Assembly: GCA_900661335.1 (NCBI GenBank)
Contig: CAACVY010000012.1
Location: 1 to 44,184, forward strand
Reading direction: 5' to 3'
From: an uncultured bacterium
GTDB taxonomy: Bacteria; Verrucomicrobiota; Kiritimatiellia; PWTM01
DNA: 44,184 nucleotides
The notes below the pieces were generated by a model. The model saw only the letters and a program-made list of their open reading frames with translations. It made no database searches and was not told the DNA's origin. A program made the translations under genes and the position numbers. Positions within the stretch are counted from its first letter, which is position 1. Every line of letters starts with the position of its first letter. Shown in pieces: positions 1 through 44,184 of the stretch.

Positions 1-10
1 ACTCGAACTG

Positions 11-310
11 ATGCGCGCGGTGGTCCAGCGCGTACGCGCCGCGAAGGTGGAAGTGGCTGGGCAGACCGTGGCCCACATTGACCGTGGGTTGCTTGTGCTG
101 CTTGGCGTGGCGGCCACCGACACCTCGGAGGACGCCGCCTGGCTGGCCGGCAAAGTGGGCCGGTTGCGGATTTTCGACGACGACGAGGGAAAGATGAACC
201 TGGACGTGCGCACGGTCGGCGGCGAAATCTTGGTCGTTAGCCAGTTCACGTTGCTGGCCGACTGTCGGAAAGGCAACCGACCCTCGTATACAGATGCTGC
301 TGCGCCTGTA
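11..310 (+). pseudogene. dtd: D-aminoacyl-tRNA deacylase, 3'-truncated
   Basis: [94 protein letters not shown] is classic DTD; similarity stops after ~100 aa and the C-terminal GxFGAxMxVxLxNDGPVT region is absent in all three forward frames. Confidence 0.85.
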
Positions 311-530
311 AGGAAAGCCGGCGAAGATAGTGGTTCGGTCCGAGTGAAGGCGAATGTGTTGGCGTTACTTCCGTTACCTACCCGGCGGGGAAGTTTCCGT
401 GTCCACAGTTTTGGGCGCTGCCGATCGCGATTTCAAAACCAGTTGGAGTGCTTCAACTTTTGTAGCGCCTACTCGTCTATGGCCTCGTTGTTAGGCCGTT
501 TGAATTGTATAAACGCGCGACAGAATTGTC

Positions 531-558
531 TTGCATCTTCGCCTGGATCTGCTACGAT
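531..558 (+). promoter_or_regulatory. candidate sigma70-type promoter of ROK regulator gene (TTGCAT-N16-TACGAT)
   Basis: -35/-10-like hexamers with 16-nt spacing upstream of the ROK gene. Confidence 0.45.
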
Positions 559-565
559 GCGCTCA

Positions 566-591
566 GTTCGCAAATTGTCAAATATGCGAAC
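566..591. promoter_or_regulatory. 26-bp palindrome, candidate operator (GTTCGCAaATTgtcaAATaTGCGAAC)
   Basis: perfect 7-bp arms GTTCGCA/TGCGAAC, 20 of 26 positions symmetric, placed at the predicted TSS. Confidence 0.5.
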
Positions 592-605
592 GAGAGGAGA
601 AGGAC

Positions 606-1736
606 ATGGAACTGCAACAACGAAAACTGACTCTGGAGATTACGGGGGAACACAACCGGCGGCTGGTATTTCAACTGATGCGCCGCTTGCGCACGAGCTC
701 GAGGCAACAAATCTCTGACATGACCTCGCTGCATCGTTCGACGCTCTCCAAAATCATGAGCGAGTTTCTCGAACGAAAGCTCGTCCGCGAGATCGGTACG
801 GAAATACCCGCAGTGAAGCGGGTGGGCAAGCGTCGAGTTAAGTTGGAAATCTGCGGTGAAATCGGCTGGACCATCGGCATCGGAATCAACTTAGGCTGGG
901 CCCGTATGGTTTGGGTGGACGCCGCAGGGAAGGTGCTGCGCGAACATCGCTTCGACATCCCCAAGGACATCAACAAAGTCCCAGAAGCCCTCAAACAGGC
1001 GCTGGACGGTCAAATGGCTGAGACCCCGTTGCCGCCGGGCCGTCTGTACGGCGCAGGGGTGGCCACACCGGGAATCACCAACTCGGACACCGGCGTGCTG
1101 ATTTACTCGGAATACTTCAAGGTCCGCAACTTCCCGCTCGCGGACGCCATCCGCCGCCAGCTCAACATGCCGGTGGTGGTGGATAACGACGCCCAGCTGG
1201 AGGCGTTGGCTCACCTCAACCAGCCCGATACCAGCAGCGGAGACGATTTTGTCTTCCTCTACGGAAATTACGAGGAGAGGGACGGCGCTTGTGTCTTCAC
1301 CGAGTTCGGCTCGGCAATCGTGATCGGCGCACAGTTGTATCGGGGGGCGCACCGAGGTGCGGGCGAATTATCCGGGCGGTTGCGGTTCCCACCCTCCCCG
1401 CCGCTTCAGCCGGATGACTTGCAGCTACTGGAAACCCCCGACGGGCCCATGAACGACCGTTTGGAGGCGCTCGCAGAACACTTGGCTCCGTACGCCGCCA
1501 CTCTGGCCGGATACATTGACCCGGTTTCGATCGTGCTCGGCGGGGCGGTGGATTGGTACAACCGAGCATTTCGACAACATCTTCAAGCGCGAGTGAACGA
1601 ACAAGTTCAGCCGTGGTTCGCGGGCCGCGAAATTCGCGTCGAGGCCGCTCAAGTGCCCGCCGCGGGGTCCGCCTACGGCGCCGCGTTGCTAGCGTTGGAC
1701 CAAGTGCCAGTGACCGAGCTGACCGGAGAACGCTAA
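606..1736 (+). CDS. ROK-family transcriptional regulator (N-terminal HTH + ROK domain)
   Basis: N-terminal winged HTH ([28 protein letters not shown]), ROK-like [47 protein letters not shown] before ATG606. Confidence 0.8.
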
Positions 1737-1913
1737 CTCCCGACCAGTCGGCTTCGCTAGGCTCCGCATGGGCTTCGGGGTGCGCGGCGCAAGTTTTCGG
1801 ACGCGCTGATCGCGCTCAGCCGCTTGGAATTTGACGACACATTCATTCCGCTGCGTGCCGTCCCACGGGAGTGCTTTTCTCGCAGGTCAGGTGATTCCAA
1901 GGACGGCTTTGGT

Positions 1914-2201
1914 TCAGCCGCGGATGTAAAAGTCTCGAAACTCTCCCGTGGGTTCGGCCCATTCCACCTGGACCTCCTCCACACGCGCCAGCGGCGGGCC
2001 TTGGCGCAACCAGGCGCGGAGGGCCTCGAGCGCCGCACGGGGACCTTCGGCCACCACGCGTACCGTGCCATCGGCCTGGTTCGCCACCCACCCGGTCAAG
2101 TGTAACTGCCGCGCAACTTCCCGCGTATGCGCGCGGAAAAACACACCTTGAACATGGCCGCGCACGACCGCAATCATCCGCTGGAAAGCTGGCTCGCTCA
2201 T
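1914..2201 (-). CDS. acyP: acylphosphatase
   Basis: VRGHVQGVFFRAHTREVARQLHLTGWVANQADGTVRVVAEGP with catalytic Arg and Asn. Confidence 0.9.
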   Translation of the reverse strand: MSEPAFQRMIAVVRGHVQGVFFRAHTREVARQLHLTGWVANQADGTVRVVAEGPRAALEALRAWLRQGPPLARVEEVQVEWAEPTGEFRDFYIRG

Positions 2202-2530
2202 GCGAATCATTCCACCACGGCATCGCCGGCCTCGCAATCATAACTCCCTCGTGCAAACCGCGCGGATTGCCGAACAGATCCGCAGCACTGAGCGCCGGGC
2301 ACTTTCCGCTGTAGTCCAGTGAGAGGCTGGACGCTCCCCTTGGTTCGGGCAATCCTTCCGAAGTGCCCACGGCGCCCGCCCTAGAGCCCAGGCCGCGCGA
2401 CTGTCCCGCAGTGCCGCACTACACCGCAAACTGGACAAAGCCCCCTCGTACCCCTGCACGTCCCCGGAAGCCCGGGACGCACGTTCCGCCCACGGCGGAG
2501 GCGCGTCGGTACATGGATGCGCATTTATGA

Positions 2531-2558
2531 TTGACTTCGATCGGATGTGTGCTAGAAT
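2531..2558 (+). promoter_or_regulatory. candidate sigma70 promoter of deoR-PDH operon (TTGACT-N16-TAGAAT)
   Basis: good hexamers with 16-nt spacing ~15 nt upstream of ATG2573. Confidence 0.5.
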
Positions 2559-2572
2559 GTTCACAAATCGTC

Positions 2573-3349
2573 ATGGGCTCGAGCTCCAAGACTTTGCCGG
2601 TAGAACGCTGGAACCGAATCCGGGAGGCGCTGAAAACCGAACGGGTCGTCCGCGTGGTGGATTTGTGCCGCCGGCTGGGCGTGTCCTCGGCAACCCTGCG
2701 GCGAGACTTGGAGGAATTGGAGGCACGAGGGGAGCTGCACCGTGTCCACGGGGGCGCGGTAGCGGTGGATAGTCGGCTAGACGAGCCGGTGTTTGAAGAC
2801 AAAGCCGAGATGGCCGCACGGGAGAAACACCGGATCGCGGAAGCTGCGCTGCGGCGGATTGCCTCGGGCTGGACCGTGTACCTGGATGGTGGCAGCACGG
2901 TGTTGAACTTGGCCCGAGAGCTTCGTACCCGGAAGGACGTCGTTGTGGTGACCAACTCTCTGCGCGCCGCGATGGAGCTGGCGGGGGAAGGTCCGCGCAC
3001 CATTTTGGTGGGTGGGGAACTGCGGCGCCTTAGCCAGACCCTCGTGGGTCCGCTGACACGGTACGTGCTGGACGCCCTCCAGTTCGACATCGCTTTCATG
3101 GGCACGATGGGCATTTCTCCCGACGGCACCATTACCACCACCGAGCCGGCGGAGGCGTTCACGAAGGAATGGGTACTCGGCCGAGCTCATCAGGTCGTTT
3201 TGCTGGCGGACCGCAGCAAGTACGGGAAAGTCGCCTTTGCGCGTGCAGGCCATATGAAAGATGTGGATGTGGTGATCACCGACCGAGGGTTGTCGGCGGA
3301 GTGGCGGCGACGCCTCCGCACTTGGTCGGTGCAATTGGTGGAGGTCTAG
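2573..3349 (+). CDS. DeoR/GlpR-family transcriptional regulator
   Basis: RWNRIREALKTERVVRVVDLCRRLGVSSATLRRDLEELEARGELHRVHGGAV HTH plus DeoRC domain (YLDGGSTVLNLARELR, VVTNSL, GGELRR). Confidence 0.9.
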   Translation: MGSSSKTLPVERWNRIREALKTERVVRVVDLCRRLGVSSATLRRDLEELEARGELHRVHGGAVAVDSRLDEPVFEDKAEMAAREKHRIAEAALRRIASGWTVYLDGGSTVLNLARELRTRKDVVVVTNSLRAAMELAGEGPRTILVGGELRRLSQTLVGPLTRYVLDALQFDIAFMGTMGISPDGTITTTEPAEAFTKEWVLGRAHQVVLLADRSKYGKVAFARAGHMKDVDVVITDRGLSAEWRRRLRTWSVQLVEV

Positions 3350-3357
3350 GACTGACG

Positions 3358-3379
3358 GAATTGACTCGCACAGCAATTC
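3358..3379. repeat. inverted repeat GAATTG-N10-CAATTC in the deoR-E1 intergenic gap
   Basis: read directly; just upstream of the AAAGGAG SD of the E1 gene. Confidence 0.35.
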
Positions 3380-3395
3380 AGAAAGGAGCCTCGAG

Positions 3396-5696
3396 ATGTC
3401 ATCACCGATCTACCTAAGCAATGTTCGACCCGATTTCACGCCCTTCCGTGAGGACTTGGGCGTGTTGCCGGGGTACACCTACTCCGGCACACTCGCCCAA
3501 GAACTGGAACGCGGGCGCCTCACGCCGCAACAGGCCCTGAACCTGTTCGAGGACATGCTCATCATCCGCGAAGTGGAGGACATGATCGTCCGACTTCGAT
3601 CCGGCGCCTACGATCCCCTGCCGGGGTACAATTACCGAGGGCCCACGCACGTTTCGATCGGCCAAGAAGGGACCGCCGTCGGCGCGTGCAGTGTGTTGCG
3701 CGTGACCGATCGGATCACCAGCACTCACCGCGGGCATGGCGACAGCCTCGCCAAGGGCTGTTCTGCCATCCGCCAGATGTCCGAGGAGCAGTTGCGTGCT
3801 CGCGTGCCGGGCAGCACCAAGTCGGGAACTGAGTTGCTGGAGGAAGTGCTCGAGGATCACGTGTTCCGCACGATCGCGGAGCTGTTCGGCAAGGACGATG
3901 GCTACTGCCGCGGGCGCGGCGGCGGGATGCACATCGCCGACTTCCGCGTGGGCCATCTGGGGGCAAATGCCATCGTGGGCGGCGGCGTGCCTATCGCCAC
4001 TGGCGCGGCCATGGCACTGCGGTACTTACGATCGTCCGATATCGTGTGCTGCTTCGCAGGCGATGGCGCGTATGCCAACGGAGTGGTGCTCGAATCGCTG
4101 AACTTCGCCTGCCAAGCCCAATGGACCAACCACCTTGCCGGCGATCATCGCTACGGTTTGCCGATCATTTTTCTGATTCAAAACAACCTCTACGGCATGA
4201 CGTGCCGAGCGGTGGAGGAAGTGTTCGGCGTCCGCCACCTCGGGCGCCGCGGGGCCGGCTTCGCGGACAACAACATGCACGCAGAAGTCGTCAACGGCAT
4301 GGACTGTCTGGCGGTGCGGGACGCGGTGCTCCGAGCCGCCGAGCTGTGTCGCCGTGGCGACGGTCCGGTGCTTCTGGATGTGGTCACCTACCGTTACTAC
4401 GGGCATTCGCTGGGAGATCCCCGGGTGGAGTACCGGGCGCGCGAAGAGGAAGCAGCGTGGCGTGCACAAGATCCGATCGAACGGCTGAAGCGTCAAATTC
4501 TCGACACCGGCATCGCCACGCCCGACGAGCTGGCGGCCATCGAACAGCGCGTGCGCGATCGCAACACGCGCGCGGCATTGCGCGCCGCGGACGCCCCTGA
4601 CCCGCGACCGGAAGACGTGCTGAAGTTCCTGTACACCACCAGTCGGTGCGATGAGGTGCCCGAACCGTACCGGAATGTGCAAGTCCTCGATCGCGAGGCC
4701 TCTCGCGTGAAGCGCGACGCGCAGGGGCGAATTACCTACCGCGACGCGATCAAAGAAGGCATGGTCGAAGAAATGCTCCGCGACCGTCGCGTGATCTTCT
4801 ACGGCGAAGACGTGGCGGAGTATGGAAATGCGTTCAAGTTGAGCAAGGGCATGCTGGAAACGTTCGGGCGCGAGCGGGTGTTCAACACGCCCATTTCCGA
4901 AGCTTGCATTTGTGGCACCGCGGTTGGAGCGGCGATGGTGGGGCTGCGGCCGATCGTGGAGTTGATGTACATGGATTTCGCGCTCATGGCCTCCGACCAA
5001 ATCGCCAACCAGGCGGGCAAATGGCAGTACATGAGCGGCGGCCAGACGAAGATGCCCCTGGTTATCCGCGCCTCCGTGGGCGGCGGGAAAGGCTACGGCG
5101 GCCAACACTCGCAGACGCTCGAGAGCGTGTTCGCCCATATCCCTGGACTCTACGTCGTCTATCCTTCAACCCCGTACGACGCCAAGGGATTGATCAAGGC
5201 AGCCGTGCGCGACGACAACCCCGTGCTGTTCGTCGAATCCCAACTGCTTTACAGTGAAAAGGGCGTCGTGCCGGAAGAGGACTACCTGGTCCCGATCGGG
5301 CAGGCCGATGTAAAACGCACGGGCACGGACTTGACGTTCGTCGGCTGGGGACCGGCCATCCTGGACGCATTACGTGCCGCGGACGCGCTTGCGCAAGAGG
5401 GCATCCAGGCCGAGGTCGTGGATATTCGGTCGCTCGTACCGCTGGATGAAGAGACGATACTCCGTTCTGTAGCCAAGACAGGACGCTGCGTGGTGGTCAG
5501 CCAAGCGGTACAAATCGGAAGTTTCACGGCGGAAATCGCGGCCCGGATCATTGAGCACGCCTTCGATGAATTGGATGCGCCCGTGGTACGCGTGGGCGCC
5601 AAGGACGGCATTGCACCGCAATCCCATGTACTTGAAGCCGCGTTTTTACCGAACGTCCAGGACATGATCGCGGCCGCCCGGAAGGTACTGGCGTGA
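3396..5696 (+). CDS. 2-oxo acid (pyruvate/acetoin-type) dehydrogenase E1, fused alpha+beta subunits
   Basis: E1-alpha TPP motif GDGAYANGVVLESLNFA and GYCRGRGGGMHIAD; E1-beta TPISEACICGTAVGAAMVGLRPIVE, GGQHSQ, IRSLVPLDEETI in one ORF. Confidence 0.92.
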   Translation: MSSPIYLSNVRPDFTPFREDLGVLPGYTYSGTLAQELERGRLTPQQALNLFEDMLIIREVEDMIVRLRSGAYDPLPGYNYRGPTHVSIGQEGTAVGACSVLRVTDRITSTHRGHGDSLAKGCSAIRQMSEEQLRARVPGSTKSGTELLEEVLEDHVFRTIAELFGKDDGYCRGRGGGMHIADFRVGHLGANAIVGGGVPIATGAAMALRYLRSSDIVCCFAGDGAYANGVVLESLNFACQAQWTNHLAGDHRYGLPIIFLIQNNLYGMTCRAVEEVFGVRHLGRRGAGFADNNMHAEVVNGMDCLAVRDAVLRAAELCRRGDGPVLLDVVTYRYYGHSLGDPRVEYRAREEEAAWRAQDPIERLKRQILDTGIATPDELAAIEQRVRDRNTRAALRAADAPDPRPEDVLKFLYTTSRCDEVPEPYRNVQVLDREASRVKRDAQGRITYRDAIKEGMVEEMLRDRRVIFYGEDVAEYGNAFKLSKGMLETFGRERVFNTPISEACICGTAVGAAMVGLRPIVELMYMDFALMASDQIANQAGKWQYMSGGQTKMPLVIRASVGGGKGYGGQHSQTLESVFAHIPGLYVVYPSTPYDAKGLIKAAVRDDNPVLFVESQLLYSEKGVVPEEDYLVPIGQADVKRTGTDLTFVGWGPAILDALRAADALAQEGIQAEVVDIRSLVPLDEETILRSVAKTGRCVVVSQAVQIGSFTAEIAARIIEHAFDELDAPVVRVGAKDGIAPQSHVLEAAFLPNVQDMIAAARKVLA

Positions 5697-5737
5697 TCAC
5701 ACCGGCCCCCAAGTTCATGTTCGTGGAGGGTTGAGCC

Positions 5738-7150
5738 ATGCCCCATGCAATTGCCATGCCCAAACCCGGCCAGTTCACCGAAGAGTGCACAATTCTTCGC
5801 TGGCGAAAAAAAGAAGGTGATCCCGTCGCGAAAGGGGACATCTTGTTCGAAATCGAAACCGACAAGGCCAACATGGAGGTGGAGAGCTTCTACGAGGGAG
5901 TGTTGTTGAAGATTTTGGTCCCCGAGGGCGGAACCGTGCCCGTTCAAACGATCGTGGCCTATGTGGGACAGCCTGGGGAGCCCATCCCCGAAGCTCCATC
6001 CCCACCCCAGCCCGAGGGCCCCGCGTCCCAGCGTGCCGCACCACCGGCGAGCAACGCAGCCACAGCGCAGGCCACGCCCTCCGCTACGGCCGCGCTAGAG
6101 GGATCGGTGACTGCACCGCGACCTGTCGCAGTACCCACCGGCACGTCAGTGCCGCCCCCGCCCGCGGCCACAGCGGTCGCAGCGGCCATATCCACTCCCG
6201 AGACGCCTTCCAAATGGCGCATCAGCCCTCGCGCACGGCGCCTTGCCCGAGACGCGGCCATCGATCCTTCCAAGATCCCGGGCACGGGGCCGGGTGGTCG
6301 CATTGTCGAGCGAGATGTGCGGGCCTACTTAGACGCCCATGGCTACCACCGCCTCCGCATCAGCCCGGCCGCCAAAGAGCTGGCCCGGCGCGAAGGCGTG
6401 GACATCCTGACCGTGCGCGGAACCGGCGAAGGTGGCCGAATCCTGGTGGAGGACATCCGCCGGGCGATCGCAGAGCGGCCGCAACTGATGAGCCGCATGC
6501 GACAAGTGATCGCCCAACGGCTGACCCATAGCTTCACGACCACCCCGCACTTCTTCGTCACCCTCGGCGTGGACATGACCGACCTGTTGAGGTTCCGGCA
6601 AGAGCTCAAAGACCGCGGCGCGCCCTATACCGTGACGGACTTCATCGTGGCCGCCGTGGTCCGCAGCCTCATGGAGTTTCCCGAGTTCAATAGCCGCACC
6701 GATGGCCGCTACGTCTGGCGCTCGACCAAAGTGCATCTGGGGCTCGCCGTGGCTCTGGAGCATGGACTCGTCGTGCCCGTGATCCGCGACGCGGACGACC
6801 TCTCGCTGGCCGAACTTCACGATCGTGCGGCCGCGCTCGTGCAAAAGGCGCGGGATGGCAAGCTGACGCCGGATGACATGACCGGCGGCACGTTCACGAT
6901 CTCCAACATGGGCATGATGAACGTGGATCACTTCACGGCCATTATCAACCCTGGAGAGGCGGCGATCTTGGCGGTGGCCAGCACCCGCGAGGTCCCGGTG
7001 GTACGTAACGGCCAGGTGGTGGTGCGATCGATCATGAACATCACCTTGTCGGCGGACCATCGGCTCGTGGATGGGGCCGCGGCCGCCAAGTTCATCAACG
7101 CGATTCGTTCGAAACTCGAAGACATCGCTCGATGGCGATCCGAGGTGTGA
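5738..7150 (+). CDS. dihydrolipoyl acyltransferase E2 (lipoyl domain, two peripheral subunit-binding domains, catalytic domain)
   Basis: lipoyl motif ETDKANMEVES; Pro/Ala linker; two ISPxAxxLARxxxx...GTGxGGRI modules; C-terminal DHRLVDGA. Confidence 0.93.
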   Translation: MPHAIAMPKPGQFTEECTILRWRKKEGDPVAKGDILFEIETDKANMEVESFYEGVLLKILVPEGGTVPVQTIVAYVGQPGEPIPEAPSPPQPEGPASQRAAPPASNAATAQATPSATAALEGSVTAPRPVAVPTGTSVPPPPAATAVAAAISTPETPSKWRISPRARRLARDAAIDPSKIPGTGPGGRIVERDVRAYLDAHGYHRLRISPAAKELARREGVDILTVRGTGEGGRILVEDIRRAIAERPQLMSRMRQVIAQRLTHSFTTTPHFFVTLGVDMTDLLRFRQELKDRGAPYTVTDFIVAAVVRSLMEFPEFNSRTDGRYVWRSTKVHLGLAVALEHGLVVPVIRDADDLSLAELHDRAAALVQKARDGKLTPDDMTGGTFTISNMGMMNVDHFTAIINPGEAAILAVASTREVPVVRNGQVVVRSIMNITLSADHRLVDGAAAAKFINAIRSKLEDIARWRSEV

Positions 7151-7163
7151 AGGAGAACCTAAG

Positions 7164-8579
7164 ATGTCGTGGGCCGAGTCTGGTTCGTATGACTTCGACG
7201 TAGTCGTGATTGGCGCTGGCCCGGGCGGGTACCCGGCCGCCATTCGCGCGGCGCAGTTGGGGGCCCGCACGGCCATTGTGGAGCGCGAAGCGTGGGGGGG
7301 AACCTGTCTGAACTGGGGCTGCATCCCCACCAAGGCCATGATCGCCAGCGCAGAGTTGGCGTGGCAGGCGCGGCACGGAGAGTCGTTGGGCATCGTCGCG
7401 CCCGGCCTCTCGGTGAACTACCGAACCTTGTTGGAACACAAACAGGCCACCGTCCGCAAACTATCGCAAGGCATCCAATCGCTGTTGAGGGCCAATGGCG
7501 TGGATATGATCGAAGGGCAGGCCTCCTTCATCAGTGCGGATCGACTCCACGTGCGCGGTCCCTCGGGCGATCGCTGGCTCCGGGTGCGGCGCGTGATCAT
7601 CGCCACGGGCTCCACCTCGTCCTTCCCTCCCGGTGTTCCCACACATGCCCGCATCGTCGAAAGTCGAGTGTTTCTAGACCTGCCCGAACTCCCCGCGCGG
7701 CTCCTGGTGTTGGGTGGTGGGTATATCGGTTGCGAACTGGCGGCCATGGCGGCGATGTTGGGCAGCCAGGTTACGATCGTGGAACTGCTGGATGATATCC
7801 TGTTGCTTCTGGACGACGACGCCCGCGCGGTCGTCCGAAGATCGCTCGAACGCACGCTCGGCGTGCGTATCTTGTCCGGGCGACCCGCCGAGTCCATCGA
7901 GGCGGGCGACAGCGGAGTCCGACTGCGCGTGGGCGATGAAACCCTCGAAGGAGACGTGCTGCTCGTGGCCACGGGCCGGCGGCCGATGACCGAGGGTTTG
8001 TGTCCCGAGCGAGCCGGCTTGCCCCTGGACCCCAAAGGCTATATCCGCGCAGACGCCCGGAACCGCACCTCCGTGCCGGGCATCTATGCCATCGGCGATG
8101 TCAACGGCGGGCCTCAACTCGCGCACGCGGCGACGTCACAAGGATTGATCGCCGCGGAAGACGCCTGTGGCCGGTCCCCACGGCCCAATGAACACCTGGT
8201 TCCAGGCGTGATCTTCACGCATCCAGAAGTCGCCATGGTCGGTCTCACTGAACGAGAAGCTGCGCAACGCGGTGTGGCGGTGAACGTGGGGCGCTTCCCC
8301 TACGCTGCGCTGGGCCGGGCGCTGGCCGCCGGTGAACGCGAGGGGTTTGTGAAGTGGATTGCCGAAGCCGATACCGGTCGGCTCGTCGGAGCCTGTGCAG
8401 TGGGTGCCCGTGCAACCGACCTCATTTCCGAAGCGGCGGTGGCCATTCGCGCCGAGCTCACGGCGCACGAAGTAGGCCGAACCATCCATCCCCATCCGAC
8501 CTTTGGTGAACTTTGGATGGAAGCGGCCCACGTGTTGGAAGGTGCCCCGGTGCACATCCCTCCGTCGCGCAAGACGTAG
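7164..8579 (+). CDS. lpdA: dihydrolipoyl dehydrogenase E3
   Basis: VVVIGAGPGGYPAAIRAAQLGA, GGTCLNWGCIPTKAM, GGGYIGCELA, C-terminal HPHPTFGEL; SD AAGGAG. Confidence 0.93.
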   Translation: MSWAESGSYDFDVVVIGAGPGGYPAAIRAAQLGARTAIVEREAWGGTCLNWGCIPTKAMIASAELAWQARHGESLGIVAPGLSVNYRTLLEHKQATVRKLSQGIQSLLRANGVDMIEGQASFISADRLHVRGPSGDRWLRVRRVIIATGSTSSFPPGVPTHARIVESRVFLDLPELPARLLVLGGGYIGCELAAMAAMLGSQVTIVELLDDILLLLDDDARAVVRRSLERTLGVRILSGRPAESIEAGDSGVRLRVGDETLEGDVLLVATGRRPMTEGLCPERAGLPLDPKGYIRADARNRTSVPGIYAIGDVNGGPQLAHAATSQGLIAAEDACGRSPRPNEHLVPGVIFTHPEVAMVGLTEREAAQRGVAVNVGRFPYAALGRALAAGEREGFVKWIAEADTGRLVGACAVGARATDLISEAAVAIRAELTAHEVGRTIHPHPTFGELWMEAAHVLEGAPVHIPPSRKT

Positions 8580-8781
8580 CGCGTGGCCTTGGCGGACCGT
8601 CCCGAGCCCAAGGCTCGCCAGCGCGCTCGGTGCGACACCACCTTCAGTGTAAGAACCGCGCCATTCACCACGCGAAGCATGCGCCGCGCGGATCCCGTGC
8701 TTCGGACCCGTCCTCGTGGCCCGTGGCACGACTCCCCGCGACGCCGGACCGTGCGCGCTATGGCGGCTTCACTCCATCCCG

Positions 8782-9417
8782 TCACGTCACGGGGGGCGGC
8801 GGCATCTCAGCCAACGCCGAAGCAGAAGTTGCCGCGCTCATCTGGCGGTATGCGACGGCCAGCCCCAGCGGGAAGAACGGCGCCGTGACCACCGCACCAA
8901 TCCCGCATGCCAACGCGCCGAGGCCGGACAGGATCTGCAGCACCAAGACGTACACCGCCAGCATGAGAAACACCGGCTTCGCCATCGCAAAACTCGTTCG
9001 AAGAGCGCCGATTCCATCCATGTGCTGTTCCCAGATCAGGAACGGCGCAAAGGCCCACGCAGTGCCGACCACCGCCGGCACCAGCGCCGATAACCGCGAC
9101 AATACCCACGTGAATTGGAGAAGGAGTACGAGCAGGAACGTCAGTCCCACCCAGGCGATCGCGTATATCAAACCGGGAACGAAGTACTTCAAGCCTTGGA
9201 ACACATCCCCCACTTGGGCCGGTTGGCCATCCATCCGCTTGAGGATCACTCCGCACACGCCGACCGTCAACGGCCCCAGAAGAATACCTAGAGTCAGGAT
9301 CCCCAACAGCCCGGCAATCAGGTTGATCACGATCCATAGGGCCAGGTTCGATTTGAACAACTCCCATGTTCGATTCAGCCACCCACCGATATCCACTTGT
9401 GCGTTTGTTGCACTCAC
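8782..9417 (-). CDS. multi-pass membrane protein of unknown function
   Basis: GTG start at 9417 is likely; repeated hydrophobic segments (LWIVINLIAGLLGILTLGILLGPLTVG, LTFLLVLLLQF). Confidence 0.65.
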   Translation of the reverse strand: MSATNAQVDIGGWLNRTWELFKSNLALWIVINLIAGLLGILTLGILLGPLTVGVCGVILKRMDGQPAQVGDVFQGLKYFVPGLIYAIAWVGLTFLLVLLLQFTWVLSRLSALVPAVVGTAWAFAPFLIWEQHMDGIGALRTSFAMAKPVFLMLAVYVLVLQILSGLGALACGIGAVVTAPFFPLGLAVAYRQMSAATSASALAEMPPPPVT

Positions 9418-9633
9418 CCGGTACCTCCGTTCCACAGCGCTACTGTACACCTTCCCCGGCGTAGCGCAATGGTCCGCAGTCCAGTCGGACATCCAACGCA
9501 ACCGCGCGGGCCGTGGCCTCGGGCGTGATGGTCACGCCGCAGAGCGGAAGAACGTACGGCTCAACGAAGACGGCGGAACGCGTTGTGCGGAGGCGGGGCA
9601 GTTCGCATTGAAACTAGGCTTTGGAAAAGTCCT

Positions 9634-11262
9634 TCACAGGCGGCCGGCGGCCCAGCGGATCGAACGCTGCAGAATTTCGCGGAACATGGGATGTTCCCAT
9701 GCCTTCGCATCATGGCCGTGCTGGAGAAATACCACCCGCGCCCGCTCGTACGAAGTGGTCCAGGCCAATGCGGGCATGCTCCGCGGGTGATCGGTGGTTA
9801 ATAGCACGTGGACCGACGGAGCGATATAACAGCCGCCGTAGATCTCATCGTGAATCGTGTAGTCCTTCAGCCCCCGCGTGATCGGATGCTCCCGATCGGC
9901 AATGGTCACCCGAACATCCTGGTCATGGGCGTACCAAGAGGCGGGCAACTCCGTTCCCCGAATCGTGCGCGGTTTCAGGATGTAGGCGCCCCCGAGGATG
10001 TTCACGTACTCCTCCCACGTCGGGTGCGCCGCAAAGTTATGGTGCAACGACACCAAGCCAACGCCTGCACGCAACTGCGCGATCAGCGCCTCGCGGTGCT
10101 CCGGCGAAAGATCCGCCACCATGTCGTAGCGCACGATCACATCCCACCGCGGCTCCGGACCCGGCCGAAGGAGGTCCGCGTCGCGCGGCAGCTCGCACCG
10201 CGTATAGTGCACATCTGCAAAACTGTCCCACATGGCCCAGAACTCCTTCTGCTGGAACCCATGGCCGCCGTACGTCACCAACACCCGAATCGGCGGAGGG
10301 ATCAGTGCACGCAACACCGGTTCCACCCACTGGTTCCGCGCCATGTCCCACACGACAAAATCCCCATCGAATTGCCAATAGGCCCAGCTCCACCCTCGCC
10401 GCTCCGCGGCCCGCGCCACCGCGGCCAGATAGCGTACGCGGGACTCCATAGGCGCAGCATCGTAGACACCGAACTCGCCCAGGTAGACCGAGCACCCGCG
10501 CGCGGAGGCCCATGCCGCGACGCGGTCGAAGTCATGCTCGATACGCCCGACTTCTTCCGGAGTGCCGTTCCACACCACGCCCACCCTGTCTTTTCTCCCC
10601 GCCCACGATGCACCTTGGTGTGTGAAATCCATCGGCTCGTAGTAGTGAACGGTCAGCACGATGTGCCGATCGTTCTCCGGGAGCCGCAACGCGTCGAGTG
10701 CCTGCACGGAGTTCCACTGCGCCGGGCCGAGGACCACCGTACGGCTCGGCTGCTGGGCGCGCACGATGTTCAATGCCTCCATGAGCAATTCATTCCACCG
10801 CGCGGGCGTCAATTGGCCGTGCGGCTCGTTCAGTAACTCGAACGCCACTGAGTCCGGCGCGTCCCGCAGCCGCTCGGCCATCTGCCGCCAAAACGCCAAA
10901 AACCGGGCACGGTTTCCTTCGAGGTCGCGGCCCATGGCTTGGAACTCGTGGCAGTCGAGCACGACCGCCAGACCGTTCGACGTCGCCACACCTACAACCC
11001 AGTCCAACGTGTTCCACCATTGGGCGGACAACGTGAGGTCCGGTCCCATGTGGCGGAACGGATGAAGGTTGACTCGGACGTGCTGGAATCCGGCCTCGCG
11101 AATCGCGCGCATGTGTTCAGCCCGAAACCGCGCCTGCTCGAGCGATTTCCAGATGGGATCGTAGCCCAAGATGTTCACACCGCGCCCGAACGGCGACGCC
11201 CAAGCGCTCACGCCGCACACCGCCGCGATCCCCAGCGTGCCCAGCCAACGCACGTGCTTCAT
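9634..11262 (-). CDS. secreted GH5 glycoside hydrolase fused to a C-terminal ThuA-like domain
   Basis: signal peptide; GH5: HVRVNLHPF, FELLNEPHGQ, VHYYEPMDFTHQGASW, YLGEFGVYD; ThuA-like: VLVTYGGHGF, GLVSLHHNFAAHPTWEEYVNILGGAY, REHPITRGLKDYTIHDEIYG. Confidence 0.85.
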   Translation of the reverse strand: MKHVRWLGTLGIAAVCGVSAWASPFGRGVNILGYDPIWKSLEQARFRAEHMRAIREAGFQHVRVNLHPFRHMGPDLTLSAQWWNTLDWVVGVATSNGLAVVLDCHEFQAMGRDLEGNRARFLAFWRQMAERLRDAPDSVAFELLNEPHGQLTPARWNELLMEALNIVRAQQPSRTVVLGPAQWNSVQALDALRLPENDRHIVLTVHYYEPMDFTHQGASWAGRKDRVGVVWNGTPEEVGRIEHDFDRVAAWASARGCSVYLGEFGVYDAAPMESRVRYLAAVARAAERRGWSWAYWQFDGDFVVWDMARNQWVEPVLRALIPPPIRVLVTYGGHGFQQKEFWAMWDSFADVHYTRCELPRDADLLRPGPEPRWDVIVRYDMVADLSPEHREALIAQLRAGVGLVSLHHNFAAHPTWEEYVNILGGAYILKPRTIRGTELPASWYAHDQDVRVTIADREHPITRGLKDYTIHDEIYGGCYIAPSVHVLLTTDHPRSMPALAWTTSYERARVVFLQHGHDAKAWEHPMFREILQRSIRWAAGRL

Positions 11263-11544
11263 TCACCGACCTCCTTGCCGCGCAACTCCACGCAGATCTC
11301 TGACCCCGCGGGCGCGACGCGACCATGCTAGCAACTCATCCACGCGCGCGAAAGCCCACACGTCTGCGGCCGCGGACTCCGGGCATGGGGGTACGGAAAG
11401 CCCGCAGAGTCGCCGCGCGGTTTGGGACAACGCCTGCGGCGAACCGACTAATGAACCGGCCCGTGGATCCAAGTTCGAGCGTACGCTCGGGACCGCCCGA
11501 TTCGGCCTCCGCGACGCCAGCCGCAGGCAGATGGAGCCGGCCGC

Positions 11545-13062
11545 TCAGCGGTCGGGCAGGTACTCCTGGAGCAGGTGGAGCATCTTCCGGTCGAGTTTGT
11601 GGCCGCGCCAGTCTTCGTACTGCACGTCTTCCCGCCCGCTATCGAGCACGCCGAAGGACCCGCGAAAGTTCCACAGTGCCCAGCCGAAGCCGGCTTGTTT
11701 CCACAGCTCGAGCCAACTGCGCATCCAGGCCAGAGCGACGTCGTGGGGCGTTTTGTTGTAGCAGCCAAACTCACCGACAAACACTTCCTCGCCTTGCGCG
11801 GCGATGTCGATCCATGGCCGCAAGTATTCCTTCAAAGGCTGGTCAGGCTCCGTTCTGGGCGGCGGTAAAATCCGGCCATCTTGGCTGACCTGCCACACGC
11901 CCTGGGTGAGCCCCCATTCGGCGATAGCGCCGAAGCTTCGCTGGGGCGCACCGGGCCATTGAAGTCGAACCTCACGGATAAGAACCCAGTCGCCGGAGAC
12001 CGCATCCAGAGAGACTCTGCGAGCCACCGAGGGTAGAGTGACCGACCAGACCACGCCGGTGCGCGAGCGGTAGATGGCCCAACGCTTCTCACCCGGATCT
12101 CGTTCCCATTCCATGGGTTCCGCCGCCCCATCAAGGCGCCGCCGCCCAATCTCTCGATCGTCGGCTTGCGCCCGAAGCTCCACCGGCCCACTCAGACCAG
12201 TGAAGACCCACGAGACCCTCGCCTGTGCTGGGAAACGCCCCTCCAACACCATGGGCGACCGAAACTCCGGCTTGACTGGCCCGTAGAGGTAACCGGGCAG
12301 CCGCAACAGTGGCCAGGTCGGTGTGGGCCACGTGTCAGAACCTTTAACCCAACTGGCCCGATAGTGTGAAATTTGGCCGGGATGGTAGCCGCGCGTGGCC
12401 TGCACCACATTGGAATAGGCCAAGAACTCCACACACGGATGCCGCCCAGCTTCGAACCCGTCCACGATCACCAACCGCGCCGGATCAATGCGATGGATGG
12501 CCTCGATTGCGCGCCGGTGGACCGCCAGATAGTTCTCGCGGCTGGTGCGGGTGGGTTCGTTGAGCAAGTTGAAGCTCAGCTCGGCGGAGGGGAGGCCTTT
12601 GTATCGGCGGGCGAACATCTCCCAGTGCGCGATGAACACGCGCTGCGCCTCGGGGTCGGTCCAAAGATCTGCGGGCTCCGGTGGGGGGTTGATGCAAAAG
12701 CCGGGCGCGCGGTGAAGATTGATGCAGACGTGCACGCCATACTTCCGCCCGTACTCCACGGCCTGGTCAATCTCGGCCAGCACATCTTCCCGAAACTCGA
12801 GCGAGCGCCAGTCCGGAGTGTAGCAGCGGTAATCCAGCGGCAGCCGTACGAAGTTGAAACCCAGTTCCCGAATCCACCGGAAGTCGTCTTCCTCAAACGG
12901 CCGCTGGTTCCGCGCCGTGAATTTCTCGAGGAGGTTAAAGCCTCGCCAACGCGAGACGTCCACCCGGCCAGTCGTCGCGGGCCCGGCGTGGAGAGATGCG
13001 AAGGCCAACGCACATGCGGCAAGAGCACACTTTAGAAACTTCCGTCCGTTTAGGCGTTGCAT
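11545..13062 (-). CDS. secreted GH5-family glycoside hydrolase with large beta-rich insertion
   Basis: signal peptide; RGFNLLEKF, GFNFVRLPLDY, VCINLHRAPG, SFNLLNEPT, GYHPGQISHYRASW, VFVGEFGCYNKTP, WALWNFRG. Confidence 0.85.
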   Translation of the reverse strand: MQRLNGRKFLKCALAACALAFASLHAGPATTGRVDVSRWRGFNLLEKFTARNQRPFEEDDFRWIRELGFNFVRLPLDYRCYTPDWRSLEFREDVLAEIDQAVEYGRKYGVHVCINLHRAPGFCINPPPEPADLWTDPEAQRVFIAHWEMFARRYKGLPSAELSFNLLNEPTRTSRENYLAVHRRAIEAIHRIDPARLVIVDGFEAGRHPCVEFLAYSNVVQATRGYHPGQISHYRASWVKGSDTWPTPTWPLLRLPGYLYGPVKPEFRSPMVLEGRFPAQARVSWVFTGLSGPVELRAQADDREIGRRRLDGAAEPMEWERDPGEKRWAIYRSRTGVVWSVTLPSVARRVSLDAVSGDWVLIREVRLQWPGAPQRSFGAIAEWGLTQGVWQVSQDGRILPPPRTEPDQPLKEYLRPWIDIAAQGEEVFVGEFGCYNKTPHDVALAWMRSWLELWKQAGFGWALWNFRGSFGVLDSGREDVQYEDWRGHKLDRKMLHLLQEYLPDR

Positions 13063-13511
13063 CGGTTCACTCCTTGCCGGACATAGTCGCCGAACCCGCC
13101 ACTGCATTCAACACCGACTAGTCGCGGGGTAGCCCGATCAAAACCTGTGCACTTCGATGACGGACGACGTCGCGCTGAACTTCCATGAACCATGCAATGA
13201 AGTTCCGTCCTTTCCTTGCCGAACCGTCGGTGCAGGATGGGTCACGGCCCCGCCCCTGCCCACGTGGTTCGCGCGTTCAGAGGGTCGGCAGGTGACCCCA
13301 ACGCACGGATGGCCCCGGACCACGCGGCCGTCCCACGTACTGCCGCCGCTCTGCTGTGCCGTCCGGCGCAACAAAGATCCGCTGGCTCCAGCGCAGCTAC
13401 ACTGCCCGCCCGTAGAGCGATGAAGGAAAGCCGAGTGGCTCCGAGCTCATTTGAAGCGTTGCGACCGGCTTATCGGACCTTACGTTGTCAGCTGTCGGAG
13501 CTCGTGCCAAG

Positions 13512-15218
13512 ATGGACAACATGAAGAGACTCACCGTCGCGATAGCCCAAATCAATTCGGTTGTCGGCGCGCTAGTTCCAAACGCGGATAAGATTCTCCG
13601 GTTTGCACTCCAAGCGCGGGCCGCCGGAGCGAACGTGGCGGTGTTTCCTGCGATGAGCCTCACAGGACACCCGCTGGAGGATCTCGTGCTGAAACCTCAT
13701 TTCCTCGAAGACTGCGGAGGAGAGATCGCGCGGTTGGCCGTGCGGTTGCCGCCGGAGATGATGGTCGTACTAGGTGCGCCCCAGCGCCCGACGGATCCGG
13801 GGGCTCGTCCGTGGCATGCCGCCTTCGTGTTCCAAGGCGGATTCGTGCGAGGGGTTGCGCGGAAGATCCGATTGTCCCGAGTGGGCTGTGACGAGGCTCG
13901 CGTTTTTGCCCCCGGAAGCCATCCCACCGTGGTCCGCGTGAGCGGAAGCGCCATTGGCATTCATCTCGGCGAGGACTCGTGGGCCGTTCAGGAGCTCCCC
14001 TGCAAAGCACTCGGAGGCGGACGCTTGGATTTGCTACTCAATTTGTCTGCCTCGCCCTACCATCGCGGGCAAGTCACCCAACGGCGCGCGGCGATTGCCG
14101 CCATTGCACGCGCAGTGGATGCGCCGGTCGTGTTTTGCAACTTGGTCGGCGGGCAGGACGAGCTGGTGTTCGATGGCGGCAGCTTTGCGATGGCTCCTGG
14201 AGGCGAGTGGTTGGCCCGAGCCAAACGCTTCGAAGAGGACCTATGTATTGTGGACCTCCCGGTTCGCTACCGTGCCGAAGACGTACAGTTCGCCGAGGCC
14301 GACGTGATCGAGTTACCGGAGCTCGTGGACGGCACGCCGTTCCCCCAGCGATCGTGGGCGGAATGGCCGGACGGGCCGGAGGAAGTCTACCGTGCGCTCG
14401 TGCTAGGGTTGCAGGACTACGTCAACAAGAATGGGTTTCGCAAAGTCGTCATCGGCCTGAGTGGCGGCATCGACTCGGCCCTGGTGGCCGTGTTGGCCTG
14501 CGACGCCCTCGGGCCGGAACGAGTCGTCGGAGTCTCCATGCCCACACGGTTCAGTTCGGCGGAAACTCGCGCGGATGCCGCCGCATTGGCGCGAAATTTG
14601 GGAATCGAATTCCGCGAAATCTCGATTGACCGGCTCTTCCAAGCAGCTTTGGACGAACTGGGGCCCCAATGGCCGGGCCGGGAGCCCGACACCACCGAAG
14701 AGAACCTGCAGGCTCGCATCCGCGGAGTGGTGCTGATGGCCTTGTCGAATAAGTTCGGATGGTTGGTGCTCGCCACGGGTAACAAAAGTGAAGTGGCCAC
14801 AGGGTATTGCACGCTGTACGGCGATACCGTGGGAGGTTTCGCTGTGTTGAAGGACGTGCCGAAGACGCTCGTCTACGAACTAACCCGTTGGCGTAACGCG
14901 CGGCAAGCTGTGATACCTCAAGGTTGCTTGGAACGCGCACCCAGCGCAGAGCTCCGCCCGGGGCAGAAGGACACGGACTCGCTGCCCCCCTACGAGGTGC
15001 TGGACCCAATTCTCGAACGCTACGTCGAGCAGGACCAATCGTTTGATCAAATCGTTCGCGCCGGGTTCGATCCGATGGTTGTTCGCCGGGTCATTCGAAT
15101 GGTGGACGGCAGCGAGTACAAGCGCCGCCAGGGCGCGCCGGGCGTGAAAATCACGCCGCGTGCGTTCGGCCAAGACCGGCGCATGCCGATCACCAACCTC
15201 TACCAAGAACGGCTTTGA
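13512..15218 (+). CDS. nadE: NAD+ synthetase with N-terminal nitrilase-like (glutaminase) domain; glutaminase triad degenerate
   Basis: synthetase SGGIDSALVAVLACDALG, LATGNKSEVATGYCTLYGDTVGGFAVLKDVPKTLVY; N-domain LLNLSASPYHRGQ, GGQDELVFDGGSF. Confidence 0.92.
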   Translation: MDNMKRLTVAIAQINSVVGALVPNADKILRFALQARAAGANVAVFPAMSLTGHPLEDLVLKPHFLEDCGGEIARLAVRLPPEMMVVLGAPQRPTDPGARPWHAAFVFQGGFVRGVARKIRLSRVGCDEARVFAPGSHPTVVRVSGSAIGIHLGEDSWAVQELPCKALGGGRLDLLLNLSASPYHRGQVTQRRAAIAAIARAVDAPVVFCNLVGGQDELVFDGGSFAMAPGGEWLARAKRFEEDLCIVDLPVRYRAEDVQFAEADVIELPELVDGTPFPQRSWAEWPDGPEEVYRALVLGLQDYVNKNGFRKVVIGLSGGIDSALVAVLACDALGPERVVGVSMPTRFSSAETRADAAALARNLGIEFREISIDRLFQAALDELGPQWPGREPDTTEENLQARIRGVVLMALSNKFGWLVLATGNKSEVATGYCTLYGDTVGGFAVLKDVPKTLVYELTRWRNARQAVIPQGCLERAPSAELRPGQKDTDSLPPYEVLDPILERYVEQDQSFDQIVRAGFDPMVVRRVIRMVDGSEYKRRQGAPGVKITPRAFGQDRRMPITNLYQERL

Positions 15219-15408
15219 AATTCTCGGAAGACCTTGCTCCAACACGCAGCCGCCCTTGCATGGGGAGAACCCGCCTCCGCGGCCCGAGTGGCGGGATTCG
15301 TACAGGGAGGACGTGCTCTTACTCAAGGCGAGTCGTCCTCAACTATCCGCTCCAGGACGAACGCGTACCCGCGCGTACCTCGCGCAAATCTCCCATACCG
15401 ATCCACGC

Positions 15409-15447
15409 AGAAGCCCGAGCCGAGTGGATGCTGCGGCTCGGGCTTCT
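15409..15447. terminator. bidirectional-type hairpin between convergent nadE and hppA
   Basis: AGAAGCCCGAGCCG - 11 nt - CGGCTCGGGCTTCT, perfect 14-bp stem. Confidence 0.8.
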
Positions 15448-15474
15448 TTGAAGTCCGTCCAGCTTGTGCGCGGC

Positions 15475-17616
15475 TTATCGGAACAAGGGGGGGACGTTCT
15501 TTAGCACGGGAGCAATGACCAGGGACACCACGCTCATCAGTTTCATCAAGATGTTAAGCGACGGGCCCGCGGTGTCCTTGAAAGGATCTCCGACGGTATC
15601 CCCGACCACGGCCGCCTTGTGGGGATCGGATCCCTTCCCGCCGTGTGCACCTGCCTCGATATGCTTCTTGGCATTGTCCCAGGCGCCGCCGGCGTTGGCC
15701 ATGAACAAGGCCATGACGACGCCGCTGGCTGTCACGCCTGCCAACATGCCGCCCAGCATTTCCTTCCCGAATACAAAACCAATCACCACCGGCGTGAGCA
15801 CGCCCAGCAACGCGGGCACGGTCATCTTTTTGATCGCAGCGGCCGTCGCGATGTCTACGCACTCCGCATAGTCGGCGCGCACGCCCGGTCGTCCTTCCAA
15901 AAGTCCTGCAATTTCGCGGAACTGACGGCGCACCTCTTCCACCATGGAATAGGCAGCTTGTCCCACAGCTTGCATCGCGAATGCGGAGAAGAGGAACGGC
16001 ATCATAGCTCCAATCAACAGCCCGCTCATCACCTTGGCGTCGGTCACATCAATCACCGGCAACCCAACCGTTTCCCGGAAAGCCGCGAACAGTGCCAGTG
16101 CCGTCAACGCGGCGGATCCGATGGCAAAGCCCTTCCCGATCGCCGCCGTCGTGTTACCGCACGCGTCCAGCTTATCCGTCCGTTGCCGGACCTCCTTCTC
16201 CAGGTGCGACATCTCCGCGATGCCACCTGCGTTGTCCGCGATGGGTCCGTACGCGTCCACGGCCAACTGGATGCCCGTGGTCACCAGCATGCCGAGACCG
16301 CCAATCGCAATACCGTACAAGCCCGCAAACCGATACGTGAGAATCACGGCCGCCGACAGCACCAACACCGGCAGGGCTGTGGAAATCATTCCCACGGCGA
16401 GGCCAGCAATAATGTTCGTGGCCGCACCCGTGACGGCCGAGTCCGCAATCTTGTTCGAGGGCGGCTTACCTTCCGCCGTGTAGTATTCGGCTAGCAGGCC
16501 AATCAATACCCCGGCCAACAAACCAACGATGGCCGCTTTGAAAATTCCCATCGCCGAGTAAGTTTCCTGGATCGTCTGAATGCTCCCATCCCGGAAGGTG
16601 GTCGAGATCAGCTCGAACTGAGCCGGAGCGACCGCCTTGACGATGGGCCATGTCAACACCGCCATGACCACCGCGGCGGTAATTGTGCCCATATTCAACG
16701 CGGTCTGCGGATTCCCACCCTCCGAGCTGCGTACAAAGAAGGTTCCAAGGATGGACACCACGATTCCCACCGCAGCTAGAACCAACGGGAGCAGCACGAG
16801 GTTGAGCGCGTTGACACCATCCTGGAGCGACTTCGCCGTGGCACCCAGCACCATCGCCGAAACGATGGCGCCGACGTAAGACTCGAACAAGTCCGCGCCC
16901 ATGCCGGCGACGTCGCCGACATTATCGCCGACGTTGTCCGCGATCACGCCCGGGTTGCGAGGGTCATCCTCGGGAATCCCGGCCTCGATCTTCCCAACCA
17001 GGTCGGCGCCCACGTCCGCCGCCTTGGTGTAGATGCCGCCACCCACACGAGCAAACAGTGCAATTGAGCTAGCGCCGAGGGAGAATCCCGTCAGGATGGG
17101 CAGCACGGTTTCACGAAGAAGTCCCATGTCTGGCGTCGCCGTAACGCCGAAGGCCTTGAAGTAAACGAGCGTGAGCACGGACAATCCCAAGACTCCCAGC
17201 CCCACCACGCACATGCCCATCACCGAACCCCCGGCAAATGCCACCGCCAGGGCTTGAGGTAGTCCGCGACGCGCTGCATTGGTGGTGCGCAGGTTCGACG
17301 CGGTTGCGACTCGCATCCCGAAGTAACCGGCCAACGCCGAACAGATCGCCCCGACGACGAACGAGACGGCGACCAGGCGAACGGGTCCGCGGTTGATGAT
17401 CGCCAGAATGGCCGCCACGATGACCACGAAGACCGAGAGTACCCTGTATTCGCGGTTCAGGAACGCCATGGCTCCCTCACGGATTGCCTGGCCGATTTCC
17501 TGCATTCGTTCGGTGCCTGGATCTTGGCGCAAGATCCAGTTTGTCTTCCAATATGCATACAACAACCCTAGAATTCCCGCACCCAATCCTGCGTACAGAA
17601 TCGTATCCGGATTCAT
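15475..17616 (-). CDS. hppA: membrane-bound ion-translocating pyrophosphatase
   Basis: [87 protein letters not shown]. Confidence 0.96.
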
Positions 17617-17687
17617 GCTCGATTCTCCTTCCCAGTTTCAGTTTCGGGCCCAGCACGTAGCCGACCAGGTCCAAAAAAGGTCGCACT

Positions 17688-17716
17688 ATGCTACCCAATT
17701 CCCCGCCCGGCGTCAA
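17688..17716 (-). promoter_or_regulatory. candidate promoter of hppA (TTGACG-N17-TAGCAT on minus strand)
   Basis: hexamers with 17-nt spacing ~70 nt upstream of the hppA start. Confidence 0.45.
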
Positions 17717-17889
17717 ACTTTGAGGTGCCCGTCCCGCGCGAGGCCGTCCGACGGACATTCTCAGAGATCCACCACTCTCTTTTCCAAGCCCCGTTCCTCG
17801 CCCCGCCGCCGCTGCATCCCACCCTTCCAATGTGCCGGCCGACGGTAGCTTCCCAATTCCTACACGCCGCCCCGCAAGAAATGAAGCGA

Positions 17890-18408
17890 TCAGGCCACGC
17901 GTTCGAGCACATGGAGAATTTCGCCGATCAGCAAGTAGTGGACATCATCTCGCGGATAAAATTCCGCTTGAATCGCCGCCGGAATGTCGTCAGCCTGCAG
18001 TGGACTGAAGTAGAGCCGTCGACATTCCAGCACACGTTCGGCCTCCCGAAATGCGACCCCGCCGTGAGGGGTTTCCCACGGAGTCAATCCGCATGCCTGG
18101 GCTTTGTCCACATCTCGCCCCGAGTGCGTGCCACAGAACTGGAGCATGGAGCGATGCGAGTCGGGGAAGAAGGATAGCGTGAATACGTCATGGGACTGAA
18201 GGAGTTCGAACGTGTAGCGACTTGGTCGCACGAAACAGAACGCCGCCGGGCGTTCCCACAACACTCCCAGTGCGCCCCAGCTAGCCGTCATCGGGTTGAA
18301 CCGTGCGCGGTTGCCGCCCGTGATCAGCATCCATCGCTGGCCGATTTCGGCCATCGGGCGCACCCACAACGAGAAAGGATCCGTGGCATGAAACTCGGTT
18401 GCGTTCAT
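17890..18408 (-). CDS. flavin reductase-like (split-barrel FMN-binding) protein
   Basis: RWMLITGGNRARFNPMTASWGALGVLWERPAAFCFVRPSRYTFELLQSHDVFTLSFFPD typical of the flavin reductase-like family. Confidence 0.8.
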   Translation of the reverse strand: MNATEFHATDPFSLWVRPMAEIGQRWMLITGGNRARFNPMTASWGALGVLWERPAAFCFVRPSRYTFELLQSHDVFTLSFFPDSHRSMLQFCGTHSGRDVDKAQACGLTPWETPHGGVAFREAERVLECRRLYFSPLQADDIPAAIQAEFYPRDDVHYLLIGEILHVLERVA

Positions 18409-20081
18409 GGTGGCAGCCCCTGGACACCCGCCGAGGACTCGCACTCGATCAGCACTAAAGCATCCTCGTCGGCCCCAGGCCGGAGCTCCAGCTCTGCGCC
18501 AACCTGCAGTGGGTGACGTTGTCCAGTCCGGGGGTCGGTCCAGTCCGCCCGGACAATCCGGTTCACGCGGGTTCGTTGGAGGCGAATCGGCTGCGCGATT
18601 GGAGTATAGAGTACGATGCGGTCGCCGGAGGGCGTGCTGGCCGCAGCGACCCAACGGCGAACGTCCTTTTCTCCAGGTTGCTCCACTAGCAGGTTTGGGG
18701 CGGGTCGGAGCGTCCAGAAAGGCAAAGACTCGAAGAACGCCCGGATGTGACGCACTTGTTCGGCTCCGGGCATGCGCAGGGCTTGCGGCCATGGAAGCGG
18801 TGTGCCGGAGTTGGGATGGTCCACGGGCGGTCCGGAGCCGTCATCCCACCCCCAAACACCATGGCCACCGTAGGTGAATCCTGCTGGCGGGTGGGTGAGA
18901 AGACCCCACAAGATCGCGCGCCGCGTCATCCACGGTGTGATCGGCGTGCGAGACTGGTAGGCCAGGTGGTGTTCGTAGGCGGGCTCGAGATCCACGATCG
19001 GGCGAGCCGGACCGCGGGACCACTCCGAAGCAGGCGGTCCGCGCACAATCCACTCGAGCGTGGAGGCACTGTCACCGTGCCCGCTTTGATAGCCGACGAA
19101 CGAGTACCAAGCTTCCCCACCAAACTCGCTCGCGACCCAAGACTGCCCACAAGGGTGTAAGCTGACCGGCCCCGACCGACCATCGCCGAAGACGGCCCGG
19201 CCGATCGTTCGCCAGCGCGGCGCGTTGGTTCCACCGTAGTGGCCATCCCCGCCGAGCAGCCAAGCCACAGGCCAGCCTTGCCAACGCGCCCTCATGTAAC
19301 GAGCCAGCCGAATGGCATCTTCCAACGGCAAGTAGCGGCCCGGATCCGTAGGTTTCAATGCCCAAAGCATGACCGGCACATTCAGGAGGCCCGCCTCGGC
19401 CACCGCTCGAGCTCGTCGGTCGAGCCGTTGGAAGAACTCCGGTTGGACCATGATGCGGCCAGTTTCGGATGTGGTGAATGCAAGGCGTCCTTCCCGATCT
19501 CCCGTGGGCGCAGCGCGCCAATGCGTCGCCACCCATTGCACGGCATTGAACCCTTGCTCCGCGCGGGTCCGAAGGTACAGGTCCCATTCTTCGTCCGAGG
19601 ATTTCAAGGCACCGTTCCAGGCCGTATCAGCGAGCCAGAAAAACGGCGTACCATCGGCGTGAACGAAGTGCCATCCGGTACCCGCAACGCGAATCGCGCC
19701 ATGCCGATCCCAGATGGTTCGATTCACCGGTCGGCCACAGACGAATTGGCCGCGAAGCCCATGCAACCCCGCGTCGCTTGCATCCGAGCATTCAGTCTCG
19801 AACGCCCAGATGCCCGGACGGTCAGGCATCCAACGAACCCGCCAAACCGCTCCGCCGTCCCAAAACGCTTCGGTAAGGATCTGCTGACCATCGGGTCCCG
19901 TCAGACGAACGCGAACCGTCACATCTCGCCAAGGATCGGCAGTCAGGGGTTTTTGGCTTCGAAACTCCTGTTCCCACATCTGCCAACAGGGCACGGTGGG
20001 CAGACTTGGTGCTGCCTCCGTTCGCTCAAGCGCAAGAACCACCACCCAAGCACTCCAAATTACCGACCCGGTGCGGTTCAC
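18405..20081 (-). CDS. secreted DUF4038-type (apiosidase-like TIM barrel) glycosidase with N-terminal DUF5060-like domain
   Basis: N-terminal WEQEFRS...DVTVRVRLTGPDGQ...RWMPDRPGIWAFE; FVHADGTPFFWLADTAWNGALKSSDEEWDLYLRTRAEQGFNAVQW; C-terminal beta domain. Confidence 0.82.
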   Translation of the reverse strand: MNRTGSVIWSAWVVVLALERTEAAPSLPTVPCWQMWEQEFRSQKPLTADPWRDVTVRVRLTGPDGQQILTEAFWDGGAVWRVRWMPDRPGIWAFETECSDASDAGLHGLRGQFVCGRPVNRTIWDRHGAIRVAGTGWHFVHADGTPFFWLADTAWNGALKSSDEEWDLYLRTRAEQGFNAVQWVATHWRAAPTGDREGRLAFTTSETGRIMVQPEFFQRLDRRARAVAEAGLLNVPVMLWALKPTDPGRYLPLEDAIRLARYMRARWQGWPVAWLLGGDGHYGGTNAPRWRTIGRAVFGDGRSGPVSLHPCGQSWVASEFGGEAWYSFVGYQSGHGDSASTLEWIVRGPPASEWSRGPARPIVDLEPAYEHHLAYQSRTPITPWMTRRAILWGLLTHPPAGFTYGGHGVWGWDDGSGPPVDHPNSGTPLPWPQALRMPGAEQVRHIRAFFESLPFWTLRPAPNLLVEQPGEKDVRRWVAAASTPSGDRIVLYTPIAQPIRLQRTRVNRIVRADWTDPRTGQRHPLQVGAELELRPGADEDALVLIECESSAGVQGLPP

Positions 20082-21483
20082 TTATCCACTCTCCTTCCTT
20101 ACGAGACGCGCAATGGCACTAGGACGAACTGAATTATATTGCGGTTCTCGCCCGGTCACGACCCTCTCGAGCCTTCGGCATGTGAGATGCTGCGGGGGCA
20201 AATGTTCGGCGAGTGAAGGCCAAGACGGCCGGCTTCCGATTTCGCCGATCGTCTGCGGGACTCCGCCCCGATGTGCTGAAAAAGGACGAAACTGAACCCG
20301 ATGGACCACCGAAGCCCAAGGCCCGTTCCCCACTCCGCCCACTATTCCATTTGGTGTGCTGCGCCCCGGGAAAACTACCGTCTCGGTGTAGTCCAGGCCA
20401 AACGGTGACCACGAATGAACCCAACGCACCGCCATCACCCCTGCGGTCAGATTCACGGAGATACCATCCTGGAACGTTCGGCATCAGGGCTGTCTTCGCG
20501 TGATCGCTTGTTTCCAGGAGCACGGCGCGCCTTGAATTTCACTCCGCATTTACTCCTCATAGCCCATGCCAATTCACGGTCCACCACGACCCTAGTACGG
20601 GGAATACGCTTCGATCTGAAGTCCCGTACCCGAAGCAAACTGCTGACGTTCCAGAGAAAGCCGCTCACTGGCGCACTCGCGACGTTCAGACGTTCATCGA
20701 ACCATCCACGCGCCCGAAAGCAGCCGATGGCCGCGGGGGAGTTTTTACCTTGTGCCACCCCACCGACTTTACGGCCGGAATTGTGAGATCCAGTCGCGCA
20801 GGACGTGCTACGAGGAGGGTCACCCCACTCGTGCACCCACGCACCCATCCAGGCGCTAGTTTTCCAAGGTAGTCGGAAGAATCCCTTGCGGCTTCGTTAT
20901 TTGTATGTCGAGAACCCTTGGTCGAGGCGTCCACCAGCTCACCAGGCGAATCCCCCTCCCAGCTGGCATAGCACGCGACAGTCATCTCATGAGCGATCTA
21001 AGTTCACGCATGGAATCCACTCGTACCCTTCAGACCGCGAGTGCTTCATTATCGATATGACGCGCACAAACTGCACACCTCAGCCCCTAATGAACAGCCC
21101 ACCCACCAAAATCGGCCATCGCACACCCCAATGGCGTTTCCGTGTTTGGTTCCTAGCCAGTACTCGTTCGCGACAAGCGTCCTCGATTCAAGCCAGAATC
21201 GGCCCTGAGGTTCGCGACACCGTTCGTACACGCCGAACCTGCTGGAACGAAAACTCCCCTACAGGTCTTCGGGTGTCCAGCTTCTATCAGCCACGGCGAA
21301 CGCTGCCTCGGCCATGAAACATCCTGCGCACGCCAATTCAAATCCCCACACCTCCGCCACTTCATACAGAAATCCAACATTGCCCATTTCGTCTGCCCGT
21401 AGTTCGTACCCGCACCACCGATCGTAGATGGGTCCGTGTTTTTTGAGGCTGTGTCTCGTGCTCTCGAGAAGAATCGATCGCCG

Positions 21484-21796
21484 TCACCAATGCCCGAGTG
21501 GGTCCCCAAAACGCCACGGACGATTCCGCGCATAGCGATAGAGAGCACATTCCCAGCTGCGAGTCGGAACGGATTCATCTGCAGGAAGCGGCCGAGAGAA
21601 GGAAAGGAGAGGCGGTGACGGTAGTCGTAGAGCAAGAGAAGACAGCTTCGCAGCTGGTGAAGACCAACCGGATGCCGATGGTGGACTTCGCACCAAGCGC
21701 TCTGTGGTGGCCGAAGAAGTACGGCTGGACAAAGACGTCGTAGCGGTATTTATCGACCGCGGTGCCGAGTGCGAAAAGGACGGGGGCCTCGACCAA
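21484..21796 (-). pseudogene. eroded RHS/YD-repeat core (frameshifted fragments)
   Basis: in three minus-strand frames within ~300 bp: DKYRYDVFVQPYFF..; LYDYRHRLSFPSLGRFLQMNPFRLAAGN; ALYRYARNRPWRFGDPLG, matching in order the RHS core YRYDxxGxP..LYDYRxRxYxPxLGRFLQxDPxxxxxGxxNLYRYxxNxPxxxxDPLG. Confidence 0.8.
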
Positions 21797-22239
21797 TGGC
21801 CCGTGGACATGGCCGGCCAGTCCAACTCTTCCAATCGGCTCGATCTACTCGATGCGTTACGGTTCTCGCCACGGGGGTACCCAGTGAGCCCATCGCGCCG
21901 CCACCGCGTTCAAATACCACCTGCGGATGGGCTGGTCGAGCGGGGCACGCTCCAACCTGACGAACGGCCCAGGATGTTGTCGACTGCCCATCGAGGCGAT
22001 GGTGTGTGTCAGACCCATAGGACGCGCGGTTTCTCGTGAAGTCCAAACGGGACCGACAGTATGGTCGCGGACACCATGCGGTGGGGGCGTCTAGTATGAA
22101 AGCCTCTTAAGCGGTTTGAGAACCGTATGACCAACCGCAGTTCGGAGCTGGATACCGCCATCGAAAGACAGGTCTTGCACTCATACTTCTCAAACGACGG
22201 TCGTTGTCACCAGAGCTCTTGGTCCTTGCGTGGGGCCAA

Positions 22240-22959
22240 TTAAGTGACCGGAATAGCCCTCCGAAAGATGGCGTGGGCGCCGGCGAACAGGGCGAGCACG
22301 CCCCCCACCACTGGGGCGTCCGGGTGAGGCGACGCCCACACAGCCACCGCCTGGAAGATCGGCAACGCGCCGAGCAGGAACCCTACACGGCGCCGAAGTG
22401 AGGGCCGAATCTCCTCGCGCCGCGCCAGGGCCGACAAAGCAAACACCCAGGCGATCCAAACCCCCAACGCCAGGGCCGTGCGCCAACCCCAGCACTCCCA
22501 CGACAGCTGGGTCGTCACCGCCCCCATGCATAGCGCCGTACCGCGACATGCCGCCAAGGTGGCGGGCCCCCACACTACGTGGGTCCGTGTAACACGGTGA
22601 TACCCAGCAATCAAAAGCGACAACACGACTGCCAAGAGAACGCCCACGGCCCCGGCGCCGCACGCGGCCGCCAGACCCACACACCACGCGACGAACCTCG
22701 CGCGCCGCGCCGCGCGCAACGAAATCGTCCCCGTCACCAACGGCCGGTCAGGGCGGCGAACCCGGTCCTCCTCGAGTCCGGTGATGTCGTTGTCCAACAG
22801 TCCAGCCGCATAAAGTCCCATCACCGAGAGCACCGCGAATCCTGGCCATGGAACGACGGTCCCGCAGTCCGCCATCGCCACCGCCGCGCCCGCCAAAGGA
22901 TCGCCCGGTACCGTGAGGAAATTCGGCGCCCGTAACAGGCGCAGCCATGCACCCAGCAT
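22240..22959 (-). CDS. eboC: UbiA-like prenyltransferase family protein, EboC-like
   Basis: LRLLRAPNFLTVPGDPLAGAAVA; LDNDITGLEEDRVRRPDRPLVTGTIS (UbiA Asp-rich/RP motif); several TM segments; directly downstream of the EboB-like gene. Confidence 0.7.
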   Translation of the reverse strand: MLGAWLRLLRAPNFLTVPGDPLAGAAVAMADCGTVVPWPGFAVLSVMGLYAAGLLDNDITGLEEDRVRRPDRPLVTGTISLRAARRARFVAWCVGLAAACGAGAVGVLLAVVLSLLIAGYHRVTRTHVVWGPATLAACRGTALCMGAVTTQLSWECWGWRTALALGVWIAWVFALSALARREEIRPSLRRRVGFLLGALPIFQAVAVWASPHPDAPVVGGVLALFAGAHAIFRRAIPVT

Positions 22960-22988
22960 GGAATGGGTGCGCCATGACGTCCGTAGGC

Positions 22989-23837
22989 TCAACGTTGGTA
23001 CAAGGACGGATCCTGCCAGGGGAGATCGAGACGCGGGCGAAACTTCTCGCACTGCCCATAGAAGGTCATCGGGTTATGGAACAACAACTGCTCGATTTGG
23101 TCGGCGTGGAACCCGTTGCCCTTCATGTGCTCGGCCACCTTGGCAAGCGAACAAGGATCCGACACGCCCCAGTCGGCGGAGCTGTTGACCAAGGCCCGCT
23201 CGATTCCCCACCGCTTGAGCAGCCCGATCACACGTTCGGGATTGAGTTTGGAGTACGGATATACGGTCATGCCCGCCCACACACCCGTCCGCCGCACCAA
23301 ATCCATCGTATCCTCGGTGTTGTGGTCCACGATGATCCGGGATTCGTCGTAGTTGAGTTCCCGAAGGATCGCCAAGGTTCGTTCGACCCCATCGCGCTTG
23401 CGGACCTGTGGGGTGTCATGGGGGGTATGGATCAAGATCAACATCCCGCGCGCCTTCGCCAGTTCGAGTTGGCGTTGAAAGATTTCTTCCTCATTGCGCG
23501 TGATCCGGTTAAATCCGATCTCGCCGACCGCCACGCACCGTGGGTGATCCAGATATGGTCCAATGCCTTCCAGCACTTCCAGTGCGAGCTCCCTGTGGTC
23601 TGCCTCTTTGGGGTTGACCGCGATGCACGAGTAATGATCAATGCCATACCGTTCGGCGCGGACGGGCTCGAACTCGAGGTTGAGCATGAAGTGGTCCCAG
23701 AACGTTCCGGCATATCGCCGCGGTGCACCCAGCCAAAACGAGGGTTCCACCACGCACCGAATTCCCGCGCGGTACATGGCGGTATAGTCGTCGGTGGTTC
23801 GGGAGATCATATGGATGTGCGGCTCGATGATGATCAT
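22989..23837 (-). CDS. eboB: TatD-family metal-dependent hydrolase, EboB-like
   Basis: EPHIHMISRTTDDYTAMYRAGIRCVVEPSFWLGAPR, GEIGFN, LIHTPH, IIVDHN, VNSSADWGVSDP resemble EboB. Confidence 0.8.
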   Translation of the reverse strand: MIIIEPHIHMISRTTDDYTAMYRAGIRCVVEPSFWLGAPRRYAGTFWDHFMLNLEFEPVRAERYGIDHYSCIAVNPKEADHRELALEVLEGIGPYLDHPRCVAVGEIGFNRITRNEEEIFQRQLELAKARGMLILIHTPHDTPQVRKRDGVERTLAILRELNYDESRIIVDHNTEDTMDLVRRTGVWAGMTVYPYSKLNPERVIGLLKRWGIERALVNSSADWGVSDPCSLAKVAEHMKGNGFHADQIEQLLFHNPMTFYGQCEKFRPRLDLPWQDPSLYQR

Positions 23838-23857
23838 GTCACTGGCCTCCGATCGCT

Positions 23858-26386
23858 CTAACTCCTCTTCGCGCTAGGGTGCACAACTGGACGGTCGTCG
23901 AACAACGGCAACTGCGGCGTGGCGTCCATCGCGCCGCGGCGGGACCGCCGCGCCCGGGCCAATCGAGGTTGCCCAGGTTCGGCGTACTCACCTTCCTCCA
24001 GATTGGCAAGAATTTCCGTCGCGCGTTCGATGACCGGCTCAGGCAGGCCCGCCAATCGGGCCACGTGAATTCCATAGCTCTTGTCGGCGGCCCCGGGCAC
24101 AATGCGGCGCAAAAACGCAATCCGGTTGCCGTGCTCGCGGACCAGCACGTTGTAGTTCTTCACGCCGGGCAAGGTGAGCGCGAGATCTGTCAATTCGTGG
24201 TAGTGGGTGGCGAACAAGGTCTTGGCCTTCACGGACGGCGTATTGTGCAGGTACTCGGCGACTGCCCACGCAAGGCTAATGCCATCGAAGGTGCTCGTGC
24301 CGCGGCCGATTTCATCCAACACGATCAAGCTGCGTGGTGTGGCGTTGTGGAGAATATTGGCGGTTTCTTGCATTTCGACCATGAATGTGCTGCGGCCGCG
24401 CGCCAAATCATCCCCGGCGCCCACCCGTGTGAAGACACGGTCCACGCAACTAATTTCCGCTTCGTCGGCAGGCACAAAGGACCCCGCATGGGCCAGGATG
24501 ACGATCAAAGCCACCTGTCGGATGTAGGTGGACTTTCCCGCCATGTTGGGACCGGTGATGATGGCGATTTGGTGGTCCCGAGTATCCAACAACGTATCGT
24601 TCGGCACGAACCGCTCGGTGTCGGGCAGCGTTTCGATCACCGGGTGGCGTCCCGCGCGGATGTACAGCCGATCGCCGTCGGTCATGCGCGGACGTACGTA
24701 GCGCAGCGAGAGCGCCCGTTCCGCGAACGTCGCCAGCACATCCACCGTGCCAATGGCACCCGCGGATTGTAGCAGGGATCCCGCATGCTCCAGGACGGCG
24801 GCGCGAAGTTCCTGAAATAGTTCGAGTTCCAGTTGGACCGCTCGCTCCTGCGCTCCCAAAATCTTTTGCTCGATCTCGCGCAGCTCGGGTGTCACGAATC
24901 GTTCCGCGTTCGCCAACGTCTGCTTGCGGATATAGTCCGGCGGCACATTGGCTAAATTGGCCTTGGTCACTTCAATGTAGTAGCCAAACACTTTGTTGTG
25001 GCGGACCTTGAGGGAACGGATCCCGGTACGTTCCTGCTCCCGGGCTTGCAGCTGCGCGATCCAGTTCCGTCCTTCGGTTGCCGCCCGACGCAGTTCGTCC
25101 AATTCAGGATGAAAGCCCGGCCGGATCATGCCCCCTTCGGTTGTGGAGGCGGGTGGATCATCCACGAGTGTGCGCTCGATGCGGTCGAGCAGATCGGGCA
25201 AAGGATGGATTTCATCGGCCAGCCGCCGCAACAGGGGCGAGTCCAGCCCGCGAAGGATTTCTTGAATCTCCGGCCAAGGCTTGGCTGACTCGGCCAGCGC
25301 GCGAATGTCGCGAGCATTGCCACCACCTGTGGACAGTCGTGCCACGATCCGCTCGACATCCCGGACCTCCCCTAGCAAATCGCGCATGCGCCGGAGCGCA
25401 TCCAGGTGTCGAACCCATGAGTCCACGGCGTCGTGGCGCTCCACGATGACTTCCAAGCGTGCGGCGGGGCGCGCCAACCAGTCCCGGAGACGGCGACCGC
25501 CCATCGGCGTGCACGTGGTATCCAGCACTCGCAACAGCGTCGGCCCGCCTGGAGATTTGGGCAAGAGGATCTCCAGATTTGAAAGGGTCGCCTCGTCCAT
25601 CACCAGGTAGTCCCCCGCCATCCGACGGGTGAGCCGCCGTACGTGTTGCGCGGAGCGGCGCAGTTGGACGGTCACGTAGTGGAGAATGGCTCCCGCGGCT
25701 CCCACGGCACGCATGAGTCCTTCGCACCCGAATCCGTCCAACGAGACCACGCCGAAGTGACGGAGCAAGACATCCCGAGCCGTGCCTGGCTCGAAGTGCC
25801 AACTCTCAAGGCGGGTGAACATCGGCCGATCTTGGAAAGTCCCCAAGATCTGTTCCGCTTCCCCCTCATCCGGAATCAGGACTTCCGCAGGCGAATATTT
25901 GCTCAGCAGGTCGCGAAGCGCGGCTGGCGTAAGATCGTCGTCGAGCCAAAACTCGCCGGTCGACAGGTCCAGCATGGCGACGCCCCACGAAGTTCCCTCA
26001 CCATACATGGCGGCCAGGTAATTGGCACGTCGGGATTCGAGGCATTCTTCTTCCACCACCGCCCCCGGGGTCACGATCCGCGTGATATCGCGCCGGACCA
26101 GGCCCCGGGCCTTGCGGGGATCTTCCAGTTGGTCGCACACCGCGACCTTTTTCCCTGCACGGAGCAAACGAGCAATGTAGCTGTCCGCCGCGTGGTGGGG
26201 CACACCACACATTGGAACGGCCTGCCGTCGGGTAAGGGCGATGTCGAGAATGCGAGAGGCCTCGAGGGCATCCTCGTAAAACATTTCATAGAAGTCACCC
26301 AACCGGAAAAATAGGATGGTATCAGGGGGCAGTTCTTTGCGCAGCCGGCGGTACTGCGCCATCATCGGGGTGAGATCGTCACTCAT
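23858..26386 (-). CDS. mutS: DNA mismatch repair protein MutS
   Basis: GDFYEMFYEDA, TITGPNMAGKSTYIRQVALIVILAHAGSFVPA, DEIGRGTSTFDGISLAWAVAEYLH, TLFATHYHELTDL. Confidence 0.98.
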   Translation of the reverse strand: MSDDLTPMMAQYRRLRKELPPDTILFFRLGDFYEMFYEDALEASRILDIALTRRQAVPMCGVPHHAADSYIARLLRAGKKVAVCDQLEDPRKARGLVRRDITRIVTPGAVVEEECLESRRANYLAAMYGEGTSWGVAMLDLSTGEFWLDDDLTPAALRDLLSKYSPAEVLIPDEGEAEQILGTFQDRPMFTRLESWHFEPGTARDVLLRHFGVVSLDGFGCEGLMRAVGAAGAILHYVTVQLRRSAQHVRRLTRRMAGDYLVMDEATLSNLEILLPKSPGGPTLLRVLDTTCTPMGGRRLRDWLARPAARLEVIVERHDAVDSWVRHLDALRRMRDLLGEVRDVERIVARLSTGGGNARDIRALAESAKPWPEIQEILRGLDSPLLRRLADEIHPLPDLLDRIERTLVDDPPASTTEGGMIRPGFHPELDELRRAATEGRNWIAQLQAREQERTGIRSLKVRHNKVFGYYIEVTKANLANVPPDYIRKQTLANAERFVTPELREIEQKILGAQERAVQLELELFQELRAAVLEHAGSLLQSAGAIGTVDVLATFAERALSLRYVRPRMTDGDRLYIRAGRHPVIETLPDTERFVPNDTLLDTRDHQIAIITGPNMAGKSTYIRQVALIVILAHAGSFVPADEAEISCVDRVFTRVGAGDDLARGRSTFMVEMQETANILHNATPRSLIVLDEIGRGTSTFDGISLAWAVAEYLHNTPSVKAKTLFATHYHELTDLALTLPGVKNYNVLVREHGNRIAFLRRIVPGAADKSYGIHVARLAGLPEPVIERATEILANLEEGEYAEPGQPRLARARRSRRGAMDATPQLPLFDDRPVVHPSAKRS

Positions 26387-26682
26387 CGAAACTTAAATCG
26401 GTGGTCTTCCTCGCCGAAGTCGTCCTCCGCATCCTCTGGGACATCCTCCTCATCGCCGTCTCGGAGCAGATCTTTCTCACTCCAGAGATCTTCCTCCGCG
26501 AACCACTCCGCGTCCTCGTCCAACCCTCCCTTGGCCGCGCAGGAAGGACAGACCATGCTGTCCGGGAAGCACACAGGACAGAACTCGGCTCCACACAACT
26601 CGCACGGACGGCACTCAGCATCCCCGTGAACTGGACACACGCCTTCGTCGGGCATCCATTCATGAAAGTTTCTGCGGCCCAT
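26383..26682 (-). CDS. small Cys-rich (zinc-ribbon-like) protein with acidic tail
   Basis: CPVHGDAECRPCELCGAEFCPVCFPDSMVCPSCAAKG then Asp/Glu-rich tail; 4-nt ATGA overlap with mutS. Confidence 0.7.
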   Translation of the reverse strand: MGRRNFHEWMPDEGVCPVHGDAECRPCELCGAEFCPVCFPDSMVCPSCAAKGGLDEDAEWFAEEDLWSEKDLLRDGDEEDVPEDAEDDFGEEDHRFKFR

Positions 26683-27006
26683 GTTCTGGTCCTCCCGGGG
26701 CCCGCAATTCCGCCGCGAGCGTCCCGCGAACATCGCCATGATCAACCTAGCACGGGGCCAGACCGCCTGTCAAAAACTGCCCGTTCAGGCTCGCAGATGC
26801 GCGCGATCCGGTCGTCGGTTCGATGGTGGGCTTGGTCCCTCGGCGGTTAGGGGGTCACCCGCCACCGCCCAAGATCGCATTCACCGTCGCACTGTGGAGC
26901 AGTCTTCCACCTCCCGGTTCGGACAATCGCATCCCGGACGGGGGCCGCGCAATAAAACCCGCCGATGTGCGTTGTACTTTGTGTGAACAATCCTCCTGGA
27001 ACGACC

Positions 27007-28596
27007 GTGAATCCATGGACGATTTTGAATCGCCCCCAGGTTTGGAGCGCCGTCGGGGTTGCGGCGGTGTTGTTCGTTTCGGCAGTCACGAGGGCGGACG
27101 ACGTGGTGGAGGATGGTCCTGCCCAGCCCAAGAACCGCATCGATCAAATCGTGTTCGCACGGTTACAGCAGCTCGGCATTGCCCCCGCGCGCAACTGTTC
27201 GGACGGGGTATTTGTGCGTCGCGTGTACTTGGACCTGATCGGGACGCTACCCACGGCCAAAGAAGCGTCTCGGTTCCTGAACGATTCCTCGCCCGACAAA
27301 CGCGCACGTCTCATCGAAGAACTTCTGGTGAGGGAAGAATTTGCCGACTACTGGGCCATGAAGTGGTGCGACCTCCTGCGCGTCAAAGCCGAGTTTCCAG
27401 TCAACCTGTGGCCCAACGGTGTCCAGGCCTACCATCGGTGGATTCGCGACGCCATCCATACCAACATGCCCTACGACCGATTCGTGCGCGCGCTCTTGAC
27501 GAGCAACGGAAGCAATTTCCGAGATCCGCCGGTAAACTTTTATCGCGCGGCACGCGACGGCGACCCCATTGCGTGCGCGCAAGCTGTCGCTTTGACGTTC
27601 ATGGCCGTGCGGCCAGAATCGCTCAGCCGGGAGCAACTGGGCGGGATGGCAGCTTTCTTCACGAAGATTGGCATCAAAGGCACCGGCGAGTGGAAAGAGT
27701 CCATCGTCTTCTTCGATCCCAATAAAGTGTGCACGAATCCCGCTGTGGGTCCCCAGCCAGTCTTTCCCGATGGGACGCCTGCGAAGATTCCTCCGGGCAC
27801 CGATCCGCGTGTCGTATTCGCAGACTGGCTCGTGCGACCAGACAATCCATGGTTCACGCGCGCCATCGCCAACCGCGTATGGTACTGGCTGTTCGGGCGC
27901 GGGATCGTGCACGAGCCGGATGACTTCCGGCCGGAGAATCCACCCTCGAACCCCGAATTGTTGGACTATCTGCAACAGGAGCTTGTGAACGGGCGATTCG
28001 ATTTGCGCCATCTATACCGGCTGATTGCGAACTCGCAGACCTACCAGCTCTCCCCGGTCGCGACCACCGACTCGCCTCAAGCCACAGCCAACTTCGCCTA
28101 CTACCCCATGAGGCGGCTGGAGGCCGAGGTGCTGATCGATGCGATCTGCATGATCACTGGAACGACGGAAGAGTACTCCTCGCAAGTTCCCGAGCCATTC
28201 ACCTGGGTGCCGCGGACGGTCCGGTCCATCCAGCTGGCCGATGGCAGCATCAGCAGCCCATTTTTGGAAATGTTCGGGCGGCCCCCACGCGACACGGGCT
28301 TGGAATCCGAACGCAGCAATCGGCTTACTCCGGAACAACGCCTGCATTTGCTCAATTCCTCTCACATCCGGCGAAAGATTGAACAAAGTCCCAAACTGGC
28401 CACGTTGTACTCGTTACGCGATCCGCAGGAAATTGCTGTGCGCGCGTACTTGACTGTGTTGTCGCGGTACCCGTCGGCGGACGAACAACAGCGCGTGCGG
28501 GAGTATCTCCAGAACGGTCCGGCGCGAGGTCGCGACGCGGTGATCGATATCGTGTGGGCATTGTTCAATAGTTCCGAGTTTTTGTATCGACACTGA
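27007..28596 (+). CDS. DUF1549/DUF1553 domain-containing protein
   Basis: IDQIVFARLQQLGIAPA..FVRRVYLDLIGTLPTAKEASRFL; DNPWFTRAIANRVWYWLFGRGIVHEPDDFRPENPPSNPELLDYL; start uncertain (GTG 27007 or upstream). Confidence 0.88.
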   Translation: MNPWTILNRPQVWSAVGVAAVLFVSAVTRADDVVEDGPAQPKNRIDQIVFARLQQLGIAPARNCSDGVFVRRVYLDLIGTLPTAKEASRFLNDSSPDKRARLIEELLVREEFADYWAMKWCDLLRVKAEFPVNLWPNGVQAYHRWIRDAIHTNMPYDRFVRALLTSNGSNFRDPPVNFYRAARDGDPIACAQAVALTFMAVRPESLSREQLGGMAAFFTKIGIKGTGEWKESIVFFDPNKVCTNPAVGPQPVFPDGTPAKIPPGTDPRVVFADWLVRPDNPWFTRAIANRVWYWLFGRGIVHEPDDFRPENPPSNPELLDYLQQELVNGRFDLRHLYRLIANSQTYQLSPVATTDSPQATANFAYYPMRRLEAEVLIDAICMITGTTEEYSSQVPEPFTWVPRTVRSIQLADGSISSPFLEMFGRPPRDTGLESERSNRLTPEQRLHLLNSSHIRRKIEQSPKLATLYSLRDPQEIAVRAYLTVLSRYPSADEQQRVREYLQNGPARGRDAVIDIVWALFNSSEFLYRH

Positions 28597-28621
28597 AGAT
28601 ACCGCAGCAGGAGGCACGACG

Positions 28622-29956
28622 ATGAAGACGAATCCAAACACGAACTTGACCCGACGAGAGGTCATGTCCACCACGCTGCTGGCGGTGGGTGGATGGTGGC
28701 TGGTGGGCCCGGAATCCCGTGCGGCCTCGAGCGTGCCGAACGCGGGACGGGCCAAAGCAGTGATTCAAATCTGGATGTGGGGAGGGCCTTGCCACATCGA
28801 CACCTTCGACCCCAAACCGAAGGCCGGGTACGACTACTGCGGCCCGCTCGACAAAGACATCCCCACCAACGTGGACGGCATCCGAATCAATGAGAACCTT
28901 CCCATCCTCGCCAAGAACGCGGACAAGTACGCGATCATCCGTACGATGACGCACGGGATCAATGCGCATGAAACTGCGTCGTATGTGGTCCAGACTGGTC
29001 GCAAACCGGGCGATGGGATTGTTTACCCATGCGTCGGTGCGGTGGTCTCGTACTTCAAGGGCTACCGGGGTGGCTACAAGGGCTTGATCCCGCCCTACGT
29101 CGTTCTCACGCGTCCTCAAGGACGTTTCTCGGAAGCAGGTTTTCTCGGCAACCGCTACAAGCCGTTCGCCACCGGCGGCGACCCATCGAGCCGCACTCGG
29201 TTCGTGGTGGAGGGAATTGTGGCCGAAGGGATCACCGAAGAGCGCCAGAAGGCCCGGCGCGATCTCATGTTGGGGTTGGACCGGCTGCGGGCCGCACGCC
29301 CGTCGGATCCGGCGATCCAGGAACTCGACCAGGCGGACCACCAGGCCTACGAGCTCATCTTGGGCGATGCAGGCAAGGTGTTCGACCTGAACCAAGAAAA
29401 GGACGAACTGCGGGATCGCTATGGGCGCACGAAGTTCGGCCAGGCGTGCCTGGTCGCGCGACGGTTGGTGGAGCGGGGCGTCCCCTACGTGACCATCAAC
29501 TACGAGGGCTGGGATACGCACAAGCAGCATTTCACTGCCATGAAGCGCATGCTGCCCGAACTCGATAAGGGTTTCGGCACACTGCTGGAGGATCTGCACG
29601 AACGTGGCTTGCTGGACACGACGATCGTGTGGTGGAGCGGGGAGTTTGGGCGCACGCCGCGGGTTCAATGGGAGCCGCCATGGAATGGCGGGCGCAATCA
29701 CTTCGGTCGCGTGTTTTGCGCCGTGGTGGCTGGCGGCGGCTTCAAAGGCGGGCGCGTGGTGGGAGAGACCGACGAGAAAGGCGAACAGATCGTGCGTCGG
29801 CCCGCGTACCCGTGGGAGCTGATCCGCACCATGTACGTACTGCTCGGCATCGATCCTTCCGCCACCTTGCCACATCCGCAAGGCCGCACGGTGTACGTGA
29901 GCCCCCAACCGAACGAAGGCTACGAAGGCGGCGAGTTGGTCACTGAACTACTATGA
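28622..29956 (+). CDS. DUF1501 domain-containing protein
   Basis: Tat-like N-terminus NLTRREVMSTTLLAVGGWWLVG; IQIWMWGGPCHIDTFDPKP; WWSGEFGRTPRVQW. Confidence 0.92.
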   Translation: MKTNPNTNLTRREVMSTTLLAVGGWWLVGPESRAASSVPNAGRAKAVIQIWMWGGPCHIDTFDPKPKAGYDYCGPLDKDIPTNVDGIRINENLPILAKNADKYAIIRTMTHGINAHETASYVVQTGRKPGDGIVYPCVGAVVSYFKGYRGGYKGLIPPYVVLTRPQGRFSEAGFLGNRYKPFATGGDPSSRTRFVVEGIVAEGITEERQKARRDLMLGLDRLRAARPSDPAIQELDQADHQAYELILGDAGKVFDLNQEKDELRDRYGRTKFGQACLVARRLVERGVPYVTINYEGWDTHKQHFTAMKRMLPELDKGFGTLLEDLHERGLLDTTIVWWSGEFGRTPRVQWEPPWNGGRNHFGRVFCAVVAGGGFKGGRVVGETDEKGEQIVRRPAYPWELIRTMYVLLGIDPSATLPHPQGRTVYVSPQPNEGYEGGELVTELL

Positions 29957-32223
29957 CCCGGAGCCTCCCGATGTCATGGTTCCATAAGTTCGGTGGATGG
30001 TCGGTGGGATGGGGGCTGGCGTTGGCGTCCGCCTGGGGCCAGCAACGCGAACCCCATGCGGCGTACATCTTCCCGGCTGGTGGCATGCGCGGAACCACGT
30101 TCGAAGCGGTTCTCGGCGGCCAGTATCTCGACGGCGCTACAAACCTATTCGTGTCCGGTCGCGGCGTGCGCGGAGTCTGTCTGCGCCACATCCGTTGGCT
30201 CACGCCCCAGCAGTTGAACGGCTTGCGGAACAACTTCGACAAGTATCAGCAACTGCTGGCAATGTCGCGGACAAACGAAACGTACAAAAAAGAAGCCGAG
30301 GATCTCCGGCGGCGACTCGAACAGCAGCTGCGAGAAATCGGCATTGACGAGTTCAGTATGCGGGCACTTCAGGAATATCGCCGCATGGTGAGCGATCCCA
30401 AACGGCAGGTGAATCCGGCCCTCTCGGAGACCGTTCGGCTACGGATTGAAATTGATCCCGACGCGGAAGTGGGTGAACGAGAAGTCCGCCTCCAAGGCGC
30501 CTTGGGAATCACCAACCCGCTCAAGTTCCATGTAGGCGTCCTGCCCGAAAAGCAAGAAAAAGAGCCCAACGACGTGGGCCCCAATGTAGTGACCACCCAG
30601 CCGCCATTGGTGCTCAATGGCCAGATTCTCCCGGGCGACGTGGACCGTTTCCGTATTCGAGCACGAAAGGGCGAACGTCTCGTCGCCTGGGTCCAAGCCC
30701 GAGCGCTCATTCCATACTTAGCGGACGCCGTGCCGGGCTGGTTCCAAGCCGTGCTATCCATCTACGATGCCGACGGCCATGAACTCGCCTATTGCGACGA
30801 CAACCGGTTCGATCCCGACCCAGTCGTTAGCATCGAGGTGCCTGCCGACGGCGAGTATGACATCGAGATCCGGGACTCAATCTTCCGAGGCCGGGAAGAT
30901 TTCGTGTATCGGATCACCGTGGGCACTGTACCCTACATCACCGGCATCTTCCCGCTGGGCGGCCCCGTGGGCACCGAAACGCCGGTTCAGTTGGTCGGCT
31001 GGAACCTTCCGAAGTCCGTCATCCCGTTTCGCCCCACCGCCCCCGGAACGTTCCCAATCGCCGTGCGTGCGGGGGACTTGCTGTCCAACTGGCAGCCGTT
31101 CCGCGCCGATACCTGGCCCGAAGCCATGGAACGAGAACCCAACGATGACCCGACCGCCGCCCAACCGGTCACCGCGCCCTCGATCGTCAATGGTCGGATT
31201 CAAACCCCAGGAGATCGCGATGTGTACCGCTTCGAAGCGTCCGCCGGCGTCGAAGTCGTGGCCGAGGTCTACGCTCGGCGATTGAACTCGCCGGTTGATT
31301 CCATTTTGATTTTGCAAGACTCGAGCGGACGCGAGATCGCGCGCAACGATGATCACACCGACCCGGCCGCAGGCCTGGTGACACATCAAGCGGACTCCCA
31401 ACTGCGAACCCGAATCCCGTCCAACGGCGTCTATTTCCTGGTCATCACGGACACGCAAACCAAGGGAGGGCCCGACTTCGCGTACCGCCTACGTCTCAGC
31501 ACTCCTCGCCCTGATTTCGAACTCCGCGTCGTGCCGGCCTCGGTCAACCTCCGCCCAGGCGCTACGGTCCCCCTCACGGTGTTTGCCGTCCGTCGCGACG
31601 GGTTCCAGGGCCCGATCGACCTGGAACTGGTGAGCCCGACTAACGGGTTCCGCCTCACCGGAAATCGAATCCCCGCCGGGCAAGACAAAGTTCGGATCAC
31701 CTTGACCGGGCCGGCTCAACCCACCGGCCAACTCATTCCCCTCAAGTTGGAGGGCGTGGCCACGATCGGCGACCGTGTCGTGCGGCGGCGAGTTGAACCC
31801 GCCGATGACATGATGCAAGCCTTCTTCTATCGCCATCTCGTGCCCGCGCAGAATTGGTATGCGTTCATCGTGGCCAGCCAGTTCCGCGCCATGCCGCCGA
31901 TCGAACTGGCCGTTCCGGTGCCGGTGCGCCTGGTTCCCGGCAAAACCAGCACCGTACGAGTTCGGAGCTTGATCGGGAATGCCAAGCGACGGTTCGCCCT
32001 TGAGCTCAATGATCCGCCCGAAGGACTGACGCTCGAGAAAGCGAACTGGAGCTCGGACCAGGTGGAACTGCTGCTGAAGGCCGACCGGGAAAAATCCAAA
32101 CCGGGTACCTCCGGTAACCTCATTGTCGAAATCTTCGCGGACGCCGGGCAAGGTGGGCGGAAGTTTCTGATCGGGGTCCTTCCCGCTATCCCCTTCGAAA
32201 TCGTGCCTCCCGAGCCGCCGTAA
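29953..32223 (+). CDS. secreted protein with pre-peptidase C-terminal (PPC)-like domains
   Basis: AAYIFPAGGMRGTTFEAVLGGQYL; EKEPNDVGPN..GDVDRFRIRARKGERLVAWVQA; EREPNDDPTAAQPV..GDRDVYRFEASAGVEVVAEVYA. Confidence 0.85.
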   Translation: MTRSLPMSWFHKFGGWSVGWGLALASAWGQQREPHAAYIFPAGGMRGTTFEAVLGGQYLDGATNLFVSGRGVRGVCLRHIRWLTPQQLNGLRNNFDKYQQLLAMSRTNETYKKEAEDLRRRLEQQLREIGIDEFSMRALQEYRRMVSDPKRQVNPALSETVRLRIEIDPDAEVGEREVRLQGALGITNPLKFHVGVLPEKQEKEPNDVGPNVVTTQPPLVLNGQILPGDVDRFRIRARKGERLVAWVQARALIPYLADAVPGWFQAVLSIYDADGHELAYCDDNRFDPDPVVSIEVPADGEYDIEIRDSIFRGREDFVYRITVGTVPYITGIFPLGGPVGTETPVQLVGWNLPKSVIPFRPTAPGTFPIAVRAGDLLSNWQPFRADTWPEAMEREPNDDPTAAQPVTAPSIVNGRIQTPGDRDVYRFEASAGVEVVAEVYARRLNSPVDSILILQDSSGREIARNDDHTDPAAGLVTHQADSQLRTRIPSNGVYFLVITDTQTKGGPDFAYRLRLSTPRPDFELRVVPASVNLRPGATVPLTVFAVRRDGFQGPIDLELVSPTNGFRLTGNRIPAGQDKVRITLTGPAQPTGQLIPLKLEGVATIGDRVVRRRVEPADDMMQAFFYRHLVPAQNWYAFIVASQFRAMPPIELAVPVPVRLVPGKTSTVRVRSLIGNAKRRFALELNDPPEGLTLEKANWSSDQVELLLKADREKSKPGTSGNLIVEIFADAGQGGRKFLIGVLPAIPFEIVPPEPP

Positions 32224-32439
32224 CCCCTCCAGAGAGTCCCGATGGCGAAACGCTGTGCACGAAAGCGGATGGCCGTCGCCGAAGAGTGTTGCTCGCCCCA
32301 ACGGCGTTCCCTCTCTCTCGCCACGTCGAGAGGATGAGTGCTTTCCCGCACCCGCGAGAGCCTGGAATGCAGCCCCACCGCGCCGCCCCGCGAGTAGCGC
32401 AGCTTGCGATTGATACGCAATCGTGGCAGGAATGGAGCA

Positions 32440-34047
32440 ATGAACCGTCCGGTGATGTGGCTGCTCTTCATTGCAGTCTTGGCCGTTGGAGTGGCGACGC
32501 GAGCACCACGACTCGGTACTCGTCCCATGCACACCGACGAGGCGGTTCAAGCCGTCAAATTCGGGGAGCTCCTGGAAACTGGCCACTACCGTTACGATCC
32601 CCGCGAATACCACGGCCCGACCTTGTACTACGCCGCAGTGGCTTGGGCCCACCTGCGTCGCGTACGCACATTCGAACGTTGCGACGAAATTCTTCTGCGG
32701 ACTGTGCCCTTGTTGTTCGGGCTAGCGACCCTGCTATGGCTCATCCGCATCTCCCCGCCGCTGCGCACCAGCGGACTCCTTTCCGCCGGCGTCTGGATAG
32801 CGACCCAGCCGTTCCTCGTGTTTTACAACCGGTACTTCATCCAAGAGTCGCTCCTCGTTTTCTTCACGGCTGCATCGGTGGGATCGCTGTGGCGCTATCT
32901 GATTTCGCCAGCCCCCAGCCGTGCAATTGTGACCGGCGCTTGGTTCGGCGCCATGCTGGCCACGAAGGAAACTGCGGTGCTGGCATGGGCGGCGCTCGTA
33001 CCGGCCATACTCGCGGCCTGGGCCTCGGGAGTTCCACCGCCGTGGCGAACGCGCGGGTGGCTCAGCTTCGCCCGTGATAAATTAGCCGGCGCGTTGGCGT
33101 TCCTAACCGTCGTGGTGGTGTTTTACTCCTCGTTCTTCACCCACTGGCAAGGCGTGCCGGACATCGTCCGCGCCTTCGCCTACTTCGCCCAACGCGCCAC
33201 CGGACAGGGACACGAAAAACCCTGGTGGTGGTATCTGCAATTGCTCTTCGCATATCGCGCGGGCCCTCTGGGCATCTGGAGCCAATGGTCCCTCGGCGTG
33301 TTCTCTCTCGTCGCGATCGTGACAAGCATGGCGCCCGTCCGCCGCGCGCGTCCCGATCCCCATGAGCCGATCCAATCCGATCGCCCATGGAAAGTCTTCA
33401 TGGCCGTGTGGGTGCTCACGCTCCTCGCCGTCTACTCGGCCATTCCCTACAAGACGCCCTGGTTGATGATGAGCCCGCTGTGGGGCATGTGCGTATTGGC
33501 CGGCTTCGGACTTCAAAGCGTCTGGAACCTCACACTCGGCCACCGACGCTGGCCCCGGTGGGTGGCGCTCGTAACCTTTCTGTTGGGCCTGGCCGACACG
33601 GCCCGCCAAAACCATTGGATTCAGGGACGCTGGATGGCGGACCCGCGCAATCCCTGTGTCTACTCGCACACCTCCACCGATCTGCTCCACGCCGTGCGCC
33701 TCGTGTACGATGCCACCCAACAAGTCCCCACCGGCCGGGACACTCCCATCTTCGTGGTCGCCGAAGAATATTGGCCTTTGCCCTGGTATCTGCGCGCCTA
33801 CCGTCGTGTGGGCTACTGGTCCCAGTTGCCACCCCAATGGCCTGAACCGCCCGTGATCGTCCTCACCAATCCGTCGCTCATGCCCGCCGTCGAGTCCGCC
33901 TTGGGTCCAGGTTTTACGCCCAGTCTCTTCGGCCTGCGGCCGACCGTCGCAGTGGTGGTCTACGTGCGGAACGACATCTGGGAACGCGTGCTCGCACAGC
34001 GAGCTGCTCGACGCGCCTCTCCGAGTCCCGCGCCGTCGTCGCCATGA
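32440..34047 (+). CDS. membrane glycosyltransferase-like protein (TIGR03663/Agl23-like)
   Basis: RPMHTDEAVQAVKFGELLETGHYRYDPREYHGPTLYY, multiple TM helices. Confidence 0.8.
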   Translation: MNRPVMWLLFIAVLAVGVATRAPRLGTRPMHTDEAVQAVKFGELLETGHYRYDPREYHGPTLYYAAVAWAHLRRVRTFERCDEILLRTVPLLFGLATLLWLIRISPPLRTSGLLSAGVWIATQPFLVFYNRYFIQESLLVFFTAASVGSLWRYLISPAPSRAIVTGAWFGAMLATKETAVLAWAALVPAILAAWASGVPPPWRTRGWLSFARDKLAGALAFLTVVVVFYSSFFTHWQGVPDIVRAFAYFAQRATGQGHEKPWWWYLQLLFAYRAGPLGIWSQWSLGVFSLVAIVTSMAPVRRARPDPHEPIQSDRPWKVFMAVWVLTLLAVYSAIPYKTPWLMMSPLWGMCVLAGFGLQSVWNLTLGHRRWPRWVALVTFLLGLADTARQNHWIQGRWMADPRNPCVYSHTSTDLLHAVRLVYDATQQVPTGRDTPIFVVAEEYWPLPWYLRAYRRVGYWSQLPPQWPEPPVIVLTNPSLMPAVESALGPGFTPSLFGLRPTVAVVVYVRNDIWERVLAQRAARRASPSPAPSSP

Positions 34048-34940
34048 GCTCGGCCACCCCCGAGAATGTCACCCACAACATTCGCGGGCAGGTCTGGCGC
34101 TTCGCGGCCTACGCGATGGCCACCGAATGGCAAGTCTTCTTCGACCGCCGGCGAAGCCCCGCACAGGCGGACGGCGCTGCCACCGCCGCCCTGAACCTGC
34201 TGCCGCGACTGGAACAACTTTGGTCACGGTTCATTCCGCACAGCGATATCAGCCGCTTGAACTTTTCCCAGGGCCGCCCAGTGGTCGTGGCCCCAGAAAC
34301 CTGGGATCTGTTGCGGCTTTGCTTGCGCCTGCGCGCGGATACCCATGGGTGTTTCGACCCGGCCTATGCCACGCCACTCAAAGTGCTGCGCGCACTCAAG
34401 GACGGACCAATCCTTCATTTCGATCCCGCCTCCCACTCCATCCAGCTGGCGCACCCCGAGATTCGTTTGGACCTGGGTGCAATCGGAAAGGGATACGCGC
34501 TCGACCTGATGGGCCGCCTCCTACACGACGACTGGGATCTGGACGACTTCTGCCTCTCTGCCGGTGGCAGTACGGTCCTCGCGGGCCATGCGCCGACATT
34601 TGCCGACGGCTGGCCGGTCACCGTGGCGGGCGCCGAGTCCCATCAAATACTCCACCTCGCCCAGCGAGCCTTGAGTGCCAGCGGTTTTGAGGTACGCGGC
34701 GCTCACATCGTAGATCCACGAACCGGCGAGCATCCGGTCCGGTACCGCGGCGTATGGGTGCTGGCCAAGACCGGGGCGGAAGCCGACGCGCTTTCCACGG
34801 CGTTCGCAGTGATGACGCCCGACGAAGTACGACAATGGTTTCGCGCCCCGCGCATCCGTTGCGCGGCACGGCTGAAATTGCTTCCGTCCGAAGGCGGCGG
34901 CGTAGTGGATCTGGGGGAGTGGCCTTCACTCCAGGGTTGA
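34044..34940 (+). CDS. apbE: FAD:protein FMN transferase (ApbE family)
   Basis: DLGAIGKGYALD, LSAGGSTVLAG, TGAEADALSTAFAVM. Confidence 0.88.
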   Translation: MSSATPENVTHNIRGQVWRFAAYAMATEWQVFFDRRRSPAQADGAATAALNLLPRLEQLWSRFIPHSDISRLNFSQGRPVVVAPETWDLLRLCLRLRADTHGCFDPAYATPLKVLRALKDGPILHFDPASHSIQLAHPEIRLDLGAIGKGYALDLMGRLLHDDWDLDDFCLSAGGSTVLAGHAPTFADGWPVTVAGAESHQILHLAQRALSASGFEVRGAHIVDPRTGEHPVRYRGVWVLAKTGAEADALSTAFAVMTPDEVRQWFRAPRIRCAARLKLLPSEGGGVVDLGEWPSLQG

Positions 34941-35424
34941 TCGGTCCGCGATCGTCGGTGGCTCGTCGCCGGGCCTTCGGGGCCAGGGCCGTCGTTCGGC
35001 GGTTCGGATTGTGCCCGCTCGAGTCCTCACGTCGCCGCAGCGCGTCCACCCAGAGCCGCAGGTTAGGGCTTCTCGCTCCTCCGCAAGCATGACGCTGCAC
35101 CCCTCCCATCGTCACCCGCACTCGAGCGCCGAGAGGATCCACCCGCCTGGTCCCTGCCCGGAGCCCATCCCGGACCCACCCGACCATACCCGTTCGAAGG
35201 CTTGGAAAAAGTTTCCGTGGGGCCGTCCAACCCCTTGACAAGCGACTTCAGCTGTCTTGGAACGGTGGACTCCCTCCAGCGACCGCGGTCCCGCAAGGAA
35301 CGCCGCGCACGCCCGCGCAACGCCGAGCGCGGTCATCAATCCCAAGGATCGCATTCGACCCGACGAAACGACGAACGATTCCACGCCACCCTGGAGAAAT
35401 TTGGACCGTGTTCCTTCTCCGTGG

Positions 35425-36603
35425 CTATGCCAACGGCCCGCTGTAAGGCTCTAAGATTTTCCGCCACTGCTGACGGATCACATCCCACGAGTAGCGGCTC
35501 GCCACCAATGCACGGCCCGCATTCCCCAAACGGCGAGCCAACTCCGGGTCGTTCGCCACGCGCACGATGGTCTCCGCGAACTCCTGCGGCTCAACAATGA
35601 GCGCGTGGTGGCCCAACTCAACCGCAAGTCCTTCCACTGCCTTGGCCGTCGCGATCACCGGCTTGGCTGCCGCCATGTACTCGAGGACTTTCAAGCGGGT
35701 TCCGGACCCTGTAAAAATCGGCGCCAAGCACACCGTGGCGCGTTCGAGGTAGGGTGCCACATCGGGCACGCGGCCCGCCCAGATGATCGCCGGATGCCAC
35801 CGGCCCGTGGGGATCGGGCCGCCGGTGACCAACAACCGAAACCGTCCCGGCATCTGGCGCTCCAACTCCGGTAGTACCGTGTGCGAAAGAAACTCCAACG
35901 CGACTCGGTTTGGCTGATAATCGAGCTTTCCCATGAAAAACAGGACGGTCGGTACGTCGTGCAATGCAGACGCCACCTCGGGTGACACGGCCGCGTGGGC
36001 ACGAGCGGCATGGTCCAGGTCTGTGCCATTGGGCACCACGTGCACGCGGTCGGCTGGCAAGCCGTACCGAAGGCGAAACACCGCTGCATCGGTTTCGGAA
36101 CACGCGATGATTTCATCAGCCGCGTGCGTGACCCGACGTTCCCACGCCTCGACCATTCGTGTCCATAGGTGGGTGCGTCCAAATCGTTCCGCGATGGCCT
36201 GCGCGAGCACATCGTGCGCATCGAGAATGATGGGCGGGCGAATCTCCATCCGGCGGAAGGGCGCATAGGCCCAAATGGAGGTCAGCACGATCACCGCGGG
36301 CTGTTCTCGCACCACCGCGCGCCGAACCCGATCCGAGACCCATGGCAGAAAAAAGTGAAACAGCCCCCAATTGATGCCGATTTTTCTGCGCCCTAAATTC
36401 GGCCAAAACACCTCCCCGCGCCATCGGGGATGCGGCGGTACGGGTTGAATCAGCCAAGCACGCGAACCCAACAGCTGCAGCAACGCCTCGATCCGCCGGC
36501 CGCCTCCAAACGCGATGTGGTTCAGATTCCAGTAGGAGAGCACCAGAATCGGCGCGCCGGGACGCGCGTCGAGTCCTTCGCGGGATGATCGCGCCTCAGC
36601 CAT
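35425..36603 (-). CDS. glycosyltransferase (GT4-like fold)
   Basis: VHVVPNGTDLDHAARA, LFFMGKLDYQPNRVALEFLSHTVLPEL, VCLAPIFTGSGTRLKVLEYMAAAKPVIAT. Confidence 0.9.
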   Translation of the reverse strand: MAEARSSREGLDARPGAPILVLSYWNLNHIAFGGGRRIEALLQLLGSRAWLIQPVPPHPRWRGEVFWPNLGRRKIGINWGLFHFFLPWVSDRVRRAVVREQPAVIVLTSIWAYAPFRRMEIRPPIILDAHDVLAQAIAERFGRTHLWTRMVEAWERRVTHAADEIIACSETDAAVFRLRYGLPADRVHVVPNGTDLDHAARAHAAVSPEVASALHDVPTVLFFMGKLDYQPNRVALEFLSHTVLPELERQMPGRFRLLVTGGPIPTGRWHPAIIWAGRVPDVAPYLERATVCLAPIFTGSGTRLKVLEYMAAAKPVIATAKAVEGLAVELGHHALIVEPQEFAETIVRVANDPELARRLGNAGRALVASRYSWDVIRQQWRKILEPYSGPLA

Positions 36604-37585
36604 GGGGCCGATCATCGTTCCCTTTGCCGAGACCGACTCGTCGCTCGAGCCGCCGGATTCGATACAGGAGCTCGTCCTGCGCCGCGCGGACTCGGTCCAG
36701 CATTTCGGCCATCACACCCACCAAGTAGATGAGGACCGCTACGCCCCCCAATGCGGCGGCGACAAAGCCGGCCCACTTGTGCGGCGAGAACCCACCGCTG
36801 TAGATCCGCCAACCCAGGAGGAACAGCGATAACAGCGCGGCAATTGAACCGGGCACGGCCGACAGCCAGCCGAAAAACCGTAGCGGCTTGTAGTCCCGGT
36901 AGGTCTTCAAAATGATGGCGGCCGTGCGCCACCCATAACGCCACAAGTTGTTCGCCACGCGCGATTCGCCGTGCTCACGGGTGCCCCGCACGCGCACGGG
37001 CACCTCGACCATGCGAAGGCCAGCGAACGCCAACGCTAGAAACGTTTCGTGCGTGTAGGTGAAATCTCCCAACAACACGAGCCGCAAGAACGCCTCCGGA
37101 CCATAGGCGCGAAACCCACAGGAGACGTCGTGAAACGTCCGGCCAGTCAGTCGGCTCACCCAACGTGACATGAACGAGTTGCCCCACCGCTTCACCCGCG
37201 GCATCTCCGGCTCCAATGCGGGGTCGAGAAACCGGGACGCAGTCGCGAAGTCCGCCTCGCCTCGCACCACAGGCCCTGCCACGAGCGGAATGTCGGCCGG
37301 ATCGAACTGGCCATCTGCATCGATGGTGACAATCACATCCGCGCCGAGCTGCATGGACTTCTCCAGGCCGCTGCGGAACGCGGCCCCGACACCACGTCGT
37401 ACCGGATGCTGCACCAAGTGCGCGCCTTCCTCTAAGGCAATCGCCGCCGTCCGATCCGTCGAACCGTCATCCACGACCACGACCTCCACCTGGTCCACGG
37501 AAGGAAGTTTGCGTGGGACCCGGCGGATGACGTCGCGCAACGTGGCTTCTTCGTTCAAAGCGGGAATTTGAACGACCAGTTTCAT
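36596..37585 (-). CDS. GT2-family glycosyltransferase (dolichyl-phosphate mannose synthase-like) with C-terminal TM segments
   Basis: VVQIPALNEEATLRDVIRRVP, VVVDDGSTDRTAAIA, IVTIDADGQFDPADIP. Confidence 0.92.
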   Translation of the reverse strand: MKLVVQIPALNEEATLRDVIRRVPRKLPSVDQVEVVVVDDGSTDRTAAIALEEGAHLVQHPVRRGVGAAFRSGLEKSMQLGADVIVTIDADGQFDPADIPLVAGPVVRGEADFATASRFLDPALEPEMPRVKRWGNSFMSRWVSRLTGRTFHDVSCGFRAYGPEAFLRLVLLGDFTYTHETFLALAFAGLRMVEVPVRVRGTREHGESRVANNLWRYGWRTAAIILKTYRDYKPLRFFGWLSAVPGSIAALLSLFLLGWRIYSGGFSPHKWAGFVAAALGGVAVLIYLVGVMAEMLDRVRAAQDELLYRIRRLERRVGLGKGNDDRPHG

Positions 37586-38478
37586 AGTCCAAGCTTACGG
37601 CGAACCTCGGCCTCGATCCGAGCGGCTCGATAGCGATCGTCGCACCGCAAGCGTGACGCCTCGTCCAGCTCGGCCCACGCGGGTTCCTCGACGCGTCCGT
37701 CCCGGCTCTCGATCCGGAGGCCGTGGTCTGTGCGGTAGACGCGGCCTCGCAAGACTCGGCCGGTGCGCAAGGCTACCGTCACTTCTTCGCCATCCTCCGC
37801 GCGCGGATAGATCGTCGCGATCTGCTGAGTGACCTCTTGGCGGACCGCGGCGATCTGTTCTTCGGACGGTGGCGGGAGCGTCCCCGTGGGCGGAGCTTCC
37901 TCGGTCGTAGATTCCAGATCGCGTGACAAGGTCGAGCGCCACCAAGCCCACGAAGAGGGACCCGCCGCTCGCCACACCAACCACCCCACCCCGATCAGCA
38001 CGGCCAACACCCACACGCCTCGCACCCACCGCTCCAAGCGCTCCCGACGGCGTGCACGTTCCGCCATGGATTCGCCAGTCGCGGTGTGGTAGCCGCAACG
38101 CGGACACACCACATCCCCCGGCTCCAACTCGAATTGGCACGCCGGACAAACGCGTGCATACCCTGCACCTCGAAGATCTTTCCGCAGCTGGATCGGGTGC
38201 GCGCTGGGAGGTACGTGCTCGCGCCCGTTCTGCGCCCTCTCCGGCCCCTCGGCCGGTACAGCCGTCGCCGTGGCCGCTGACGTTTCCGCGCCGGCCGCCC
38301 CTGAACTCTGGGACGGCGAAGCGGCCACCGCCAACCTGGACCCAGCCGAGCGTGGTCCAACGGACGTGGCAATTCGGGTCATGCAGGACGGACAAAACAC
38401 GACCGGCGAAGCCCCCGACCCGACCTCCACTGCTCGCCCGCAGCGCGGACACACGATCGAATTGGACTCACCCACCAT
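37582..38478 (-). CDS. hypothetical protein: two zinc ribbons, one TM helix, C-terminal beta domain
   Basis: CPRCGRAVEVGSGASPVVFCPSC; CPACQFELEPGDVVCPRCGYH; TM VWVLAVLIGVGWLVW; ATGA overlap with the GT2 gene. Confidence 0.75.
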   Translation of the reverse strand: MVGESNSIVCPRCGRAVEVGSGASPVVFCPSCMTRIATSVGPRSAGSRLAVAASPSQSSGAAGAETSAATATAVPAEGPERAQNGREHVPPSAHPIQLRKDLRGAGYARVCPACQFELEPGDVVCPRCGYHTATGESMAERARRRERLERWVRGVWVLAVLIGVGWLVWRAAGPSSWAWWRSTLSRDLESTTEEAPPTGTLPPPSEEQIAAVRQEVTQQIATIYPRAEDGEEVTVALRTGRVLRGRVYRTDHGLRIESRDGRVEEPAWAELDEASRLRCDDRYRAARIEAEVRRKLGL

Positions 38479-38735
38479 GCGCCGGCATTCTAGGAGTCCA
38501 CGGCGGCCACCGCAACGCAAGGCGCGCCCTCGCCACAGAATGTTCCCAACCGAACTCTCGCGTCGTATCGCCCCAGCTGCGGGTGCACTCAAGAACACCC
38601 TCCAAGCCGCCGACCACTCGCGGTTCCGCGCGTGCAACACAGGGACTGTTCGACGCTTTACGGAACACCGTACCCTGGGGGACTGGCGCCAGCGAAGCCC
38701 TGGGTTGGATTGATCCGATCGAAGTTCGACGCTAA

Positions 38736-38753
38736 AGTTAGCGAAGGCTAACT
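38736..38753. promoter_or_regulatory. candidate DtxR/MntR-type box (AGTTAGC-GAAG-GCTAACT)
   Basis: perfect 7-bp inverted repeat, 4-nt spacer, 2 nt before ATG38756. Confidence 0.65.
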
Positions 38754-38755
38754 CC

Positions 38756-39199
38756 ATGCGTCGGTACTCCAGCGCCAGCGAAGAAGACTATCTCGAGGCG
38801 ATTTTCACCCTCGCGGCTCGTCGCCGGTCCGTCCGCCCGAGCGACGTGGCGACCTTGATGGGCGTGCGCCGCCCGAGTGTGTCCATAGCTCTGCGTCGGC
38901 TCGCCTCGAAAGGTTGGATCCACCATCGCACGTATGGAGACGTTCGCCTCACGGCCGCCGGCTATCACCGCGCCCGTGCCGTGGCGGCCGGTCATCGAAC
39001 GCTGAGAGAATTCTTGATCCTGGTCTTGGGTTGTTCGCCGCGGACGGCCGATCGGATGGCGTGCGCCATGGAACACTCGGTGCCCCCACGCGTGACGGCA
39101 CGCCTCGGCCGCCTGGTGGAGGCACTCCGGGCTCATCCGGCGGTCATCCACCAGATCCGGAACGGAACTGCACCACGAGCTCGGGGGGCTCCTGAATGA
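38756..39199 (+). CDS. DtxR/MntR-family metalloregulator
   Basis: SASEEDYLEAIFTLAARRRSVRPSDVATLMGVRRPSVSIALRRLASKGWIHHRTYGDVRLTAAGYHRA; metal ligands D, E, H, C, EH. Confidence 0.9.
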   Translation: MRRYSSASEEDYLEAIFTLAARRRSVRPSDVATLMGVRRPSVSIALRRLASKGWIHHRTYGDVRLTAAGYHRARAVAAGHRTLREFLILVLGCSPRTADRMACAMEHSVPPRVTARLGRLVEALRAHPAVIHQIRNGTAPRARGAPE

Positions 39200-39456
39200 C
39201 GCCCACAACTCCGCCGCTCCATGGGATCCGTCCCCTTACCGACTGCGTGGCAGGCGACCGCGTACGCTGTGCGCGGCTGAACGCCGGCCACCGAGCCCGA
39301 AGCCGGCTGACCGCCATGGGGATCGTCCCCGGCGCAGTGTTGGAAATCCTTCGGCAGAATGGACATGGGCCCTTGTTGGTCGCGTTGGGCGAAAGCCGGC
39401 TCGCGCTCGGACGCGGCATTGCTGAAAAAATCCTGGTGGAGCCGGCCCGCCCATGA
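39196..39456 (+). CDS. feoA: ferrous iron transport protein A
   Basis: GDRVRCARLNAGHRARSRLTAMGIVPGAVLEIL..GPLLVALGESRLALGRGIAEKILV. Confidence 0.9.
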   Translation: MTPTTPPLHGIRPLTDCVAGDRVRCARLNAGHRARSRLTAMGIVPGAVLEILRQNGHGPLLVALGESRLALGRGIAEKILVEPARP

Positions 39457-41510
39457 GCCGAGCGTTTCGGGTCGCCCTCGTGGGTAATCCTAACGTCGGC
39501 AAAACGACGCTGTTCAACGCGCTCACCGGGCTCCGTCATCGCGCGACGAATTACCCCGGCACGACCGTAGAAACGCGGGAAGGACGTCTGCGCGACGCGG
39601 AGGAGAACATCATCGTCGTTGACTTCCCCGGCGTGTACTCCCTCTCCGCCGGCTCAGATGAAGAACGCATTGCCCGCCAGGAACTCCTGAACAGCCCCTT
39701 CGACCTGGTGGTGCAAGTGGTCGATACGACCAACGCAGAGCGGAATCTGTATTTGACCACGCAACTGTTGGAACTCGGCGTACCACTTCTGCTGGCATTC
39801 AACATGACTGACCGCGCCCGCGCCCTCGGGCTCGAGTACGACCTCGACCGCATTTCGGCGTCCATCGGGGTGGTGATCGTCCCCACGGTTGGACACCGTG
39901 GCGAAGGCATTCAGGAACTCGTCGCGGCCATCCGCCACGCTCTACATTCCCCGCCGCAAGTCCGAAACCCGGTCCGCTACGGAGCCGATATAGACGCGGC
40001 GGTCGCTGCCATCGAAGAAAAGCTCGCTGCGCACGGACTGCGCGGCCCTCGCGCGCGGTGGGTGGCTCTCAAGCTATTGGAGAACGACCCGGAGCTGTGC
40101 GTGGAGTGGGAGCATCAGCCCGATGTAATGGAAGAACTGCGCCGACAACAACAACGCTTGCTGGCGCTGGGTCGCGACACGCCGGATGTCCTGATAGCGG
40201 ATCGCCGATTCGGATTCGTCGCGGGCATCGTGCGGGCCGCGCAGCGTCGGACGGCGGCCGTGCGCCGCACGTGGTCCGATCGCCTCGACGAGGTGCTGGC
40301 CCATCCCCTGCTTGGCGTGCCGGTATTTCTTGCCGTGCTCTACATACTGTTCTGGATCACCTTTCGCCTGGCCGACCCTCCGATGCGCGCGCTCGAATGG
40401 GCCTTCAAACACGCCGCCGGCGTGGTGCGGGACTTCTGGCCCACATCGAGAGCGATCCTGCTTCGCGACCTGATCGCCGACGGCATCCTGGGCGGCGTCG
40501 GCAGCATGGTGTCCTTCTTGCCCAACATCGCCTTGCTCTTCGCTGGCATCTCCATTCTTGAAGACTCCGGCTATCTCACCCGCGCCGTTCTCTTAAGCGA
40601 TCGGCTCATGCAAAAGGTCGGACTTCACGGCCGAAGTTTCATTCCGTTGCTGATCGGCTTTGGCTGCAATATTCCGGCGCTGATGGCCACGCGAGTGTTG
40701 GAAAGTCGGCGCGACCGACTCACCACGATGATGGTGTTGCCACTCATCCCATGCGGAGCGCGGTTCACCGTGTTCTCCTTGTTGATCCCCGCGTTCTTCC
40801 CCGAGCCCTGGCGCGCGCTGATCTTGTGGGGGTTGTACGTCCTGGGCATCCTGCTCGCGATCGGCGGCGCTTGGCTCCTGCGTCACACGTTGTTCCGCGG
40901 CCAGCCCGAGCCGCTGATCGTGGAGTTACCTCCCTACCGAATGCCCACCCTGCGTGGAATCCTGGTGCATATGTGGGACCGGTGCCTGGCCTACCTCCAA
41001 AAGGCCGGCACCATCATCCTGGCTCTCTCGGTGATCTTGTGGTTTTTGACTACGTTCCCCCGCCCAGCCGTGCCCGCGGGGGCCGAGGCGGAATCCGCTG
41101 CCGGTAGCGCTCCCACCATCGAATTCACCTACGCGGGACGTCTCGGTCGCGCGTTGGAACCCGTATTGCGCCCGATGGGCTTCGACGCGAGATTGGGCAC
41201 CGCGATGATCGGCGCGCTGGCCGCCCGCGAGGTCCTCATCGCCCAGTTGGGAATCGTCTTTGCCGTCGAGACGGATGAAGAAAACCCTCGCCCCTTGCGC
41301 GAGCGCCTGCAAGAAGCTTACTCGCCACTCGTCGGGTTCTGTCTGGCGCTGTTCATGCTTATCTCGCCCTCCTGCTTGGCCACCGTGGCGGTCATGCGGA
41401 GGGAGAGCGGCTCGTGGAAGTGGACCGCGGTTCAGTTCGCCGCGCTCTATGCTCTGGCCTGGGGGGTCACCACGGTGGTCTATCAAATCGGAAGGTGGCT
41501 GGGATTCTAA
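39453..41510 (+). CDS. feoB: ferrous iron transporter B
   Basis: VALVGNPNVGKTTLFNALTGLRHRATNYPGTTVE; FLIGFGCNIPALMATRVLESRRDRLTTMMVLPLIPCGARFTVF (read as PLLIGFGCNIPALMATR). Confidence 0.97.
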   Translation: MSRAFRVALVGNPNVGKTTLFNALTGLRHRATNYPGTTVETREGRLRDAEENIIVVDFPGVYSLSAGSDEERIARQELLNSPFDLVVQVVDTTNAERNLYLTTQLLELGVPLLLAFNMTDRARALGLEYDLDRISASIGVVIVPTVGHRGEGIQELVAAIRHALHSPPQVRNPVRYGADIDAAVAAIEEKLAAHGLRGPRARWVALKLLENDPELCVEWEHQPDVMEELRRQQQRLLALGRDTPDVLIADRRFGFVAGIVRAAQRRTAAVRRTWSDRLDEVLAHPLLGVPVFLAVLYILFWITFRLADPPMRALEWAFKHAAGVVRDFWPTSRAILLRDLIADGILGGVGSMVSFLPNIALLFAGISILEDSGYLTRAVLLSDRLMQKVGLHGRSFIPLLIGFGCNIPALMATRVLESRRDRLTTMMVLPLIPCGARFTVFSLLIPAFFPEPWRALILWGLYVLGILLAIGGAWLLRHTLFRGQPEPLIVELPPYRMPTLRGILVHMWDRCLAYLQKAGTIILALSVILWFLTTFPRPAVPAGAEAESAAGSAPTIEFTYAGRLGRALEPVLRPMGFDARLGTAMIGALAAREVLIAQLGIVFAVETDEENPRPLRERLQEAYSPLVGFCLALFMLISPSCLATVAVMRRESGSWKWTAVQFAALYALAWGVTTVVYQIGRWLGF

Positions 41511-41586
41511 GTTTGTGGTCTGCTCCCATTGCCATTTCGGCACGAGATTCCACCGTGGGGATACGGCCGCGCTGATCAGGATCTTG

Positions 41587-42399
41587 TTATCTTCGCTGAG
41601 GTGCTCGGACGTCCAAGGTCTCGGTCACACCCAGCCGCGTCCCCTTGTACTCCGTGTAGATCACCAGCGTGTACTTCCCGGGCTTGGGGAGCTCGCCTTT
41701 ATATCCCAAATCGCTTTCTGGCTGGAGTTTCTCCAGCGATTCCTTCCCTTCCAGTACCACGTCCCCCTGTTCGTTCGTAATGTAGAACACCCCAGTCCCC
41801 GAGGTCACGCGCTTGCGCTCCACTTCGGCTCCCTTTTTGGGACGCACACGGACCAATTCGCACGTGATCGTGACCGGGATCGGATCGCCTTCTTTCCAGT
41901 CCCGTTCTTTCTCCCCCAAGTGCTTTTTCGGAGACATCCCGCCTACAAATTCGAGCTTTTCGCCACTGGTCGCATCCACCACAAGTTCTTTTTTCAGCGC
42001 CGCCACTTCGTCCTCCGTCAAGTGTGCGCCCCCCTTGCGCTTTTCTTTCGAGCCCGGCCCTTCGGGCGTGAGAACTGGCGGAGTGGTCGAAGGTACTTGC
42101 ACCGGCCGCGCCGCACGGCCCTCTCGCCCGCGGTGTGGACCGGTCGGAGTGGGCGGGGCCGGTGTCTTAGGCGCCAGTTGTTCCCGGACGAACGCTTGAT
42201 CCTCTTCGCTCAACTGCTGAAGAAGGATCATGATTTTTTCGCCTGTAGATTTCCGGAGCACGACGAAGTTGCCCTGCACTCCCTCGTACTCCGCCTCTAC
42301 GGTGGCGCCGCTGGCACTGGTCCATGTTCGAGCCCCCGCCCATGGAGCCCCGGGCCCCAGGGCGACCGCCATCACCACGAACACCCACTTCGTCTTCAT
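41587..42399 (-). CDS. secreted SHD1-domain (SLA1 homology 1-like) protein
   Basis: signal peptide; RTWTSASGATVEAEYEGVQGNFVVLRKSTGEKIMILLQQLSEEDQAFV. Confidence 0.75.
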   Translation of the reverse strand: MKTKWVFVVMAVALGPGAPWAGARTWTSASGATVEAEYEGVQGNFVVLRKSTGEKIMILLQQLSEEDQAFVREQLAPKTPAPPTPTGPHRGREGRAARPVQVPSTTPPVLTPEGPGSKEKRKGGAHLTEDEVAALKKELVVDATSGEKLEFVGGMSPKKHLGEKERDWKEGDPIPVTITCELVRVRPKKGAEVERKRVTSGTGVFYITNEQGDVVLEGKESLEKLQPESDLGYKGELPKPGKYTLVIYTEYKGTRLGVTETLDVRAPQRR

Positions 42400-42410
42400 G
42401 ACTCACCTGC

Positions 42411-42767
42411 CTAGGAACGGCGCTGGCGAGCGCGTCGCACGCGGTTGCGTTCGTCCACCATGACGATCCGCGGGCGGAATGAGGCCACCTCGCGGTCGTC
42501 TACCATGGCATACGCAGCCACAATGACCTCGTCACCTGGCATGCCCAAACGGGCTGCCGCGCCGTTCAACATCACGGTTCCCGACCCAGGCGGTGCTGAA
42601 ATCGCATAGGTCACGAATCGCTCGCCGTTCGTCACGTTGTACACATGGATCTGTTCACCGGGAGCGATGTCCGCGGCCTTCATGAGGTCCGCGTCCAAGG
42701 CCAGGCTCCCTTCGTAGTGAAGGTCAGCCCCCGTCACTCGCGCCCGATGTATCTTGGATTTCAGCAT
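42411..42767 (-). CDS. panD: aspartate 1-decarboxylase
   Basis: MLKSKIHRARVTGADLHYEGSLALDADLMKAADIAPGEQIHVYNVTNGERFVTYAI with G-S self-cleavage site. Confidence 0.95.
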   Translation of the reverse strand: MLKSKIHRARVTGADLHYEGSLALDADLMKAADIAPGEQIHVYNVTNGERFVTYAISAPPGSGTVMLNGAAARLGMPGDEVIVAAYAMVDDREVASFRPRIVMVDERNRVRRARQRRS

Positions 42768-43122
42768 CACGCGCCACATCGTCAGAACCCAAGGAAGCAG
42801 TTTCCTCCACCGGACCGGACAAGTCAATCTGATCAGCTCGAGGACAGGCCGAAGGCAACATCGCCAGGGCCTCGTCGCGCCACCGCCGCACGCGCAGAAC
42901 ATCCTCCCACGAAGCGGCCCTTCGGCGGTACCGCGCTTCCACGGTAGCCACCAAGGTCGCCCACTGCTCCGGCGTGGCGGTCATATCGTACCGCCATTGA
43001 GCCTCGTCGGCCCGACGCATCTGCCAGCGCAGACTTCGCGTCCCACGAAAGGTGACCCGGACCGTTACTCGAACCCCATCGGCCGCCCGTTCCACCCACT
43101 CAACCGGCCTGCGCATCAGCAA
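42724..43122 (-). CDS. hypothetical protein, 132 aa, Arg-rich
   Basis: ORF spans the gap between Rieske and panD genes and overlaps both; no family recognised. Confidence 0.6.
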   Translation of the reverse strand: MLMRRPVEWVERAADGVRVTVRVTFRGTRSLRWQMRRADEAQWRYDMTATPEQWATLVATVEARYRRRAASWEDVLRVRRWRDEALAMLPSACPRADQIDLSGPVEETASLGSDDVARDAEIQDTSGASDGG

Positions 43123-43439
43123 CGAACCCAGATTCGCCCGTGCTCCACCCGGGTTTCAAACACCGCAACGGGCCCGTTCGCCGGAGGCGCCACGTTGGTA
43201 CCCGTCCGGATGTCGAACCGGGCCCCATGGAGTGGGCACTCGATCTCGTGCCCCTCCAAGAACCCGGCGGTCAACTCCGCGTCCTCGTGCGTACACCGGT
43301 TTTCGATTGCGTGGAGGCCTCCGTCAGTCTGAAGCAAGAGGATCGGGATTTTCCCCACTCGAACGGCGAGCCGACCCGCCGCTTCCAAGTCCTTCACGGA
43401 AGCCACATCGTGCCATTTCTTCCAAAGACCCATGCGCAC
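43116..43439 (-). CDS. Rieske [2Fe-2S] ferredoxin-like protein
   Basis: CTHEDAELTAGFLEGHEIECPLHGARFD cluster-binding motifs. Confidence 0.92.
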   Translation of the reverse strand: MRMGLWKKWHDVASVKDLEAAGRLAVRVGKIPILLLQTDGGLHAIENRCTHEDAELTAGFLEGHEIECPLHGARFDIRTGTNVAPPANGPVAVFETRVEHGRIWVRC

Positions 43440-43605
43440 AATTTTCCGCAGGTTCCATCGACTGTCAATGAACCCTTTTCCCCGTTCCGGCCCCCCCAGG
43501 TCCGGTCTCCGTCGATTCGAAATTTCGCGCGGCTTCTTGGGGCATCGGATGGATTCAAAATCGGCCGATCCAACGCCGGTTCAAGCGCGACCTAACCTGG
43601 TTCGG

Positions 43606-44184
43606 TCAGCGTGCACGGACCGCGCTGGAGGGACACAAATCAGCGACTGGGCACCGCTCGCATTCTGGCCGCCGGGCTTTGCAACAGCGGCGCCCATGGA
43701 TCACCATCGTGTGTGAGAAGATGCTCCAACGGTCGGGCGGGATCAACTCCCGGAGGTCCATTTCAATCTTCTCGGGGTCCTCTTCTTCGGTCAACCCAAG
43801 CCGACGCGACACGCGCGCACAATGCGTATCCACAATGATCCCCTGCCCCCCGAACGCCGTGGCCACCAGCAAATTCGCCGTCTTGCGCCCGATGCCCGGC
43901 AACGTCACCAGCGTATCGAAGTCCGACGGCAATTCCCCGCCAAAACGCTCCACGACGACCTGGGCAAGTTCGTGGATGCTGCGAGCCTTGTTCCTGAAAA
44001 AGCCCGTGGATCGGATGTCGTTTTCAATTTCTTCTCTCGGCGCACGCGCCCAATCGGCGGGCCTCGGGTATTTACGGAACAGCCCGGGAGCGATTTGGTT
44101 GACCCGTTCGTCCGTGCATTGAGCGGACAATATCGCGGCCACCGCCAACTCGAACGGCGTCGACCAATGACGCAACTCACAGCT
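43606..44184 (-). CDS. nth: endonuclease III (5' end outside window)
   Basis: LSAQCTDERVNQ, LPGIGRKTANLLVATAFG, VDTHCARVSRRLGL, C-X6-C-X2-C-X5-C iron-sulfur loop. Confidence 0.95.
   Translation of the reverse strand, partial: SCELRHWSTPFELAVAAILSAQCTDERVNQIAPGLFRKYPRPADWARAPREEIENDIRSTGFFRNKARSIHELAQVVVERFGGELPSDFDTLVTLPGIGRKTANLLVATAFGGQGIIVDTHCARVSRRLGLTEEEDPEKIEMDLRELIPPDRWSIFSHTMVIHGRRCCKARRPECERCPVADLCPSSAVRAR

Follow-up and report, generated by a model that had tools for sequence, protein, structure and literature searches.

The window analysed in this study, a stretch of 44,184 nucleotides of DNA from an uncultured bacterium of the class Kiritimatiellia, encodes a two-domain NAD+ synthetase (NadE) which, in view of its sequence, is highly probable to be a functional, ammonia-dependent enzyme that has secondarily lost the use of glutamine and that carries a dead but folded glutaminase domain. 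A glutaminase domain devoid of its chemistry and joined to an intact synthetase had been proposed in an original prediction made from the DNA letters, and it stands as the best reading of the protein after comparison with its homologues. The damage turned out to be wider than listed there and includes the replacements Tyr53His and Pro55Leu and changes in a loop at residues 122-126.

Organization of the nadE gene

The gene is located on the forward strand and its translation reads through as 568 amino acids with zero internal stops. Both PF00795 and PF02540 exceed their respective cut-offs, which places the protein among the fused two-domain NadEs of the short type (type F), and its nearest solved structures, in matches of sequence and structure alike, are 3n05, 4f4h and 5kha. 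Unlike the single-domain enzymes of type N, it contains an N-terminal domain (N-domain), which is predicted to be folded. Although the window NadE thus belongs to the fused family by sequence, the label 'glutamine-dependent' would be unfit to describe its function. The following features were assigned, with residue roles transferred by motif from the NadE of M. tuberculosis:

13512-15218, + strand: nadE, two-domain NAD+ synthetase of the short (NF010588 / PRK13981) type, 568 aa (NF010588 651 bits, cut-off 479)
13524-14276, + strand: N-terminal nitrilase-like (CN_hydrolase) glutaminase domain, predicted to be catalytically dead (PF00795, residues 8-251, 65.5 bits)
13650-13652, + strand: Ala47, codon GCG, replacing the catalytic Glu (M. 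tuberculosis Glu52)
13668-13670, + strand: His53, codon CAC, replacing a conserved Tyr (M. tuberculosis Tyr58, tunnel constriction 1)
13863-13865, + strand: Lys118, codon AAG, retained catalytic Lys
13872-13895, + strand: LSRVGCDE, eroded equivalent of LPNYGVFDE (YRE loop: glutamine contact, tunnel entrance), shorter by one codon
13968-13970, + strand: Gly153, codon GGC, replacing the nucleophile Cys (M. tuberculosis Cys176)
14373-15215, + strand: C-terminal NAD synthetase domain, intact (PF02540, residues 293-540, 247.7 bits)
14460-14477, + strand: SGGIDS, ATP-pyrophosphatase loop, intact
14772-14792, + strand: ATGNKSE motif of the synthetase active site, intact

The glutaminase active site

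In the NadE of M. tuberculosis, the catalytic triad consists of Glu52, Cys176 and Lys121, and two more parts are required: Tyr58, found in the ammonia tunnel at constriction 1, and the YRE loop with Tyr127, which touches the ligand of the glutaminase site, and Phe130 and Glu132, which form the bottleneck of the tunnel (PMC6946656). The Cys-Glu-Lys triad of the window NadE is reduced to the lysine. Both predicted replacements, of Cys by Gly in HLGEDSW and of Glu by Ala in VFPAMSLTG, are encoded as described, at sites where the four closest homologues contain TGC and either GAG or GAA, and so is the Lys of ARKIRL, which is retained. A different placement of the two lost residues, which would have spoken against the original prediction, was examined in an alignment of 100 homologues, where no substitute Glu or Cys was found at either motif. 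Besides the triad, the loop is altered: it reads KIRLSRVGCDE instead of KMLLPNYGVFDE found in relatives, and the stretch from Lys118 to Phe132 comprises 15 residues compared to 16 in all 84 of the 84 Cys-bearing homologues. The replacement of the tunnel Tyr by His53, in conjunction with the eroded and shorter loop, suggests that besides the chemistry also the binding of glutamine has very probably been lost. Given that Lys118, Glu128, the ED of the Cys motif and the predicted fold are all kept, the pocket may have a different activity.

The distribution of the damage was evaluated at near-invariant positions, defined as those conserved in at least 95% of 73 homologues with intact Cys and loop, which comprise 51 sites in the N-domain and 98 in the synthetase domain (S-domain). 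Nine of the 51 N-domain sites are violated in the window NadE (E47A, Y53H, P55L, N102H, P122S, N123R, Y124V, V126C and C153G), compared to a mean of 0.26 and a maximum of 2 in intact homologues. The synthetase domain, in agreement with its predicted integrity, departs at a single site (M439T) and keeps the other 97. With this reference set, which was selected on Cys and loop, the difference between 9/51 and 1/98 corresponds to a Fisher p of 0.0003, and because of this selection the test was repeated with all 84 Cys-bearing homologues as reference, where 6/49 sites of the N-domain and 1/92 of the S-domain are violated (Fisher p 0.007). Since eight of the nine N-domain violations fall in three active-site motifs (p 0.005), the damage is, as judged from these counts, concentrated at the glutaminase site beyond chance.

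Descent and constraint

In a tree calculated from the S-domain only, the window NadE clusters with the principal NadEs of G001, G002 and G003, three genomes of the same genus (SH-aLRT 97), and all three orthologues keep Glu, Lys and Cys. The orthologue of G003, which is the closest, is intact throughout; the loop is partly eroded in G001 (ALASYGVYDE) and G002 (ALAAYGVYDE), latter of which contains a Gln after the Cys. Because the same-genus orthologues keep these residues, the loss of the triad can be regarded as lineage-specific and as recent on the scale of the family. The question of whether relatives share the two replacements, as raised in the original prediction, thus finds a divided answer: the same-genus proteins do not, the Gly recurs in other lineages, and Ala47 is the sole loss of the Glu among the 100 homologues.

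Measured against G003, the N-domain has a dN/dS of about 0.2 and the S-domain one of 0.09, both being values at high dS that average over the time preceding the loss. With respect to the nearest relatives, dN/dS is close to 0.2 in the N-domain and ranges from 0.09 to 0.15 in the S-domain. Branch lengths of the N-domain relative to those of the S-domain give a median ratio of 1.52 in Cys-less lineages compared to 1.67 in intact ones, and the idea that the N-domain decays faster once the glutaminase is dead was rejected on these grounds. A structure prediction from the single sequence, with a pLDDT of 34.9, was redone with an alignment of 29 sequences, and the resulting AlphaFold2 model (pLDDT 84.5, pTM 0.88) shows values mostly above 90 in the N-domain and lower values in the eroded loop, and has a two-domain NadE as its best match in the PDB. 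The N-domain seems to have been preserved as a folded entity, and the earlier proposal that it is kept for structure is plausible in light of the predicted fold, the low dN/dS and a rate ratio that is not raised.

Recurrence in other lineages

The dead-glutaminase pattern is not unique to the window NadE. Among 84,980 species genomes scanned for short NadEs whose codon at the Cys site begins with a base other than T, 23 matches in genome contigs were obtained, of which 15 were due to chance and eight were true cases, with seven of these eight genomes containing a single NadE. The Cys is replaced by Gly in six cases (Kiritimatiellae STCSWMC_75, Verrucomicrobia UBA1418, Nitrospira ACE_NIT12, two Dehalococcoidia and one Bipolaricaulota) and by Arg in two (L060 and L069). 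The loop is degraded in all six Gly cases and in neither of the two Arg cases, and latter were set aside as support because the complete loop leaves room for recent mutations or sequence errors. The scan, which saw first-base changes only, undercounts, since a match had to contain both a CAG codon and a motif of the GGQD type. Searches of the class and of Nitrospira have added a clade of three Nitrospira genomes with Gly and a loop that is shorter by two residues, and a fourth Cys-less Nitrospira protein. In two further genomes of the same class (G088 and G089; L144 and L145), NadEs of about 516 residues have the loop deleted, including the catalytic Lys. By parsimony on the synthetase tree, the Cys was lost in at least eight changes, or seven when counting Gly only, and within the alignment set a shortened or deleted loop is confined to Cys-less proteins. 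In a sign test relating loss of the Cys to loss of the loop in five supported pairs, 3.7 on average point in the same direction and never any in the opposite one, a sample too small for a firm conclusion. What recurs, as far as these sequences allow to judge, is mostly the change from Cys to Gly accompanied by an eroded or shortened loop. No earlier description of a natural inactivation of the NadE glutaminase domain was found in a search of the open-access literature.

Source of nitrogen

The assembly that contains the window comprises 2.63 Mb in 137 contigs and is 68.3% complete. Within this assembly, a search for a second NadE and for a stand-alone glutaminase subunit (types C and R), as had been suggested alongside the prediction, has retrieved neither. 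The sole other CN_hydrolase is part of a 541-residue open reading frame that does not adjoin nadE and that, judged by its size and family, most likely encodes Lnt. Since the other nitrilase gene is Lnt-like and no second NadE was found, we favour free NH3 among the two donors that had been considered initially, whereas a glutaminase partner is retained as an option because 32% of the genome are missing. The missing third poses the main risk to the ammonia reading, as a second NadE could be hidden there. The use of ammonia would be in line with the finding that two-domain NadEs accept it as a substrate in its free form (PMC6946656, PMC3376133).

The sole amt-like gene found in the assembly is disrupted, as it contains a frameshift and TAA stops in frame (L174:3369-4620; G000 contig 18, 52395-53556), and one intact copy each is found in G001, G002 and G003. 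In another family of the class, amt is absent from three genomes with a dead site (G051, G091, G092) and present in four with a live site. However, an Amt/Rh gene is kept despite a dead site in G043, G088 and Nitrospira G063, G365 and G372, and two live-site genomes are also without amt. Loss of amt does thus not accompany every loss of the Cys, which counts against our reading, and the association between both losses (Fisher p 0.017) is suggestive only, because it was obtained from a hand-picked comparison set and ignores relatedness and genome completeness.

Both G001 (L035:4440-12493) and G002 (L036:2178-10258) contain a second, Cys-bearing NadE in a tight row of genes that encode a type III glutamine synthetase, a GAF/sigma-54 activator and a PPDK_N-type protein, likely a nitrogen-regulated NAD synthetase operon. 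The S-domain of this second NadE departs at 12-13 near-invariant sites. The genome of G003, which is 96% complete, encodes a single NadE. In the window's genome, a second nadE beside glutamine synthetase III was considered and rejected, since this locus (L163:5897-10088) is of another, nadE-free type, where the glutamine synthetase gene adjoins a fused homocysteine S-methyltransferase / MTHFR in an arrangement common to G002 and G003.

Discussion

Our results suggest a mechanism in which, upon loss of Cys, Glu, tunnel Tyr and loop, the N-domain can presumably no longer bind or hydrolyse glutamine, whereas the synthetase domain would still adenylate nicotinic acid adenine dinucleotide and amidate the adenylated intermediate with free NH3 from the cell. 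The N-domain would stay as a folded structural part, as implied by its constraint and predicted fold, and the loss of glutamine use would fit an ammonia-replete life, where also high-affinity ammonium uptake would have been lost.

It is very hard to attribute the two altered codons to errors in sequencing or assembly. A single base separates each of the two altered triad codons from its normal form and the source assembly is fragmented, but nine violations and an in-frame codon deletion cluster at the active site of an otherwise conserved protein, long reading frames around nadE are intact, and the same pattern is found in unrelated genomes. It is this concentration of damage at the glutaminase site that makes error an unlikely source. 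Hardly more credible is a decaying pseudogene in an organism that makes its NAD otherwise: although the entire protein has evolved faster than those of its genus, with an S-domain end branch of 0.22 compared to 0.06-0.09, its 568 codons form an intact frame, its synthetase has kept nearly all near-invariant sites at the low dN/dS described above, and no other NAD synthetase was found in the assembly.

We also consider it improbable, if to a lesser extent, that the missing third of the genome codes for an intact second NadE or a stand-alone glutaminase subunit which covers the use of glutamine and provides ammonia in trans, with the window copy being ammonia-using or subordinate. The incompleteness of the assembly, the second NadE of G001 and G002 next to glutamine synthetase III and a sigma-54 activator, and the two-subunit NAD synthetases that De Ingeniis et al. 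have found in other bacteria (PMC3376133) would be compatible with such an arrangement; against it speak the single NadE in the nearly complete genome of the closest orthologue, the nadE-free type of the glutamine synthetase III locus and the predominance of single NadEs in the genomes from the Cys scan. Somewhat more weight, while still on the unlikely side, can be given to a re-use of the N-domain, whose emptied pocket might constitute an open NH3 vestibule leading to the old tunnel or a regulatory site for a small ligand. In that case, one would point to the dominance of Gly among the Cys replacements, to the lost Tyr and loop residues, whose counterparts form the tightest part of the tunnel in solved structures (PMC6946656), and to the constraint on the N-domain. 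However, the excess of Gly may be mutational, because Gly lies one first-base step from Cys, the type of change to which the scan was limited, and the loop degrades differently lineage by lineage.

As an ammonia-dependent enzyme with a dead glutaminase domain, the window NadE would stand between known systems. It shares the domain order, length, fold and intact synthetase of the glutamine-dependent short dimeric NadEs (3n05, 4f4h, 5kha; NF010588), but only the Lys of their triad and neither their glutamine-binding loop nor the tunnel Tyr. With the single-domain NH3-dependent NadEs (1xng, 2e18; type N of De Ingeniis et al.) it has in common a homologous synthetase domain and, as predicted, free ammonia as donor, but it still contains the N-domain of the fused type. 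The nucleophile was also removed in the engineered M. tuberculosis mutant C176A (3sdb, 3seq, 3sez, 3szg), where the domain is still folded; in contrast to this laboratory mutant, the loss in the window NadE is natural and extends to Glu, Tyr and loop. The closest working analogy is provided by vertebrate CPS1, whose fused ancestral glutaminase domain is kept but dead due to replacement of the catalytic Cys, with the enzyme taking free ammonia (PMC4655335), although its glutaminase is unrelated (class I) and its reaction different, which restricts the analogy to the mechanism.

According to De Ingeniis et al., all fused NAD synthetases characterised before use glutamine, and the history of the family is one of glutaminase acquisition followed by gene loss and transfer, without inactivation in place (PMC3376133). 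Natural forms with a dead glutaminase would show that a fused NadE can return to ammonia while keeping the domain, in the way that CPS1 has done in the urea cycle. A natural set of enzymes of this kind would allow the structural contribution of the nitrilase domain to be told apart from its catalytic one and the point of ammonia entry to be tested. Such forms also illustrate that family membership alone is the wrong basis for calling such nadE genes glutamine-dependent. As a tentative generalization, which we regard as possible rather than probable, glutaminase loss in fused NadEs might constitute a recurrent route back to ammonia, taken separately in several phyla by lineages of ammonia-rich niches, mostly by a change from Cys to Gly with erosion or shortening of the loop and often with loss of amt, where the emptied pocket would become the NH3 entrance to the old tunnel.

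Further variants of the glutaminase domain

Other NadEs illustrate different extents of degradation. The most degraded glutaminase domains among those examined are found in G088 and G089, where the Cys motif reads KVGQSQWW and KVAQSRWW, respectively. In G043 (L032), the motif is replaced by LISDEVCS, with its genus mates G105 and G106 keeping ICEDSW. A graded series is observed in Nitrospira (L117, L118, L120, L123), where the Cys is kept and both the LVNHG loop and the Trp that follows the Cys motif are lost; these loop-eroded proteins stand next to the Gly clade with its two-residue-shorter loop.
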